Source of the DNA: Haloplanus sp. GDY1
GTDB taxonomy: Archaea > Halobacteriota > Halobacteria > Halobacteriales > Haloferacaceae
Assembly: GCF_023703775.1 (NCBI RefSeq)
Contig: NZ_CP098514.1
Coordinates: 2,887,998 to 2,951,997 of the forward strand
Length of the DNA: 64,000 nt
Direction of reading: 5' to 3'
Below the pieces are notes generated by a model. That model was not told the origin of the DNA, ran no database searches, and saw nothing but the letters and a program-made list of their open reading frames with translations. The position numbers were made by a program, and so were the translations under genes. Position 1 is the first letter of the stretch; every line of letters starts with the position of its first letter. Shown one piece after another: positions 1 to 64,000 of the stretch.

Positions 1-193
1 CGAACACCTCGCCCGAGACGCCCAGGTCGTCGAGCATCGACTCCATCTCCCCCGTCGGGCAGTGGTCCTCGGTCACCAGCACGAACTCCAGCCGGTCCGT
101 GTCGACCCCGTGGCGCTCGGCGTTGTCGACGTAGGATCGCACGCATTCGTACTCCCTGATCGTCGGGACGATGACGCAGATGTCCTCGCTCAT
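1..193 (-). CDS. Reversibly glycosylated polypeptide (alpha-1,4-glucan-protein synthase)-like protein, N-terminal part
   Basis: Only the first 64 codons are in the window; the gene runs off the left edge. The protein starts MSEDICVIVPTIREYECV and continues with a beta-strand/loop pattern (FVLVTEDHCP) that I associate with the RGP/UPTG family, nucleotide-sugar mutases or transferases of GT75 that occur in haloarchaea next to cell-surface glycan genes. The VPTIRE start and the VTED motif are the basis; the catalytic centre is outside the window. A palindrome resembling a DtxR-type operator sits 13 nt upstream of the ATG. It could instead be an ordinary GT2 glycosyltransferase. Confidence 0.5.
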   Translation of the reverse strand, partial: MSEDICVIVPTIREYECVRSYVDNAERHGVDTDRLEFVLVTEDHCPTGEMESMLDDLGVSGEVF

Positions 194-205
194 TGCCCGC
201 TTTTC

Positions 206-221
206 TTTAGGCCCACCTAAA
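206..221. promoter_or_regulatory. Palindromic operator candidate TTTAGG-CCCA-CCTAAA (DtxR/IdeR-like)
   Basis: Perfect 6-bp inverted repeat with a 4-bp spacer in the divergent promoter region between the gene at the left edge and ppk. The half site TTAGG/CCTAA is the half site of DtxR/IdeR/SirR metal-dependent repressors. Position, 13 nt upstream of the minus-strand ATG, would cover the transcription start of a leaderless transcript of that gene. Regulation by iron or manganese is inference from the motif. Confidence 0.45.
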
Positions 222-242
222 ATATCTGTCGTTCCGTGCCGA

Positions 243-251
243 CGATATATA
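243..251 (+). promoter_or_regulatory. Putative TATA box of ppk
   Basis: The AT-rich motif GATATATAC stands out in a GC-rich context. Transcription would begin near position 272. This places the GTG at 263 upstream of the transcript and argues for the ATG at 359 as the ppk start, with an unusually long leader of about 85 nt. Confidence 0.4.
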
Positions 252-358
252 CTTCTCGATAGGTGTTCGTAGGGGACATACCAACCGCTTTGTGCCGCTG
301 TCGCCACCCTCCCACCGACTCGCTCGCCGACGGCGGCGACGTCGCCGACACCACACCC

Positions 359-2683
359 ATGCCCGGACCCGACGACACCGACGGCCCCGACCTCGACGAC
401 GCCGAGTTCTACCTGAACCGGGAACTGAGCCACCTGGAGTTCCAGAAGCGCGTCCTCCACGAGGCGCTCGACGACCGGACGCCGCTCCTCGAGCGGGTGC
501 GCTTTCTCGGCCTCTTCACCAAGAACCTCGACGAGTTCTTCATGAAGCGCGTCGGGGGGTTGAAACAGCAGATCGACGCGGGCGTCACCGACCCGACGGT
601 CGACGGCCGGACCCCCCGCGAGCAGTGGGCCGAGATCCTCGAGACGACCGGTCCCATGTTCGGCCGCCAGACCGACTGCTACCGCGACGTGGTTCGGCCC
701 GCCCTCGCCGAGGCGGGGATCGAGATCGTCGACCACGAGGACCTGACCGACGCGGAGCGCGACCGGATGCAGGACTACTTCGAGGAGTCCGTGTTGCCGA
801 CGCTGACGCCGCTGGCGTTCGACCCGGCCCACCCCTTCCCCTTCATCTCCAACCTCAGCCTCTCGCTCGGCGTCTACGTCCGGCACGACCCCGGCGAGGA
901 CCCGATCTTCACCCGCGTGAAGGTCCCGCAGAACCGCCCGCGACTCGTCCCCCTCGATGAGGGGTCGCGCTACGTCCTCCTCGAGGACCTCATCCGAGCG
1001 CATCTCGACTTGCTGATGCCCAACGTCGAGGTCGTCGACACCGCCCTGTTTCGCATCACGCGCAACGCCGAGGTCCGACACAACCAGGAGGTCGCCGAGG
1101 ACCTGATCGAGGCCATCGAGGAGGTGATCGAACAGCGGCGCTTCGCCACCGCCGTCCGCCTGGAGATCGGCGACGACGCCCCCGAGGAGATGGTCGACCT
1201 CCTGCGCGAGCAACTCGACCTCTGCCCGGAGGAGGTGGTCCACCGCTCCGGACCCCTCGACTACCGGGACTTCATGACGCTCTCGGACCTCGATCGCCCC
1301 GACCTGAAACGCGAGCCCTGGTCGCCGCTCCCCCATCCCCGGTTCGCCGAGGGGCCGGCCGGCGAGGTGACCGTCCAGGGGAGCGACCTCTTCGACGAGA
1401 TCGCCCGCGACGACGTCCTCCTCCATCACCCGTATCACTCCTTCGAGGGGACGGTCCAGCGCTTCCTCGACGCCGCCGCCAACGACCCCGACGTGTTGGC
1501 GATCAAGGCCGCCATCTACCGCACGGCGAGTGACTCGCAGGTGATCCAGCGGCTGATCGACGCCGCCGACAACGGCAAGCAGGTGGCGGTGATGGTCGAA
1601 CTCAAGGCCCGCTTCGACGAGCAGAACAACCTCCAGTGGGTGCGCAAACTGGAGGAGAACGGCATCCACGTCGCTTACGGCACGGTCGGGCTGAAGACCC
1701 ACACCAAGACCGCGCTGGTCGTCCGCGAGGAGGCGGACGGCGTGAAACTCTACTCCCACGTCGCCACGGGTAACTACCACTCCGAGACGGCGAAGGGGTA
1801 CGTCGACCTCGGCCTGTTGACCGCCGACCGCGACGTCGGGCAGGACCTCGTGACGGTGTTCAACTTCTTCACCGGCCCCTCGCTGGACGAGGAGTTCCGC
1901 AAACTGCTCGTCGCGCCCGTCACGATGCGAAAGCGGTTCACGGAACTGATCCGCCGGGAGGCCGACCACGCCCGCGCCGGCCGCCCCGCCCGCATCGTCG
2001 CGAAGATGAACGCGCTGGAGGACCCCGCCATCGTCGAGGAACTGTACCGCGCCTCGATGGCCGGCGTCGATATCGACCTGATCGTCCGCGACATCTGCCG
2101 CCTGCGGCCGGGGATCGAGGGGATCAGCGACACCGTCACCGTCCACTCCGTCGTCGGTCGCTTCCTGGAACATTCGCGGATCTACTACTTCGAGAACGGC
2201 GCGGGGGCGGAGAGCCCGACGGAGGCCGGCGACGGCCGCGCCCCCGAGTACTACCTCGGGTCGGCCGACTGGATGACCCGCAACCTCGACCACCGGGTCG
2301 AGGCCGTCGCCCCCGTCACCGACCCCGACGCCCGCGAGCAACTCCGGTTCGTCCTCGAGGTGATGCTGAACGACAACCGCACCCGCTGGACGATGAACGC
2401 CGACGGGAGCTACGACCAGCGGACGCCGGGCGACGACCCCGAGTGGGCCACCCAGTCCGTCCTGATGGACGCCGCCCGCCGGGCCCACGACCGGGACGAC
2501 GAGCGCGGGATCGACACCGACCACCCGGCGAGTCCCGGCGACCTGCTCGTCGCCCCTGAGTCGGCGGACGAGGCCGAGGCGGGACCGACCGACGGGCGCG
2601 ACGCCGGCGGCGCCGACCCGGAGACGGCCGACGGGCGCGCCGGCGACGGCGTGGACGCCCCCGCCGTCGAGGACGAGGACTAA
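359..2683 (+). CDS. ppk1: Polyphosphate kinase 1
   Basis: Reversibly transfers the terminal phosphate of ATP to inorganic polyphosphate. The 774-residue protein shows the PPK1 order: N domain (FYLNRELSHLEFQKRVL, about residues 18-35), head domain (HPFPFISNLSLSL), and two phospholipase-D-like catalytic domains. The two family histidines are present: His448 in GLKTHTK and His467 in YSHVATGN, 19 residues apart as in E. coli His435/His454. ATG at 359 is chosen over the in-frame GTG at 263, because the 32 extra residues look non-homologous and the TATA-like box lies just upstream. The C-terminus carries about 60 extra Asp/Glu/Ala/Gly-rich residues beyond the usual family end. The stop codon overlaps the ancestral stop of the convergent helicase. 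Confidence 0.95.
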   Translation: MPGPDDTDGPDLDDAEFYLNRELSHLEFQKRVLHEALDDRTPLLERVRFLGLFTKNLDEFFMKRVGGLKQQIDAGVTDPTVDGRTPREQWAEILETTGPMFGRQTDCYRDVVRPALAEAGIEIVDHEDLTDAERDRMQDYFEESVLPTLTPLAFDPAHPFPFISNLSLSLGVYVRHDPGEDPIFTRVKVPQNRPRLVPLDEGSRYVLLEDLIRAHLDLLMPNVEVVDTALFRITRNAEVRHNQEVAEDLIEAIEEVIEQRRFATAVRLEIGDDAPEEMVDLLREQLDLCPEEVVHRSGPLDYRDFMTLSDLDRPDLKREPWSPLPHPRFAEGPAGEVTVQGSDLFDEIARDDVLLHHPYHSFEGTVQRFLDAAANDPDVLAIKAAIYRTASDSQVIQRLIDAADNGKQVAVMVELKARFDEQNNLQWVRKLEENGIHVAYGTVGLKTHTKTALVVREEADGVKLYSHVATGNYHSETAKGYVDLGLLTADRDVGQDLVTVFNFFTGPSLDEEFRKLLVAPVTMRKRFTELIRREADHARAGRPARIVAKMNALEDPAIVEELYRASMAGVDIDLIVRDICRLRPGIEGISDTVTVHSVVGRFLEHSRIYYFENGAGAESPTEAGDGRAPEYYLGSADWMTRNLDHRVEAVAPVTDPDAREQLRFVLEVMLNDNRTRWTMNADGSYDQRTPGDDPEWATQSVLMDAARRAHDRDDERGIDTDHPASPGDLLVAPESADEAEAGPTDGRDAGGADPETADGRAGDGVDAPAVEDED

Positions 2684-5006
2684 TCCGCCTCGCTCAGCGA
2701 TTCGAGCAGGACGACGGCGGGGTCGGGTGCCAGCGGCTCGTTCGCGTTCCCGCAGTGTGGCGACTGGACGCAGGCCGGACAGCCGTCGGCACAGCCACAG
2801 CCGTCGATCATCCGGGCGGTCCGGGGGACGAGCGGGCGGTCCGGGGGACGAGCGACTCGAAGCGCGCGTAGCCGCCGCGGGCGAGCCCCACGCCGCCGGG
2901 GTAGCCGTCGTAGACGAAGACGGTGGGCGCGCCGGTGTGGGCGTGATGCGGCGTCGAGAGGCCGCCGACGTCCGCGCGGTCACAGAGCAGGTGGAGGGGA
3001 AACAGGGAGATCAGGCCGTGTTCGGCCGCGTGGATGCCGCCGTCGAAGTCGCCGACCGCCCGCATCTCGGCCTCCACGTCCGCCGGGACGGTGAAATACA
3101 GCGCCGTCGTCGACAACGTCGTCTCGGGGAGGGTGAGCGTTTCGCGGCCCAGCGTCTCGCCCCGACCCGCGTCCCGGCGCTCGTAGCCCGTCACCCGCTC
3201 CGTGACGGTCACGTCCGCGAGGTGGACGCCGACGTCGGGGCGGGCCGAGAGCGCCGTCGACTCCCGGTCGCGCTCGACCGCGATCGACTTCTCGGTCAGC
3301 ACCCGGGTGTAGTAGTCCGCCCACGTCGCCTGCAGGGTCGCCACGTCCCGGTCCAGATCCAGGTCGGTCACCTCGTAGGACTGCCCCTGGTGGTGGTAGA
3401 TCGCGCCCGGGTGGGCGTCCCGGAGGGCGTCGCCGAAGCCGAGGGTGGCGATCACGTCGCCGTCGGCCAGCAGGTCCACCTCCCGGTCGTCGGCGCCCCG
3501 GAGGGACGTCGCGTGCTGCGGGCTCCGGTCGCCGGCGTGGGTCCAGCGGACCCCCTCCGCCGTCTCGCGGCGCTCCAGGCAACCGGCGGCTTCCAGGTCG
3601 GCCACGACGTCGGCGAACCCCTCGCCGAAGTGGGCCTCGTCCGCCCGGGACAGCCAGTTCTCCGCCGCCGCCGCGGCGACGTGGTCGGGGAGCAGGTGTT
3701 CGTTCCCCGGGTCGACCGTCGCCCGCTCCGGGTCGCCCTCGAAGAGGGTCTCGGGGTTGGCCATCAGGTACTGGTCGAGCTGGTCCTCGCCGGCGACGAG
3801 GGCGACGAGCGCGGGGTCGGCCCCCCGGCCCGCCCGGCCCGCGCGCTGGAAGGCCGACATCCGGGTGCCGGGGTAGCCGTCCAGCAACACGGCGTCGAGT
3901 CCCCCGACGTCGACGCCGAGTTCGAGGGCGCTGGTGCTCCAGACGCCCCGCACGCGCCCGTCGTGGAGGCCGTCCTCGACCTCGCGGCGGCGCTCGTCGC
4001 GCAGCGAGGCCTGGTACGCCTCGATCCGTCCCGCCAGGTCCCGCTCGCCACGCTCCCGGAGCGCGTCGGCGCTCTCGGTGGCGTAGCGCTCGGCGGTCTG
4101 GCGCGCCCGGGTGAAGGCGAGAGTCTGGTGGCCCGCGGCCACGAGGTCGGTAAAGAGGCGCTTCGTCTCGACGTGGCTCGACCGGCGGCGGCCCGCCCCC
4201 CGGTCGCCCTCGTGTTCGGGCGGGTTCCAGAGGAGCCAGTGGCGCGGCCCCCGGCCGCTCGCGTCCGTCTCGACGAGCGCGAACCCGGATTCGGGGCGGC
4301 CCGTCAGGCGCGCCGCGTGGTCGACGGGGTTGCCGACGGTGGCCGAACAGCAGACGAACGCCGGATCGCTCCCGAAGCGCTCACAGAGGCGCGCCAGCCG
4401 CCTGAGAACGAGCGAGACGTGGGTGCCGAAGACGCCGCGATAGCCGTGCATCTCGTCGATCACGACCAGCTCCAGCGACGAGAACAGCCACTCCCACAGC
4501 CGGTGGCCGTGAGGCAGGAGGCCGTAGTGGAGCATGTCCGGGTTCGAGAGCAGGACCGTCGGCCGCCGGTCCCGGACGTCGCGTTTCTCGGCTTTCGAGA
4601 GGCGACCGGTGTAGGTGTCGACCGAGACGCGACTGCCGAAGCCGAGGCCGCGGGCCAGGTCGGAGAGGCTCTCGGCCTGGTCCGCGATCAGGGCGTTCTG
4701 CGGGCCGAGATACAGCGTTCGGCCGCCGTCTTCCATCGCCCGCTCGAACGCCGGCACCGTGTACGCGAGGCTCTTGCCGCTCGCCGTCGGCGTCGCCAAC
4801 ACCGCGTCCCGCCCGTCGCGGACGGCCTCGATGGCGTCGACCTGGTGGCGATAGAGGCGGTCGACCCCCCGATCCGCCAGCGCGTCGGCCAGCCGCGGTT
4901 CCAGGTCGCAGTCGGCGTAGACTGGGTCGCGTCCCGGCAGGACGCGGTGGTCCGCGACCCGTCCGTCCTCGGCGCGTTCCCGGAGTCGGTCGACGACGTC
5001 GTCCAC
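2680..5006 (-). pseudogene. DEAD/DEAH-box helicase with DUF1998 (MrfA/YprA-like), C-terminus frameshifted
   Basis: Superfamily 2 helicase: Walker A TPTASGKS near residue 72, DEMH box near 183, CSAT motif III, QRAGRAGR motif VI, then the DUF1998 region. B. subtilis MrfA (YprA), a DNA-repair helicase, is the best known relative and needs a C-terminal four-cysteine zinc site. As sequenced the frame runs from ATG 5006 to a stop at 2808 (732 aa) and ends in the non-homologous tail RSSPGPPG. Removing one copy of a perfect 20-bp tandem repeat (2813-2852) restores the frame through to the stop at 2680 and recovers the cysteine cluster CGCADGCPAC...PHCGN. So the gene is either a recent frameshift mutant lacking its zinc site, a slippage-switchable gene, or an assembly error. 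Confidence 0.85.
2813..2852. repeat. Perfect 20-bp tandem duplication inside the helicase gene
   Basis: Two adjacent identical copies, 2813-2832 and 2833-2852 (unit CGGGCGGTCCGGGGGACGAG on the plus strand). Twenty is not a multiple of three, so the second copy shifts the helicase frame just before its C-terminal cysteines. Confidence 0.97.
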
Positions 5007-5077
5007 ACCCCTGCTCCGGCCGGCCCGACCAAACCGGTTCCGGTCGCGTTTTGGCGCTCGCCGCCGACCTCACCCAC

Positions 5078-5500
5078 ATGGACGCCGACGGCGGCACCTA
5101 CACCCTCGTCCTCGAGTTGCCCCGGGCGGTCGACGTCACGGTCGGCGCGCTGGGCCGGCACCGCTTCCCCGCGGGCGCCTACGCCTACACCGGGAGCGCA
5201 CTCGGGAGCGGCGGCTTCGCCCGCGTCGACCGACACCGCCGGGTCGCGGCGGGGGAACACGACACCCGGCACTGGCACGTCGACTACCTCACCGGCCACC
5301 CGGCGACCGGCCTGGTGACCGCCGTCACCAGCGCGGGCGTCGACGCCGAGTGTGCCGTCGCCACACGCCTCCCCGAGGGACCGGTCGCGGGGTTCGGCGC
5401 CTCGGACTGTGGCTGTCGCTCCCACCTCGCCGCGGGGCCGACGGCCGAGGAACTGGTCGGAACCGTGCGGTCGGCACACCGAGCGGCGTCGAAAAGCTGA
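5078..5500 (+). CDS. DUF123 / GIY-YIG-like nuclease-fold protein
   Basis: 140-residue protein matching the DUF123 family (PF01986), often found fused to or near endonuclease III and carrying a GIY-YIG-like fold. Seen: TYTLVLELP start, YAYTGSALG motif, the HWHVDYL segment typical of the family, and a late GFGASDCGCRSHL with clustered cysteines. ATG at 5078 is preferred over the in-frame TTG at 5051. Biochemical activity of the family is not established. It diverges from the helicase by about 70 bp. Confidence 0.85.
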   Translation: MDADGGTYTLVLELPRAVDVTVGALGRHRFPAGAYAYTGSALGSGGFARVDRHRRVAAGEHDTRHWHVDYLTGHPATGLVTAVTSAGVDAECAVATRLPEGPVAGFGASDCGCRSHLAAGPTAEELVGTVRSAHRAASKS

Positions 5501-5762
5501 GTCCCGACCCGAAGTCGGGCGACCGGGGATGTCCGACCGCCGCTCACGTCCGGGCGAACGCGTGGCGGTCGGACGCCGGATCGGGAGGCGGGCCGGGCAA
5601 CCCGCCACGACCCCGTGTCAGAGGCACCCCGGCACGAACCCGTACGCTGATCGACGACTTGATGTTGTCGTCCGCCGAACGCGTCACCGACTGACCGGTG
5701 ACACATAAGCGTTTCGCGGAACGGCATACGAGGCGGGTCGCGACGCCCGCGGAGGGGCGTCG

Positions 5763-6533
5763 GTGACCGACGAGTCGCCGGCGGCCGTCGTCGACCGCCG
5801 CCTCGACACGCTCCGGGCGCTCGACGAGGGGGCGGCGTCGAGGGCGACGCTCGCCGACCGGGCGGGCGTCTCGCGGTCGACGGTCGACCGGGCGCTCCGC
5901 GAACTGTCGACGGTCGGGTTCGTGACGTCGACGCCGGCGGGTTACCGGCCGACCCTGCCCGGGCGGTTGGCGCTCTCGGGACGCGACCGGCACGTCCGTC
6001 GGATCGAGGCCCTGGCGGCGGTCGCCCCCCTGTTCGAGGGGGTCGAGGTGGGGCTCGACGTCGACCCGGCCGTCTTCGAGGGGGCGACGGTCGTCGAGGC
6101 GACGCCGCACGCGCCGACCGACCCGCTCGACGCCGTCGCCGACGTCGTCGGCACCGCCACGCACGTGTCGGTCTACACCGGGCGCTTTCTCTCCCGACAC
6201 GCCCGGCTCTACCACGACCGGATCATGGAGGCGGGGACGACCGGTGCGTTCGTCACGACCGAACGGGTGATCGAGCGACTGGCGGCGTCCCGTCCCGTCG
6301 ACACCCGGGACGCGGTCGCGAGCGGGCGGGTCGCCATCCGCCGCACCAACCGGGACGAGCCGCTGACGGTCGTCCTCGCGGAGACGCCCGACGGCCCCGA
6401 GGTGGGGCTGGTCGTCTACCGCGGGGGCGCCGCGCGCGGCTTCGTCGGCAACGACGACCCCGCGGCGACGCGGTGGGCGCGGGCGCTCCACGAGCGCCTG
6501 TGGGCCGCGGGGACGCCGTTCGACCCTATCTGA
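5763..6533 (+). CDS. Winged-helix transcriptional regulator with DUF1724 (FilR1-like) domain
   Basis: N-terminal helix-turn-helix at about residues 10-65 (ATLADRAGVSRSTVDRALREL), followed by the DUF1724/FilR1-type domain common in haloarchaeal regulators, here with the SVYTGRFLSRHARLYH segment. Start is GTG at 5763; no upstream in-frame ATG. It converges with the FAD dehydrogenase gene, the two stops overlapping by 8 bp, so a role in lactate-locus control is possible but only by position. Confidence 0.85.
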   Translation: MTDESPAAVVDRRLDTLRALDEGAASRATLADRAGVSRSTVDRALRELSTVGFVTSTPAGYRPTLPGRLALSGRDRHVRRIEALAAVAPLFEGVEVGLDVDPAVFEGATVVEATPHAPTDPLDAVADVVGTATHVSVYTGRFLSRHARLYHDRIMEAGTTGAFVTTERVIERLAASRPVDTRDAVASGRVAIRRTNRDEPLTVVLAETPDGPEVGLVVYRGGAARGFVGNDDPAATRWARALHERLWAAGTPFDPI

Positions 6534-9500
6534 GCGCGGCGTCGAGCTTCTCCACCGGCGTCGGCGGCTCCGCGTCGTAGCGGTCGCCGAGCTGCGTCCG
6601 GCAGGAGGCGCCGGGCGCGACGACCTCCTCGCCCGGACTCCCGTCAACCTGGTCGAAGAGGATGGAGCCGATGGCCCGGCTCATCGAGCGGTGTTCGGCC
6701 TCGTAGCCGAAGGAGCCGGCCATGCCACAGCACCCGGAGTCCAGGGGGTCGACCGCGTAGCCCGCCCGGCGCAACACGCCGACGGCGTGGTGGTCCCTGT
6801 TGGTCGACTTCTGGTGACAGTGGCCGTGGTAGGTCAGCGACCCGTCGGCGCCGCCGGTGTCGAGGCGCTCGTCGAGGCGGAAGGCGTCGAGATACTCCAT
6901 GACCCCGTAGGTGCCGTCGGCCACGGCGTCGACGTCAGCGCCGGTGAGCAGGTCGCGGTACTCGTCCTGGAACATGACGGCGTCGGAGGGTTCGACGAGC
7001 ACCACGTCCCAGCCGTCGCGGACGCGGGGCGCGAGGGCGTCGACGTTCGTCGCCGCTCGCTCGCGTGCCTCGTCGAGAAAGCCCTTCGAGAACGGCGGCC
7101 GGCCGCTGCCGGCGACGTCCCGCGGGATCGCGACGTGGACGTTCGCCGCCTCCAGCACCCTGACCGCGGCCTTCCCGGACTCGGGGTGGTTGTACGTGGT
7201 GTAGGCGTCCGGGAAGAGCAGGACCTTGCGGTCGGCCTCGGCCTCGGGCACCCGGGATCCGCCCCGGTCGTCGAACCAGTCGACGAGCGACTCGCGGTGG
7301 AAGGTGGGCAGGGTGCGATCCTTCGCGATGCCGAGGGTCTTCTCCAAGAGCGTGCGGGCGCCCGGCACCTTCGTCGCCCAGTTCGACAGCGGCGCCAGCG
7401 CGGAGCCCAGCCGGTTCATCGTCTCGACGTTCGCGAACAGTTTGTCGCGCAGGCTGGCGCCGTGTCGCTGGTGGTGTTCGTGGGTCACCTCCGCCTTCAG
7501 CTTCGCGAGGTCCACCTCGCTCGGACAGTCCTTCGAGCAGCCCTTGCAGCCGATACAGAGGTCGAGCACCTCGTGCATGAACTCCACGTCCGTGGCGTCG
7601 CCGTCCAGGTCGCCGCTCATGGCCTGCCGGAGCAGGTTCGCCCGGCCGCGGGTGGCGGTGATCTCCTCCTGGCTGGCGCGGTAGGTCGGGCACATCACGC
7701 CGCCGGTCGTCTCCTGCGGGCCGCGACAGCCGCCACAGCCGTGACAGAGTTCGACCATGCCCTGCATCCCGTTCTCGTTGTCCCAGTCGAGCGCGGGGTC
7801 GAAGCCGGCGTCGAACTCGTAGTCGGGGTCGAACCGCAGATTCTCGGTCATGTCGACGTCGCCACAGACCGTCCCCGGGTTGAGTATCCAGTCGGGGTCG
7901 TACGCCGACTTCAGGTCGCGGAACGTCTCCCACAGGCGGTCGCCGTACAGCTTCCGGTTCCACTGGGTGCGGGCGCGGCCGTCGCCGTGTTCGCCCGAGA
8001 CGGAGCCGTCGTACTTCACCACGAGATCCGTCGCGGCGTCGGCGATGGACTCCATCTGAGCGACGCCCTCGACGGTCTTGGTGTTGACCAGCGGCCGGAT
8101 GTGGAGGACGCCGGGGCCGGCGTGGGCGTAGTAGCTCGCGAACGTGTCGTGGTCGTCGAGCATCGCTTGGAAGTCCGCGACGTAGTCCGGGAGGTTCTCG
8201 GCCGGGATGGCGGTGTCCTCGATGAACGCGATGTGTTTGGCGTCGCTGGTGCGCCCGAGCAGGATGGGGAGCCCGGACTTGCGCATCTTCCAGAACTTCT
8301 CGCGGGTCTCGGCGTCGTGGGCCTCCATCGCCGCCCGGGCGCGTCGGGGGGCGGCCGTCCGGTCGGCGGCGCCGTCGCTCGGGTCGGCGTCGGGGTCGCC
8401 GTCGGGCACCCGATCGGCGATCAGGTCCGCCACCAACGCCTTTCCCGCCGCGTCGCTCTCGGCGTAGAACTCCACGAGCAGCACGGAGTCGGTCCCCTCG
8501 GGGAGGGTGCCGACCACGTCCGCGAACTCAGCGGTGTCGCGCGCCAGGTCGAGCAACACGTCGTCGAGGACCTCCACCGCCGCGGGGTCGTGTTCGAGGA
8601 TGGGGGCCACGTCCTCCATCGCGTCGAGCAGGTCGTCGTAGGTCAGCAGGCCGATGGCCTTCGTCTCGGGGACGGGTTCGAGCGCGACGGTCGCCTCGGT
8701 GACGACCGCGAGCGTCCCCTCGCTGCCCGCAAGCAGGCGGGCGAGGTTGACCGATCCCGACTCGGCCTCCTCGATCAGTTGATCGAGGTTGTACCCCGAG
8801 ACGTTGCGCTTCAGGTCCGGATACCGCTCGCGCACCTCGTCGGCCTCCTCGTCGATTATCCGGACGACCTCGGCGTGGATACGCTCCTCGATGGTGCCCT
8901 CGGGGTCGGCGGTGGCCCGCAGGTCGTCGAGGGCCACCTCGCCGAAGGTGGTGACCGTCCCGTCCGCGAGGACGGCCTCGACCTCCTCGACGTAGGCGTC
9001 GGTCTTGCCGTACTTCAGCGAGTGCGAGCCGGTGGAGTTGTTGCCGATGGCGCCGCCGAGGACGCTCTTGTCCCCCCACGCCGGGTCGGGGGCGAACTTC
9101 AGGCCGTGGGGAGCGAGTTCGGCGTTCAGGTCGCCGAGTTTGACGCCGGGTTGGGCGCGGGCGCGGCGCGCCTCGGGGTCGGCCTCCAGCACGTCGGTCA
9201 TGGACCGCGAGAAGTCGAGGACGACCGCCTCGTTGACGGTCTGGCCGGCGAGGCTGGTGCCGCCGCCGCGGGGGAGGACCGGCACGCCCCGGTCGGCGCA
9301 GTACTCGACGACGGCGGCCACGTCGGCGGTGGACGTCGGGAAGACGACGCCGACGGGCGTCATCTCGTAGGCGCTCGCGTCGGTGGCGTAGAGCTGTCGG
9401 GAGTAGTCGTCGAACCGCACGTCCCCGTCGATCAGCCCCTCCAGGTCGTCGACCATCCCCGGCCGGTCCACGTCGTCGCTCCGGTAGTCGTAATCCCCCG

Positions 9501-9540
9501 CCGACGAGGGGTCGTCGGCGGAATCGCCTGTCGTTGCCAT
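6526..9540 (-). CDS. FAD-linked D-lactate/glycolate-type dehydrogenase fused to Fe-S and CCG domains
   Basis: 1004 aa. Order: PCMH-type FAD-binding domain (about residues 60-270, with VLPRGGGTSLAGQ), FAD-oxidase C domain (HAGPGVLHIRPLV; GEHGDGRARTQW), two 4Fe-4S motifs (CHGCGGCRGPQ near 597, CIGCKGCSKDCP near 660) and a CCG/heterodisulfide-reductase-like domain (HGHCHQK near 905, CCGMAGSFGYE near 937). Such GlcD-GlcF fusions oxidise 2-hydroxy acids such as D-lactate or glycolate and pass electrons to a membrane carrier. It diverges from lutC and lutBA, supporting a lactate role. A TATA-like box about 28 bp upstream of the ATG suggests a leaderless message. Exact substrate (D-lactate or glycolate) is not decided by sequence. 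Confidence 0.88.
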   Translation of the reverse strand: MATTGDSADDPSSAGDYDYRSDDVDRPGMVDDLEGLIDGDVRFDDYSRQLYATDASAYEMTPVGVVFPTSTADVAAVVEYCADRGVPVLPRGGGTSLAGQTVNEAVVLDFSRSMTDVLEADPEARRARAQPGVKLGDLNAELAPHGLKFAPDPAWGDKSVLGGAIGNNSTGSHSLKYGKTDAYVEEVEAVLADGTVTTFGEVALDDLRATADPEGTIEERIHAEVVRIIDEEADEVRERYPDLKRNVSGYNLDQLIEEAESGSVNLARLLAGSEGTLAVVTEATVALEPVPETKAIGLLTYDDLLDAMEDVAPILEHDPAAVEVLDDVLLDLARDTAEFADVVGTLPEGTDSVLLVEFYAESDAAGKALVADLIADRVPDGDPDADPSDGAADRTAAPRRARAAMEAHDAETREKFWKMRKSGLPILLGRTSDAKHIAFIEDTAIPAENLPDYVADFQAMLDDHDTFASYYAHAGPGVLHIRPLVNTKTVEGVAQMESIADAATDLVVKYDGSVSGEHGDGRARTQWNRKLYGDRLWETFRDLKSAYDPDWILNPGTVCGDVDMTENLRFDPDYEFDAGFDPALDWDNENGMQGMVELCHGCGGCRGPQETTGGVMCPTYRASQEEITATRGRANLLRQAMSGDLDGDATDVEFMHEVLDLCIGCKGCSKDCPSEVDLAKLKAEVTHEHHQRHGASLRDKLFANVETMNRLGSALAPLSNWATKVPGARTLLEKTLGIAKDRTLPTFHRESLVDWFDDRGGSRVPEAEADRKVLLFPDAYTTYNHPESGKAAVRVLEAANVHVAIPRDVAGSGRPPFSKGFLDEARERAATNVDALAPRVRDGWDVVLVEPSDAVMFQDEYRDLLTGADVDAVADGTYGVMEYLDAFRLDERLDTGGADGSLTYHGHCHQKSTNRDHHAVGVLRRAGYAVDPLDSGCCGMAGSFGYEAEHRSMSRAIGSILFDQVDGSPGEEVVAPGASCRTQLGDRYDAEPPTPVEKLDAALR

Positions 9541-9564
9541 CGGCGGCCACTTGGTGTACGCCGG

Positions 9565-9574
9565 GATAAAATGC
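9565..9574 (-). promoter_or_regulatory. TATA box of the FAD dehydrogenase gene
   Basis: GCATTTTATC on the minus strand, about 28 nt upstream of ATG 9540, the spacing expected for a leaderless haloarchaeal gene. Confidence 0.5.
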
Positions 9575-9802
9575 GGGTACTAGGGCGGGTCCAGAAGACG
9601 CCCGGGAAGAGCACGTATCCGAACAGCAGCGTCAGGAGGCCCGTGGCCGTCGCGTAGGGGGGCGACCGGTCCGAGTTCGTCGCGGATGACTCGGGCCGCC
9701 GCGGGCACCGTCGACGCCGCCCCCGACCGCACGCGCCCGTTCCGCTGACGCCGACGGGGGGACCGAAGCTACAAAGCCGTCCCGACCCCAACCGTCGTGT
9801 AC

Positions 9803-10315
9803 ATGGCTACCACGACCACGAACCCAACCATCTCGACGTTCGAGGACGCCCTCGACGAACTCGGGGTGGACCTCACCCGGACGGCCGCCGACGAGTTCGC
9901 GGCGACCCTCGACGACGTCGTCCGCGATCCGGCCGTCGGCGTCCCCCTCCCCTTCGACGTCGCGTACCCCGACTCGGTGACGGTCGATCCGACGCCCGCC
10001 GCCCTCGAACGCGCGGAGACGGGCGTCACCCCCGCCTCTTTCGGCGTGGCCAACTACGGGAGCGTCCTCCTGCCCTCCACGGCCGACGGCGCCGAACCCG
10101 TCTCCCTCTACCCCGAACTCCACGTCCCCGTCGTCCGCGCGAGCGACGTCCTCCCGGACCTGCCCGAGGCGCTGGACCGCTTCGGCGACGTGGCCCGGGA
10201 GAACGGCGCGAGCACCGTCGTCGCCACCGGCCCCAGCGCCACCGCAGACATGGGGGAACTCGTCCTCGGCGCGCACGGCCCCGAGGCGGTCCACGTGGTG
10301 ATGCTCGATGAGTAA
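9803..10315 (+). CDS. lutC: LUD-domain protein, LutC-like
   Basis: 170-residue LUD (lactate utilisation) domain protein. The diagnostic C-terminal signature TGPSATADMGELVLGAHGP matches LutC, a small subunit of the LutABC iron-sulfur L-lactate dehydrogenase. ATG 9803 is chosen over GTG 9797; a TATA-like element (CTACAAAG, about 9774-9781) lies some 25-30 bp upstream. It overlaps the next gene by 8 bp (stop TAA inside the ATGAGTAA overlap), implying translational coupling. Confidence 0.88.
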   Translation: MATTTTNPTISTFEDALDELGVDLTRTAADEFAATLDDVVRDPAVGVPLPFDVAYPDSVTVDPTPAALERAETGVTPASFGVANYGSVLLPSTADGAEPVSLYPELHVPVVRASDVLPDLPEALDRFGDVARENGASTVVATGPSATADMGELVLGAHGPEAVHVVMLDE

Positions 10316-12503
10316 GGGGGACAAGGCCGCCGAGATCCGCCGGCTGATGGCGACCGAAGGCCCGGCCATCGAGGAGAACACCAAGGGCTTCAACCGGCGG
10401 CGACGGGAGGCGGTCGCCGACCTGGAGAACTACGAGGAACTCCGGACCCGCGCCCGCGAGATCAAGGAGGACGCCATCGACCGCCTGCCCGAACTGATCG
10501 ACGAACTGCGCGAGTCCGTCGAGGCCAACGGCGGCCACCTCTACGTCGCGGACGACCCCGAGGACGCGAACCGCTACGTCCGGAACGTGGTGGCCGACAA
10601 CGGCGCCGAGCGCGTCGTCAAGAGCAAGTCGATGACCACCGAGGAACTGGAGGTAAACGACGCCCTCGAGGCCGACGGCGTCGACGTGGTGGAGACGGAT
10701 CTCGGGGAGTGGGTGGTCCAGTTGGCCGACGAGACGCCCTCCCACCTCATCGCGCCGGCCATCCACCGCTCCCGGGAGAGCATCGCCGACCTGTTCCGTG
10801 AGGTGTTCGACCCCGACGATCCGCCGGAGACGGCCGACGAACTCACCACCTTCGCCCGGAACCGGCTGGGCGAACTCATCCGCGACGCCGACGTGGGCGT
10901 GACCGGAGCCAACTTCGTCACCGCCGACAGCGGGACGATGGCCCTCGTCACCAGCGAGGGCAACGCCCGGAAGTGCGCCGTCGCGCCCGACACGCACGTC
11001 GCCGTCGCGGGCGTCGAGAAGGTGATCCCCTCGACGGACGACCTCTCGCCGTTCCTCGAACTCCTCGCGCGCTCGGGGACCGGCCAGGACCTCACCGCCT
11101 ACGTCTCGCTGCTGACCCCGCCGGTCGACTCCCCGACCCTCGATTTCGACGACGACGAGACGCCCCTGTCCGAGCGGGGCTCCGACCGCGAGTTCCACCT
11201 CGTGCTCGTCGACAACGGCCGCATGGCGATGCGCGAGGACGACCAGCTCCGCGAGACGCTGTACTGCATCCGGTGTGGCCAGTGTTCGAACTCCTGTGCC
11301 AACTTCCAGCACGTCGGCGGGCACGCCTTCGGCGGCGAGACCTACTCCGGCGGCATCGGCACCGGCTGGGAGGCCGGCATCGAGGGGCTGGACACCGCCG
11401 CGGAGTTCAACGACTTCTGTACCGGCTGTTCCCGGTGTGTCAACGGCTGTCCCACCAAGATCGACATTCCGTGGATCAACACGGTGGTGCGCGACCGGGT
11501 GAACCGCGGCACGGAGCCCGAGGGGTACGACTTCCTCGTCGAGGGGCTGACGCCCGACGAGGAGCCCGGCGGCCTCGACCTCGACAAGCGCCTGTTCGGC
11601 AACTTCGAGACGCTCGCGAAACTCGGGAGCGCGACCGCCCCCGTCTCGAACTGGCTCGCCGACACGGGGCCGGCCCGCTGGGCGCTCGAGCGCGTCGCCG
11701 GCGTCGACTCCCGGCGCGACCTCCCCGAGTTCCAGCGCGAGACCCTGGTCGACTGGTTCCGGAACCGCGTCTCGACCGTCTCCGATCCGACCCGGGAGGC
11801 CGTCCTCTACCCCGACGTCTACACCAACCACGTGCAGGTCGAACGGGGGAAGGCCGCCGTGCGGGTACTGGAGGCCCTCGGCGTCTCGGTGCGGATCCCC
11901 TCGATGCCCTCCAGCGGTCGCGCGCCGCTCTCGCAGGGCATGATCGCCACCGCCGAGGCGCACGCCCACGACGTCTACGGCGCGCTCGCCGAACACGTCG
12001 ACGCCGGGCGCGACGTGGTCGTGATCGAACCCTCCGACCTCGCGATGTTCGAGCGGGAGTACGAGCGGTTCCTCGCGGACGCCTCCGTCGAGCGCCTGCA
12101 GGAGCACAGCTACGAGATCATGGAGTACGTCTACGGCCTGCTGGAGAACGGCGCGGACGCCGACGCGCTCCGGGGCGGCGACGGTCACGAGGTCGCCTAC
12201 CACGCTCACTGCCAGCAGCGCACCCTCGGCCTCGAAGCCCACACGACGGCCGTGCTGGAGGCCCTCGACTACGACGTGGTCACCTCCGACGTGGAGTGCT
12301 GTGGCATGGCCGGCTCCTTCGGCTACAAGGACACCTACTACGAACTGAGCATGGACGTGGGCGACGACCTGGCCGAGCAGTTCTCGACCGCCGAGACGCG
12401 CGACCGGACGGTGGTCGCCAGCGGCACCTCCTGTCTGGAGCAACTCGACGCCCTGCTCGCCCGGCCGTCCCGACACCCCGTCGAACTGGTCGCGCCGCGG
12501 TAG
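10308..12503 (+). CDS. lutB: LutB-LutA fusion: LUD, 4Fe-4S and CCG domains
   Basis: 731 aa, about the sum of bacterial LutB and LutA. N-terminal LUD domain (about 60-290, with TGANFVTADSGTMALVTSEG), paired 4Fe-4S motifs (CIRCGQCSNSCANF near 320; CTGCSRCVNGCP near 371), and a C-terminal CCG region (HAHCQQRT near 633; CCGMAGSFGYK near 664). In bacteria LutA, LutB and LutC together oxidise L-lactate to pyruvate; here the LutA-like part is covalently attached. Operon with lutC (8-bp overlap). Paired with the divergent D-2-hydroxyacid dehydrogenase, the locus could use both lactate isomers. No lactate permease is in the window. Confidence 0.87.
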   Translation: MSKGDKAAEIRRLMATEGPAIEENTKGFNRRRREAVADLENYEELRTRAREIKEDAIDRLPELIDELRESVEANGGHLYVADDPEDANRYVRNVVADNGAERVVKSKSMTTEELEVNDALEADGVDVVETDLGEWVVQLADETPSHLIAPAIHRSRESIADLFREVFDPDDPPETADELTTFARNRLGELIRDADVGVTGANFVTADSGTMALVTSEGNARKCAVAPDTHVAVAGVEKVIPSTDDLSPFLELLARSGTGQDLTAYVSLLTPPVDSPTLDFDDDETPLSERGSDREFHLVLVDNGRMAMREDDQLRETLYCIRCGQCSNSCANFQHVGGHAFGGETYSGGIGTGWEAGIEGLDTAAEFNDFCTGCSRCVNGCPTKIDIPWINTVVRDRVNRGTEPEGYDFLVEGLTPDEEPGGLDLDKRLFGNFETLAKLGSATAPVSNWLADTGPARWALERVAGVDSRRDLPEFQRETLVDWFRNRVSTVSDPTREAVLYPDVYTNHVQVERGKAAVRVLEALGVSVRIPSMPSSGRAPLSQGMIATAEAHAHDVYGALAEHVDAGRDVVVIEPSDLAMFEREYERFLADASVERLQEHSYEIMEYVYGLLENGADADALRGGDGHEVAYHAHCQQRTLGLEAHTTAVLEALDYDVVTSDVECCGMAGSFGYKDTYYELSMDVGDDLAEQFSTAETRDRTVVASGTSCLEQLDALLARPSRHPVELVAPR

Positions 12504-12522
12504 CGCCGCCGCCCCACTCCGG

Positions 12523-13017
12523 TCACCCGCGCTCGCCGTCCGGTCGGGCGGCCACGAGGCTGACGCCGAGCGCCAGCCAGACGACGGTCTCGAGGAAGAA
12601 CGACGGCGTCCAGAGGTAGTACCCCACGAACTCGACGGGTGGGAGCCCGAGCGGGGTCGCCGGTTCCGTCAGCGGCCAGCCGAGAAACGGGACGTCGTCG
12701 GCGCGGCCGTTGACGACGAGGTGGAGCGCGTCGAGCAGGAGATGCGACAGCCAGCCGACCCAGAGCGCGACCCCCCGTCTCCCGACCAGGGCTACCGGGA
12801 CGGCCAGCGCGAGGGTGACCCCCGAGTGACCGACGGTGTGATACAGGTCGACGACGCCCGCCGCCGCCAGGGGCTTGTCGACCACGTCCGGAAGCGCCGC
12901 GCCGGCGACGAGCCACCGCGGCGACGCCCGCCACCGCCGACCGAGGAGCCAGGCGGCGACGAGGTGGGTCGCGAAGAGCACGTCCCCCCGTAGGACCGGC
13001 GGCCGGTTACCCTTCAC
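12523..13017 (-). CDS. Membrane-bound metal-dependent hydrolase, YdjM-like (DUF457)
   Basis: 164-aa membrane protein with HLVAAWLLG near the N-terminus, PDVVDKP, YHTVGHS and HLLLDALHLV: spaced His/Asp residues within hydrophobic helices, the layout of the YdjM/DUF457 inner-membrane hydrolase family. Start is GTG 13017; an in-frame GTG at 12981 would give MLFATHLVAAW and may be the true start. Tail-to-tail with lutBA. Substrate unknown. Confidence 0.75.
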   Translation of the reverse strand: MKGNRPPVLRGDVLFATHLVAAWLLGRRWRASPRWLVAGAALPDVVDKPLAAAGVVDLYHTVGHSGVTLALAVPVALVGRRGVALWVGWLSHLLLDALHLVVNGRADDVPFLGWPLTEPATPLGLPPVEFVGYYLWTPSFFLETVVWLALGVSLVAARPDGERG

Positions 13018-13064
13018 GGCCGTCGTGACGGTCCGGTGGACCGGGCGTTCGCCGCAGCAACGAA

Positions 13065-13072
13065 CTATTAAG
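13065..13072 (+). promoter_or_regulatory. TATA box of the PRC-barrel gene
   Basis: CTATTAAG centred about 28 bp before ATG 13097, consistent with leaderless transcription. Confidence 0.45.
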
Positions 13073-13096
13073 ACCCGTCACGAACAGGGAGTGCAT

Positions 13097-13387
13097 ATGG
13101 ACGGCACGCCACAGGAGATCACGACGCTCGTCGGGCGCGAGGTGTATTCGAACAACGGGGTATTCGTCGGGGAAGTCGAGGACGTGCGCCTCGACCTCGG
13201 CGGGGAGTCCGTCACGGGACTCGCGCTCGGCGAACTGAGCCAGGAACTGTTCGCCGGTCGGATCGAGGCCGGCAAGGGCGTGATGATCCCCTACCGCTGG
13301 GTCCGTGCCGTGGGTGACGTCATCCTCATCAACGACGTGGTCGAACGGCTGGACGACGAGGACGAGGACGAGGAAGTCGTCGCCTAA
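13097..13387 (+). CDS. PRC-barrel domain protein
   Basis: 96 aa. Begins with the PRC-barrel pattern LVGREVYSNNGVFVGEVEDV and ends in an acidic tail DDEDEDEEVVA. PRC-barrels occur in RimM and in small archaeal proteins of unknown role. ATG 13097 fits the TATA box. Its stop overlaps the stop of the convergent DHH gene by 4 bp. Confidence 0.88.
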   Translation: MDGTPQEITTLVGREVYSNNGVFVGEVEDVRLDLGGESVTGLALGELSQELFAGRIEAGKGVMIPYRWVRAVGDVILINDVVERLDDEDEDEEVVA

Positions 13388-14844
13388 CTCCCGTTCGCGC
13401 CCTCGCCCGCGCTGCTCTCGACACCCATCGCGTCGAACAGTTTCTTGCGCACCGCCTCCTCGGCGAGCGACAGGAGCGTGTCGCGGTTGTCCTCGCTCGC
13501 CTCGATGCCGGTGAAGAGGCCGAGCGGAATCTCGACGCTCCCCTGCGTGGAGTGGCCGCCCGCCTCGCCGATGGCGCCGTAGGCGTCGTCGAGGACGTTC
13601 CCGATGTTGATGCGGATGTCCTTGGAGCGTGCCGCGAGGTAGATGGTGTCGTCGGCGATGCCGAACACCGCCGTCGTCGTGATGCCCTCGAGGTTGAGGA
13701 GGTGCTGGGCGGCCTGGGCGAGCGCGTCGCGGTCGCGGATGAACCCCGCGTTCGAGACGAGGTGGCTCCCCTGTACCTGGCGGTTCTGGATGGCCTCCGC
13801 GAGCACGTCGAGCGTCTCCGGCGACATCGACGGCGACTCCACCTGCTCTAAGGTGTCGTGGTTGGCGAAGGGGTACAGGTACGCGGCCGCCGTCAGGTCA
13901 GCGGGCGTGGTGTCCCGCTTGAAATCCAGGGTCTCGGCGCGGATGCCGTACAGGAGCGCCGTCGCCACCGCCTCGCTCGGCGAGAGGTCGAACTCCTGGA
14001 TGTACTTCGTGAGGATGGTCGAGGTGGAGGAGACGTTCGGCCGGACGTCCATGAAGTCGGCGTCGTAGTCGGACTCGGGCTCGTAGTGGTCGATGAAGAT
14101 GTCGACGCCGGCGTCGAGGCCGAGGTCGCCGGACTTCATGTGATCGACCAGCGCGATCAGGGCGTAGTCGTCCAGCGACTCCACCTCCGAGAGCGGCAGG
14201 AGTTCGATGCCGAGCAGGTTCACGAACGCCCGGTTCTCCTGGTGGCCGATGTCGCCGTGATAGAGGATGTCCGCCTCGACGTCGTGGGCCTCCGCGATGG
14301 CCTGCAGCGCCACCGCGCTGGCGATGGAGTCCGGATCGGGGTTGTCGTGGGTGAGGATGGCGAGTCGCCCGTCGCCCGAACGGAGGATGTCGGCGAGTTG
14401 CTGGGCCTTGTACTCCAGTTCGCCCGTCTCCAGGGCGCGCAGCGCCGACTCCGCGATCACCTGCGAGGGGTTGATCACCACGTCCGCGCCGGCCTCGGTG
14501 AGTTCGTCCTCCGAGACGGGGTCGGAGGCGCGGACGATGACGAACTGGTCGCCGCCGCGCTCGCGGATCCTGGAGACGGCCGCCTTGTTCGCCTCCACGT
14601 CCGACGCGAGGATCAGGATCACGTCGCGGTCGGCGACGAGGTCGGCCACCTCGTCCTCGCGGATGTCGGCCCGGCGGGCGTCGAGGTCCTGATCGCGGAG
14701 CGCTTCGACGCGGCTCTCGTCCCGGTCGAGGATCAGCACGCTTTTGCCCTCCTCCGCGAGGTCCTCGGCGACGGCGTGGCCGACGCTCCCACAGCCGAGG
14801 ATCGCGTACGAAGACATCGTCGAGACTGGCGCCGCGTTGCTCAT
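13384..14844 (-). CDS. RCK (TrkA-N) domain fused to DHH/DHHA1 phosphoesterase
   Basis: 486 aa. N-terminal Rossmann RCK domain (YAILGCGSVGHAVAEDL, about 10-130), then a DHH phosphoesterase (LTHDNPDPDSIASAVA near 195) and DHHA1 with GGHSTQGSVEIPLGLF near the C-terminus. NrnA-like members degrade nano-RNA, pAp or cyclic dinucleotide products. The expected Asp-His-His of motif III reads IDHY (with a separate VDHMKSG), a substitution seen here directly. ATG 14844 has a TATA-like TTAAG about 26 nt upstream; GTG 14871 and ATG 14817 are in-frame alternatives. Confidence 0.87.
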   Translation of the reverse strand: MSNAAPVSTMSSYAILGCGSVGHAVAEDLAEEGKSVLILDRDESRVEALRDQDLDARRADIREDEVADLVADRDVILILASDVEANKAAVSRIRERGGDQFVIVRASDPVSEDELTEAGADVVINPSQVIAESALRALETGELEYKAQQLADILRSGDGRLAILTHDNPDPDSIASAVALQAIAEAHDVEADILYHGDIGHQENRAFVNLLGIELLPLSEVESLDDYALIALVDHMKSGDLGLDAGVDIFIDHYEPESDYDADFMDVRPNVSSTSTILTKYIQEFDLSPSEAVATALLYGIRAETLDFKRDTTPADLTAAAYLYPFANHDTLEQVESPSMSPETLDVLAEAIQNRQVQGSHLVSNAGFIRDRDALAQAAQHLLNLEGITTTAVFGIADDTIYLAARSKDIRINIGNVLDDAYGAIGEAGGHSTQGSVEIPLGLFTGIEASEDNRDTLLSLAEEAVRKKLFDAMGVESSAGEGANGS

Positions 14845-15018
14845 GTGATCCGACGTATCGAGGCGTCTCACTTAACGTCGTCCCTTCGCGCACCGCGAGC
14901 GGCCGCCCCGCCGGCGGGCGGCCGCCTTACCACGTCACGCCGGCGTTCCGCCCCTCCGGCGGCCCCCGAACGGTCCGGTGACGAAGGAGTTACCAGCCCA
15001 CGGCGGCTACGTCCTCCC

Positions 15019-15294
15019 GTGTCCGACACGCCAGCGGCCGATTCGGGTGAGACGGCCACCGTCACGGTCTATACGCGCGCGGACTGTCACCTCTGTGCGG
15101 AGGCCATCGAGACCGTCGAGCGCGTCGCCGCATCCCTCGGGCGGCCGGTCGACATCGACGTCGTCGACGTCGACACGGACCCGGACCTGCGGGAGCGATA
15201 CGGCGACCGGGTCCCGTACGTGACCGTTGACGGCCGCCCGCGGTTCAAGTATCGCGTCGACGCCGACGACCTCCGGGAGATCCTCTCGGAGTGA
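15019..15294 (+). CDS. Glutaredoxin-family thioredoxin-fold protein
   Basis: 91 aa. VTVYTRADCHLCAEA holds a CxxC redox site, followed by VPYVTVDG with the cis-proline of the thioredoxin fold and a short C-terminal helix. Glutaredoxin/DUF836 type, likely a thiol-disulfide oxidoreductase. GTG 15019 is the only plausible start; the region between it and the divergent DHH gene is about 170 bp. Confidence 0.8.
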   Translation: MSDTPAADSGETATVTVYTRADCHLCAEAIETVERVAASLGRPVDIDVVDVDTDPDLRERYGDRVPYVTVDGRPRFKYRVDADDLREILSE

Positions 15295-15346
15295 GTCGAC
15301 CCGAAGGGAAACGCCTTTTAGTGGGCCTCGGATAGCAGACTACGTA

Positions 15347-15420
15347 GGGCCGGTAGCTCAGTCAGGTAGAGCGACGGACTCTTAATCCGTCGGTCGGGGG
15401 TTCAACTCCCTCCCGGCCCG
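15347..15420 (+). tRNA. tRNA-Lys (CTT)
   Basis: 74-nt cloverleaf: acceptor GGGCCGG/CCGGCCC plus discriminator G, D arm GCTCAGTCAGGTAGAGC, anticodon loop CTCTTAA with anticodon CTT at 15381-15383, T loop TTCAACT. CCA not encoded. A TATA-like CTTTTAGTG lies about 27 bp upstream. Its last 21 nt are repeated downstream, see the repeat entries. Confidence 0.96.
15400..15420. repeat. Putative attL: last 21 nt of tRNA-Lys
   Basis: The segment from the T loop to the discriminator base is repeated exactly at 16430-16450 and nearly at 16535-16554, the typical result of site-specific integration into a tRNA 3' end. Confidence 0.75.
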
Positions 15421-15422
15421 CT

Positions 15423-15440
15423 CCGTCTCCGACGGTTTTT
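15423..15440 (+). terminator. Hairpin plus T-run after tRNA-Lys
   Basis: CCGTC-TCC-GACGG followed by five T directly after the tRNA 3' end; a compact terminator. A similar sequence (GCTCC.TC..CGACGG) follows the third copy of the tRNA 3' end at 16555. Confidence 0.55.
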
Positions 15441-15648
15441 CAGTCACTCCGAGAGGCATTACAGCGTTCGTACCCCCCGAATTCGGGGAACGAGGGTCTG
15501 TACCCCCCGTTCCGCGAGTGCCGTCAGTTCGCTCAGTCACCGACTGGCCCGGCAGTCTGCGACGGGCACACGACGCAGCGAGGCTCTGTCCGTGAACCGG
15601 GTACGACTGAAGCGAGACTTTTCATACGCCGACGCGCAATAGAGCGAT

Positions 15649-15966
15649 ATGAGTGGCACGAAATCGGGCCCCGATACGTCTCAATCTCGGATCGTCAGTA
15701 CCGAGGACGTACTGGGTGGTAAACCGCGCATCGATGGGACGCGGATCGGGGTGTACTTCGTCCACGAACGGGTGGAACGGCGGGGCCTCGAACCTCGGAC
15801 GGTCGCGGATCGACACGACCTCGATGTCGCCGACGTGTATCGTGCACTGGCCTACTATCACGACCATCCGGACGAAATGGCGAGGATCGAGCGAGAACGG
15901 AAACGACTCCGTGAGAGCACGGAGTCCGATCCGAACGTGGCGACAGGTCCCGCGGATCTGGAGTAA
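15649..15966 (+). CDS. DUF433 antitoxin-like protein
   Basis: 105 aa with the DUF433 pattern: VLGGKPRIDGTRIGV, then VADRHDLDVADVYRALAYYHDHPDEM. DUF433 proteins are small helix-turn-helix proteins that pair with PIN-like DUF5615 toxins. The partner starts 9 nt after the stop. A TATA-like CTTTTCATAC lies about 28 bp upstream. The pair lies between copies of the tRNA-Lys 3' end, hence probably acquired. Confidence 0.85.
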   Translation: MSGTKSGPDTSQSRIVSTEDVLGGKPRIDGTRIGVYFVHERVERRGLEPRTVADRHDLDVADVYRALAYYHDHPDEMARIERERKRLRESTESDPNVATGPADLE

Positions 15967-15975
15967 CGGAAGCGG

Positions 15976-16326
15976 ATGTCGGTGACGTTGTCGCTGTTGT
16001 TCGACGAGGATACGGAAGCCAAGTTCGCCCGACTCTGCGAGAAGGAGGGTCACGATGTCGAGCGAGTCGTCGACGTTCCGGAACTGGGCCGAGGAGCGAA
16101 AGATGCCGAAGTCCGACGGTACGCTAACTCGACGGATCGGATCGTCGTGACTCACGACGACGATTATGTAAGGGGGGCTCGGGCGGATGACGACAGAACC
16201 CTTTACGCGCCGAACCAGCGGCTGTCGGCGTTCGAACTTTATCGCATTCTCTCTGCCGTCTGTGACGTTGTCTCTTCAGCTGAGGAACTGCCACCTGCCG
16301 TGTATCTGACCGAGGACTGGCTCTAA
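15976..16326 (+). CDS. DUF5615 PIN-like toxin
   Basis: 116 aa of the DUF5615 (Mut7-C/PIN-like ribonuclease) family. Candidate metal-binding acidic residues appear in order: LLFDED near the start, GAKDAEV, and VTHDDDYV, then the conserved late LSAFELYRIL region. Predicted RNase toxin neutralised by the upstream DUF433 protein. Lower GC and looser codon bias than surrounding genes support transfer. Confidence 0.85.
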   Translation: MSVTLSLLFDEDTEAKFARLCEKEGHDVERVVDVPELGRGAKDAEVRRYANSTDRIVVTHDDDYVRGARADDDRTLYAPNQRLSAFELYRILSAVCDVVSSAEELPPAVYLTEDWL

Positions 16327-16350
16327 CGCCCGGCGCTTCTCCGGTTCGAC

Positions 16351-16450
16351 GGGCCGTAGCGTGCATAGCTGGTTAGCCCACAGCGGGAGCGCGGCCCCGG
16401 TAATCGACTGCGGGGCGACCGAAGGGAGCGTTCAACTCCCTCCCGGCCCG
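16351..16450 (+). other. tRNA-like remnant ending in an exact copy of the tRNA-Lys 3' end (putative attR)
   Basis: The 100-nt stretch starts GGGCCGTAGC and ends CGGCCCG, so its ends can pair like a tRNA acceptor. It contains a D-arm-like TAGCTGGTTAGCC and a GCCCCG/CGGGGC stem with an 11-nt loop that is not a valid anticodon loop, and its last 21 nt (16430-16450) are identical to tRNA-Lys. I read it as an attachment-site copy, possibly a decayed tRNA from the element. Confidence 0.5.
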
Positions 16451-16534
16451 TTTTCCTGCGAACGTCAGTGAGCAGTGAAAACGTCCGAGGGTGTTGAACC
16501 ACGCGAGACGAACGGCGTGAGTCTCGCAATCGGG

Positions 16535-16554
16535 GTCAACTCCCCCCCGGCCCG
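16535..16554. repeat. Third, degenerate copy of the tRNA-Lys 3' end
   Basis: GTCAACTCCCCCCCGGCCCG, differing from the tRNA end by a missing T and a T-to-C change. The following bases resemble the flank after the real tRNA, so this may be the original chromosomal attachment end. A GCGAGAC/GTCTCGC inverted repeat lies just upstream (16503-16527). Confidence 0.55.
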
Positions 16555-16578
16555 CTCCCTCGTCGACGGCCGCGGTCG

Positions 16579-18066
16579 CTACGAGTCGTCGGTCTCGTTC
16601 GCCGCGACCGCCTCGTTGTTCAGCCCGCTCCCGTCGTTGTGCCGGCACTGTTCGGTGTAGAGGCCGAGATCGAACCGGGCCGAATCGCCCTGGATCTCGT
16701 TGCCGTGGTCGACCGGCACCCACCACGCGAACACGACCGAGTACTGCTCCCCGGCGGCGAAACAGCCCTGATCGCCGGTTCCGCCGGCCTGCTCGGCGTT
16801 CATCGCGCTGGTGAGCTCCGTACCGTTGGCATCGCCGACGATGCCCAGGATCTCCCGAAGGGTACCGATTCGGGCGGGCTCCTCGTCGCCGTTCTGGTAG
16901 TTGTTCCCGTCGTCGACCCAGATGGCCGCCCGCACGACGTCGAGGAGTTCGACGACGCCCTCCTCCTCGTCGGGGTCGTCCGCCTCGGGTTCGGTGACGC
17001 CGTTCTCGTGTTCTTCGAGCAGGGCGCCGTTCAGCCAGACGTAGCCGGGGTTGTCACACAGGACGAAGTCGAACGTGACCTCGCCGAAGTCGCCCGGCTT
17101 CAGGTCCTCGACCTCGATGACGGGTTTGGGTGCGTCGTCCGCCTGTGCCGACGCCGCGCCGTCCACACACGAGAGGGTGGTCTGGACGATCTCGATGGCG
17201 TTGACGAAGGGGTTCGTGTCGGACGCGTCCGACCCGTGGAAGAAGTCGACGTCGACCGTGCCGTCGCTGGTCGTCGTGAACGACTTCATCGTGCCCACGT
17301 TGTGGCCGACGTCGTCGTTGGGATCGTACTCCTCGAGGACGGTCGTCCCTTCCAGTGCCACGTCGAAGGAGCGATCCTGGGCCCACTCGTCGGCGAGGTA
17401 GAGACGCACTTCGACCTGCGTGCCCGCGGGGACGTCGAACTCCCAGTGCATCTCCTCGTCGCCCGGCGGGTCGCCGATCTCGTCGACGAACACCTCGTCG
17501 GGCGTGTCCGCCGGCACGCTCGCATCGATCGAGGAGGGCGGCGACCCCGGCGGCGTATCGCCCGACGTATCACCGTTGAAGTAGGCCGTCGACGAGGCGC
17601 TCACCCCCTCCCAGTCCGGCCCGGAGTCCAGGGCGGTGAGCGTGTCCCCGCCCGCGTTCACTCGGTACAGCGTGTCCGATTCCGCGTCCGGGTAGGCGCC
17701 GACCTGCGTGTTGTCGAGGAACCGTTCGGGGTCGTCGACGGCGACGAGCCACGCGTCGTTCGCCGGCAGTCCCACGTACTCCCCCGGCTCCCCGGGGAGT
17801 TCCTCCGCGGTACCGGTCTCGTCGGCCGGACCGTCGTACATCACCACGTCGACTCCCTCTCCCTCGTCCTCGCTCCAGTCCGAGTAGTGGGCCGAGTAGC
17901 CCACCCCCATGTCGAGCGTGCCGGCGACGAGCCGGTTGTCCTCGAACGTCTCCTGGTCGGAGAAGTACGCGGTGGTGCCGAGGCCGGCACCCGCCGAGGT
18001 GAGTCCGATCGTCCCGAGCGCAGCCAGTATCCGTCGTCGTGAGAGTTCGTATCTGTCGATTGGCAT
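16579..18066 (-). CDS. SipW-type signal peptide protein with malectin-like insert
   Basis: 495 aa. The N-terminus SRRRILAALGTIGLTSAG plus GLGTTAYFSDQETF is the SipW-dependent signal found in TasA/camelysin-like fibre proteins; the conserved NRLVAGTLDMGV follows. Residues of about 165-315 resemble a malectin carbohydrate-binding domain (WEFDVPAGTQVEVRLYLADEW, then DVALEG, VDFFHGSD, NPFVNAIEI). The C-terminal part returns to the TasA-like fold (ELTSAMNAE, YSVVFAWWVP). Exported, probably surface-exposed and Ca- or glycan-binding (inference). No signal peptidase SipW-like gene is adjacent. Confidence 0.8.
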   Translation of the reverse strand: MPIDRYELSRRRILAALGTIGLTSAGAGLGTTAYFSDQETFEDNRLVAGTLDMGVGYSAHYSDWSEDEGEGVDVVMYDGPADETGTAEELPGEPGEYVGLPANDAWLVAVDDPERFLDNTQVGAYPDAESDTLYRVNAGGDTLTALDSGPDWEGVSASSTAYFNGDTSGDTPPGSPPSSIDASVPADTPDEVFVDEIGDPPGDEEMHWEFDVPAGTQVEVRLYLADEWAQDRSFDVALEGTTVLEEYDPNDDVGHNVGTMKSFTTTSDGTVDVDFFHGSDASDTNPFVNAIEIVQTTLSCVDGAASAQADDAPKPVIEVEDLKPGDFGEVTFDFVLCDNPGYVWLNGALLEEHENGVTEPEADDPDEEEGVVELLDVVRAAIWVDDGNNYQNGDEEPARIGTLREILGIVGDANGTELTSAMNAEQAGGTGDQGCFAAGEQYSVVFAWWVPVDHGNEIQGDSARFDLGLYTEQCRHNDGSGLNNEAVAANETDDS

Positions 18067-18074
18067 CGTTCGAT

Positions 18075-18080
18075 CTCCTG
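18075..18080 (-). promoter_or_regulatory. Shine-Dalgarno sequence of the SipW-type gene
   Basis: CAGGAG ends 8 nt before ATG 18066. Strong SD sites are unusual here; an AT-rich TTAATTAA box near 18126-18133 then gives a leadered transcript. Confidence 0.55.
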
Positions 18081-18486
18081 TCAGCGATCACCGTTCGCCG
18101 TACCAGTCACTCGGATTACACGAGGTTAATTAATCGGTGCTTCGACAGGTCTCGGCGTCGAGCGTCGCTGCCGACCGGGACGGTAACCGCCGATTAGCCG
18201 GACGCGACTCCGGTGGTGACTCGCGAGCGGCGGGACCGCTTCCGGAGCAAACACATCATATAGAATACAGCAGCTCCGAGACTCCGACACCCGGAGACCG
18301 GTCGTGTGAGGCTCCGAACGACCGGTCACGTCGACGTCGGTTGTCGTCTCCGCCCCGTCCTCCCGTGACACATCCGATCGCTGATGGTTTCAGGCCGCGC
18401 CTTCCTCTCCCCGTTCCGGAGTATCGTCCCGATACTCCGCGCGGACGGTCGCCTTTCACCCCGTGTCGGCATGCGGCGCGGCGTGG
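18081..18486. other. Non-coding stretch between exported protein and sensor kinase
   Basis: About 400 bp without a convincing gene. It holds the TTAATTAA promoter element of the SipW-type gene and an isolated AT-rich CATCATATAGAATACAG (about 18255-18271). Short reading frames here have no family features. Confidence 0.5.
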
Positions 18487-19551
18487 TTACGGATCCAGCG
18501 CCAACTCGAATCGGGCACCCCCGTCCGCACCCGTCGTCGCGGTCACGGTCCAGCCGTGGGCGCCGGCGATCTCCTCGACGATGCTCAGGCCGAAGCCCGT
18601 CCCGTCGTCGCTGCCGGTGAATCCGTAGTCGAACAGCCGGTCGGGGTCGACGTCGCCGAAGCCGGCACCGTCGTCCTCGACGTAGAAGCCACGGCCGTCG
18701 TCGAGGGGGCCGACGGCGACGACGACGTCGTGTCCGCCGTGGGTGACGGCGTTCCGAAAGAGATTCCCCAGGAGCGTCTCCAGTCGCTCGGGGTGGGCCT
18801 CGACCGCGGGGAGGTCGTCGGCGACGACGAGCGTCGCGGCCTCGGCGTCGACGATGGTCCAGGCGTCCTCGGCCACCGACGCGAGGTCGACGGGTTCGGT
18901 GTCGCCGACGGTCTGTCCCTGTTTGGCCAGCGTCAGGACCTCCTCGATCAGCCGCTCCATCCGGTCGAAGATGTCGTCGAGGTCGTCGAGTGCCGCCTCG
19001 TCGCCGGCCTTCGCGAGCGCGGCCGTCGCCCGCGCGGCGTTCAGAGGGTCCCGGAGGTCGTGGGAGACGATGCTCGCGAAGCGTTCGAGCCGTTCGTTCT
19101 GGCGTTCGAGTTCCCGCTCGCGCTCGACCCGTTCCGAGATGTCGCGCATGATGCCGGAGAACACCCGTTCGCCGTCGTAGACGTGTTCCTCGAAGGTGAT
19201 CGAGAGCGGCACCTCGTGACCGTCGCGGTGTTCGGCGGGGAGTTCGATGGTGTTCCAATCGAGCCGTCGCTCGCCGGTTTCGAGGTACCGATCGACGGCG
19301 TCGAAGTGCTGGGCGTGAAACCGCTCGGGCATGAGCACCGTCAGCTTCTCGCCGATCAGTTCCTCGGGTTCGTAGCCGAACACCCGCTCGGCCGCCTCGT
19401 TCGCGAAGAGGATGGTGCTGTTCCTGTCGATGGAGATGATGGCGTCCGAGCCGTTCTCGACCAGGGACCGGAAGAACTCGGCATCACGGATGGTCGACAC
19501 GAGGTCGTCGGTCGCGATCCGTCGGTCGTCCGAGGAGCCCGTCGGCGGCAT
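18487..19551 (-). CDS. PAS-domain sensor histidine kinase
   Basis: 354-aa soluble kinase: PAS domain about 25-140 (AIISIDRNSTILFANEAAE; MRDIS), HisKA with His164 in SIVSHDLRDPLN, HATPase with the N box NLFRNAVTHGG, G1 VEDDGAGF and TGFGLSIV. No membrane segments, so senses a cytoplasmic signal. Upstream on the same strand, 91 bp away, lies a HalX response regulator, the probable partner. Confidence 0.92.
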   Translation of the reverse strand: MPPTGSSDDRRIATDDLVSTIRDAEFFRSLVENGSDAIISIDRNSTILFANEAAERVFGYEPEELIGEKLTVLMPERFHAQHFDAVDRYLETGERRLDWNTIELPAEHRDGHEVPLSITFEEHVYDGERVFSGIMRDISERVERERELERQNERLERFASIVSHDLRDPLNAARATAALAKAGDEAALDDLDDIFDRMERLIEEVLTLAKQGQTVGDTEPVDLASVAEDAWTIVDAEAATLVVADDLPAVEAHPERLETLLGNLFRNAVTHGGHDVVVAVGPLDDGRGFYVEDDGAGFGDVDPDRLFDYGFTGSDDGTGFGLSIVEEIAGAHGWTVTATTGADGGARFELALDP

Positions 19552-19642
19552 TAGCGGACGCCTTCCTCCTCCACGGATGTACAGTTACCGTCGGGTCGAG
19601 GGGGCTCCCCCTGCCCGTCCGTCCCGATCACACCGCCCCGCA

Positions 19643-20254
19643 TCAGCCCGTCCCCCCGCCTTCCGGGTCGCGGAACATGGCGGCGAACTCCTCGTCGTCG
19701 AACTCCCGGCTCGCCCAGTCCAGTTCGGTTTCGAGGGCGTCGAGTCGCTCGACGAGTTCGGCGTACTCCTCGTGCTCGTCGAGTTCCGAGGCGCGTTTGG
19801 TGGCCTCCAGCGTCGCCTTCTTCTCGGCGAGCACGAAGTGTTCCCGCAGTTGCTCGTCGAGGTCCGAGAGAGTGGCCAGTCGGTCCACCGTCTCCCTGAT
19901 CTCCTCGGGCGCGACGGTCTTCGTGAGGTACGCGTCGAAGTCCATCTCGACGATGTCGAAGTCCGGATCGACGGCCGTGACCATGGCGACCCGGCAGCCG
20001 TAGCCCCGTTCCCTGATGGTCTCCAGCACCTCGTCGCCGGTCATCTCGGGCATGCGTCGATCCAGCAACACCACGTCGACCGACTCGTCGACGAGTTCGA
20101 GGGCCTCGGCGCCGCCCGTGGCGGTCCGCACCGTGTACGCCTCCGGGAGGTGGAGTTCGTACGCCTTCGCCACGTTCGGTTGATCGTCGACGACGAGCAC
20201 CGTGACGTCGCCGTCCTTCGTCGCCTCCGCCCCGCCGTCGCTCGTCCGAGACAC
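19643..20254 (-). CDS. Response regulator, receiver plus HalX domain
   Basis: 203 aa. Receiver about 17-125 with acidic pocket VVDDQPN, phosphoacceptor Asp65 in VVLLDRRMPEM and the conserved Lys in YLTKTV. The rest is the HalX helical domain (HFVLAEKKATLEATKR...), a haloarchaeal output module of unknown function without a recognisable DNA-binding motif. Start GTG 20254. Likely phosphorylated by the neighbouring kinase at 18487. Confidence 0.9.
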   Translation of the reverse strand: MSRTSDGGAEATKDGDVTVLVVDDQPNVAKAYELHLPEAYTVRTATGGAEALELVDESVDVVLLDRRMPEMTGDEVLETIRERGYGCRVAMVTAVDPDFDIVEMDFDAYLTKTVAPEEIRETVDRLATLSDLDEQLREHFVLAEKKATLEATKRASELDEHEEYAELVERLDALETELDWASREFDDEEFAAMFRDPEGGGTG

Positions 20255-20427
20255 GACACGGTGGTGTCGCGGCTACCATGTAATTCCATCGCCCGCCAGC
20301 CCTCTGCGAAGAATTAACTCGGCGTCACCCGTTGGTGGGGTATGCACACGAATGTCCCGTCGGCCGACGCCGCCGACGTTCGACGGCCGGTCACGAGCGG
20401 TGCCGACCACGCCCGCGGAGGCGGCTG

Positions 20428-20730
20428 ATGCCGATGCCCGTCGACGATCCGATCGACGACCCGAAGCCCCTCGTCCGACACCGGTACGATCCCGAGGCCG
20501 GCCGTGAACTCTCGACGGCCATCGTTCGCGCCATCGCCACCGTCGAGGGCGTCCCCCCGGAGGAGGTGTCGATCCCGCCGCTGTACGACTGCATCGACGT
20601 GGAGTCCCTGGAGCACGCGCTCTTCGGCACCGTCGACGCCGCCGGCGGCGCCATCAGCGCCACGTTCCGCTGTGGCACGTATCTCGTGACGGTCACCGCC
20701 GACGGCTGGGTTCGGATCTACGACGGATAG
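20428..20730 (+). CDS. HalOD1 output-domain protein
   Basis: 100 aa. The conserved core LSTAIVRAIATVEGV.P.E, LYDCIDVESLEHALFG and the late VTVTADGWVRI identify HalOD1, a haloarchaeal domain often genetically linked to two-component systems. ATG 20428 gives the expected length. Diverges from the HalX regulator across about 170 bp. Confidence 0.85.
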   Translation: MPMPVDDPIDDPKPLVRHRYDPEAGRELSTAIVRAIATVEGVPPEEVSIPPLYDCIDVESLEHALFGTVDAAGGAISATFRCGTYLVTVTADGWVRIYDG

Positions 20731-20797
20731 CCGCCTCGGCGGCCGACGCGGTCGTTCCCGAACGCTCCCTCCCTCGACTCGGAGTAACGGGGATGTT

Positions 20798-22720
20798 CTA
20801 GTCGAGGAAGTCGGGTTCGACGCGCTTCTCGTCGCGCTCCGCCCGGAGGTGGGCGGCGAAGGCCTCGCGGTCGACGTCCTTGCGCTCGCGTTCCTTCCGA
20901 TCGCGCACCGAGACGGTGCCGGCCGCCTCCTCGTCGTCGCCGACGATGAGCATGTAGGGCACGCGGTCGCTGTGGGCCTGCTGGATCTTGCGGCCGACGG
21001 TCCAGGATCGGTCCTCGACTTCGACCCGGAAGTCGTCGAGTTCGTCCGCGAGACGGTGGGCGTAGTCGAGGTTGTCGTCGCTGACCGGCAGCACTCGCAC
21101 CTGCTCCGGCGCCAGCCAGAGCGGGAACTTCCCGTCGAAGTGCTCGATGAGCACCATCAGGAACCGCTCGTAACTGCCGTAGAGCGCGCGGTGGATCATC
21201 ACCGGGCGGTGGTCCTCGTTGTCCTCGCCGGTGTAGGTCAGGTCGAACCGCTCGGGCATGTTGAAGTCGAGTTGGACGGTCGGGCCGTCCCACTTCCGGC
21301 CGAGGGCGTCCTCGAACGCGAAGTCGATCTTCGGGCCGTAGAAGGCGCCGTCCCCCGCCTCGACGTCGTACTCCATGTCACGGGACTCGAGCACGGCGCG
21401 GAGCTGTGACTCGGCGCGCTCCCAGATCTCGTCGCTCCCGACCGACTTCTCCGGCCGCGTCGCGAGCGCCACCTCCGCGTCGAGGTCGAACGTCTCGAAG
21501 ACCCGGACGATGTTGTCCATCACGAGCGTCACCTCGTCTTCGATCTGGTCGGGCCGGACGAACTCGTGGCCGTCGTCGATGGTGAATGCCCACACCCGGG
21601 AGAGCCCCGAGAGTTCCCCGCGCTGTTCCTTGCGGTACACCTTCCCGTCCTCGAAGTAGCGGACGGGGAGGTCCCGGTAGCTCCAGGACTTCTGGTCGAA
21701 GATGGTCGCGTGGCCCGGACAGTTCATCGGCTTCAGGCCGTACTCCTCGTCGTTCACGTCCAGCAGGAACATGTCGTCGACGTAGTTCTCGTAGTGGCCC
21801 GACTTCTTCCAGAGTTCGGTCCGGAAGAGGTGGGGCGTCTCGACGGGTTCGTACCCCGCGTCGAGGTTCAGGTCGCGGGCGAACGCCGACAGTTCGTCGA
21901 GGACGCGCTTGCCGTTGGGGTGATACAGCGGCAGCCCCGGCCCGGTCGTGTCGTCGATGGCGAAGATGTCGAGTTCCTGGCCGAGCTTCCGGTGGTCGCG
22001 CTCCTGGGCCTCGCGCCGGCGCTCGAGGAACTCCTCCATCTCCGCCTCGTCGGCGAAGGCGGTGCCGTAGACGCGCGTCAGGGTGTCGTTGTCCTCGTCG
22101 CCCCGCCAGTACGCCGAGGAGATGTTCAGGAGTTTGAACGCGCCGATCTCGCCGGTCGACTCGACGTGGGGACCCTGACAGAGGTCCTCGAACTCGCCCT
22201 GTCGGTAGACGCTCACCGGGTCCTCGCCGTCGGCCTCGGTTTCGAGAATGTCGAGTTTGTAGGGGTTGTCGGCGTACTCCTCGACGACCTCCTCGCGCGG
22301 GCGCTCCTCGCGCTCGATGTCCAGATCCGCGGCGATGATCTCCTCGGCCTCCGCCTCGATCCGCTCCAGGTCCTCGCTGTCGAGGTCGACGCCGGTCACG
22401 TCGTAGTAGAAGCCCTCGTCGGTCGGCGGCCCGATGGCGAGTTTGGCCTCCGGATACAGTCGCTGCAGCGCCTGTGCGAAGACGTGTGCCGCCGAGTGGC
22501 GGAGCACGCGCAGATACTCGTCGCTATCCGCCGTGACGATGACGAGGTCGGCGCCGTCCGAGAGGGGGGTGGCCTTGTCGACGAGGTCGCCGTCGACGAC
22601 GCCCGCGACGGTGTCGCGTCCGAGACCCGGCCCGATCTCGTAGGCGACGTCCTCCACCGTCGACCCCTCCGTGACGGAGAGTTCCGACCCGTCGGGAAGC
22701 GTCACTACGATCTCACTCAT
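20798..22720 (-). CDS. thrS: Threonyl-tRNA synthetase
   Basis: 640 aa with the full bacterial-type order found in haloarchaea: TGS domain (1-65), N2 editing domain with HSAAH (His75, His79), class II catalytic core with the zinc cysteine in [13 protein letters not shown], motif 2 [12 protein letters not shown], and a C-terminal anticodon-binding domain. Charges tRNA-Thr and clears mischarged Ser. ATG 22720 ([11 protein letters not shown]) is preferred over an upstream in-frame start at 22762 because the TGS domain begins at once. Confidence 0.97.
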
Positions 22721-22812
22721 ACCCGGAGGAAATCGGACGAACGGAATAATACTGTCGAACACGCGTCTTCGGCGCGCGCAAGCTATTTCTCGCTCCCCGA
22801 CTCACGGGTACC

Positions 22813-24234
22813 GTGTCCGACTCACGCCCGCTCGCCCCGCGACACGCCGTCGCCGTCGCCCTCGGCCTCCCGCTCGGTGCGGGCGTGTTCCTCCTCCCGA
22901 GCGGCGTCGAGAACCTCGGCGGCCCGGCCACGCCCGTCGCCTACCTCGTCGGGACGCTCGCCGTCGGTTCCGTCGCCGTCGCCTACGCCGTCTTCCTGTC
23001 GAGTCCCCTCGTCGAGCGCGACGCGCCCCTCTACACGGCCGTCTCGCGAACCTGGGGCTCCCGGCCGGTCGGCTTCCTGGCCGCGTGGCCGACGGTCGGC
23101 GCCTACGTCGCCGTCCTCGCCGCCCTCGCGGCCAGCCTCGGCGCCGCCGCCGCGACCGTCCTCCCCCTGCCGCCGACGCCCGCCGCGCTTGCCGCCCTCG
23201 CGGCCCTCGTCGCCGTCCACGCGCTCGGGCCGGCGGCGGCCGGTCGCGCCCAACTGTGGGTCACCGTGCCCCTCCTCGCCCTCCTCGGGGGCATGCTCCT
23301 CGTCGGAGCGACGGCCGTCGTCCCCGACAACTTCAGCCCGCTCCTGCCGACGCCGCCGCTCCGGGAGCGTCCGCTGGTCGCCCTCGGCGGGGCGACGGTC
23401 GCCGCGCTGTTCGGCTTCGCCGGCTTCGACGCCGGCGCCGCCGTCTCGTCGGCCGTCGACGACCCCCGCCGGACCGTCCCCCGGGCGCTGCTCGTCGCGG
23501 TCCTGCTCGCCGGCGCCGTCGCCACCCTCGCGGCGGTGGTGACGCTCGGGGTCATCCCCTGGTCGCGGCTGGTGTTCGTCTCGGCGCCGTTCGCGGAGGC
23601 GGCGGCGAGCGCCCTCGGCGTCGCCCCCCGGACCCTCCTCGTGCCCGGGACGGCCCTCGCGGGCGTCGGCGCCGCGCTCGCGACGGCGTGGCTGCCCGCG
23701 CGAACGCTCCGGGGCGTCGCCGAGGTGGTTCCGGGGCTGGACCGGGAGACGCGCCGCGGCGTCCCCGACCCCGCGCTGGCGGTCACCGGCCTGCTCGCCG
23801 GCGCCGTCGTCGCCCTCGATCTGGTCGGCTACGCCTCGTATCTCGCGCTCGCCGGCATCTTCGTCGGCTACGCCGCCATCGCGGCGTCGGTCGGCGCCCT
23901 CCCCCTGATCCGGCCGGAACTACACCGTCGGTGTCGCCTCCGCCTCCCCGCGCCCGCCCTCGTCGCCGTCTCCCTCGCCGGCCTCGCCACGGCGGGGGTC
24001 GTCCTCGCCCGCGTCGCCACCCTCGATCCGGCCAGCACGCTCGGCTTCTCGCGCTGGGGTCCCGCCCTCGCCGGCGTCGACGACGCCGTCCTCGTGCGCG
24101 ACCCGCTGTCGACGGTGGTGCCCGCCCTCCTCCTCTGGGAGCTCCTCGGCGTCGCCGTCGTCGCCGTCGCCGCCGACTACCGCGCGGACCGCGGCGTCGA
24201 CCGGCCGCCCCTCGACGCGGCCTACGAGGAGTAG
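22813..24234 (+). CDS. APC-superfamily permease
   Basis: 473 aa, about 11-12 hydrophobic helices. The opening GLPLGAGVFLLPSGVENLGGPA is the APC helix-1 unwound glycine motif; FGFAGFDAGAAVSSAVDDPRRTVPRA is the helix 6-7 signature of amino acid/polyamine transporters. Start GTG 22813. Substrate cannot be read from sequence. Divergent from thrS; followed after 39 bp by the glycosylase gene. Confidence 0.85.
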   Translation: MSDSRPLAPRHAVAVALGLPLGAGVFLLPSGVENLGGPATPVAYLVGTLAVGSVAVAYAVFLSSPLVERDAPLYTAVSRTWGSRPVGFLAAWPTVGAYVAVLAALAASLGAAAATVLPLPPTPAALAALAALVAVHALGPAAAGRAQLWVTVPLLALLGGMLLVGATAVVPDNFSPLLPTPPLRERPLVALGGATVAALFGFAGFDAGAAVSSAVDDPRRTVPRALLVAVLLAGAVATLAAVVTLGVIPWSRLVFVSAPFAEAAASALGVAPRTLLVPGTALAGVGAALATAWLPARTLRGVAEVVPGLDRETRRGVPDPALAVTGLLAGAVVALDLVGYASYLALAGIFVGYAAIAASVGALPLIRPELHRRCRLRLPAPALVAVSLAGLATAGVVLARVATLDPASTLGFSRWGPALAGVDDAVLVRDPLSTVVPALLLWELLGVAVVAVAADYRADRGVDRPPLDAAYEE

Positions 24235-24273
24235 AAACGAAACCGGGAAACCCCGCGGTCCCGACCCGACCGC

Positions 24274-25188
24274 ATGGAACGCGGCGCCATCCCGCTCGAC
24301 GACCTCGACGGCCCCTTCGACCTGCAGGCGACCGTCGAGAGCGGGCAGAGCTACCTCTGGGACCGTCCCGACGGGGGGATGTACGAGCGGACCGACGCCC
24401 ACGGCGGCGACGCGTGGTACGAGACGGTCGTCCCGCCGCTCGACGCCGTCGGCAACGAGCGTGCGGTCGTCCGGGTCCGACAGGTCGAGGGACGGCTGGA
24501 GTGGGCGTCGACGACCGACGCCGTGCCGATCCTCACCCACCTGCTCCGCCTCGACGACGACCTGGACGCCATCGTCGACGCGACGCCGGACGACCCGCTC
24601 CTCGAACGCGCCTACGACGCGTATCCGGGGATGCGGCTGGTCCGCGACCCGCCCTTTCCCTGTCTGATCTCCTTCATCTGCTCGGCACAGATGCGTGTGT
24701 CGCGCATCCACGGCATGCAGCGGGCGCTCGCCCGCGAGTACGGCGAGCAGTTCGCCGTCGACGGGCGAACCTACCACGCCTTCCCGACGCCCGCGGACCT
24801 CGCCGCCCGCTCCGAGGAGGACCTCCGGGACCTGAAACTCGGCTACCGCGCCCCCTACGTCCGGCGAACCGCCGAGATGGTCGCCGAGGGCGAGGCCGCC
24901 CCCGAGGACGCCCGCGGCCTCCCCTACGAGGACGCTCGCGAGTCGCTCACGCGCTTCGTCGGCGTCGGCGAGAAGGTGGCGGACTGCGTCCTGCTGTTCT
25001 CGCTGGGGTATCTCGAGGCCGTCCCGCTCGACACCTGGATCCGCTCGGCTATCGCCGATCACTACCCCGCCTGTGACCGTGGCTCCTACACCGAGACCTC
25101 GCGGGCGATTCGCGAGCGCTTCGGCGGCGAGTACGCCGGCTACGCCCAGACCTACGTCTTCCATCTCCTGCGCGCTGGCGGGGAGTGA
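24274..25188 (+). CDS. OGG1-type HhH-GPD DNA glycosylase/lyase
   Basis: 304 aa. An N-terminal OGG-N-like beta domain (about 10-110, with the VESGQSYLW segment) precedes the helix-hairpin-helix domain. Catalytic pair Lys234 in GVGEKVADC and Asp253 in PLDTW are 19 residues apart, as in human OGG1 Lys249/Asp268, so a bifunctional 8-oxoguanine glycosylase/AP lyase is expected. FICSAQMRVSRI is the conserved helix before the active site. Confidence 0.9.
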   Translation: MERGAIPLDDLDGPFDLQATVESGQSYLWDRPDGGMYERTDAHGGDAWYETVVPPLDAVGNERAVVRVRQVEGRLEWASTTDAVPILTHLLRLDDDLDAIVDATPDDPLLERAYDAYPGMRLVRDPPFPCLISFICSAQMRVSRIHGMQRALAREYGEQFAVDGRTYHAFPTPADLAARSEEDLRDLKLGYRAPYVRRTAEMVAEGEAAPEDARGLPYEDARESLTRFVGVGEKVADCVLLFSLGYLEAVPLDTWIRSAIADHYPACDRGSYTETSRAIRERFGGEYAGYAQTYVFHLLRAGGE

Positions 25189-25206
25189 GTCGGCGGGCCG
25201 GACCCC

Positions 25207-25647
25207 CTACCGCGTCGCGCTCGCCTCGACCTCGTCGAACAGCGCGCGGACCCGCTCCGCTATCTCGTCGCGGATCGCGCGGACGCGCTCGGGGTCCCGT
25301 CCGCCGGGGTCGTCGAGCGCCCAGTCGCGGACGTCGACCCCGGGGGCGTCGCCGAGGTCGAGCGTCGAACAGCCCATGGTGGCGACGTAGTCACAGGAGC
25401 GGAGTTCCCCGGCCGTGATCTCGCGGGGCGTCCGGTCGGAGAGGTCGATCCCCACCTCGTTCATGGCGTCGATCACCTCCCCGTGGACCGCGTCGGCGGG
25501 ACGGGTGCCGCCGGACAGGACCTCGACGTCCAGCCCGCGACGGTCGCGCTCGCGTTCGGCGAACGCCGCGGACATCTGCGAGCGCCCGGCGTTCCGGACG
25601 CAGACGAAGGCGATGCGTGTCAGGTCGGTGTCGGTGTCGGTGGACAT
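25207..25647 (-). CDS. arsC: Arsenate reductase, low-molecular-weight phosphatase type
   Basis: 146 aa. The P-loop CVRNAGRSQ (Cys16, Arg22) is the CX5R nucleophile site of LMW-PTP-like arsenate reductases; the general-acid-containing DWALDDP near residue 110 follows. Reduces arsenate to arsenite for export by the Acr3 pump encoded 8 bp upstream in the same operon. Confidence 0.9.
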   Translation of the reverse strand: MSTDTDTDLTRIAFVCVRNAGRSQMSAAFAERERDRRGLDVEVLSGGTRPADAVHGEVIDAMNEVGIDLSDRTPREITAGELRSCDYVATMGCSTLDLGDAPGVDVRDWALDDPGGRDPERVRAIRDEIAERVRALFDEVEASATR

Positions 25648-25655
25648 GTGTCTGC

Positions 25656-26798
25656 TCAGTCGTCGGTCGTCACGGCGTCGAGGCCGCCGGTCGTGTCGGC
25701 GTCGCCCCAGTCGAGCCGCCGCTGGAAGTACAGGGCGACGTTGACCAGCGCGAGGAGGACGGGCACCTCGATCAGCGGCCCGACGACGGTGGCGAAGGCG
25801 ACGCCGGAGCCGACGCCGAAGACCGCGACGGCGACGGCGATGGCGAGTTCGAAGTTGTTCGAGGCGGCGGTGAAGCCGATGGCGGTCGTGGTGGAGTAGT
25901 CCGCGCCGATTCCCTTGCCCATCCCGAAGCTCACGAGGAACATGGCGACGAAGTAGACGGTGAGCGGGACCGCGATCAGGAGCACGTCGCCCGGCGCGGC
26001 GACGATGTTGCCGCCCTGCGTGGCGAACATGACGATCACGGTGAAAAGCAGGGCCACGAGCGTCAGGGGATCGATCCGGGGGACGAACTCCTCCTCGTAC
26101 CACGCCCGGCTCTTCGCCCGCGTGCCGACGAATCGGGAGAGGAAGCCGCCGGCGAAGGGGATCCCGAGGAAGACGACGATGGCCTCGAACACCTGGATCG
26201 GCGTCACGTCGACGGTGCTGATGCCGGCGACGAGCGCGTCCATGCCCAGCAGGGGCGGGAGGAAGAGCCCGAAGAACCAGACGTAGGCGCCGTAGGTGAC
26301 GATCTGAAAGAGGCTGTTGAACGCGACCAGGCCGGTCACGTACTCCGTCGACCCCTCGGCGAGTTCGTTCCAGACGAGCACCATCGCGATACAGCGGGCC
26401 ATCCCGATGAACACCAGCCCGAGGAAGTACTCGGGGCGGGCCGGCAGGCCGGGGACGACGCCGCCGAAGAAGACGACCGCGAGCCCGAACATCAGCGTCG
26501 GCCCGATGAGCCAGTTCTGGATCAAGCTCAGCCCGAGGACCCGCCAGTTGCTGAACACCGTCCCGAGCTTCGAGTAGTCGGCCTTCGCGAGCGGCGGGTA
26601 CATCATCGCCACGAGGCCGATTTCGACGAGGTGGAACTCCCGGATCGGCGCCGTGACCGACGGCGCGACGAAGCCGAGGCCGACGCCGACGGCCATCGCG
26701 CCGAAGATCCAGACCGTGAGGTACTTGTCGAGGACGTCCATCGACCGCGGGTCGCCACAGCTCGCGCAGTCGCAGTTCGGGCCGTGCGCGTTACTCAT
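25656..26798 (-). CDS. acr3: Arsenite efflux permease Acr3
   Basis: 380 aa, ten hydrophobic segments. GMARCIAMVLVWN contains the essential cysteine of ACR3 helix 4; FTAASNNFELAIAVAV is the helix 9 signature. A short Cys-rich N-terminal extension, CDCASCGD, precedes the usual start and could bind metalloid (inference). ArsR overlaps its start by 8 bp. Confidence 0.93.
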   Translation of the reverse strand: MSNAHGPNCDCASCGDPRSMDVLDKYLTVWIFGAMAVGVGLGFVAPSVTAPIREFHLVEIGLVAMMYPPLAKADYSKLGTVFSNWRVLGLSLIQNWLIGPTLMFGLAVVFFGGVVPGLPARPEYFLGLVFIGMARCIAMVLVWNELAEGSTEYVTGLVAFNSLFQIVTYGAYVWFFGLFLPPLLGMDALVAGISTVDVTPIQVFEAIVVFLGIPFAGGFLSRFVGTRAKSRAWYEEEFVPRIDPLTLVALLFTVIVMFATQGGNIVAAPGDVLLIAVPLTVYFVAMFLVSFGMGKGIGADYSTTTAIGFTAASNNFELAIAVAVAVFGVGSGVAFATVVGPLIEVPVLLALVNVALYFQRRLDWGDADTTGGLDAVTTDD

Positions 26799-27189
26799 CG
26801 CCGACGCTCCCCTCCAGCACGGTCACGAGGGCCACGGCCCGGTTGGTCGCGCGGTACTTCTTCCAACGGCCGTCCTTTCGCCCGGCCACGAGCCCGGCGT
26901 CGACGAGCGTCGAGAGGGCGTGACTGAGCCCGCTCTCGCTCACGTCGACGACGGCGTTCAGTTCGCAGACGCACAGTTCCTCGCCCGCGGCCACGAGCGT
27001 CCGAACGAGGGTGTAGCGCGTCTCGCCGGCGAGCGCCGAGAGCACGTCGAGTTCGGCCTCGACCCGCGCCGTCCCGAGCGCCGCCTCCAGCGTCCCGAGT
27101 TCCTCCACCCGCCGCTCGACGTCCTCGCTTCGACACTCCCCGAGTTCGTCTTCGAGGTATCGCCGGAGCCGCTCGGTCCCTTGTGCCAT
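26791..27189 (-). CDS. arsR: ArsR/SmtB metalloregulator
   Basis: 132 aa winged helix. The metal-sensing ELCVCEL motif sits on the alpha-3 helix, and VSESGLSHALSTLVDAGLV is the recognition helix. The long N-terminal helical extension is typical of haloarchaeal members. First gene of arsR-acr3-arsC; the ATG at 27189 (MAQGTERL) is preferred over an in-frame codon at 27216. Expected to repress its own operon until arsenite or antimonite binds. Confidence 0.9.
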   Translation of the reverse strand: MAQGTERLRRYLEDELGECRSEDVERRVEELGTLEAALGTARVEAELDVLSALAGETRYTLVRTLVAAGEELCVCELNAVVDVSESGLSHALSTLVDAGLVAGRKDGRWKKYRATNRAVALVTVLEGSVGDE

Positions 27190-27216
27190 CACTCCGACCC
27201 ACCGTCGGTGGGGCAT

Positions 27217-27411
27217 TAGTTGTTTCGATGCTCAATAATAGATCCTCGAAATCGGCTTGAACTCTCGAAATAGGTGTATCTAGGAAAAATATGCGATCTA
27301 CTGTTGAGTAACTATTCAACTATCTTGGCCGTCGATGCGGACTCGACCGCCGCTCGTCGCGCGAGGTTCGGGCGAAGCTTCATGACGGTGGGAATACAAT
27401 TTCTGTGTGGT
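27217..27411. promoter_or_regulatory. AT-rich promoter/operator region upstream of arsR
   Basis: Markedly AT-rich. Two direct copies of CTCGAAAT (27245-27252, 27264-27271), 19 bp apart start to start, lie 56-82 bp before arsR. An imperfect 18-bp palindrome GTTGAGTAACTATTCAAC (about 27303-27320) lies further out. These are candidate ArsR or activator sites; which promoter they serve (arsR or the UPF0212 gene) is not clear. Confidence 0.4.
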
Positions 27412-27867
27412 ATGGACTGTCGAGTCGTCGTCGAGGCAGCGGTTCCGGTGTACGACGTAGAGACCCCGGACGAGGCGATCCGGATCGCCATCGCCAAGAC
27501 CGGTGAGATGCTGAACCCGGACCTCAACTACGTGGAGATCGACATGGGGTCACGGACCTCCCCGTCGGGGGAGGAACTCCCCCCGGCCTTCATCGCCGCG
27601 GACGAGGCGCTCGTCGCCCTCGAACTCGAGATGACGGTGTTCAACGTCGAACAGGAGGAACACGCCTCGCGCATCGCGCGCAAGGAGATCGGTCAGCGCA
27701 TGACGAACGTCCCGCTCTCGATCCTGTCGGTCGACCCCATCGAGGACGACGGGGAGGGCGAGGAAGCGACCGAGGAGGGGGACACGTCGTCGGAGGGCGA
27801 GGGCGAGGGCGAGGGCGACGAGGACGAGGATCTCATCCCCGAGTTCGAGGAACTCGTCGACGAATGA
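27412..27867 (+). CDS. UPF0212 (DUF555) family protein
   Basis: 151 aa. The archaeal UPF0212 opening MDCRVVVEAAVPVYDVETPD and the EIDMGSR / NVEQEEHASRIARKEIG blocks are recognisable. A low-complexity Glu/Gly/Asp linker (about 112-140) is followed by a short conserved end LIPEFEELVDE. Function unknown. ATG 27412 starts exactly at the family N-terminus. Confidence 0.88.
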   Translation: MDCRVVVEAAVPVYDVETPDEAIRIAIAKTGEMLNPDLNYVEIDMGSRTSPSGEELPPAFIAADEALVALELEMTVFNVEQEEHASRIARKEIGQRMTNVPLSILSVDPIEDDGEGEEATEEGDTSSEGEGEGEGDEDEDLIPEFEELVDE

Positions 27868-27930
27868 GCGTCGCCCGGCGCCGTCGCTGGTCGGTCGTGC
27901 GCGTCGGGGGACTGCGCCGTGCGTACGCGT

Positions 27931-28164
27931 TCAGTCCGCGCGAGGAGCGACGCGCTCCTCGGACGTGTCCAGGGACGAAGTGATTCCGTTCGCCAGCTTG
28001 AAAACAGCCGCCTTGTGGTCGGTCTTGGACTTGTGAATCGATGTGGGTCGTACCCCCATCTCCTCGTACGCCGTCAGGTCGATTTCGTCGTCGTGCCATG
28101 CTGCACACTGTTTCTCTACCTCGGCCAGGAGGCCGTGCAGGTGAATGAGCTCCTGCTTTTTCAT
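27931..28164 (-). CDS. UPF0058 family protein
   Basis: 77 aa. MKKQELIHLHGLLAEVEKQC and YEEMGVRPTSIHKSKTDHKAAVF match UPF0058, small archaeal helical proteins of unknown role with conserved His/Cys positions. A TATA-like ATAATATAAC about 28-36 nt upstream of the ATG implies a leaderless gene. Confidence 0.88.
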   Translation of the reverse strand: MKKQELIHLHGLLAEVEKQCAAWHDDEIDLTAYEEMGVRPTSIHKSKTDHKAAVFKLANGITSSLDTSEERVAPRAD

Positions 28165-28296
28165 AACAACGTCCCATAGCGAGTGGAAGGTTATATTATT
28201 ATCTTGAGTGGAGTTAACATGCGCCTCGGCGGGTCGAGGGGGCCGTAGGCGGGCAGTCCTGAAACGCTTTAGTCGCCGCGGCCGTCAGGTGGGCAC

Positions 28297-28704
28297 ATGG
28301 ATTACGAGGATAGTCTCGACCGGGCGCTGACCGAAACGCCGGAAATGAGCGACGCCGTCGACCGGTTCCAGGTCCCCGATCCGGAGGTGCGATCCGAGGG
28401 TAACGTGACCGTCTACGAGAACTTCGCGGGGACACACGACCGTCTGAACCGGACGCAGGAGCACCTGCTCAAGTTCTTCCAGTCGGAACTGGGGACGAGC
28501 GCCAGCATCGACGACCGGGGTCGGGCCCGCTTCACCGGCGACTTCAAGCACTCGCGCGTGGCGGACGCCCTCGAGGAGTACGTCGAGACGTTCGTGACCT
28601 GTTCGGAGTGCGGGTCGCCCGACACCCGACTGGTCGAAGAACGCGGCGCGACGGTCCTGAAGTGTGACGCCTGCGGTGCGCTCTCCTCCGTCTCGGAGCT
28701 GTGA
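28297..28704 (+). CDS. eif2b: Translation initiation factor aIF2, beta subunit
   Basis: 135 aa. Core eIF2B/eIF5 domain with FAGTHDRLNRTQEHLLKFF and the GDFKHSRV segment, then a zinc ribbon CSECGSPDT...LKCDACGA. Part of the heterotrimeric factor delivering initiator tRNA, whose gene lies about 350 bp downstream. TATA-like CGCTTTAGTC precedes the ATG by about 28 bp. Confidence 0.96.
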   Translation: MDYEDSLDRALTETPEMSDAVDRFQVPDPEVRSEGNVTVYENFAGTHDRLNRTQEHLLKFFQSELGTSASIDDRGRARFTGDFKHSRVADALEEYVETFVTCSECGSPDTRLVEERGATVLKCDACGALSSVSEL

Positions 28705-28884
28705 TCACTCGAACTGTTTGACGAGTTCGAGATCGCGTTCGGTTCGCATGAACTCCGCGAGTCGGCGTGTCGCGTGACACGTCGGGCAACTGAAGTTCTT
28801 CCGGTGACCGGGCAGGTCGGTCGGTCCGGCCTCCCAGTCCTTGCCACACTCGGGACACAGCAGTCTCACGAACGCTTCGACCAT
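28705..28884 (-). CDS. Small zinc-ribbon protein
   Basis: 59 aa with two knuckles, CPECGKDW and CPTCHATRR, 24 residues apart: a treble-clef/zinc-ribbon micro-protein of the kind common in haloarchaea. Stop abuts the aIF2 beta stop. ATG 28884 is the natural start; upstream extension in frame is GC-rich noise. Function unknown. Confidence 0.7.
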   Translation of the reverse strand: MVEAFVRLLCPECGKDWEAGPTDLPGHRKNFSCPTCHATRRLAEFMRTERDLELVKQFE

Positions 28885-29050
28885 ACCCCTCAGTGTGGCA
28901 CGGAGTCTCATTAAACGTTCGGCGGCCGTGATCGCGGGGCGGCGAGGCTCCGCGGCGCCTCCGGCGTGACGCGCCGCGGTCGGCCTCGCCGCGGCCGCCG
29001 ACCGGTCCGATTTCAAAACCCTTAACGCCGCCTCGCCGATAGGATCCGGT

Positions 29051-29125
29051 AGCGGGATGGGATAGCCAGGAGATTCCGCCGGGCTCATAACCCGGAGATC
29101 GGTAGTTCAAATCTACCTCCCGCTA
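29051..29125 (+). tRNA. Initiator tRNA-Met (CAT)
   Basis: 75 nt, acceptor AGCGGGA with the A1-U72 style end of archaeal initiators, anticodon stem CCGGG/CCCGG giving the diagnostic run of G:C pairs, anticodon CAT at 29086-29088, T loop TTCAAAT. CCA not encoded. Confidence 0.95.
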
Positions 29126-29184
29126 TGTTCTGACGGCCACTTCGACCGAGGAGCGTAGCGACGAGGGGGTCGGCCGTCGGAACA
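29126..29184 (+). terminator. Long hairpin directly after tRNA-iMet
   Basis: Arms 29126-29138 and 29172-29184 pair 12 of 13 (TGTTCTGACGGCC against GGCCGTCGGAACA), beginning at the base after the tRNA. Inner CGACC/GGTCG pairs extend it. Could be a terminator or part of an inserted remnant. Confidence 0.5.
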
Positions 29185-29223
29185 CTCGCCCAGTAGAGTC
29201 GAATCAGGGAGCGGAGCGACCGT

Positions 29224-29245
29224 GGTTCGAATCTCCCTCCGGCTA
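29224..29245. repeat. Degenerate copy of the tRNA-iMet 3' end
   Basis: Matches tRNA-iMet 29104-29125 in 18 of 22 positions (T loop through discriminator), 120 bp downstream. Resembles a displaced attachment site or a decayed tRNA 3' half. Confidence 0.5.
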
Positions 29246-29256
29246 CGTGTTCCCGT

Positions 29257-29406
29257 TCACGACTCCGATCCCTGCTCCGTGCGCCCCAGATACGCGTAAC
29301 AGTTCGGGCACTGGATCGGTCGCGCGCCGTGTCGGTCCGGTTCACCCACGAATCGGGTGCGCGAGTAGCCGCGACCGCACTCCTCACAGGTCACGATGAT
29401 GACCAC
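29257..29406 (-). CDS. Small zinc-ribbon protein
   Basis: 49 aa with CEECGRGY and CPNCYAYLG, a two-knuckle zinc-binding pattern. Starts GTG 29406 or GTG 29394. The conserved spacing and the stop before the tRNA region support a real gene, but no family name is recognised. Confidence 0.5.
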   Translation of the reverse strand: MVIIVTCEECGRGYSRTRFVGEPDRHGARPIQCPNCYAYLGRTEQGSES

Positions 29407-29444
29407 ACTCCGCCCAGTCGCCGCGACCCCTTGGAGGTGTCCAT

Positions 29445-30203
29445 TTACGCGCCGTCGTCGCCCTCGCTCCCGTCGGCCGTCGGGCGCACGAGGTTCGCGA
29501 GCGTCACCAGCACGCCGAGCGCCCAGCCGACGGGCACGGCGAGCGCCCCCCACATGCCGACGTACGCGAGGCCGACGAGTTCGAACCGCTGGCGGAGGAC
29601 CGTGTTCACCCCGCGGTAGGTGAGGACGGTGTCGAGCAGCCACACTGCGAGCGTCTCGCTCCGGGGGAAGACCGTCGCGGCCAGCGCCGGCGAGTAGAGC
29701 GCGGCCACCACCGGCGGCAGGAAGACGGCGACCACGGCGAAGGGATAGGCGACGATCACGGTCGTGAGGCGGCCGCCGAGGCGCCGGAAGCCGAGCGAGA
29801 GAACCGTCGAGACGACGGCGACGGTGCCCGCGGCGGCGACGGCGAGGAAGCCCTCGGTCGAGAACCGCACCCGGGCGAGGGCGGTCAGCGCCCCCCAGAG
29901 GAGGACCGCGAGGACGACGGTGCCCGCCGCCCCGAGTCGCGTGGCCGTCCGGTCGAACCGCCGGACGTTGAATCGGGCCAGCAGGCCGAGGACGGCGAGC
30001 GGATAGCCGACGAGCAGCCCCAACCCTCCCAGTAGCGCCCAGAGCCGATACGTCGCGCGTTCCCACGTCGTCTCCGGCGTCCAGCGGGCGACGACCGGGT
30101 GGGTGTCCCGCAGTTGTGGGAAGGCCAGCGCCATCCAGAGTCCGTGGAGGCGCCGGAGGTCGTAGACCACGTCGGCGACGACGCTCGTCAGTACCGCGCC
30201 CAT
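29445..30203 (-). CDS. Multi-pass membrane protein, unknown function
   Basis: 252 aa with a soluble N-terminal segment (FPQLRDTHPVVARWTPETTWERATYR) and about five to six hydrophobic helices. No transporter or enzyme motif recognised. ATG 30203; an in-frame GTG two codons upstream is also possible. Confidence 0.7.
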   Translation of the reverse strand: MGAVLTSVVADVVYDLRRLHGLWMALAFPQLRDTHPVVARWTPETTWERATYRLWALLGGLGLLVGYPLAVLGLLARFNVRRFDRTATRLGAAGTVVLAVLLWGALTALARVRFSTEGFLAVAAAGTVAVVSTVLSLGFRRLGGRLTTVIVAYPFAVVAVFLPPVVAALYSPALAATVFPRSETLAVWLLDTVLTYRGVNTVLRQRFELVGLAYVGMWGALAVPVGWALGVLVTLANLVRPTADGSEGDDGA

Positions 30204-30552
30204 GCTCACGTCGGTTCGGGCCGGTCGAGTTAACGGTTCGGGGTTCGGGACGCCCCCGTGACCGTCGAGGCTGAAGGACTGGAAAGCGGCCGCAAAAGCG
30301 GCGGACTACGCGATTGCTGGCTGGTCGTCCGTCGGCATGTCGCTGTGGGGGTTCGGTCGATAGACTGTGCCATCACCTCTCCATCTCCATGGTATGAGAC
30401 ACCATAACAAGAAAGTTGTGGCCGAACGGCGGGGATCGATCCCTCGCTCGGGCCGTTCCTCCGAACGGTGCCTCGCAGCGGGTCGCCCCCGGCCGCCTCG
30501 ATCCGCGGTCTCACCTCCCCGACGAGGTCGGGTCGAGTCCGGACCGGCGGCC
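30204..30552. other. Intergenic stretch without a supported gene
   Basis: About 350 bp. A small inverted repeat ATGGT-N7-ACCAT (30389-30405) lies in a locally AT-richer patch. A minus-strand SD-like GGAGAGGTG directly before an ATG (about 30374) opens a frame of 47 codons without family features; I do not call it. Confidence 0.4.
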
Positions 30553-31203
30553 TCACCCCACGTTCAGGTCGAGGACGCCCCGGCCGTCGACTCGGACCGT
30601 CCGCCCGAGGGCTCCGGGCCGCGACGCCCGGACGGCGAACGAGCAATGGAGGCGGTCGGGCAGCGCTTTCGCCCCCGGGTCGAACACCGCCGGGACGAGG
30701 ATGGTCCCCTGAGTCCCGACGTTCCGCAGTTCGATCACGAACCACCGCGTGGCTCCCTCGAACTCGTAGTACGCCCCGAACCCCTCCCACTGGCCGGGCG
30801 GCTGGACGCGTACCTCGAAGGTGTCGCTCCCCTCGTAGGCGGCCGGCGGGCCGAACCGAAATCGGAACCAGTCGGGCTCGTAGCCGCGGTAGGGCTCGCT
30901 CGACGCGATGCCGCCGATGGTCGAGTTGCATTCGAGGCGCATCGCGGGCGGCAGCCGTTCCCGCCGCACCAGCCCGTCGTACTCCACGGCGGCGTAGCCG
31001 ATCCCCTCATCGTCCCCCTCGGTCGGCGGATACTCCCAGCTGAGGTCGTTCTCCTCCGCGCTCCGGGTCGCGTCGATCCGTGCGGGCCCCGCACCCGGTA
31101 TCCGCCCGCTACAGCCGGACAGGACTCCCGTCATCGACGCTCCGAGTGCCGCGAGGGCGCGTCTGCGACCGACCGTCGCGGTCGGCCGAGAACTGGAGGG
31201 CAT
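30553..31203 (-). CDS. Tat-type lipoprotein, unknown function
   Basis: 216 aa. N-terminus has VGRRRALAALGAS followed by a lipobox-like VLSGC, a haloarchaeal Tat lipoprotein signal. The mature part is rich in aromatic beta-strand patterns (DWFRFRFGPP, TRWFVIELRNVGTQG), suggesting a beta-sandwich. No named family. It diverges from another lipoprotein at 31348. Confidence 0.65.
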   Translation of the reverse strand: MPSSSRPTATVGRRRALAALGASMTGVLSGCSGRIPGAGPARIDATRSAEENDLSWEYPPTEGDDEGIGYAAVEYDGLVRRERLPPAMRLECNSTIGGIASSEPYRGYEPDWFRFRFGPPAAYEGSDTFEVRVQPPGQWEGFGAYYEFEGATRWFVIELRNVGTQGTILVPAVFDPGAKALPDRLHCSFAVRASRPGALGRTVRVDGRGVLDLNVG

Positions 31204-31347
31204 GGCGGCGGGTGGTCGGCCCGCCTGAAAACGCTTCCCCACACCGCCCTGTCCCGGCACGCGTCGCCGAGTTCGCGATCCGGGCGGGCCTCCGGACGGC
31301 CGGCGTCCTTCCGGCCGACTTTTCCTGCATCGGCCGAGACGGCACAC

Positions 31348-31803
31348 ATGGACCGCCGCGAACTCCTCGCTCTCACCCCCGCTCTCCTCGTCACTGCCGC
31401 CGGCTGTTCGATCGACTCCGAGTCCGCGCCGTCCACGTCGTCGCCGGCCTCGACGACGCCTGACGGGACCTCGTCGACCGACACGCCCACTCCCTCCGGT
31501 TCCCCGGCGCGGTCGGACCCCATCGCTATCGTCGTCAGCAACGGCCGGGAGTCCGCCGTCGACGCCGCACTGCTCGTCACCCACGAGGCGGATCGGATCT
31601 TCGACCGGACCGTCGTCGTCGAACCGGGCGCCCGTCGATCCGTCGACCCCGGTATCGACGGGACGGGCGCCTACGAACTGACCGTCTCGCTGGCCGACGA
31701 CGAGCGCGTCCGCCCCTTCGACGTCGAGGACTACGACCTCCGGATGGGATCTGATCTGATCGTCGAAATTGGCGAGCGCATCCGCGTCCTGATGGAGGAG
31801 TGA
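31348..31803 (+). CDS. Small lipoprotein with Ser/Thr/Pro linker
   Basis: 151 aa. MDRRELLALTPALLVTAAGC is a short RR-containing lipoprotein signal with the cysteine at residue 20, then a Ser/Thr/Pro-rich linker (22-55) and a compact beta domain (IAIVVSNGRESAVDAALLVT). Likely anchored outside the membrane. No family recognised. Confidence 0.7.
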   Translation: MDRRELLALTPALLVTAAGCSIDSESAPSTSSPASTTPDGTSSTDTPTPSGSPARSDPIAIVVSNGRESAVDAALLVTHEADRIFDRTVVVEPGARRSVDPGIDGTGAYELTVSLADDERVRPFDVEDYDLRMGSDLIVEIGERIRVLMEE

Positions 31804-31873
31804 GCCGTCGCCGGTCGTCGTCGCCCGATCCCAGCGCTCCCGCTCCGATCGGCGGAGCGTTCGTCCATGTCGC

Positions 31874-32025
31874 TCACGCCCGACCCTTCCCGTCGAGATC
31901 CTCGTCGTAGGGACCGCGCGCGACGAGCAGGCGCACCTGCTCGCGCTCGAACCGCTCCCCGCTCTTCCGATCACGGAGTTCGTGAAACACGCCGTCGACG
32001 TGCCCGTCGACCGGGCGAAACCAGC
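31874..32025 (-). pseudogene. Remnant A of an unrecognised element-borne gene
   Basis: Reads GVFHELRDRKSGERFE, then a RGPYDEDLDGKGRA ending at the stop at 31874. Only the C-terminal 45 or so codons remain, fused directly to the truncated integrase. A related remnant occurs at 33062-33240, about 75-80 percent similar by eye. Confidence 0.55.
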
Positions 32026-32454
32026 ATCGCGGGAGGCGTAGCGGTACGTCTCCAGGTACTCCAGAATCGCCTCCGCGCGTTCGTGGTCGAGGGTCGTCAC
32101 GCTGGCCCGTTCCTCTCCGCTGACGGTCGGGAGGAGGATCTTCGACCGGAGGTCGTCCGGCACGGCGTCGATGGACGCGCAGAACTCCAGAAACACCCGG
32201 AGGGTGGAGAGTTATCCCTGGAGCGTCACGGGTTTCAGGTCCCCCTCCTCCCGACGCTCGACGCGGTAGGCGTGGAGGTCACGCCCGGTGAGGTCGTTCA
32301 GGTTGTGGAAGTCGTCCTCCTCGCACCGCTCGACGAACGACCCCAGCCGGTAGCGGTGGGTCTGGAGGATCTGGTCGGAAATCTCTCCGCTCCGGTGGTC
32401 GAGGTAGCGTTCCAGCGCGGTGTCCGGGGAGAGTGGGTCGAGGTCGTCGCTCAC
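32026..32454 (-). pseudogene. Tyrosine recombinase (XerC/D-like integrase), N-terminal fragment
   Basis: From GTG 32454 the frame shows the SAM-like core-binding domain of haloarchaeal integrases (ALERYLDHRSGEISDQILQ, HRYRLGSFVERC). An in-frame TAA at 32212-32214 stands where CAA (Gln) is expected (VTLQG-stop-LSTLRVFLEF), after which homology continues (LDHERAEAILEYLETYRYAS). The catalytic domain with the Arg/His/Tyr residues is deleted; the sequence jumps into remnant A. Hence doubly inactivated. Confidence 0.75.
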
Positions 32455-32522
32455 GCGGCGACACCCCCGTTCGGGGTGCGCCCCCGAACGCTTATCCACG
32501 GCTCCCACGTACTCTTCCAGTG

Positions 32523-32783
32523 ATGTCGAGTACGACTCGTGACGAGGGAAGCGAGGAGGGCGTGACCTTCATCTACGAGGACGACGGGAAGATCACGGCC
32601 CGTGACGAGGAGACCGGCGTCGCTTCCTTCGGAGACACGAAGGCCGAGGCGTTGCGGATGCTCGCCGAGGCACTCGAACTCCACGCAGGGGGCGGCGACC
32701 CCGTCACGGACGAGGACCTCGAAGAGTTCGGTCTCGACCCCGACGACTTCGACGACAAGGAACTTCCCGAATTCATGCAGTGA
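32523..32783 (+). CDS. hicB: HicB-family antitoxin
   Basis: 86 aa with a HicB-type beta fold: VTFIYEDDGKITARDEETGVASFGDTKAEALRMLAEALEL, and an acidic C-terminus. Expected to bind and block HicA and to autoregulate. Gap to hicA is 3 bp. Lies between two remnants of an integrated element near tRNA-Ile. Confidence 0.87.
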   Translation: MSSTTRDEGSEEGVTFIYEDDGKITARDEETGVASFGDTKAEALRMLAEALELHAGGGDPVTDEDLEEFGLDPDDFDDKELPEFMQ

Positions 32784-32786
32784 CGA

Positions 32787-33038
32787 ATGGTACGCACGCC
32801 GTTCTCCGGTCACGAGATCGCCAGCGTACTGACTGATTTCGGGTACGTCCCTGTCGACCGGACTGGCAGTCACCTGAAACTCCGATGGGAGAGTGACGAT
32901 ACCGACGAGGTTCGTATCGTCTCCGTTCCCATGGCTCCGGCCGACGAGATCCCGACCGGAACGCTCCAGTCGATTGCTGATCAGTGCGGTGCCGAGGACT
33001 TCCACGCGTGGTGTGCGTGGATCGACGAGCATCGCTGA
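32787..33038 (+). CDS. hicA: HicA-family toxin (mRNA interferase)
   Basis: 83 aa, dsRBD-like HicA fold. The catalytic histidine lies in DRTGSHLKLRWE; the opening FSGHEIASVLTDFGYVPV and VSVPMAPADEIPTGTLQSIA are family blocks. Frame intact, so presumably functional despite decay of the surrounding element. Confidence 0.88.
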   Translation: MVRTPFSGHEIASVLTDFGYVPVDRTGSHLKLRWESDDTDEVRIVSVPMAPADEIPTGTLQSIADQCGAEDFHAWCAWIDEHR

Positions 33039-33061
33039 CCGAACCGGCCGAGTAACGTCAC

Positions 33062-33240
33062 TCACGCCCGGCCCCTCCCGTTGAGGTCGCGGTCGTAGGG
33101 ACCCTGCGGCGTCAGTAGCCGCACCTCGTCGCGCTCGAAACACTCTCATTCTTCCGGTCGCGGAGTTCGTGGAACACGCCGTCGCGCTCTAGGTGGGCTT
33201 TCGGAATCGTCACGATGTCGCTCTTCACATCCGCATCGCG
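33062..33240 (-). pseudogene. Remnant B, related to remnant A
   Basis: Minus frame gives VKSDIVTIPKAHLERDGVFH then ELRDRK; a one-base deletion compared with remnant A shifts the frame, after which the other frame reads DEVRLLTPQGPYDRDLNGRG up to the stop at 33062. Family not recognised. Confidence 0.5.
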
Positions 33241-33442
33241 TACCGTCGAAATGTGATAACGGGTCACATTGAGTATGCGACGTAACCATTCGCAAGCGAG
33301 AGACGGGGCTCCTCCGAAGTTCTGAAGCACCGAAACACACCGGTGCGGAGAGCGGACGCTCCGAACGTGTGAGAACCGAGATGAAGTGGCTGGGGAGTTG
33401 TGGCCCCAACCGTCGTCGGCACGAAGCCAACGAGTTCGATGA
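33241..33442. other. Lower-GC spacer between element remnant and tRNA-Ile
   Basis: About 200 bp with base composition less GC-rich than neighbours and no supported gene. I saw no exact second copy of the tRNA-Ile 3' end to the left, so an attachment site cannot be defined. Confidence 0.4.
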
Positions 33443-33516
33443 TGGGCCAACGCGGATTTGAACCGCGGACCTCCCGGTTATCAGCCGAGCGCTCAACCTG
33501 ACTGAGCTATTGGCCC
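33443..33516 (-). tRNA. tRNA-Ile (GAT)
   Basis: 74 nt on the minus strand: acceptor GGGCCAA/TTGGCCC plus discriminator A, anticodon loop CTGATAA with anticodon GAT (plus strand 33480-33482), T loop TTCAAAT. CCA not encoded. Its 3' end faces the decayed integrated element. Confidence 0.95.
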
Positions 33517-33627
33517 AGGTGAGCGCATCAGTTGCTTGCGTGGTCGGTCGGTTAAGCGTTTCCGTTCGCGTTCGGAGGGGGCGGTCGCACGTCGTCCTGG
33601 CCCGGCGCGGGGCCGCCGTAACCGATG

Positions 33628-34104
33628 CTACTCGTCGTCGACGCGGTAGGAGCCGCCGTCGACGTCGTACACGTCGTCGTCGTCCGGGAAGCCCGCCGTG
33701 TAGACGCCGCCGGTGACGAACCCGCCGCTCTTCCGGTCCAGATAGGGGCGCACGACGACCCGTTCGAGCAGGGCTCGGATGGGCGCACGCGTCAGCGGCA
33801 CCCCGAGCAGGAAGCCGATGGCGTCGGTGACGAGGCCCGGGGTGAGCAGGAAGGCCCCCGCGGCGATCAGCAGGCCGCCGTCCATGAGTTCCTTGGTCGG
33901 CACCTCGCCGGTCGCGAGTCGCTCCTGGAGGCGCCGGACGGTGTGACGACCCTCGGCTCGCACCAGCAACATCCCGACGAGGCCGGTGAGGACGACCAGC
34001 GCGACGGTCGCCGGCGCGCCGACGGCGTCGGCGACGACGACGAGCAACAGGGCGTCGGCGAGGGGGACGAGCAACAGGAGGACGAACACCCAGCGCAGGC
34101 GCAT
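33628..34104 (-). CDS. fxsA: FxsA-family membrane protein
   Basis: 158 aa. The FxsA layout is clear: N-terminal helix, second hydrophobic helix, the conserved GEVPTKELMDGGLLIAAGAF and LLTPGLVTDAIGFLLGVP. A C-terminal acidic tail DDDDVYDVDGG follows. In bacteria FxsA relates to phage exclusion by overproduction; the general function is unknown. Confidence 0.88.
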   Translation of the reverse strand: MRLRWVFVLLLLVPLADALLLVVVADAVGAPATVALVVLTGLVGMLLVRAEGRHTVRRLQERLATGEVPTKELMDGGLLIAAGAFLLTPGLVTDAIGFLLGVPLTRAPIRALLERVVVRPYLDRKSGGFVTGGVYTAGFPDDDDVYDVDGGSYRVDDE

Positions 34105-34221
34105 GGGTGCCCCTACCGGACGCCGACCCATAGCCCTTTTGACGCGGGGGCGGCCGTCCCGGGTCGTCTCGTCGGGCGCGGATGACGAAGCCCTTAGGCC
34201 CGCCCGTCCCGGAGGGTCGGT

Positions 34222-35820
34222 ATGACCGACGGGACGCGCGTCGAGTGGCGGCCGTGGGGTGAGGCGGCCTTCGACGAGGCCCGCCGCACCGGTGCGCCCG
34301 TGTTGCTCGCGCTGACGGCGACGTGGTGCGGGGAGTGTCACGAGATGGACGCCCGGACCTACGGCGAGCCACGCATCGCGGCCAACTTGAACGACGGGTT
34401 CGTCCCCGTCCGCGTCGACGTGGACCGCCACCCCCGGGTCCGCGAGCGCTACAACGTCGGCGGCTTCCCGGCGACCGTGTTCTGCACGCCGAGCGGGGAA
34501 CGGATCGCCAGCGCCGGCTTCCTCGGGCCGGACGGCATGCGGGACGTGCTCGACCGGGTGCGCGAGCGCTGGGACACGAGCGGTGCCGAGGCGGGGCGGC
34601 TGCCGCGCGCCCTGGCGGACGACGACCCGCCGCGGGGGCCGGTGACCGACCGCATCGAGGGGCATCTCGCCGGGCAGGTCGAGGGGGCCTTCGACGCCGA
34701 GTACGGCGGCTGGGGCGACGCCCCCAAGTTCCCCCTGCCGCGGACGGTCGAGTTCGCGCTCAAGCGGGACCGGTCGAAGGCCCGGCAGACCCTCGACGCC
34801 GTCACCCGCGGCCTCTTCGACGAGGACGCGGGCGGCTTCTACCGGTACGCCCGGACCCGCGACTGGGGCGACCCCGACCGGGCGAAACTGCTCGCGGACA
34901 ACGCCGCGCTGGTGCGGGCGTTCGCCCACGCCTACTGTTACACGGGGGAGGACGCGTATCGCCGTCCCGCGGAGCGCACCGTCGAGTACCTGATCGACGC
35001 GCTGTGGAACGGGTCGGCGTTCGGCGGGAGTCAGGGGCCGACCGAGGCCGAGAGCGACACGGGGCCGCGGACGGATCTGACTGCCTTCGCGGACGCGAAC
35101 GCCCTCGCGGTCGACGCCCTGCTCACCCTCTCGGCGTACACCGACGCGGAACGGCCACGGGAGTACGCCCGCCGGACGCTCTCGACGCTCCGCTCGGCGT
35201 TCGTCGCCGACGACGGCACCGTCCGCCACCGGGCCGACGACGGGGCGCCGACGCTCGTCCTCGCGGATCAGGCGTGGACCGTCGCCGCCGGCGTGCGCGC
35301 GACGCAGGTGCTCGGCGACGAGGACGCCCTCGCGCTCGCCCGCCGGGTCGCCGACCGGACGGTCGAGGGGCTGTTCGACGACGGGTCGTTCCGTGACGGG
35401 CCGGCCGAGGGGCCGGGACTGCTCGACCGGCCGTTCCGCCCGCTCGACGGCAACGTCGAGATGGCCGACGCGTTGCTGGACCTGGCTGCCCTGACGGGCG
35501 AGGACCGATACCGCGAGGTGGCCCGCGACGCCGTCGCCGCCTTCGCGGGCGCGTGGGACCGACTGGGCGTGCAGGTGGCCGGTTACGGCGCCGTCGCCGC
35601 GCGACTCCTGGGCGACCCGCTGGTGATCGAGGTGGGGACCGACCCCGGCAGCGACCTCCACCGGGCCGCCCTGCGGGTCGCCGACCACGAGAAGGTCGTC
35701 CACCCGGGGGCCGCCGATCCGGCCCCGGGGTCGGCGCGCGTGACCGTCGGCGACCGCTCCCGGACGGTCGAGACGCCGGCCGCCCTCGCGGAGGCCGTTG
35801 CTGCCGTCGCCGGCGAGTAA
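34222..35820 (+). CDS. DUF255 thioredoxin-domain protein (YyaL/SPATA20-like)
   Basis: 532 aa. N-terminal thioredoxin-like DUF255 domain (1-150) with WCGECHEMD as redox-like CxxC and GGFPATVFCTPSG, then an alpha/alpha six-hairpin domain (about 170-530). Family is often 700 or more residues; this is a shorter haloarchaeal form. Role unclear, possibly thiol chemistry or sugar epimerase-like. ATG 34222 fits the N-terminus. Confidence 0.85.
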   Translation: MTDGTRVEWRPWGEAAFDEARRTGAPVLLALTATWCGECHEMDARTYGEPRIAANLNDGFVPVRVDVDRHPRVRERYNVGGFPATVFCTPSGERIASAGFLGPDGMRDVLDRVRERWDTSGAEAGRLPRALADDDPPRGPVTDRIEGHLAGQVEGAFDAEYGGWGDAPKFPLPRTVEFALKRDRSKARQTLDAVTRGLFDEDAGGFYRYARTRDWGDPDRAKLLADNAALVRAFAHAYCYTGEDAYRRPAERTVEYLIDALWNGSAFGGSQGPTEAESDTGPRTDLTAFADANALAVDALLTLSAYTDAERPREYARRTLSTLRSAFVADDGTVRHRADDGAPTLVLADQAWTVAAGVRATQVLGDEDALALARRVADRTVEGLFDDGSFRDGPAEGPGLLDRPFRPLDGNVEMADALLDLAALTGEDRYREVARDAVAAFAGAWDRLGVQVAGYGAVAARLLGDPLVIEVGTDPGSDLHRAALRVADHEKVVHPGAADPAPGSARVTVGDRSRTVETPAALAEAVAAVAGE

Positions 35821-35861
35821 ACCACCGGTCAGGTTTAGTTCGTCGGTGCCCACGTCGGTGT

Positions 35862-36668
35862 ATGGCGAGCCTTCGAGATCTCGGCCTCTCAGAGTACGAG
35901 TCGCGAACCTATCGCGAGTTGCTCGATCACGGCCCCACAACGGCGAAGGAGTTGTCGGCCGTCAGCGACGTGCCGATGGGGCGCATCTACGACGTGCTGA
36001 ACGATCTGGAGGGGGCGGGTCTGGTCCGGAGTCAGGCGGCCAGTCGACCGAAGAAGTACGTCGCCGTCGAACCCGAGGCCGCCCTGGATCGCCTGGTCGA
36101 CGCCCGAAAGCGGGAACTCGACCAGCAGGCCGAGCGCTACGAGGCGGTCGCCGAGGACCTGGTTGACGACCTGGACGCCGCCGACTCGGTCCAAGGGCAG
36201 TTCTGGACCGCGTCGGTCGGTCCCGAGGAGACCACCGAACTGTTCCTCGAACGGCTCTCGGCGGCCGACGAGCGCATCCACTACGTCGCCGGACTCCCCT
36301 CCCCACAGATCGACCTCGGCGAGGTCGGCCAGCGAGTGCTCGAGGCGTTCGAGGCGGCGCTCGAACGCGGCGTCTCGGTCCAGGTGCTCATCCACCCCGA
36401 CCTCGTCGAGACGATTCCCGCGGAACTCAACGAACGGTTCGAGACTCGGCTCCGTGGACACGACAGGTACCACATCCGCGAATCGACGGCCATCGACGGG
36501 ACGTTCACGCTGATCGACGGCGAGGAGGTGTGCATCGAGGTGCCGAACCCGCTGGATGCGAGTCAGGTCTTCGCCCTGATCGACTTCAAGGACGTCGCCT
36601 TCGCCGACGACGTTCGCACCGTCTTCGAGGAGCAGTGGGCGGAGTCGACACCGCTCGATCCCCCGTAG
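35862..36668 (+). CDS. TrmB-family transcriptional regulator
   Basis: 268 aa. N-terminal winged helix (LGLSEYESRTYRELLDHGP; VPMGRIYDVLNDLEGAGLV, 1-65), a coiled-coil linker (about 75-105) and a C-terminal PLD-like TrmB sensor region. TrmB proteins bind sugars and control sugar uptake or gluconeogenesis; ligand and targets unknown here. Converges with mptA over a long inverted repeat. Confidence 0.9.
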   Translation: MASLRDLGLSEYESRTYRELLDHGPTTAKELSAVSDVPMGRIYDVLNDLEGAGLVRSQAASRPKKYVAVEPEAALDRLVDARKRELDQQAERYEAVAEDLVDDLDAADSVQGQFWTASVGPEETTELFLERLSAADERIHYVAGLPSPQIDLGEVGQRVLEAFEAALERGVSVQVLIHPDLVETIPAELNERFETRLRGHDRYHIRESTAIDGTFTLIDGEEVCIEVPNPLDASQVFALIDFKDVAFADDVRTVFEEQWAESTPLDPP

Positions 36669-36672
36669 TCGT

Positions 36673-36748
36673 ACTGCCGGCTGTAAGTCGATCGGGATGT
36701 TCGCCACTCCGGGGTGGCGAACATCTCGAAACAGGTACAGCCGACAGT
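36673..36748. terminator. 76-bp nested inverted repeat between convergent genes
   Basis: Inner perfect 12-bp arms 36696-36707 and 36714-36725 (GATGTTCGCCAC) with loop TCCGGG; outer 13-bp arms 36673-36685 and 36736-36748 with one mismatch (ACTGCCGGCTGTA). Begins 4 bp after the TrmB-type stop and ends 1 bp before the mptA stop. Most simply a bidirectional terminator, though there is no T-run. Confidence 0.7.
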
Positions 36749-36749
36749 A

Positions 36750-37682
36750 TCAGGCGTCGCCGTTGACTTCCTCGCGGAGCGCCTCGAGCGTGAGTTCCCG
36801 CTCCGCGTGGGCGTTGTGCTGGTGGATCGACTCGTCGTTCGACTGCTTCATGTGGATCACCGCGTCGTCGGCGAGGTGGCCGAACTCCTCGACGACGGAC
36901 TCGGCCAGCGAGCGCACGCAGTCCTCGACGAACTTTGCGTTCGCGTGGGCGTGGTAGGTCATGTGGTCCTCGTCCGGGCGCTTCGCGAGGTTGTAGATCC
37001 GCGCGCTCATGGCGTCCCGGGCGACGTCGATCACGTCCCGGAGGTCCACGTCGGGCGAGCCGTCGCTGGTGACGGTGAGGGTCGCGTGGCCGCGCTGTGA
37101 GTGACCGGGTTGTGGGACCTCGTCGAGGAACGCCTCGACCGTCCCCTCGTCGACGCCGAGGTCGGTCAGGGTGTCCCGGGCGCGCGACTCGGACATCCCC
37201 TGCGAGCAGGGACAGACGGTCATCCCGGTGACGCGGGCGCCGATCTCCTCGCGGGTGCCCTCGTCGGTCGCGACGGCGCCGGCGATGATCGTCGCCGTGT
37301 TCTGCGTATCGAGGCCGGAGGCGGGCGTCGACTCGCGGGTGACGTAGTCGGCCTCCATCCGCACCTCGGCGGTCGAGGTGTACTCGTGTTTCTCGAGGAG
37401 GCGTTCGGCCACGTCGCCACACACCTCCTCGACGCGGTAGGAGGGTTCCGAGACGGCCGCCTCCAGCGTCTCGTCGATCACCTGCATGTTCCGACTCATG
37501 TCGATGCCCTTGCGGCCGCTGGGAAGGTCGACGAACACTTCGAACTCCGCCATCAGGACGATGGGACGTTTGCCGTTCCGGTCGAGTTTGACGAGTTTCT
37601 CGACGCCCGTCACCCCGACCTGACTGAGCCCGACGGTCACGTCGGGCTGGCTTGCCTGCACGTCAGGCAACTGGTGACTCAT
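36750..37682 (-). CDS. mptA: GTP cyclohydrolase MptA (FolE2 family)
   Basis: 310 aa. Converts GTP to 7,8-dihydro-D-neopterin 2',3'-cyclic phosphate, first step of archaeal methanopterin/folate-type pterin synthesis and, in haloarchaea, also of archaeosine. Family signatures: [23 protein letters not shown] with the metal-binding cysteine, [11 protein letters not shown], and the late [23 protein letters not shown] 37682. Confidence 0.94.
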
Positions 37683-37843
37683 CGACTATCGGCAGGGACG
37701 CGCCGCGATTATGGCTTTCGGTCCGGACGGTGACGGGGCGACGTGCCCGCGGCCCGCCGGCGGGATCGCGAGCGGGAATCCCGGCGGATCGCCGCCGGAA
37801 TTAAGACGTAGTTCCCCATACTGTTCGGATTGGACCCACGGAT

Positions 37844-40699
37844 ATGGAGCCACCCACCGAGCCGATCCGTGTGTTGCACGTCGACGACGATCGGGACTTC
37901 GTGGAGTTGGCGGCGACCTACGTCGAACGCGAGGACGACCGGTTCGACGTGACCGTGGCTAGCGACGCCGGCGAGGGGCTGGACCGCCTCGAGAACGGGG
38001 ACTTCGACTGCGTCGTCTCCGACTACGACATGCCCGGGCTGACCGGCATCGAGTTCCTCGAGAGGGTCCGCGAGACCCGCCCCGACCTTCCATTCATCCT
38101 CTACACCGGCAAGGGGAGCGAGGAGGTGGCGAGCGAGGCCATCTCGGCGGGCGTCACCGACTACCTCCAGAAGGGAAGCGGTACGAGCCAGTACGCCGTC
38201 CTCGCGAACCGGATCGGAAACGCCGTCGAGAAGTATCGCGCGCAGTCGGAGCTCGCCGACAGGGAGCGGCGTCTCGACCTCCTCTTCGAGCGGTCGCCGC
38301 TCGGAACGGTCGAGTGGACCGACGACTTCGAGTTCCTCCGCGTCAACGACGCCGCGGAGGAGATCCTGGGCTACCCCGAGTCGGAACTCGTCGGGCAGCC
38401 CTGGGAGACCGTCCTGACGGAGTCGGGTCGACCGGTGGTCGAGAACGCTGCCGCCATCCTCCGCGAGGACGAGGGTGGCTACCACGTCGTCACCGAGGCA
38501 GTCCGGCGGGACGGCGAACGCATCGTCTGTGAGTGGCACAACCGGGTCGTCACCGGCGACGACGGCGACGTGGTCGCCCGCTTCTCGCAGTTCCAGGACG
38601 TGACCGAACGCCGCAAACACGAACAGCGGTTCGAGGCCATCTTCAACAACACCTACACGTTCACTGGGCTGATGGAGCCGGACGGCACCCTAATCGAGGC
38701 CAACGACACGGCGCTGTCCTTCGGCGGTCTCGACCGGGATGACGTGGTCGGAGAACCGCTGTGGGAGGCCGCGTGGTTCCGCTCGAACCCGGAGGCTCGG
38801 GCGACGGCACGGACGGCGGTCGAGCGCGCCCGCGACGGCGAGCTGTTCCGCGACGAGATCCGAGTCCAGGGATCCGACCGGGAGGCGGTGATCGACTTCT
38901 CCGTCAGACCGGTCGTCGACGAGCGTGGTGAGGTGATCCTGCTGGTCCCCGAGGGTCGCGACATCACCGAGCGGACGGACCTGGAACACAAGCGCCAGCA
39001 GATCATCGACCGGGTGACCGACGCCGTCGTCGAGGTGGACGCGAACTGGCGACTGACGCTACTCAACGAGCAGGCCGAGGAGCTGTACGACGTGGACGCG
39101 GCGACCCTCCTCGACCGGGACTTCTGGGAGGCGTTCCCCGAGGTACGCAACACGCGGTTCGAGGAGGTCTACCGGCGGGTGATGGAGACGCGGGAGCCGA
39201 CCTCCTTCGTGGATTACTACGCCGAACTCGACGGCTGGTTCGACGTGGACGTCTATCCGGAGGACCACGGCGGACTCGCGTTCTACCTCCGGGAGGTCAC
39301 CGACCGGATACGTCGCTTGCGGGAACTCGAACGGACCCGCGACCTCCTCGATCACACCGAGCGGATCGCCGACGTGGGCGGGTGGGAGATCGACACCGAC
39401 ACCCTGGAGGTGTTCTGGACCGACAACCTCTTCGACCTCCTGGGCATCGATCACGGGGAGGAACCCCCGCTCGACGAGGCGCTCGACGTGTACCACGAGG
39501 CGGATCGCCCGCGCGTCGAGCGGGCGATAGAGGAGGCGCTGGACGCGGCCGAGCCGTTCGACGTGGAGGCGCGGTTCCAGCGCGCTGACGGCCAGACCCG
39601 CTGGTTCCGCGTCCGCGGGGTCCCGACGGTCGAGGACGGCGAGGTCGTCACCCTCCGTGGGGCGGTTCAGGACGTCACCGACCGCAAGGAACGGGAGGGG
39701 CGACTGGAGGAGACGACCTCCCGCCTGCGGGCGCTCTTCGAGAACTCCCCGGACATGATCGACGTGCTCGACTCCGAGGGTACGCTGCTGGAGGTGAACC
39801 GTCGCTTCCGCGAGGAACTCGGCTACGACGAGGAGGAGGTGATCGGCGAGCCGATCTGGGCGTTCGACCGCCTGGTCGACGAGGCGGAGGTGCGGGCCCT
39901 GCTCTCGGAGTTCGACCTCGACGAACGCCGCCGATTCGAAGGGGAGTACGTCCGCCGCGACGGCTCCTCGTTCCCGGTCGAGGTCAACCTCCTCCGGCTG
40001 GAGATCGAGGGTGAGATCCGCTTCCTGGCGATCAGTCGGGACATCACCGACCGCAAGCGCCACGCGCGACAGCTGGAGCGACAGCTTCGTCAGTTCGAAT
40101 CGTTCGGCGGCGTCCTCTCGCACGACCTCCGGACTCCCCTCAACACGCTGGCCGGCCGGCTGGAACTGGCACGGGAGACGACCGACGACGACGAACATCT
40201 CGCGGCCGCCGAGCGGGCGCTAGAGCGGATCGAGACCCTGGTCGAGGACCTGGCGAGCGCGATGCAGGAGGGACAGCTAGCGGGCGATCGGACGGTACTC
40301 GACCTCGACCCCGTCTGTCGGTCGTGCTGGGACGTGGTCGAGACGGACGACGCGACGCTCGTCGTCGAGGAGACCCGGTCCCTCCGGGCGGACGAGACGG
40401 CGCTGTCCCGCCTGTTCGAGAACCTGATCCGAAACGCCGTCGAACACAACCACGGGGACGTGACGGTCCGGATCGGCATCCTCTCCGACGGCTTCTACGT
40501 CGAGGACGACGGCGACGGCATTCCGGAGGCCGCTCGTGACCGCGTGTTCGACCCCGGGTTCACCACCAAGGAGGACGGAACCGGCCTGGGGATGGTGAGC
40601 GTCCAGCAGATCGCACTGGCCCACGGCTGGGAGGTGACGGTCGCCGACGGCGCCGACGGCGGCGCCCGTTTCGAGTTCACCGACGTCGACGGCGCGTGA
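37844..40699 (+). CDS. Receiver, five-PAS sensor histidine kinase
   Basis: 951 aa. Receiver (8-125) with Asp60 in VVSDYDMPG and conserved Lys in DYLQKGSG; five PAS repeats beginning near residues 143, 265, 385, 500 and 625; HisKA with His760 in VLSHDLRTPLN; HATPase with NLIRNAVEHN, VEDDGDGIPE and GTGLGMVSV. No membrane helix: a cytoplasmic multi-signal sensor. It has a receiver at the N-terminus and no DNA-binding output, so its partner is elsewhere. Confidence 0.93.
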   Translation: MEPPTEPIRVLHVDDDRDFVELAATYVEREDDRFDVTVASDAGEGLDRLENGDFDCVVSDYDMPGLTGIEFLERVRETRPDLPFILYTGKGSEEVASEAISAGVTDYLQKGSGTSQYAVLANRIGNAVEKYRAQSELADRERRLDLLFERSPLGTVEWTDDFEFLRVNDAAEEILGYPESELVGQPWETVLTESGRPVVENAAAILREDEGGYHVVTEAVRRDGERIVCEWHNRVVTGDDGDVVARFSQFQDVTERRKHEQRFEAIFNNTYTFTGLMEPDGTLIEANDTALSFGGLDRDDVVGEPLWEAAWFRSNPEARATARTAVERARDGELFRDEIRVQGSDREAVIDFSVRPVVDERGEVILLVPEGRDITERTDLEHKRQQIIDRVTDAVVEVDANWRLTLLNEQAEELYDVDAATLLDRDFWEAFPEVRNTRFEEVYRRVMETREPTSFVDYYAELDGWFDVDVYPEDHGGLAFYLREVTDRIRRLRELERTRDLLDHTERIADVGGWEIDTDTLEVFWTDNLFDLLGIDHGEEPPLDEALDVYHEADRPRVERAIEEALDAAEPFDVEARFQRADGQTRWFRVRGVPTVEDGEVVTLRGAVQDVTDRKEREGRLEETTSRLRALFENSPDMIDVLDSEGTLLEVNRRFREELGYDEEEVIGEPIWAFDRLVDEAEVRALLSEFDLDERRRFEGEYVRRDGSSFPVEVNLLRLEIEGEIRFLAISRDITDRKRHARQLERQLRQFESFGGVLSHDLRTPLNTLAGRLELARETTDDDEHLAAAERALERIETLVEDLASAMQEGQLAGDRTVLDLDPVCRSCWDVVETDDATLVVEETRSLRADETALSRLFENLIRNAVEHNHGDVTVRIGILSDGFYVEDDGDGIPEAARDRVFDPGFTTKEDGTGLGMVSVQQIALAHGWEVTVADGADGGARFEFTDVDGA

Positions 40700-40703
40700 T
40701 CGC

Positions 40704-41111
40704 CTACGGCCAGTCGTCCCGCGTCTCGCCCTCGAAGGGGTCCTCTTCGACCTCGTCGCCCAGTTCCCACTCGGCGAACTCCGCCGCCTCCTCGACGTCG
40801 AGGTACTCCCAGCCCATCTCCTCGGCGGCGGTCCGGTCCTCGTCGGTCGTGCCGATGAAGACGTGCCGGTCGGTGTCGAACTGGTCGGCAACGTTGTCGA
40901 GGCTCTCGCGGACGCCCCGAGGCCCCGAGAAGAAGTCCTGCCGGATGCGTCGCTTGCGCGTGAAGTTGGTGACGACGTAGGTCGGCTGGTCGCTGAGGAC
41001 GCCGACGTATTCGGTCCACTGCCGGGCGTCGTCGAACACCGCGTTCGGGTCGGCGAGGGCCTTCATCGCCTCGAGTTCGAACGCGAGCGTCATCGTCCCG
41101 CCGCTGTCCAT
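40704..41111 (-). CDS. DUF7124-type haloarchaeal protein
   Basis: 135 aa. TLAFELEAMKALADPNAVFDDAR and the HVFIGTTDEDR block are what I associate with the haloarchaeal DUF7124 family; acidic C-terminus. Function unknown. In-frame ATG codons at 41111 and 41093 are both possible starts. Convergent with the kinase gene, 4 bp apart. Confidence 0.65.
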   Translation of the reverse strand: MDSGGTMTLAFELEAMKALADPNAVFDDARQWTEYVGVLSDQPTYVVTNFTRKRRIRQDFFSGPRGVRESLDNVADQFDTDRHVFIGTTDEDRTAAEEMGWEYLDVEEAAEFAEWELGDEVEEDPFEGETRDDWP

Positions 41112-41150
41112 GGACGGGTTATCGCGGCGCCGGGCAAAACGGCTTCGATC

Positions 41151-41363
41151 CTACTGGACGTGATAGTAGTCCGTGAACACGACGACGTCGCCCTCGTCCA
41201 GCCCCGAGAGGTTCGCCGGGTCCCGCGGCGATACCCCCTCGGCGACGTGAGCGAGATACTCCTGTGCCGACTCGTCGAGTTCGTCGAAGTGACGCACTCG
41301 CGCGCTCTCGGGCACGGTGTCGGTCCGGTTCACGTCGTATTCTGCGTCGACGGCGCGTGCCAT
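41151..41363 (-). CDS. Small haloarchaeal protein, unknown
   Basis: 70 aa, MARAVDAEYDVNRTDTVPES to GDVVVFTDYYHVQ. Compact acidic protein without Cys. An AT-rich box (CTTTATGATTCTTAATG) lies about 25-40 nt upstream of the ATG. Family not firmly recognised. Confidence 0.6.
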   Translation of the reverse strand: MARAVDAEYDVNRTDTVPESARVRHFDELDESAQEYLAHVAEGVSPRDPANLSGLDEGDVVVFTDYYHVQ

Positions 41364-41431
41364 GTGCCAACGATTAGCATTAAGAATCATAAAGGTTTCG
41401 TCGGGGGCCGGTCGCGCGACGCCGTTCCTCG

Positions 41432-42862
41432 TCAGTGGTTCTCCTTGTAGACGTTCACCAGTTCCTGCATCGACTCCTTGGCGTCCCCGAACAGCATGTT
41501 CGTGTTGTCCTGGGCGAACAGCGGGTTGGGGACCCCGGAGAAGCCGGGGCTGAGACTCCGCTTGTTGACGATGACCGTCCGTGCCTCCCCGACGTTGAGG
41601 ACGGGCATGCCGGCGATGGGGCCCGAGTCAGCGGTGTTCGCGGAGGGGTTCACGACGTCGTTGGCGCCGATGACGATCACCACGTCCGTCTGGGAGAACG
41701 TCGGGTTGATCTCCTCGAGGTCGCGGAGCTTCTCGTAGGGCACGTCGGCCTCCGCCAGCAGGACGTTCATGTGCCCGGGCATCCGGCCGGCGACGGGGTG
41801 GATGCCGAACTCCACGTCGACGTCGTTCTCGTCGAGCAGTTCGGCGAGTTCCGCGACGGCGTGTTGGGCCTGCGCGACGGCCATCCCGTAGCCCGGCACG
41901 ATCACGACCCGCTGGGCGACGTCGAGGGTCATCTCCACTTCCTCCGTGGAGGTGGTGGTGATGTTCCCCTCGTAGATGTCCTCCATCTCCTCGCCGTCCC
42001 CGCCGCTCTCGCCGATGCCGCCGAAGAAGACGTTCGCCAGCGAGCGGTTCATCGACTCGCACATGATGACCGTGAGGATCAGTCCCGAGGCGCCGACGAG
42101 CGTCCCGGCGACGATCAGCACGGAGTTGCCGAGGACGAACCCCGTCGTGGCGGCCGCCAGCCCGGAGTAGGAGTTCAGCAGCGCGATGACCACCGGCATG
42201 TCCGCGCCGCCGATGGGGATCACCAGGAGGACGCCGAGGACCGACGCGGCGGCGACCAGCACCCAGTAGGAGGGCACCCACCCGGGCATCGGCCCGAACA
42301 GGTTCGGCCTGACGACGAGCTGGATGCCGGCGAGGACGGCGACGAGCAGGAAGACGCCCTTGACGACCTGTTCGCCGTCGTACCGGACCGCCGAGTCGTT
42401 GATCACGCCGTGGAGCTTGCCGGCTGCGACCATGCTCCCCCAGAACGTGACCGAGCCGATGATGCCCGCGAGCGCGGCCGTCGCCGTCACGCCGACGGCG
42501 AAGCTCCCCTCGGTGAACATCCCGGTCAGCTCCGCGCCGGCGACGAGCGCCGAGGCGCCGCCGCCGAACCCGTTGAACAGCCCGACGAGCTGGGGCATCT
42601 CCGTCGTCTCCACCGTGGCCGCCAGCCACCCGCCGATGGCCGTGCCGACGAGCAGCGCCGCGAACAGCAGGATCGGCGAGAGGATGTCGGTGTTGAGAAC
42701 CGTCACCCCGACGGCGAGGGCCATGCCGCCGGCGGAGATGAGGTTCCCCCGCGGCGCCGTCCGCGGGTGCGTCATGTCGCGCAACCCCTGGATGAACAGC
42801 ACGCTGGCGACGAGGTAGACGGCGGCGAGCGCCGCCTCCGGGAGCGGCAGGATGGCGGCCAC
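41432..42862 (-). CDS. pntB: NAD(P) transhydrogenase, beta subunit
   Basis: 476 aa. Eight or more membrane helices (1-290), then the NADP-binding dIII domain with GYGMAVAQAQ, HPVAGRMPGHMNVLLAEA, VIGANDVVNP and RSLSPGFSGVPNPLF. With PntA1/PntA2 forms the proton-translocating transhydrogenase that reduces NADP with NADH. GTG start 42862, 2 bp after pntA2. Confidence 0.95.
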   Translation of the reverse strand: MAAILPLPEAALAAVYLVASVLFIQGLRDMTHPRTAPRGNLISAGGMALAVGVTVLNTDILSPILLFAALLVGTAIGGWLAATVETTEMPQLVGLFNGFGGGASALVAGAELTGMFTEGSFAVGVTATAALAGIIGSVTFWGSMVAAGKLHGVINDSAVRYDGEQVVKGVFLLVAVLAGIQLVVRPNLFGPMPGWVPSYWVLVAAASVLGVLLVIPIGGADMPVVIALLNSYSGLAAATTGFVLGNSVLIVAGTLVGASGLILTVIMCESMNRSLANVFFGGIGESGGDGEEMEDIYEGNITTTSTEEVEMTLDVAQRVVIVPGYGMAVAQAQHAVAELAELLDENDVDVEFGIHPVAGRMPGHMNVLLAEADVPYEKLRDLEEINPTFSQTDVVIVIGANDVVNPSANTADSGPIAGMPVLNVGEARTVIVNKRSLSPGFSGVPNPLFAQDNTNMLFGDAKESMQELVNVYKENH

Positions 42863-42864
42863 GG

Positions 42865-43191
42865 TCAGTCACCCCCTCCGCTGCGGAACTGCTCCAGCAT
42901 GCTGTTGGTCACGAGATAGCCGCCGACGACGTTGACCGTGGCCATGACCACCGCCAGGAAGCCCAGGATCGACGCGATCGTCCGCTCGCCCGACCCGGCC
43001 ACGACGACCGACCCGATGAGCGTGATCCCCGAGATGGCGTTGGCGCCCGACATCAGCGGCGTGTGGAGGTTGGTCGGGATCTTCGTGATGATCTCGTAGC
43101 CCACGAACGCCGCGAGGACGAACAGCGTCAGGTTCCGGACGAACGCCGCGGCGCCGTCCGTCGCGAGGACGACCGTCGTGGCGTCGGTCAT
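42865..43191 (-). CDS. pntA2: NAD(P) transhydrogenase, alpha subunit membrane part (PntA2)
   Basis: 108 aa with three to four helices: FVGYEIITKIPTNLHTPLMSGANAISGI is the family signature of the alpha-subunit membrane segment. Encoded separately from PntA1, 12 bp downstream of it, as in the split bacterial/archaeal form. Confidence 0.93.
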   Translation of the reverse strand: MTDATTVVLATDGAAAFVRNLTLFVLAAFVGYEIITKIPTNLHTPLMSGANAISGITLIGSVVVAGSGERTIASILGFLAVVMATVNVVGGYLVTNSMLEQFRSGGGD

Positions 43192-43203
43192 GGTCGCCTC
43201 CGA

Positions 43204-44397
43204 TCACGCATCGGCCTCGTCCTCCGTGGGTTCGTCCGCCGCTTCGTCGTTCGTCTCCTCGTCGTCGTCGTCCTCGTGCGGTCGTCGTATCTCTCCATCG
43301 TGTGTGAGTAGCGTCGAGTCGATCACCTCGTCGTCGAGGTCGACGTCGACCTCGCCGTCCTCGACGAGCAGGTTCAGGAAGTTGTTCAGGTTGTTGGCGA
43401 ACAGCTGGCTGGCCGTGTGAGAGACGGTCGAGGGGAGGTTCGTCGGCCCGAACACCGTCACGCCGTCGTGTTCGATCGTCTCCCCGGCCACCGTGGGTTC
43501 GCAGTTGCCGCCCGTCGGCGCCGACAGGTCGACGACGACCGACCCCGCGTCCATCCCCTCGATCATCTCGGTCGAGACGAGTTCCGGCGCGGGCGCCCCG
43601 GGGATGGCCGCGGTGGTGATCACTACGTCCGACTCCGGGACGACCCGTCCCAGTTCCTTGCGTTGCTGTTCGTAGAACTCCTCGCCCATCTCGATTGCGT
43701 ACCCCTCGTCGTCGCCCGAGCCCTCGGTTTCGAGGTCGAGTTCCACGAAGTCCGCGCCGAGGCTCTCGACCTCCTGTTTCACCTCCAGCCGGATGTCGTA
43801 ACCCTTCACCGAGGCGCCGAGTCGCTCCGCCGTCGCGATGGCCTTCAGCCCCGCGACCCCCGCGCCGATGACGAACACGTCCGCCGGGCGCACCGTCCCC
43901 GCGGCCGTCATCTCCAGCGGGAAGAGCTGCGGGAGCTGCTCGGCGGCGACCAGCACCGCCTTGTAGCCGCCGATGCTCGCCATCGAGGACAGCACGTCCA
44001 TGCTCTGGGCGCGGCTGATCCGGGGCATCAGCTCCAGCGCGAAGGCGCTCACCCGCCGGTCGGCGAGTTCCTCGTACGACTCGTCCGCGAGGTCGTAGGG
44101 CCCGAGCGTCCCGACGACGATCTGTCCCTCCCGGTAGGGGTCCATCGGCTCGTCCTCGTTCGCGGCGAGTCCCCGAACCTGACAGATCACGTCGGCCCGC
44201 TCGAACACCGCGTCCCGCCCGTCGACCACCTCGCAGCCGACCGCCCGGTAGTCGTCGTCCGTCCAGTCGGAGCCGAGCCCCGCCCCGCTCGCGACGCACA
44301 CGTCCAGCCCGCGGTCGATCAGTTTCTCCGCCACCGGCGGCGTGATCGCGACGCGCCGCTCCGCTGCGGCCGTCTCCGTCGGTACGCCGACGATCAT
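43204..44397 (-). CDS. pntA: NAD(P) transhydrogenase, alpha subunit NAD-binding part (PntA1)
   Basis: 397 aa. AlaDH/PNT domain: ERRVAITPPVAEKLIDRG, MPRISRAQSMDVLSS, Rossmann VIGAGVAGLKAIATA, DLSAPTGGN. Acidic C-terminus (EDDDDEETNDEAADEP) is a halophilic extension. First gene of the pntA1-pntA2-pntB operon; an AT-rich TTTATG box lies about 140 bp upstream, so the message may have a leader. Confidence 0.94.
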   Translation of the reverse strand: MIVGVPTETAAAERRVAITPPVAEKLIDRGLDVCVASGAGLGSDWTDDDYRAVGCEVVDGRDAVFERADVICQVRGLAANEDEPMDPYREGQIVVGTLGPYDLADESYEELADRRVSAFALELMPRISRAQSMDVLSSMASIGGYKAVLVAAEQLPQLFPLEMTAAGTVRPADVFVIGAGVAGLKAIATAERLGASVKGYDIRLEVKQEVESLGADFVELDLETEGSGDDEGYAIEMGEEFYEQQRKELGRVVPESDVVITTAAIPGAPAPELVSTEMIEGMDAGSVVVDLSAPTGGNCEPTVAGETIEHDGVTVFGPTNLPSTVSHTASQLFANNLNNFLNLLVEDGEVDVDLDDEVIDSTLLTHDGEIRRPHEDDDDEETNDEAADEPTEDEADA

Positions 44398-44623
44398 GGT
44401 CGCGGTCCCCGACCCGTGACGCCGGGGGGCCGAGTCGTCCCCCCGGCGGCGTCGTCCTGCTGCCGATCCCTCCGCTGCGTGTTCACACGACCCGTGAGTT
44501 CAGTTGCCACACTACGTACCGCATTCGGACTGTTCACATAAATTCTCGGGACGTTTCGCGCGTCCGTCGGCGACGAGGCGGCCGTGATCGAAAACGAGGG
44601 TCGGTGGCCGGCGGCGCGGCCGG

Positions 44624-45862
44624 TTACTGTTCCTGTCTCGGGGCGAGGTCGTCGAGGTCCACGGACTTCTGGAGGAGGGCCTCCTTCTGGTCCGCGACGA
44701 CGCGCTCCTCCTCCATCAGTCGCTTGTAGGCGCTCTGGGGCGAGAGGTCCCCGATGAGGACGCCGCCGACGATCTTGCCGTCCTTGAACGCCAGTCGGCG
44801 CCACTCCGTGTCGGAGTACTTGCGCTCGCACTCGTCGTCGCCGATGGTGGGGTGGCCGAAGGAGAGGAAGGGGAAATCGAAATGCGTGATGGAGTACGAG
44901 GAGACGAAGCGGAACGGTTCGGAGCCCGGATCGAGCATGTTCTTCGCGGCGGTCGTGCCCTGGGACTTGGCGCTGTCCCACGAGCCGTTCTGTGCGCGCT
45001 CGCCGAGGATGGTGTCGTGATACCGGGTGATGTCGCCCGCGGCGTAGATGTCCTCGACGTTCGTCCGCATGTACTCGTCGACCAGGATGCCGTCGTCGCA
45101 TTCGACGCCCGTCCCCTGCAGGAGTTCGGTGTTGAAGGTCAGCCCGATGGCGATGCCGACGAAGTCGCCCTCGTAGCGGTCGCCGTTGGGGTCGATCGCC
45201 GCCGTCACGTGGCCGTCGTCGTCGGTCTCGAAGTGGTCGACGCCGCTCTGGAACACCGGCTCTACGCCGCGCTCGCGCATGGCCTCGTGGAGGATCTCCG
45301 CCCCCTCTACGGAGAGCGCGTAGCGCCACCAGCAGTCGCCGCGCATGAGGTAGTGTGCCTCGATGTCCTGTTCGCCACAGATGGCCGCCAGGTCGATGCC
45401 GAGCAGCCCCGCGCCGACGACGATGCCGGTGTCGGCCGCCTCGGCGTGGTCCCTGATCGCCCGGGCGTCCTGGAACGTCCAGAAGTGATGGATGCCTTCC
45501 GCGTCGCTGTTCTCGACGGGCAGTTGCGTCGGCGTCCCGCCCGTGGCGACGAGGAGTTTGTCGTACTCGATGATCTCGTCCTCGTGGGTTCGCAGTCGAT
45601 GACCGTCGGGGTCGATGTTCGTGACCAGCGTGTCGAGGCGGAGGTCGATGTCCCGGTCCTCGTACCACGACGGCTCGTGGATCGAGATGGGCATCTCGGG
45701 CAGTTTCCCCTTGGCGAACTCCTTGATGAGAATTCGGTTGTAGAGGGCCTCGCCCTCGTCGGTGATGACGGTGATCTCGGCGTCCGGCGCCTCGTCGCGG
45801 AGCGTTTCGGCGGCCGAACTCCCCGCGATTCCATCGCCGATGATCACATACGACTTGGTCAT
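44624..45862 (-). CDS. NAD(P)/FAD-dependent pyridine nucleotide-disulfide-type oxidoreductase
   Basis: 412 aa. FAD-binding GDGIAGSSAAETL at the start, YNRILIKEFAKG, VATGG, NAD-binding VVGAGLLGIDLAA and the second FAD motif IYAAGDI. Resembles nitrite-reductase-NirB-N-terminal/rubredoxin-reductase-like proteins common in haloarchaea; electron partner unknown. Leaderless promoter likely (CATTAAC about 27 nt upstream). Confidence 0.88.
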   Translation of the reverse strand: MTKSYVIIGDGIAGSSAAETLRDEAPDAEITVITDEGEALYNRILIKEFAKGKLPEMPISIHEPSWYEDRDIDLRLDTLVTNIDPDGHRLRTHEDEIIEYDKLLVATGGTPTQLPVENSDAEGIHHFWTFQDARAIRDHAEAADTGIVVGAGLLGIDLAAICGEQDIEAHYLMRGDCWWRYALSVEGAEILHEAMRERGVEPVFQSGVDHFETDDDGHVTAAIDPNGDRYEGDFVGIAIGLTFNTELLQGTGVECDDGILVDEYMRTNVEDIYAAGDITRYHDTILGERAQNGSWDSAKSQGTTAAKNMLDPGSEPFRFVSSYSITHFDFPFLSFGHPTIGDDECERKYSDTEWRRLAFKDGKIVGGVLIGDLSPQSAYKRLMEEERVVADQKEALLQKSVDLDDLAPRQEQ

Positions 45863-46003
45863 ACCCGGAACTTTGGGGGTACGGGTTAATGTCGGTTGCT
45901 ATCCGCGAAATTCGCCTCTACCCCGGGGGCGGCGGGCGCCTCGACGGCTCGTAGCCCGACCGCCCCGTCGCCTTCTTTTACGTCGGGACCGTAGCCGTCC
46001 CCG

Positions 46004-46573
46004 ATGAAACTGAAACAGAACGTCCGACATTTCGCGGCGCGGCAGGCGTTGACGCTCCCGGTGGTCGGGGAGAGGGTCAACGACAAGCTGGTGGACCTGC
46101 ATACGCGGGTGTTCTCGGAGAAGGCCGACGCGGACCACCGGGAGGAACGCACGGACTTCCTGGACGACTTCTTCGACGCGACCATGGACACGTACCTCGC
46201 GGGGCTGAACGAGGGATTCACCGAGGCGGAAGCCCGTGAGATCACGCATATACAGGCGAACTTTGCCTTCTTCAACCGGGGATGGGTCGAAATGATGGAG
46301 TTCCCGACCGACGAGGTAGCGGACCACTACGAGCGGTACGCGGACTTCTTCGAGCGACACGGGATCACCATCGACGATCCGCTCGGCGAGTTTCGGCCGC
46401 CGGCGGGGATCGCGGAGGCGCCGTCGACCCCGGAGAAGTTGGACGAGCCGGAACACCCCCACGCGGAGGGCGGGTTCGCGGACGACGTCTACGTCGAGAC
46501 CGAGGACGGCGTCGTGGTCGGCGGGCGGGAGGAACCGGAGGACGTCGACGTGGACAAGGCACCGGGCGCGTAG
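46004..46573 (+). CDS. DUF6149 haloarchaeal protein
   Basis: 189 aa. MKLKQNVRHFAARQALTLPV and ERVNDKLVDLHTRVF match DUF6149. Central helical part (ITHIQANFAFFNRGWVEMMEFP) and an acidic C-terminal tail. Function unknown. TATA-like TCTTTTACG about 28 bp upstream. Confidence 0.8.
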   Translation: MKLKQNVRHFAARQALTLPVVGERVNDKLVDLHTRVFSEKADADHREERTDFLDDFFDATMDTYLAGLNEGFTEAEAREITHIQANFAFFNRGWVEMMEFPTDEVADHYERYADFFERHGITIDDPLGEFRPPAGIAEAPSTPEKLDEPEHPHAEGGFADDVYVETEDGVVVGGREEPEDVDVDKAPGA

Positions 46574-46637
46574 GCGGCCGACGCGACGTCCCCCGCCTCA
46601 CGACCGGCGACCGCGGCGCTCCCCGTCGGTCGGGGGG

Positions 46638-47948
46638 CTACTCCCCGGCGATCCGATCGGCACACTCGAAGCCGGCGACGACCCCGCCGTTCAGGCTCCG
46701 CTCGGGATACTGCGCCCGACTCGCCATCCCCGCGTAGTAGACCCCGTCGGCCACTTCCTCCTCCAGGTCGTACGGCACCACCATCTCCAGATAGCCCCGC
46801 TCGTACACCGGCGCGGCCCGCGGGTTCCGCGCCACCCGGAACTCCCGGACCGACGACCGGTCGAAGGCGGGAAACATCTCCCCGACGTGATCCAGCCACG
46901 TCTCCCGCAGTTCCGCGTCGTCCATCCGCCAGACGGCCTCCTCCGGGCGCTGGACGTAACTCGCGACGTAGAGCAGGTGGTCACCGCCGTATCGCTCCGG
47001 CGGCACGAAGTTCGTGTGTTCGATGAGCGCGCCGAACGGGGCGTCGTGGGCGACGTTGAGCCAGTAGGTCTCCGTGAGCTGTTCGTCCATCGTCACCACG
47101 GCACACACGGCGCCCTGGAAGTCGACGTCGCAGGCGTAGCCCGTGAGCGATTCGAGGACGTTCGGCATCGTCGCGACGACGACGCCGTCGGTCTCGCGGG
47201 TTTCGGTTCCCGATTCGGTCTCGACGGTGATCGAGTCGACCGCGCCGTCCGTCACGCCGAGGTCGACCGCGCGGCTCCCCGTCTCGATGTGTTCCCGGCC
47301 CACCGCGTCGACCAGAGCGTCGATCAGGACCGCGAACCCGCCCTCGAAGTAGCCGAGGATCTCCCCCCGTCGCAGGTCGCGTTCGCCGCGGAACTTGATG
47401 CGGCCGAGCAGCCACGCGGCGCTCACGTCCTCCTTGCGGTCGCCGAACTTCGCGTCGAGCAGCGGTTCGAAGAAGTTCTCGTAGACGCCGCGGGTGGTGT
47501 GGTCGAGGAGGAAGCGCTTGATCGGGACGTCCTCGAACGCCTCCAGGTCGTCGTAGGTGTCGAACCGGGGACGGCCGCCGCGAACGTCGATTTCGAGGGT
47601 CAGGAGCCCCAGTCGGAGCGTGTCGTAGAGGCTCAGGTGGGGGTAGGCGGCGATCTGTGGCAGGGTGTCCAGCGGGTGGACGATCCCGTCGACGTAGTAG
47701 GCGTTCTTGCCCACCCGCCACTCCACCCGGTCGCCGAGGCCGAGTTCCCCGGCCAGGTCGACGATGGTCTCCTCCGACTTCGAGAGGTGGTGGTAGAACT
47801 TCTCGACGTCGTCGCCGGCGGTGGGGTAGGTGGCCGCCAGCCCCCCCAGGTCGTCGCTCGCCTCCAGCACCGTCGCCTCGTGGCCGTGCCCCTGGAGTCG
47901 GTAGGCGGCGGCCAGTCCGGCGATGCCGCCGCCGACCACGTGGATCAT
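46638..47948 (-). CDS. Flavin-containing amine oxidase / protoporphyrinogen-oxidase-like protein
   Basis: 436 aa. N-terminal dinucleotide motif VVGGGIAGLAAAYRL with the following EASDDLGG, and a C-terminal YYAGMASRAQYPERSLNGG segment closing the FAD site. Similar proteins are annotated as protoporphyrinogen oxidase-like or UDP-galactopyranose-mutase-like; the FYHHLSKSEETIVDL block fits the former broad group. Substrate unknown. Confidence 0.82.
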   Translation of the reverse strand: MIHVVGGGIAGLAAAYRLQGHGHEATVLEASDDLGGLAATYPTAGDDVEKFYHHLSKSEETIVDLAGELGLGDRVEWRVGKNAYYVDGIVHPLDTLPQIAAYPHLSLYDTLRLGLLTLEIDVRGGRPRFDTYDDLEAFEDVPIKRFLLDHTTRGVYENFFEPLLDAKFGDRKEDVSAAWLLGRIKFRGERDLRRGEILGYFEGGFAVLIDALVDAVGREHIETGSRAVDLGVTDGAVDSITVETESGTETRETDGVVVATMPNVLESLTGYACDVDFQGAVCAVVTMDEQLTETYWLNVAHDAPFGALIEHTNFVPPERYGGDHLLYVASYVQRPEEAVWRMDDAELRETWLDHVGEMFPAFDRSSVREFRVARNPRAAPVYERGYLEMVVPYDLEEEVADGVYYAGMASRAQYPERSLNGGVVAGFECADRIAGE

Positions 47949-47986
47949 GCGCTTTCTCCGCCGACCGCGGGTAAGTCGTTTGTGGA

Positions 47987-48895
47987 TCAGGCGCCGACGC
48001 CCGGATCGGTCAGGTCCGCCGCCAGCACGAAGTCGGGGTCGCCGCTCACGTCCGCCCGCACCGCCGCCGCGTCGGTGACGAACCGGGGGGTCTCCGGCAC
48101 CAGCAGCCGCGCCCGGTCCGCGTCGAGGCGGGCGGCGTCCCGGGCGACGGCGGCGACGAGGCTCCTGGCGGCGTCGAGGTCCGCCCACGCGCCGACCGCG
48201 TACTCGGTCCAGCGGTCGCCGTCGTCGCCCGTCTCGAACACCCGGCTTCGGAGGGTCAGTCCCCGCGTCCCGCCCTCGCCGACCACGAACAGGCCGTCGG
48301 TCTCGGCCGCCCGCTCCAGGTCCCGGGGCCGGAGTTCCGAGAGCGTCCACGCCGCCGCGGGGTCGACGGTCAGCCCGCGCAGGTGGTCGCGGGCGTCGCT
48401 CCCGGTCCAGAACGCCCACCCCGCGTTCGGGTCGCCCGTCACCGCGAGAGCCGGGTCGGCGTCGGCGTCCGGCGTCACCTCGGCCCACCGGAACTCCGTG
48501 CAGGGATCGAAGCCGAGACTCCGCGCGAGGCCGAGGCTGGCGGCGTTCCACGAGAAGACGAGGTTGCGACAGACCGCCGCGCCCCGATCCCGTGCCCACG
48601 TCAACACGGCGTCCGTGAGCTGCCGGGCCAGCCCCCGGTCACGGTAGTCGGGGTGGACGCGCAGTCCCTGTACCCACGACTCCCAGTCCGAGAGTTCGAC
48701 CCCCTGGATCACGCCCACCGCCTCGCCGCCGTCGTCGGCGACGAGCGTGTGGCTGGTCTCGCCGTCGTCGGCCGCCCACTCCCGGAAGGTCCGGGGGAGG
48801 TAATCCTCCAGTTCCCGGTCGGGCCACGTCTCGCGCGTGAAGGCGGCGACGGCCTCGTGGTCGTCGACCCGCGCCGGCCGCAGGGTCAGGTCCAC
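47987..48895 (-). CDS. GNAT-family N-acetyltransferase
   Basis: 302 aa. N-terminal GNAT domain (about 5-150) with the acetyl-CoA loop LRVHPDYRDRGLARQL and the later NAASLGLARSLGF motif; a second, divergent domain follows (tandem GNAT-like). GTG 48895 overlaps gatD by 10 bp, so translation may be coupled. Substrate unknown. Confidence 0.85.
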   Translation of the reverse strand: MDLTLRPARVDDHEAVAAFTRETWPDRELEDYLPRTFREWAADDGETSHTLVADDGGEAVGVIQGVELSDWESWVQGLRVHPDYRDRGLARQLTDAVLTWARDRGAAVCRNLVFSWNAASLGLARSLGFDPCTEFRWAEVTPDADADPALAVTGDPNAGWAFWTGSDARDHLRGLTVDPAAAWTLSELRPRDLERAAETDGLFVVGEGGTRGLTLRSRVFETGDDGDRWTEYAVGAWADLDAARSLVAAVARDAARLDADRARLLVPETPRFVTDAAAVRADVSGDPDFVLAADLTDPGVGA

Positions 48896-50130
48896 GGCAC
48901 CGACCGGTCCTGCAGTTCGCCGGCCAGCGACTCGCGCATCGCCGCGGCCGGATCCGACCGGTTCGCGAGCGCCCACATCAGCTTCGCCGTCGCCGTCTCC
49001 GGCAGCGTGTCGCCCGCCTCGACGACGCCCGCGTCCAGCAGGTCCCGACCGGTGTCGTACACCCGGTCGCAGACCCGCCCCTCGAGACACTGGCTCGTCA
49101 TGGCCACGACGGTGCCCGCCTCGATCAGTTCCTCGATCCGGTCGATCCAGTCGGTGGCGACGTGGCCGAGTCCCGTCCCCTCGATCACGACGCCCGCGGC
49201 GTCGTCGAGGTGGTCCAGGGCGGCGGGGTTCATCCCCGGCGTGAACTTCACGAGTTCGACGCTCGTCTCCAGGTCGGACGCGATGTCGAGGTCAGCCTCG
49301 CCGCGCTCGGGACCGTCGCGCCGGAAGCTCACGGTTTCGGTCCCGTAGTCGACGCGGCCGACCGGCTTCGCGCCGACCGTCTCGAAGGCGTCCCGGCGCG
49401 AGGTGTGGTTCTTGCGCACGCGGGTGGCGCGGTGGAGCGCACAGGCGTCGTCGCTCGACGACTCGTGCATGCAGACCAGCACCTCCGCGCGGTCGCTCGT
49501 GGCGGCCTCGACGGCACAGACCGCGTTCATCACGTTGTCGCTGGAGGGACGGTCCGCCGAGCGCTGGCTGCCGGTGAAGACGACCGGGACGGGGGTGTCG
49601 AGCATGAACGCGAGCGCCGAGGCGGTGTACTGCATCGTGTCGGTGCCGTGCATGACGACGACGCCGTCGGCACCGGCCTCGACCTCCTCGTGGACCGCGC
49701 GGGCGAGGTCCTGCCACACCGCGGGCGTCATGTTCTCCGAGAGGATGTTGGCGACGACGCGGCCGCGGTAGTTGGCCCGGCCCGCGAGGTCCGGCACCGC
49801 CCGGAGGACGTCCTCGGCGTCGAACTGTGCGGTCACCGCGCCGGTCCGGTAGTCGACCGTCGACGCGATGGTGCCCCCGGTCGAGATGAGCGAGACGGTC
49901 GGCAGGTCGTCGTCGAACTCGACGGTCGAGTCGCCCTCCTCGTCGTCCGCCCCCTCGACGTCGTAGACGTCGCGTTCCAGCACCTCGATCGCCGCGTCCT
50001 CGCGGTCGATGCCGACGTTGTAGCCGCCGGCTAGCTTCACGACGAGGTGGTCGGCCGTCGTCGAGGGCATGAGGACCCCCTCGTTCTCGACGCTCCCGCG
50101 TTCGACGCGGACGCGATCCCCTGGGTTCAT
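48886..50130 (-). CDS. gatD: Glu-tRNA(Gln) amidotransferase, subunit D
   Basis: 414 aa. N-terminal beta-barrel (GDRVRVERG), then L-asparaginase-like catalytic domain: STGGTIAS, VVMHGTDTM, GSQRSADRPSSDN. With GatE forms the archaeal GatDE enzyme, which amidates Glu-tRNA(Gln). gatE is not in the window. ATG 50130 (MNPGDRV) is preferred over an upstream in-frame codon at 50232. Confidence 0.95.
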   Translation of the reverse strand: MNPGDRVRVERGSVENEGVLMPSTTADHLVVKLAGGYNVGIDREDAAIEVLERDVYDVEGADDEEGDSTVEFDDDLPTVSLISTGGTIASTVDYRTGAVTAQFDAEDVLRAVPDLAGRANYRGRVVANILSENMTPAVWQDLARAVHEEVEAGADGVVVMHGTDTMQYTASALAFMLDTPVPVVFTGSQRSADRPSSDNVMNAVCAVEAATSDRAEVLVCMHESSSDDACALHRATRVRKNHTSRRDAFETVGAKPVGRVDYGTETVSFRRDGPERGEADLDIASDLETSVELVKFTPGMNPAALDHLDDAAGVVIEGTGLGHVATDWIDRIEELIEAGTVVAMTSQCLEGRVCDRVYDTGRDLLDAGVVEAGDTLPETATAKLMWALANRSDPAAAMRESLAGELQDRSVPWT

Positions 50131-50210
50131 ACACCGCGGTACCGGCCGCGCGGACTTGAATCCACTCGTCTCGGCGCAAGCCACTTGCCGCTCCCACCCC
50201 GAGACCCCGT

Positions 50211-50663
50211 ATGCGCCGTCCCGAACGCCCACACACCGCCGGCGACGAGGCCGAGACCGAGGAGTCGACCGGCCGCCTCGCCGGCCTCCGCCGTCGCCTC
50301 GGCGGCCTCTTCGCCGTCCGACCGTTCCTCCTCGCTCTCGTCCTCTCGGTCGCCGGCCTCGTCGTCGGCGGGAGCGTCCCCGTCGTCGGCGCCCTCGGTC
50401 GCTTCCTCGGCGTCGCCCTCGCCGGGTTCGTCCTCGCCTTCGTCGTCTCCGAGCGCCGGTACGCCGAGGCCGGCCTCGCCGGCGCGCTCACGGGCGGGGT
50501 CGGGGTCGTCCTCTCGGCCGTCGACGTGGCGCTCCTCCCCGTCGTCGCCGACTACGGCCTCCAGGTCGCGGGCGTCGGCACGACCGCCGGCCTGGCCGCC
50601 GGAATCGTCGGCCACTACTTCGGCCGGGACCTCCGGGCCGGCCTGACGCGGGAGCTATCGTAG
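50211..50663 (+). CDS. Small membrane protein, unknown function
   Basis: 150 aa. Charged N-terminus (1-35), then four hydrophobic segments rich in Gly/Ala/Val (LLALVLSVAGLVVGG; FLGVALAGFVLAFVV; GALTGGVGVVLSAV; VGTTAGLAAGIVGHYFG). DUF456-like in character but not firmly assigned. Confidence 0.6.
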   Translation: MRRPERPHTAGDEAETEESTGRLAGLRRRLGGLFAVRPFLLALVLSVAGLVVGGSVPVVGALGRFLGVALAGFVLAFVVSERRYAEAGLAGALTGGVGVVLSAVDVALLPVVADYGLQVAGVGTTAGLAAGIVGHYFGRDLRAGLTRELS

Positions 50664-50736
50664 CGAGTGACCGGCATCGCACATCTGATCGGACGCCGTA
50701 CTGCGATCGGATGTGCAACCAGCTTCAATCGCTACG

Positions 50737-51396
50737 CTATGAGCGAGCGACCCGCCACTCGTCGCCGCGACGGGCGAGGACTCCCCGATCCGCGAGCGTG
50801 GTGAGCGCTCCCTGTACCGCGTCCGTCGGGGCGTCGACCGCTTCGACGACCTCCTCCGTGGTGTCCGCGCCCGTCGCCACGGCCGCCAGCACCTCGGCGT
50901 GAAAGCGGTTGTCGGCGTCGACGCCGAGGTGGTCGTCCAGCCGGTCCAGGACCTCCGTGATCCGGCCGTACACCCACCGCTGGGCCAGCGAGAGTTCGTT
51001 TTCCAGCGCCTGTAACCTCTGGAACGCGGTCGCGAGGTCCTGTACGTCGTCGTCGGTTTCGCCCGGCGCGTCGAGCGAGACGTGCCGACACCGGCCGTCC
51101 ATGTCGAGGCTCGGGCTCGCGGGATAGGCACTCTTGGCGCCGAAGCCGTACGGCGAGACGCTCACCTCCAGTCGGAGGTTCCGGGAGATGTGGAAGTACT
51201 TCCGGCGCTGGTCGTCCGTGTGGCTCTCGACCAGCCCCGCCTCCTCCAACTTCCGGAGGTGGTCGATCACCGCCTTCGGGCTCACCCCGAGATACTCGCT
51301 GATCTCGGTGACATAACAGGGCTTTCGAGCCAGGAGTCGCAGGATCCGCCGGCGGTTCTCGTTGCCGAGGAGGTCGAGTAGTACCGCCGAGTCCAT
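50737..51396 (-). CDS. ArsR-type winged-helix regulator
   Basis: 219 aa. N-terminal HTH (1-75): VLLDLLGNENRRRILRLLARK, VSPKAVIDHLRKLEEAGLVES; a PYGFGAKSAYPASPSL middle block and a helical C-terminal region follow. This HTH plus C-terminal extension is frequent in haloarchaea. No metal-binding motif, so probably not a metal sensor. ATG 51396. Confidence 0.88.
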   Translation of the reverse strand: MDSAVLLDLLGNENRRRILRLLARKPCYVTEISEYLGVSPKAVIDHLRKLEEAGLVESHTDDQRRKYFHISRNLRLEVSVSPYGFGAKSAYPASPSLDMDGRCRHVSLDAPGETDDDVQDLATAFQRLQALENELSLAQRWVYGRITEVLDRLDDHLGVDADNRFHAEVLAAVATGADTTEEVVEAVDAPTDAVQGALTTLADRGVLARRGDEWRVARS

Positions 51397-51437
51397 GACG
51401 TCAGGTAAGCGTCGGTGGGTGAAAAGGGCTGCGTGTG

Positions 51438-51737
51438 TCACCCCGCCGGCGCGAAGACCACCAGCGCCGTGCTGTCCTCGACCGCCGCCGGCGACACCTC
51501 CCGGTCCCCGCTGAATCGGATCACCTCCCCCGCGCGGAGGTCGTAGGTCTCGTCGTCGAGGTCGAGTTCGAGCCGGCCGTCGAGCAGGTGGAGGACGACG
51601 TGCGTTCCCTCGTGGGTGTGTCGGGGCACCGCCTCCCCGGCGTCGAGTTCGAGTCGCACTGCCCGGGGGCGACGCGTCTCGAACACCTCGGCGTGCGGGT
51701 GGCCGTCCAGGTCGGTGAGCGTGGTTCGTTCGGGCAC
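51438..51737 (-). CDS. Cupin-domain protein
   Basis: 99 aa. Single cupin barrel: VPRHTHEGTHVVLHLLDGRLEL contains the HxH...E metal ligands, and LRAGEVIRFSGDREVS is motif 2. Start GTG 51737. Ligand or reaction unknown. Confidence 0.87.
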   Translation of the reverse strand: MPERTTLTDLDGHPHAEVFETRRPRAVRLELDAGEAVPRHTHEGTHVVLHLLDGRLELDLDDETYDLRAGEVIRFSGDREVSPAAVEDSTALVVFAPAG

Positions 51738-51830
51738 AGCGGGGGTTCGTCCGCCCCCGCCCTAAGCCACGCCCCGATCCAGTTCGCGTCGCGGGCACCG
51801 TTTTTGTACTCGCCTCGCGTACGTGTCGGT

Positions 51831-52247
51831 ATGGTAGACCGTATCCTCGTCCCCTTCGACGGCACGCCGCAGTCCGAGGCGGCGCTGCGGTTCGTGGTCT
51901 CGGAGTGGCCCGACGCGGACGTCACGCTCCTCTACGTCGTCGACCCGGTCACGTCCGGGTTCGCACAGCGTGCCTTCCCCGGGAGTTCGGAGACGTGGTA
52001 CGAGCGCGCCCGCGAAACCGCACAGGAACAGTTCGACGCGGCCCGCGAACTGGCCGGTCGGCCGCTCGACACCCGGATCGAGGTGGGAAGCCCCGCCCGC
52101 GTCGCCGTCGAGGTGGCGGGCGAGGACCGGTTCGATCACGTCGTCCTCGGGAGTCACGGCCGAGAGGGGGTTTCACGCATCCTCCTCGGGAGCGTCGCCG
52201 AGGACGTCGTCCGCCGCTCGCCCGTCCCGGTGACCGTCGTTCGGTAG
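51831..52247 (+). CDS. Universal stress protein UspA family
   Basis: 138 aa. ILVPFDGTPQSEAAL at the N-terminus and the ATP-binding type LGSHGREGVSRILLGSVAEDVVRRSPVPVTVV at the end, including the G-2x-G-9x-G(S/T) nucleotide motif. Diverges from the cupin gene. Confidence 0.92.
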   Translation: MVDRILVPFDGTPQSEAALRFVVSEWPDADVTLLYVVDPVTSGFAQRAFPGSSETWYERARETAQEQFDAARELAGRPLDTRIEVGSPARVAVEVAGEDRFDHVVLGSHGREGVSRILLGSVAEDVVRRSPVPVTVVR

Positions 52248-52322
52248 TCCGCGAACGGTTCACACCCGGCGAGTTCGGCCGCCTTCCGCCGGTACTTGTC
52301 CGTCGAACCCCTGGGGACGGTG

Positions 52323-52988
52323 ATGGAGTTCGACGACGTCATTCACACTCGACGATCCGTCCACCAGTATTCCGACGCCGACATCGACGAGGAGACGCTG
52401 TACGACCTCTTCGAGGACGTGCGCTTCGCGCCCTCCTCGTTCAACCTCCAGCCGTGGGAGTTCCTCGTGGTGCGTGGCGATGACCTCGACCGCCTGCAGT
52501 CGGTCGCCTACGGCCAGGAACACGTCACCGACGCCGCGGCCGCGGTGGTGGTCCTCGGGACGCTGGACCCGAGCGATCACGCCGAGCGCGTCACGCGGGA
52601 CCTGCTGGAGAAGGGCTACCTCCCCGACGAGGAGGCGGCCGAGGCCCGCCTCGACAGCGTCGAGGGCCTCGCGAACGCCGACGAGGAGACGCGCCGCGTC
52701 TGGACGGTCCAGAGCTGTACCCTCGCGACCATGGCGCTCATGCACGCCGCCTGGAACCGCGGCATCGCCTCCTGTCCGATGGGCGGCTACGACGCCGACG
52801 CCGTCCACGAGGAGTTCGACGTGCCCGCCGACTACGAACCCGTCTGTCTCGTCACGCTCGGCTACCCCGAGGACGAGGCCGCCGACATCGAGCGACCGCG
52901 GAAGTTCCGCCGGCCGGCCGATGAGTTCGTCCACCTCGACGGCTTCGACCCGGTCGCCCGCGAGTCGCCCGCGACCGCCGACGACTAG
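52323..52988 (+). CDS. Nitroreductase-family FMN oxidoreductase
   Basis: 221 aa. RRSVHQYSDADI, FAPSSFNLQPWEFLVV and CPMGGYD are the FMN-binding blocks of the family; VCLVTLGYPEDEA is the closing strand. ATG 52323 (MEFDDVIHTRRS). Substrate unknown. Its stop overlaps the convergent KaiC-like gene by 4 bp. Confidence 0.9.
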   Translation: MEFDDVIHTRRSVHQYSDADIDEETLYDLFEDVRFAPSSFNLQPWEFLVVRGDDLDRLQSVAYGQEHVTDAAAAVVVLGTLDPSDHAERVTRDLLEKGYLPDEEAAEARLDSVEGLANADEETRRVWTVQSCTLATMALMHAAWNRGIASCPMGGYDADAVHEEFDVPADYEPVCLVTLGYPEDEAADIERPRKFRRPADEFVHLDGFDPVARESPATADD

Positions 52989-54127
52989 AAGATGTTCGCC
53001 TGCCGGTAGACGCTGAGCCCCTCGTTCGTGATCTCGTAGGGCTTGGTCTCCCGGGAGTGGTTCGCGTCGCGTATCTTCTGTATCTCGACCGCCAGCCGCG
53101 TCTCCTGGAAGTCCGACGCGCGGACGTACTGGAGGACGAACACCGCGTCCGCCAGATACTCGATGATCCCGTACCGCGAGTTGTAGGGGTTGTCGCCGCT
53201 GGCCTCGCTGGTCACGAGCGTCGTCACGCCCGCCTCCTTGAGCGAGCGGGTGAACTGGTACACCTCGCTCCGCCGGTCCGACGGGTGGTCGTACATCATC
53301 TCCAGGAGCGACACGGAGTCGAGGACGAGACGGTCGGCGCCGAACTCCTTCACCAGGTCCGGCAGGTCGCTCCGGATGCTGGCCAGACTGTTCGCCATCT
53401 CGACCGGATCGAGGTGGACGACGGCGAGTCGTCCCTCGTCGGCGTACTCCGCGAACGACCAGCCCTTCTCCCGGGCGGTGTCGTAGATGCGGTCCGTGCT
53501 CTCCTCCAGGGTCACGTAGACGCCCCGCTTGCCGTCGGCCAGCGCCCGGTTGAGAAACTGGAGGCCGAAGGTCGTCTTCCCGGTCCCCGCCGACCCGATG
53601 ACCGAGATGAGCGAGCGCCGCGGGACGCCCCCGAGGATCATGTCGTCGAGGCCTTCGATCCCGAGGTCGATCCGATCGATCGCCGACTCGAACTCCTCGT
53701 CGTCGAACGGGTCGGCGGACCCGCCCTCGGGGCCGCCACCCGGACCGCCGCCCGGACCCTCCGGCCCCGAACCGAACGCCCCACCGCCGCCGACCCCGCC
53801 CGCGGGATCCGGCGCGTTCTCGAAGGCGCTCGCGAAATCCTGGTCGAACGGCGAACCACCGCCGTCGTCCTCGGTGCCCTCGTCGCCGAGTCCGGAGAAC
53901 GCGTCGCTGGGGGGGTCGGTCGGGACGTCCGCCTCCTCGGTCCCGGCCGACTCCGCCCCGGTCGCCGACCGGTCGTCGGCCTCCCCGTCGGTCGCCGACT
54001 GGTCGTCGGTTTCCCCGTCTGTCGCCGACCGGTCGTCGGTTTCCCCGTCTGTCGCCGACCGGTCGTCGTCGGCCTCCTCGTCCGGCTCACCGACGGCTCG
54101 TTCGAACCAGTCGTCGTCCTCGCTCAT
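52985..54127 (-). CDS. KaiC/RAD55-like ATPase with acidic repeat N-terminus
   Basis: 380 aa. C-terminal RecA-fold: Walker A GSAGTGKTT at 177-185, Walker B LVLDSVS, and the sensor VTSEASGDNPYNSRYGI. The first about 140 residues are disordered: four 10-residue repeats based on DDRSATDGET (21-60) and a Gly/Pro-rich linker. Haloarchaeal KaiC-like singles occur in signalling; role unknown. Convergent with nitroreductase; divergent from NAD kinase. Confidence 0.87.
   Translation of the reverse strand: MSEDDDWFERAVGEPDEEADDDRSATDGETDDRSATDGETDDQSATDGEADDRSATGAESAGTEEADVPTDPPSDAFSGLGDEGTEDDGGGSPFDQDFASAFENAPDPAGGVGGGGAFGSGPEGPGGGPGGGPEGGSADPFDDEEFESAIDRIDLGIEGLDDMILGGVPRRSLISVIGSAGTGKTTFGLQFLNRALADGKRGVYVTLEESTDRIYDTAREKGWSFAEYADEGRLAVVHLDPVEMANSLASIRSDLPDLVKEFGADRLVLDSVSLLEMMYDHPSDRRSEVYQFTRSLKEAGVTTLVTSEASGDNPYNSRYGIIEYLADAVFVLQYVRASDFQETRLAVEIQKIRDANHSRETKPYEITNEGLSVYRQANIF
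53948..54067. repeat. Four tandem 30-bp repeats coding for DDRSATDGET
   Basis: In-frame minisatellite encoding residues 21-60 of the KaiC-like protein. The first two repeats encode identical peptides, the third and fourth have substitutions (DDQSATDGEA, DDRSATGAES). Confidence 0.85.
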
Positions 54128-54273
54128 GGGCGCTCACGCCCACCCGGCCGCCGACGGTGGCCACTTCCGACGGTTCTCCCCGCGTGTTTCGCCATCGAGG
54201 GTGACTCCGGCCGGAGATGCCATGAATGTTGTCCGTTCGGTGGGCTTTTTTTCTCACGGGGCGAGGGCGGGGT

Positions 54274-55095
54274 ATGTACGTCGGTCTCGTCGCCCAGAAG
54301 GACAACAGTCGGGCGGCCTTTCTCGCCGCGGAGTTGCGACGCCGACTCCGGAACGAGGGCGTGACGGTGGCGGTCGACACCACCACCGCCGAGACGCTCG
54401 ACCTGGAGGGCACGCCGATCGAGGCGTTCGACGGCTGTGACCTCGTGGTCAGCATCGGCGGCGACGGCACCTTCCTCTTTGCCGCCCGCGGCGCCGACGG
54501 TACGCCGATCCTCGGGGTCAACCTCGGCGAGGTGGGCTTTCTCAACGCGGTCGGCCCCGAGGAGGCCGTCGAGGTCGTCCTCGACGAGGTGGCGGCCTTC
54601 CGCGCCGGGGAGATGTCGGTGCGCGAGACGCCGCGACTGGCCGCCAGCGGCGACGACTGGACCGCGCCGCCGGTCACGAACGAGGTCGTGGTCCAGGGAC
54701 CCATCCGCGGCCCCGGCGGCGGCGTCGAGGTGGACGTCCGGATCGACGGCGCGCGCTACTCGGCCGGTCCCGCCGACGGCGTCCTCGTGGCCACGCCGAC
54801 CGGCAGCACGGCCTACAACCTCAGCGAGTCCGGGCCGCTCGTGCATCCGGGCGTCGAGGCCATCGTCGTCAACGAGATGTGTGCGAGCGAGGGCATGCCG
54901 CCGCTCGTGGTCGGTCCGGACAGCACGGTTGGCGTGACCGTCGAGAACGCCGACCGGGCGGTCGTCGTCGGCGACGGGCGGGTCCTCCGAGAACTCGACC
55001 CGCCCACGGCGGTCGACGTCGGCCGAGCCGACTCGCCGATGCGCGTCGCCGGGCCGACCGCGGATTTCTTCGAGGCGCTGGGCAAACTCGACTAG
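54274..55095 (+). CDS. nadK: NAD kinase
   Basis: 273 aa. GGDGTF at 62-67 is the catalytic loop with Asp64, NxGxxGFL appears as [10 protein letters not shown], and the [15 protein letters not shown] block is the substrate site. Phosphorylates NAD to NADP, supplying the pool acted on by transhydrogenase. ATG 54274; no need for the upstream in-frame start. Confidence 0.94.
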
Positions 55096-55117
55096 CGGAG
55101 CGACCGCGCGTCGGTCG

Positions 55118-58100
55118 CTACTCGCCGCCCCACTGGGTCTGCCGCTTGGGGCGGTCCGAGGTGGCCTGCACGTCGATGGGGTCGTCGTGGTGGCGCAGCC
55201 CCTCCAGAACGGCCTTCGCGGAGGCGTGCGTCGAGAAGTAGGTCACGTCCTCCTCGACGGCGACTTCGAGGGCCTCGCGGTTCCGCGAGACGATGACGTC
55301 CACCTCGCCGGCGCGGATCGCCGAGCGCAGGTCGTCGAACTCCTGCACGTCGAAGTACTCCCCGAAGCCGTCGAGCAGGGCCTGTCCCTCCTCGGTGTCG
55401 GGACCGGGGAACTCCGCCGCCGAGAGGTCGACGACGGCGACCCCTTCGGTCGGGATGGGCTTGCCCGTCGCCGACTGGGCCTTCTCGTAGGCCTTGCCGA
55501 AGTGTTCGGCCGTGCCCATCACCTCGCCGGTCGATTTCATCTCGGGGCCGAGGCGCGGGTCGCTCCCCTCCAGGCGGTCGAAAGGCAGGACGACCTCCTT
55601 GACGCTCACCTTCTCGGGGACCTGCTCCTGGACGTCGAGGTCGTCGAGGTCGTACCCCGCCATCACCTTCGCCGCGAGTTTGGCGATGGGGACGCCCGTC
55701 GCCTTCGAGACGAAGGGGACCGTCCGCGAGGACCGCGGGTTGGCCTCGAGGACGTACACCGTACCGTCCTTCACGGCCAACTGGACGTTCAGGAGGCCGA
55801 CGGTGTCGAGTTCGCGCGCGATCTCGACGGTCACCTCGCGCACGCGGTCCATCACGTCGAGCACCTCGTCGGCCTGGGGCGGGATCATGCACGCCGAGTC
55901 GCCGGAGTGGACGCCGGCGGACTCGACGTGTTCCATCACGCCGCCGACGATCACGTCCTCGCCGTCGGCGACGGCGTCGACGTCCAGTTCCACCGCGTCG
56001 GCGAGGAACTCGTCGATGAGGATCGGCTTGTCCGGCGAGACGCGAACGGCCTCCTCGATGTACTCCTTCAGTTCCTCGTCGTCGTACACGACGTCCATCG
56101 CGCGGCCGCCGAGGACGTAGGAGGGACGCACGAGGACGGGGTAGCCGATGTCGCTCGCGAGTTCGAGCGCCTCGGCCTCGCTGGTCGCGGAGCCGCCCTC
56201 CGGCTGGGCGATGCCGCGCTCGTCCATCAGGCGGTTGAACCGGTCGCGGTCCTCCGCGAGGTCCATGGCGTCGACGCTGGTGCCGAGGATCTCACAGTCG
56301 AGGCCGCGACGCTCCAGTTCCGCCTCCAGCGGGTGGCCGATGTTGACCGAGGTCTGGCCGCCGAACTGCACCATCACGCCGTCGGCGTCCGCGGCCTCGA
56401 TCACGTCCGCCACCTCCTCGGCGGTGATCGGCTCGAAGAAGAGGCCGTCGGAGGTGTCGTAGTCCGTCGACACCGTCTCGGGGTTGTTGTTGACGACGTG
56501 GGCGTCGATGCCCTCCTCGCGGAGCGCCTGGATGGCGTGGACCGAACAGTAGTCGAACTCCACGCCCTGCCCGATGCGGATGGGGCCGCCGCCGACGACC
56601 ACGACGCTCTCGACGTCGCGGTCGACGCGGAGTTCGCCCGCCGCCGCGTCGCCCTCGAAGGGCCCGGTGACGAACTCGGGCTTGCGCGAGGAGTAGTAGT
56701 ACGGCGTCTGGGCCGCGAACTCGCCGGCACAGGTGTCGACCTGCTTGTAGGTCCGCCCCGGCACCTCGGTTTCGACGCTTCCCACGTCGGCGCCGGCGGT
56801 CGCCGCGATTTCGGCGTTGGTGACGCCCTTGATCGCCGCTTCGGTGAAGTCGCCCTCGGCGGCCGCCGTGACCGCGTCGGAGATGCGCCTGAACCGCTCG
56901 ACGTACCACTCCTTGATGTCGGTCAACTCGACGACCTCGTCGACCGTGTAGCCGCGGTCGAACGCCTCGAAGATGGCGTAGGGGCGATCCGGCGTCGGCC
57001 GCACCAGATACTCCGACTCCAGTTCCTCGTCGTCGACGTCGGCCCAGTCGACCGCCGGGTCGTACTCCGAGGAGCGAAGCGCCTTCAGCAGCGACTCCTC
57101 GAAGGTCCGCCCGATGGACATGGCCTCGCCCGTCGACTTCATCGCCGGGCCGAGCGTGAAGTCGACGTCGTCGAACTTGTCCTTCGGCCACCGGGGCACC
57201 TTCGTCACCACGTAGTCGATGGCGGGTTCGAACGCCGCGGTCGTCTCGCCGGTGATCTCGTTTTCGATCTCGTGGAGGCGCTTGCCCAGCGCCACCTTCG
57301 CGGTCACGCGGGCGATTGGGTAGCCCGTCGCCTTCGAGGCGAGCGCGGAGGACCGGGACACGCGGGGGTTGACCTCGACCACCCGGTACTCGCCGCCGGG
57401 GGTGCCGTCGTCGTGCCACGCGAACTGGATGTTACAGCCGCCCTGAATACCCAGTTCCCGGATGACTTCGAGCGCGGCGTCGCGCATCTCCTGGTGGCCT
57501 TCGTCGGGGATCACCTGCGAGGGCGTGACGACGACGGATTCGCCCGTGTGGATGCCCATCGGGTCGATGTTCTCCATGTTGCAGATGATGATCGTCGAGT
57601 CGTCGGCGTCGCGCATCACCTCGTACTCCAGTTCGACCCAGCCGGCGATGGACTCGGTGATGAGCACCTCGTCGTTCCGCGAGAGGCGGAGCCCCTTCCG
57701 GACGCGCTCGACCAGCTTGTCCATGTCGTCGACGACGCCCGACCCCGACCCGCCGAGGGTGTAGGTCGTGCGCGCGATGACGGGGAGGCCACCGACCTCG
57801 TCGACGGCGGCCCCCACGCGGTCACGCAGCGCGTCCTCGCTCATGGTCTCGGCGGACTCGTCGTCCTCCAGGGAGATGACGGTGGAGGCGGGCACCGGCT
57901 GACCGATGTTCTCCATCCGCTGGCGGAAGAGGTCGCGGTCCTCGGTCGCGTAGATGGTGTCGAGGGGAGTGCCCATGATCTCCACGTCGTGTTCCTCCAG
58001 CACCCCCTCCTCGGCGAGTTCGGCGGTGACGTTGAGCCCCGTCTGTCCGCCCAGCCCGGCGATCACGCCGTCGGGCTGTTCCTGGCGGATGATCTCCGAG

Positions 58101-58354
58101 ATGGCCTCGGTCGTGATGGGTTCGATGTACACCCGATCGGCCATCTCCGGGTCCGTCATGATCGTCGCGGGGTTCGAGTTGACGAGGACGACCCGAGCGC
58201 CCTCCTCCTGCAGGGCTCGGCAGGCCTGCGCGCCCGAGTAGTCGAACTCGGCGGCCTGTCCGATCTGGATCGGGCCGCTTCCGATCAACAGTATGGTCCG
58301 GTTCTCGGATTCGGTGGCGGGACTCCCCGCCACGGTGGCCTCGTCGGTCATCAT
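55118..58354 (-). CDS. carB: Carbamoyl-phosphate synthase, large subunit
   Basis: 1078 aa, full length. Two homologous ATP-grasp halves: first with SGPIQIGQAAEFDYSG and GGQTGLNV, second with GGGPIRIGQGVEFDYC and GGQTSVNI. The C-terminal MGS-like allosteric domain (about 935-1060) ends the protein. Makes carbamoyl phosphate for pyrimidines and arginine. carA is not adjacent here. ATG 58354 or 58351 may serve. Confidence 0.97.
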   Translation of the reverse strand: MMTDEATVAGSPATESENRTILLIGSGPIQIGQAAEFDYSGAQACRALQEEGARVVLVNSNPATIMTDPEMADRVYIEPITTEAISEIIRQEQPDGVIAGLGGQTGLNVTAELAEEGVLEEHDVEIMGTPLDTIYATEDRDLFRQRMENIGQPVPASTVISLEDDESAETMSEDALRDRVGAAVDEVGGLPVIARTTYTLGGSGSGVVDDMDKLVERVRKGLRLSRNDEVLITESIAGWVELEYEVMRDADDSTIIICNMENIDPMGIHTGESVVVTPSQVIPDEGHQEMRDAALEVIRELGIQGGCNIQFAWHDDGTPGGEYRVVEVNPRVSRSSALASKATGYPIARVTAKVALGKRLHEIENEITGETTAAFEPAIDYVVTKVPRWPKDKFDDVDFTLGPAMKSTGEAMSIGRTFEESLLKALRSSEYDPAVDWADVDDEELESEYLVRPTPDRPYAIFEAFDRGYTVDEVVELTDIKEWYVERFRRISDAVTAAAEGDFTEAAIKGVTNAEIAATAGADVGSVETEVPGRTYKQVDTCAGEFAAQTPYYYSSRKPEFVTGPFEGDAAAGELRVDRDVESVVVVGGGPIRIGQGVEFDYCSVHAIQALREEGIDAHVVNNNPETVSTDYDTSDGLFFEPITAEEVADVIEAADADGVMVQFGGQTSVNIGHPLEAELERRGLDCEILGTSVDAMDLAEDRDRFNRLMDERGIAQPEGGSATSEAEALELASDIGYPVLVRPSYVLGGRAMDVVYDDEELKEYIEEAVRVSPDKPILIDEFLADAVELDVDAVADGEDVIVGGVMEHVESAGVHSGDSACMIPPQADEVLDVMDRVREVTVEIARELDTVGLLNVQLAVKDGTVYVLEANPRSSRTVPFVSKATGVPIAKLAAKVMAGYDLDDLDVQEQVPEKVSVKEVVLPFDRLEGSDPRLGPEMKSTGEVMGTAEHFGKAYEKAQSATGKPIPTEGVAVVDLSAAEFPGPDTEEGQALLDGFGEYFDVQEFDDLRSAIRAGEVDVIVSRNREALEVAVEEDVTYFSTHASAKAVLEGLRHHDDPIDVQATSDRPKRQTQWGGE

Positions 58355-58506
58355 CGGATCCGAGTCCGCACATCGTAATAAGCCCGACGAAATGATACGA
58401 GATACGCAACTAAATTACGGATTTCGAAATCCCCACGCGTGTCGGAGGGGCTCTCCCGCCGCCGGGGAGCGTCCGTGGGACGGCCGATCCCGGCGTCGTG
58501 CGACGC

Positions 58507-58719
58507 TCAGGTGTTCAGCCGGTAGCGGTACGGACTCCCCTGGAGCACTTCCACCTCGCCCTCTTCGGCCCAGCGACCCAGGACGGTCGCGACGCGGTGG
58601 GCGCTCTCGAACTCCTCGTGCTCCTCCAGCAACGACAGGATCTCGCGGGCGGTCAACGGCTCGTCGGCCTCGGAGAGCACGCCCCGAAGCTGCTCGTACT
58701 GCGTCGATTGGGGGCGCAT
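58507..58719 (-). CDS. Small winged-helix-like protein
   Basis: 70 aa. TAREILSLLEEHEEFESAHRVATVLGRWAEEGEVEVL has the pattern of a compact winged helix, ending YRYRLNT. No named family. Upstream of carB on the same strand, about 150 bp away; that spacer is AT-rich (58370-58430) and likely holds the carB promoter. Confidence 0.65.
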   Translation of the reverse strand: MRPQSTQYEQLRGVLSEADEPLTAREILSLLEEHEEFESAHRVATVLGRWAEEGEVEVLQGSPYRYRLNT

Positions 58720-58777
58720 ACGTCCTACAACGGCCGGGAACGCCTTAGTGTTCAGTGAGACGACCGTCCGACGGCTG

Positions 58778-59308
58778 TCAGACGTAGACGTCGTCGGCGT
58801 CCAGGTCCCGCTCCTCGCGGTACTGGTCGACGAACGTCGCCACGTCGAACTCGAGCATCCGTCGTTCGAACTCCTGGATCGTGTCGTCGTCCTCGGCGTG
58901 GCTGACCGCGTGCTCCATCAGTTCGATCACGAGTTCGACGACGACTTCGTGGAGGCGACGGGCGTCGAACTCCGTCACCCACAGCAGCGCGTAGCCGACG
59001 TCACCCTCCTCGCTGAGGTCCGCCGTCGCCACCTTCGCCGGGAACTCCTCGAGGACGACCCCGAGCAGGTGGGGCGTGTCGAACTCCGGCATCTCCTCGC
59101 TGGTCGTCTCGACCGTCTCCCGCAACACCTCGACCAGGAACTCCGGCAGGAACCGCTCCGGTGGGTGGACGTCCATCACGACGGCGTGCGCGTCGCCACA
59201 GGGGCACTCGAACTCCCGCATCCCCAGGTCGAACTCCGTGACGGGAACGGACTCCCCGCAGGGGAGGTCGATCTCGCGCGTGTCGCCGGGGACTCCCGGG
59301 TTCGTCAT
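58778..59308 (-). CDS. DUF5815 haloarchaeal protein
   Basis: 176 aa. N-terminal zinc-ribbon-like part (DLPCGESV, FECPCGDAHAVVMDVHPPERFLPEFLVE) and an acidic helical remainder. I recognise it as the DUF5815 family. Function unknown. Confidence 0.8.
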   Translation of the reverse strand: MTNPGVPGDTREIDLPCGESVPVTEFDLGMREFECPCGDAHAVVMDVHPPERFLPEFLVEVLRETVETTSEEMPEFDTPHLLGVVLEEFPAKVATADLSEEGDVGYALLWVTEFDARRLHEVVVELVIELMEHAVSHAEDDDTIQEFERRMLEFDVATFVDQYREERDLDADDVYV

Positions 59309-59348
59309 ACGTCCGGTTGCGCCCTCGCCCGGTTAAACGTCGCGCTCC

Positions 59349-59600
59349 TCACCGCTCGGCCGTCACCCACAACACGGGCCCCACGACCAGCAGGACGATG
59401 CCGAGAAACAGGTAGTGCATCGGCGCCAGCGCCTGCGGCGTCATGATGAACACGAGGCCGAACACGGTCACGTTGGCGGCGATGATCCGCCTCGACTTCA
59501 GGGGAAGCGTCCCGACCGTGGCGAGGATGAAGATCAACAGCAGGGCCTGCCCGACGTTGTACTGGAGCAGGAAACCGTCGATGACCTGTAACGGGAGCAT
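59349..59600 (-). CDS. Small membrane protein
   Basis: 83 aa with three hydrophobic segments (LLLIFILATVG; ANVTVFGLVFIM; YLFLGIVLLVVGPVLWV). Conserved-looking in haloarchaea but function unknown. 48 bp separate it from the next gene on the left. Confidence 0.65.
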   Translation of the reverse strand: MLPLQVIDGFLLQYNVGQALLLIFILATVGTLPLKSRRIIAANVTVFGLVFIMTPQALAPMHYLFLGIVLLVVGPVLWVTAER

Positions 59601-59665
59601 TCGTACTCACAACTCGCCCGGAATCGGCCATTAAAGTTCCGTTTACGGTCGGGCGTCGGCGACCG

Positions 59666-59890
59666 CTACTCCCCGCGGCCGCTCGGTCCGGTGATGTCCA
59701 GCGGCCTGATCCACCCCCACCACAGCACGACGACCATCGATCCGTAGCCGAGCACGAACACGACGGATCCGAGGGTGTCGTACCCCTGCTCGTGGAGTAG
59801 TGCGCGAGCGATCCCCGAGCCCCCGATGCCGACCACGAGCAGGGCGATGACCAGCAGGACGTCCCGGCTCAGAAACGCGTCGGTGTCCAT
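59666..59890 (-). CDS. Small membrane protein
   Basis: 74 aa, two hydrophobic segments (VLLVIALLVVGIGGSGIA and VVFVLGYGSMVVVLWWGWI). Function unknown. Confidence 0.6.
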   Translation of the reverse strand: MDTDAFLSRDVLLVIALLVVGIGGSGIARALLHEQGYDTLGSVVFVLGYGSMVVVLWWGWIRPLDITGPSGRGE

Positions 59891-59953
59891 GGCGCCACGT
59901 AGAACCCCGTCGCTACTGATACTGACGGTTTCGAGAACGGGCCGCGACGCCGC

Positions 59954-60397
59954 TTACTGCGGCGCGGTGGCGCGGGCGATGGTGTTCGTCGACCCGCCGT
60001 TCGGGTTCGTCCAGACCACGCGGATCGTCTCGCCGGCGTCGACCTCGTTGTAGTTGGCGGTGTCGCCGGCGCTGATGGTGGCGTTGGGGAAGGGACTGGA
60101 TTGATTCACGTCGCCGGCGTCGCCGTCGACGTCGATATCGGCGGCCTCGAGCGTCTCGCCGCCCTCGTGGGTGAGGTTGACGTAGTCGTCCGCCCCGCCG
60201 CCGAAGCCGTCGTCGCCCGTGTCCGAGAACTCGAAACTGAAGCTGGCTTGCGGTGCGCTGTCACTCACCTGGTCACCGAGTCCGAGGACGAACGTACCGA
60301 TGACGGCGGCGAGGATGACGGTGATGGCCACCATCAGAATCACGCCGATGACCGGGCTGACCGCCCGATCCTCCGTCAGTAGGGTCTTGAGTTGCAT
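59954..60397 (-). CDS. Archaeal type IV pilin
   Basis: 147 aa. Class III signal: short charged leader [11 protein letters not shown], predicted PibD cleavage before [20 protein letters not shown], the pilin N domain. Mature part is a beta domain ending TIARATAPQ. First of three tandem paralogues. TATA-like TCATAAGT at 60489-60496 and a 57-nt leader homologous to the other two. Confidence 0.92.
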
Positions 60398-60405
60398 GGG
60401 TGTGG

Positions 60406-60462
60406 GACACGCCGGGCCGGAGCCGAGGAGACGCCCCTCCCGTGCAGCCCCACGTCGACGTG
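60406..60462 (-). promoter_or_regulatory. 5' leader of pilin 1, diverged copy
   Basis: Shares the first about 10 nt (CACGTCGACG) and the last 20 nt (CGGCTCCGGCCCGGCGTGTC) with the leaders of pilins 2 and 3; middle diverged. Lies between TATA box and ATG. Confidence 0.6.
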
Positions 60463-60599
60463 TGTGGGACGCGAAACGCGGCGGCGAGTCATAAGTCCGC
60501 CCCGCAAATTATCACGGGAGATACTAATTTCGGCTGCTCCCCGAGAGCCTGCGGCTCACCGGCGTCGGCGTCGAAAGAATGGCGGTGTCGCGGCGTCGG

Positions 60600-61013
60600 T
60601 TACTGCGGCGCGGTGGCGCGGGCGATGGTGTTGGTGCTGCCGCCGGCGGGGTTGGTCCAGATGACGCGGATGGTCTCGCCGGGGTTGACGCCGCTGAACG
60701 TCGAGGAGTTCCCGGCCGAGATGGTGTCACCGGAGAAGGTGGCCCCATTAGGTGTCCCGTTGCTCCCCTCGACGGCGATGTTGCTGCTCTCCAGCGTCTC
60801 GCCACCCTCGTGGGTGATCGTTACCTCGCTGTCGTTCATGTCGAAGTCGAAGCTGAAGCTGGCCTGCGGTGCGCTCTCGCTCACTTGATCGCCGAGTCCG
60901 AGGACGAACGTGCCGATGACGGCGGCGAGGATGACGGTGATGGCCACCATCAGGATGACGCCGATCACCGGACTCACCGCCCGATCCTCCGTCAGTAGTT
61001 CCTTGAAGTTCAT
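60600..61013 (-). CDS. Archaeal type IV pilin
   Basis: 137 aa, MNFKELLTEDR then [20 protein letters not shown]. The mature domain is shorter than its neighbours. The last about 115 bp, including 32 bp past the stop, are identical to the end of pilin 3. TATA-like GATAAATC at about 61105-61112 gives a start of transcription near 61080. ATG 61013 rather than the in-frame upstream codon at 61124. Confidence 0.92.
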   Translation of the reverse strand: MNFKELLTEDRAVSPVIGVILMVAITVILAAVIGTFVLGLGDQVSESAPQASFSFDFDMNDSEVTITHEGGETLESSNIAVEGSNGTPNGATFSGDTISAGNSSTFSGVNPGETIRVIWTNPAGGSTNTIARATAPQ

Positions 61014-61021
61014 GGTTAAGT

Positions 61022-61079
61022 GACACGCCGGGCCGGAGCCGGGGGGATCGATGCTCCCGCACGGACACGCGTCGACGTG
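61022..61079 (-). promoter_or_regulatory. 58-nt 5' leader of pilin 2
   Basis: Identical base for base to 61698-61755. Placed between predicted transcription start and the ATG, so likely untranslated RNA. No Shine-Dalgarno near the ATG. Confidence 0.7.
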
Positions 61080-61244
61080 GTGTGCGACCGAAGGCGGTGC
61101 TGGATGATAAATCTCGCCCGTCAATTATCGATATTGATATCTGGGCGCGTGGTCCTCCCGCGGACACGCGACGGCCGATCCGTCGGCGAGCCGGCGGCTC
61201 ACCGGGTCGGATGCGTCGAAAGAATGGCGGTGTCGCGGCGTCGG

Positions 61245-61688
61245 TTACTGCGGCGCGGTGGCGCGGGCGATGGTGTTGGTGCTGCCGCCGGCGGGGTTGG
61301 TCCAGATGACGCGGATGGTCTCGCCGGAGTTGACCTCGTTGTAACTGGCCCCGTCTCCCGCGCTGATCGTGGCGTTGGGGAAGGGGCTGGATTGGTTCAC
61401 GCCCCCGTCGCTCCCGTCGACCTCGATGCTGGACTTCTCGAGGGTCTCGCCGCCTTCGTGGGTGAGGTTCACGTAGTCGCTGCTACCGCCGTTGAAGCCG
61501 TTACCCCCTCCCGCAGAGAAGTCGAAGCTGAAGCTGGCCTGCGGTGCGCTCTCGCTCACTTGGTCGCCGAGTCCGAGGACGAACGTTCCGATGACGGCGG
61601 CGAGGATGACGGTGATGGCCACCATCAGGATGACGCCGATCACCGGACTCACCGCCCGATCCTCCGTCAGTAGTTCCTTGAAATTCAT
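61245..61688 (-). CDS. Archaeal type IV pilin
   Basis: 147 aa; same class III signal as pilin 2 (MNFKELLTEDR / AVSPVIGV). The mature part resembles pilin 1 ([27 protein letters not shown]) while both ends match pilin 2, suggesting gene conversion. Assembly needs PilB/PilC and PibD encoded elsewhere. Confidence 0.92.
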   Translation of the reverse strand: MNFKELLTEDRAVSPVIGVILMVAITVILAAVIGTFVLGLGDQVSESAPQASFSFDFSAGGGNGFNGGSSDYVNLTHEGGETLEKSSIEVDGSDGGVNQSSPFPNATISAGDGASYNEVNSGETIRVIWTNPAGGSTNTIARATAPQ

Positions 61689-61697
61689 GGTTGTCTT

Positions 61698-61755
61698 GAC
61701 ACGCCGGGCCGGAGCCGGGGGGATCGATGCTCCCGCACGGACACGCGTCGACGTG
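61698..61755 (-). promoter_or_regulatory. 58-nt 5' leader of pilin 3
   Basis: Identical to 61022-61079. A TATA box (TTTAAAAC on minus, 61780-61788) lies 26 bp upstream of the leader's first base. Confidence 0.7.
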
Positions 61756-61888
61756 TTCGGTGGATCCTCGGCTTCCCGAGTTTTAAATCAAGCGGCCAAT
61801 TCTCAGACAGAATAATTAGATGGATGACACGTCTGCGGTCGGCGGATCGTCTGGGTGACCCACCGGTAAACCGTGAGGATCGCCCGTA

Positions 61889-63724
61889 TCAGTAGCTCCG
61901 CTCTTTCGGCTCGTAGGTCTTCGCTTCGCCCTCCAGCACGACCGGCTTGTACCAGAGTTCGGGCGCCCCGTCCGACCAGGAGACCATCGTGTGTTTGAGC
62001 CACTCGTCGTCGCGGCGCTCCTGGTGTTCCTTGCGCCAGTGGGCGCCCCGGAACTCCTCGCGGGCGAGCGCCCCGACGGTGATCATCTCGGCGATGTCCA
62101 GCAGGTTGCGCGTCTCGATGGTCTGGATCAGGTCCGTGTTGTACGTACTCGAGGGATCCGCGACGTAGACGTCCCGGTAGCGCTGGCGGGCGGCGTGGAT
62201 GTCGACCAGCGCCTCCTTCAGCGCGTCCTCCTCGCGGAAGACGTTGACGTTCTCCGTCATCGTCCGCTGGACCGCCGCGCGGATGTCCGCGTGCTGGGTC
62301 CCCTCGTCGCGTTCCAGCAGGCGGTTCACGCGCTCGCGTTCGCGTTCGAGGGCGCGTTCGACGACGGCCTCGGCCGTCTCGGCCGTCGCGCCGCCGTCGG
62401 CCACGGCGTCCCCGTCCGCGCTCCACGGCTCGCCCAGTTCGACCGGCGGCTCCAGGGTCCCCGGCTCCGCGTCGGCTCCCCTGCCGACGGTCACGCGGGG
62501 GTCGCCCAGGTCCTCGCCCGCGGCGTGTCGCCCCGCGCGCTTGCCGAAGACGATCAGTTCCGGCAGAGCGTTGCCGCCGAGACGGTTCGCGCCGTGGACG
62601 CTCGCACACGCACACTCGCCGACGGCGTACAGGCCGTCGACGCAGGTCCGCCCGAACTCGTCGGTTTCGATGCCGCCCATCGCGTAGTGCTGGCCGGGCT
62701 TGACGGGCATCGGCTCCTCCAGCCCGTCGACGCCCTCGAAGTCCTCCGCCAGGTGGAGGATGTTCTCCAGGCGGTCGACGATGCGCTCCTCGCCGAGGTG
62801 GCGCATGTCGAGGTGGACGTACTCGTCCTCGATGCCGCGGCCCTCGTTGACCTCGGTCAACTCCGCACGCGAGACGACGTCGCGGGAGGCGAGTTCGCCG
62901 TCGTTGTTCGCGTACCCGTGTTCGAACATGAACCGCTCGCCCTCCTCGTTGTAGAGGATGCCGCCCTCGCCGCGCACCCCTTCCGAGATCAGGACGCCCG
63001 TGGAGGGAAGCGTCGTCGGGTGGAACTGGATCATCTCCATGTCCTCGGCGGGGACGCCCGCGCGGTAGGCCATCGCGACGCCGTCGCCCGTGTTCGCGAC
63101 GGCGTTCGTGGTGTGGTCGTACACCTGTCCCAGCCCGCCCGTGGCGAGGATGACCCCGTCGCGGGCCGTGAAGGCCTCCACGTTCCCCGTCGCCGTCTCG
63201 TAGGCGACGACGCCGTGACAGGTCCGGTCCGTCGGCTCGTCCTCGTCCGACACCGCGAGGTTCAGGACGTACCACTCGTCGAACACCTCGATGCCGCGTT
63301 TCACCACCTGCTCGTACAGCGTGTGCAGGAGGTGATGTCCCGTCTCGGCGCCCGCGTACGTCGTCCGCGGGAAGGAGAGGCCGCCGAAGGGCCGCTGGGA
63401 GACCCGCCCGTCGTCGTCCCGGGAGAAGGCCATCCCCCAGTGTTCGAGCTGGATGACCTCCTCGGGACTCTCCTGGGTCAGCGCCTCGACGGCGGGGGCG
63501 TCGCCGAGGTAGTCCGACCCCTTCATGGTGTCGTAGGCGTGGAGCTCCCAGTCGTCGCCCTCGCGGAGCGCGGCGTTGATGCCGCCCTCCGCGGCGCCCG
63601 TGTGACTCCGGACGGGGTGGAGTTTCGTGACCATCGCCACGTCCGCGCCCGCTTCCTGTGCCGCGATGGCCGCGCGCAGGCCCGCCCCGCCCGCGCCGAC
63701 CACGATGACGTCGTATTCGTGCAT
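61889..63724 (-). CDS. sdhA: Succinate dehydrogenase, flavoprotein subunit
   Basis: 611 aa. FAD motif VVGAGGAGLRAAIAA, covalent-flavin segment RSHTGAAEGGINA, active-site blocks IQFHPTTL and GGIETDEFGRT, and GANRLGGNALPELIVFGKRAG. Oxidises succinate in the TCA cycle and feeds the quinone pool through SdhB. ATG 63724, 2 bp after sdhB; the upstream in-frame start at 63838 overlaps sdhB and is rejected. Confidence 0.97.
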   Translation of the reverse strand: MHEYDVIVVGAGGAGLRAAIAAQEAGADVAMVTKLHPVRSHTGAAEGGINAALREGDDWELHAYDTMKGSDYLGDAPAVEALTQESPEEVIQLEHWGMAFSRDDDGRVSQRPFGGLSFPRTTYAGAETGHHLLHTLYEQVVKRGIEVFDEWYVLNLAVSDEDEPTDRTCHGVVAYETATGNVEAFTARDGVILATGGLGQVYDHTTNAVANTGDGVAMAYRAGVPAEDMEMIQFHPTTLPSTGVLISEGVRGEGGILYNEEGERFMFEHGYANNDGELASRDVVSRAELTEVNEGRGIEDEYVHLDMRHLGEERIVDRLENILHLAEDFEGVDGLEEPMPVKPGQHYAMGGIETDEFGRTCVDGLYAVGECACASVHGANRLGGNALPELIVFGKRAGRHAAGEDLGDPRVTVGRGADAEPGTLEPPVELGEPWSADGDAVADGGATAETAEAVVERALERERERVNRLLERDEGTQHADIRAAVQRTMTENVNVFREEDALKEALVDIHAARQRYRDVYVADPSSTYNTDLIQTIETRNLLDIAEMITVGALAREEFRGAHWRKEHQERRDDEWLKHTMVSWSDGAPELWYKPVVLEGEAKTYEPKERSY

Positions 63725-63726
63725 GG

Positions 63727-64000
63727 TTACCAGAACTTCAGGTTGCTCTTGACAGCCTCGCGTTTCAGCTCCTGGATGTGCTCGGTCAGGGGGATGTCCT
63801 TCGGGCACACTTCCGTACAGGAGAACTGGGTCTGGCACCGCCAGACGCCGTGTTCCTGTTCGATGATCTCCAGGCGCCGCTGTTTCATGTCCTCACCCTC
63901 CCGCTCGTCCATCGCGAAGCGGTAGGCCTTGTTGATCGCCGCCGGGCCGAGATACTCGTTGTCGCCCGCCGCGATGTTGCACGAGGACATGCAGGCCCCA
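63727..64000 (-). CDS. sdhB: Succinate dehydrogenase, iron-sulfur subunit, C-terminal part
   Basis: Only the last about 90 codons lie in the window; the gene continues beyond the right edge. CQTQFSCTEVCPKDIPLTEHI carries 3Fe-4S/4Fe-4S cysteines, and GACMSSCN marks the preceding cluster motif. Operon with sdhA. Confidence 0.95.
   Translation of the reverse strand, partial: GACMSSCNIAAGDNEYLGPAAINKAYRFAMDEREGEDMKQRRLEIIEQEHGVWRCQTQFSCTEVCPKDIPLTEHIQELKREAVKSNLKFW

Follow-up and report, generated by a model that had tools for sequence, protein, structure and literature searches.

A helicase gene in a 64-kb stretch of Haloplanus DNA (hereafter the window; contig positions 2887998-2951997) carries an exact 20-bp tandem duplication that probably represents a real and recent loss-of-function frameshift, produced by ordinary mutation and not by a programmed switch. 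The duplicated unit, CGGGCGGTCCGGGGGACGAG, is present as two exact copies in tandem (Table 1). Comparison with relatives showed that it shifts the frame 43 codons before the end of the gene, leaving a predicted product that lacks the four-cysteine cluster of every close orthologue. An initial annotation had described the two perfect copies at 2813-2852, the early end of the two-copy frame, and a one-copy frame that runs through CGCADGCPAC to a stop overlapping that of ppk, and all of this was borne out. TRF places the repeat at 2813-2854 (period 20, 2.1 copies, 100% matches), and the helicase product ends in VPRTAR-SSPGPPG-stop, with seven residues after the frame shift. The alternative frame from 2811 to 2680, MIDGCGCADGCPACVQSPHCGNANEPLAPDPAVVLLESLSEAD-stop, comprises 43 intact codons, and its TAG (2682-2680) shares two bases with the TAA of ppk (2681-2683).

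Table 1. Features of the helicase locus, in positions of the window
Feature	Position	Strand	Basis
Polyphosphate kinase ppk1, convergent; TAA overlaps the helicase tail TAG by 2 bases	263-2683	+	domain matches
Out-of-frame 43-codon tail with four-cysteine zinc cluster (CGCADGCPAC), open from ATG to TAG	2680-2811	-	sequence, relatives
ATGA: premature TGA (2810-2808) overlaps the tail Met codon (2811-2809); possible termination-reinitiation site	2808-2811	-	sequence; function putative
Truncated YprA/MrfA-type helicase ORF, 732 aa: DEAD, Helicase_C, WHD_HRQ1, MZB positions 1-63 of 80	2808-5006	-	ORF and domain matches
20-bp tandem copy, 3´ copy on the coding strand, frame-shifting	2813-2832	-	sequence, TRF
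20-bp tandem copy, 5´ copy on the helicase coding strand, native frame	2833-2852	-	sequence, TRF
DUF123 gene, divergent from the helicase, conserved neighbour	5051-5500	+	domain match, neighbourhood comparison

The gene had been proposed to encode an MrfA-like DUF1998 helicase, and domain matches together with sequence and fold matches to 6ZNP agree that it is of the MrfA/YprA type, with a probable role in DNA repair. Both SF2 RecA domains are present in the product (RecA1, PF00270, 1.1e-25; RecA2, PF00271, 1.1e-10), and the HRQ1 winged helix is matched at 27.1 bits against a cut-off of 27. The product also matches the NCBIfam model TIGR03817 (DECH_helic) at 651 bits, below the curated cut-off of 874. 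By sequence, the only close solved relative is Bacillus subtilis MrfA/YprA (6ZNP, E 2.9e-123), and a full-length orthologue from a relative (L091) aligns with it through the cysteine cluster, HCPCHDGCPSC. Foldseek likewise returned 6ZNP as the best PDB match for the truncated product (E 1.4e-46) and for a full-length sister (6.5e-47), both from low-confidence models. The AlphaFold models are weak overall: the full-length sister reached a pTM of 0.56, with a C-terminal region that is mostly better predicted and a final helix at pLDDT 84-90, and the truncated product reached 0.36, with its last 30 residues at pLDDT 29-44.

That the duplication removes the zinc site, another proposal of the initial annotation, follows from the incomplete MZB match and from the four zinc-binding cysteines of MZB/DUF1998, which are absent from the product and lie out of frame at 2811-2680. 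Nine sister species of the genus have an orthologue (82-89% identity); in all nine the tail is in frame with its C4 cluster and MZB positions 1-80 are covered, and the window's product alone stops at 63. The cluster is also found in 61 of 62 further haloarchaeal ORFs, 58 by direct pattern match and three with a two-residue insertion. The exception, from the Halolamina pelagica CDK2 draft genome (L064), has a 1-bp frameshift upstream, at about 5050, which is either a sequencing error or a strain mutation; the same gene is intact in H. pelagica strain L084. Across the family, an MZB match is present in 145 of 148 genomes, and those listed reach position 80; Haloferax volcanii also has an MZB protein. 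A search of 147 related genomes, with up to three mismatches allowed, did not return the two-copy sequence; this pattern search is weak outside the genus, since the site diverges, and the cluster and MZB comparisons cover that point. None of the orthologous tails tested has a tandem duplication.

A chance origin of the duplication is excluded. In 64 kb of the window's composition 9e-7 (about 1e-6) exact 20-bp tandem pairs are expected, and 20 Markov shuffles gave offset matches of at most 11-14 nt, versus 22 in the real sequence.

The cysteine region had been described as intact, and the tail is indeed open and free of stops from 2811 to 2680; each of its residues recurs in one or more of the sisters. 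In comparison with L089, the nearest of them, dS is about 0.4, and dN/dS is 0.15 in the head of the gene and 0.19 in the tail, a value with little power at 43 codons. We estimate that neutral drift since the split would have produced about 19 amino-acid changes in the tail (half of the dS of 0.4, times about 95 nonsynonymous sites), and the tail differs from that of L089 at about seven positions, shared between both branches. An intact tail, a dN/dS like that of the rest of the gene and few changes relative to the neutral expectation all indicate that the duplication is young relative to the species split, or not real. Of the suggestion that the event is recent or reversible, the first half thus stands, with the same alternative of an artefact, and the second, in the sense of a reversible switch, found no support.

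To place the duplication in context, a 400-kb stretch around the site and a 400-kb stretch of a sister genome were screened for tandem duplications and frame changes. Exact tandem duplications with periods of 10-200 number 23 here, 18 of them multiples of three, and 15 in the sister stretch, 14 of them multiples of three. Among the five here that are not multiples of three, those of 22 bp and 46 bp are intergenic or nearly so, one of 11 bp is at an ORF end and one of 10 bp is near an ORF start; the 20-bp duplication is the only one to split a conserved domain. Frame changes were called in 7 of 214 orthologues from this genome; for the sister the figure was 5 of 215. Most of these calls resemble fusions of ORFs over a gene boundary. 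With calls about as frequent in the sister genome, there is no sign that this assembly is unusually prone to error.

Repeats elsewhere were also noted. An exact 11-bp tandem duplication, not a multiple of three, lies at 52953-52974, in the last bases of a nitroreductase-like ORF (52296-52988); this ORF and a convergent KaiC-like ORF overlap. At 53959-54068 an in-frame array of 30-bp repeats (3.7 copies, 93%) encodes DDRSATDGET-like units in the acidic N-terminus of an ORF (52985-54127, minus strand) that looks like a KaiC/RadA-type ATPase. Direct repeats of 46 bp, in about four copies, occur at G000:C1:2808533-2808722, in the window's genome, and at G008:C1:2469508-2469709; the units differ, and those in the window's genome sit at the junction of convergent genes.

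An artefact of assembly, polishing or sequencing, with the genome truly one-copy and the helicase intact, would also account for a tail without decay, as expected of an intact gene; the initial annotation had named this alternative, and we regard it as unlikely while giving it real weight. The local sequence has a high GC content and contains runs of five G, the duplication is found in no relative, and the Halolamina draft offers a frameshift in the same gene that another strain of the species does not have. Against this, the site lies 120 kb from the end of a 3.01-Mb contig, and frame-change calls are not clearly commoner than in the sister genome. Reads easily span a 20-bp repeat, and the usual sequencing errors are homopolymer errors, not 20-bp duplications. 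The initial annotation had also suggested that repeat slippage could act as an on/off switch of the helicase; as a rival reading, slippage between one and two copies would be maintained by selection. Any two-copy tandem repeat can in principle collapse to one copy, and reversible microhomology-mediated tandem duplications inactivate ssp1 in fission yeast (reviewed in PMC13207564); our literature search found no measured collapse rate for a two-copy 20-bp repeat. However, the repeat has two copies only and occurs at this site in no relative, the microhomology flanking the unit is 2 bp (CG), as at about 20% of junctions by chance, and no unusual hairpin was found at the repeat (z 1.36). The gene is moreover of a repair type. 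A contingency locus should have several repeat copies, a repeat tract in relatives and variants, and none of these is seen. A selected switch has no support here, and we consider it highly improbable.

The premature stop overlaps the Met codon of the tail as ATGA, which raises the question of whether the split gene still works: ribosomes would stop at TGA and restart at ATG, and a 43-aa zinc-tail peptide would dock on the 732-aa helicase, such that the duplication would be partly tolerated. In Haloferax volcanii, genes overlapping in this way proved strictly coupled in translation, and reinitiation there did not need an SD motif (PMC6728339). DISARM has its helicase and DUF1998 parts encoded separately, as DrmA and DrmB (PMC12458937, PMC9142583). 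The gene tree groups the window's helicase with L089, L090 and L092 (bootstrap 90-100), and the codon at the tail Met position is CTG in these three and in the outgroup L012, CTC in L010, and Met in the other six of the nine sisters. The tail Met is unlikely to be a retained ancestral residue, since the tree puts Leu in the three closest sisters of the supported clade; the ATG was probably gained, or regained, on the window's branch. Yet Leu/Met exchange is common at this codon in the genus, and the overlap could easily have arisen by coincidence. No SD motif stands out clearly, the break, in contrast to the DrmA/DrmB split, interrupts a single small domain, and a recent event is enough to explain why the tail is preserved. 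For the ATGA overlap, coincidence is the simpler reading; a zinc-tail peptide is conceivable, and a split gene that still works strikes us as improbable. More improbable still is a coupled pair in which the tail would complete the helicase in trans, with activity set by the efficiency of reinitiation and the one-piece form regained by copy loss. Even as a coincidence, the ATGA offers a simple test case of whether reinitiation can partly rescue an in-gene frameshift.

Loss of function is our preferred reading. A single 20-bp tandem duplication probably arose recently in this Haloplanus lineage, through slippage during replication or through an event at short homology. Since the cluster closes the DUF1998/MZB 'canopy' domain, the product would be misfolded or inactive, and the gene would be on its way to becoming a pseudogene, or else a weak allele; helicase function is likely to have been lost. 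Loss of the C4 cluster need not abolish every activity, since Dpd defence helicases lack it wholly and yet are members of defence systems (PMC12458937). In DrmB the DUF1998 domain is a hinge, with metal sites that may serve a structural purpose or sense redox state (PMC9142583). Such a loss may be tolerable because the gene looks dispensable: no close orthologue was found in three relatives, G007 (only a 38% relative), G036 and G123, and these appear to have lost it. On this view the locus is yet another case of recent frameshift, in an archaeal helicase of repair type that is conserved yet dispensable, and it cautions that a two-copy tandem repeat should not be called a switch by default. Provided that the duplication is real, it gives a natural allele with which to probe the role of the zinc cluster of DUF1998 helicases in archaea.

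A second MrfA-type helicase was considered as a backup. The other strong MZB protein of the genome (C4, 1808 aa) is of the Druantia DruE type and is no obvious substitute. This DruE1-like Druantia defence helicase, with its MZB domain, is encoded at L158:4632-10058 (G000:C4), on a 107-kb contig of the window's genome, where the adjoining ORF matches DruD weakly. At L159:1012-9817 (G000:C1:979012-987817) lie four clustered genes that look like a YprA-type defence system: they include a methyltransferase and a DpdJ/DrmA-like helicase, and the last ORF matches MZB weakly.

The divergent DUF123 gene accompanies each of the nine sister orthologues and is present at 30 of 90 loci; it is possibly a functional partner of the helicase. 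Convergent ppk accompanies five of the nine. Long open frames run antisense to ppk and the helicase (2-2983, minus strand, 994 aa; 2727-5318, plus strand, 863 aa). We rejected both as genes, as such frames are expected from high GC at third positions.

Among known systems, the helicase is closest to the MrfA/YprA SF2 helicases, represented by B. subtilis MrfA (6ZNP/6ZNQ/6ZNS), with which it shares the same domain order, about 32-34% identity and the best fold match. It differs in that the window's product lacks the four-cysteine cluster and in that its neighbors are ppk and DUF123, with no MrfB-type exonuclease gene among them; a 'YprA only' class exists (PMC12458937). Typical of the MrfA/YprA family are 3'-5' helicase activity and a role in mitomycin repair. 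Simple-sequence contingency loci, which vary by slipped-strand mispairing, likewise have a coding tandem repeat whose length is not a multiple of three, but the repeat in the window has two copies, is not conserved, and lies in a repair-type rather than a surface gene. The ATGA-coupled pairs of H. volcanii (PMC6728339) share the overlap of stop and start, here at the truncation point, whereas the two frames here come from one broken gene, whose tail would be a putative peptide. The nearest described phenomenon is that of fission yeast ssp1, in which microhomology-mediated tandem duplications are reversible (PMC13207564). The window's site differs in its flanking homology of only 2 bp and its haloarchaeal host, reversion being known for the yeast only, and resembles it in that a short, exact, two-copy duplication in coding sequence leads to a premature stop.
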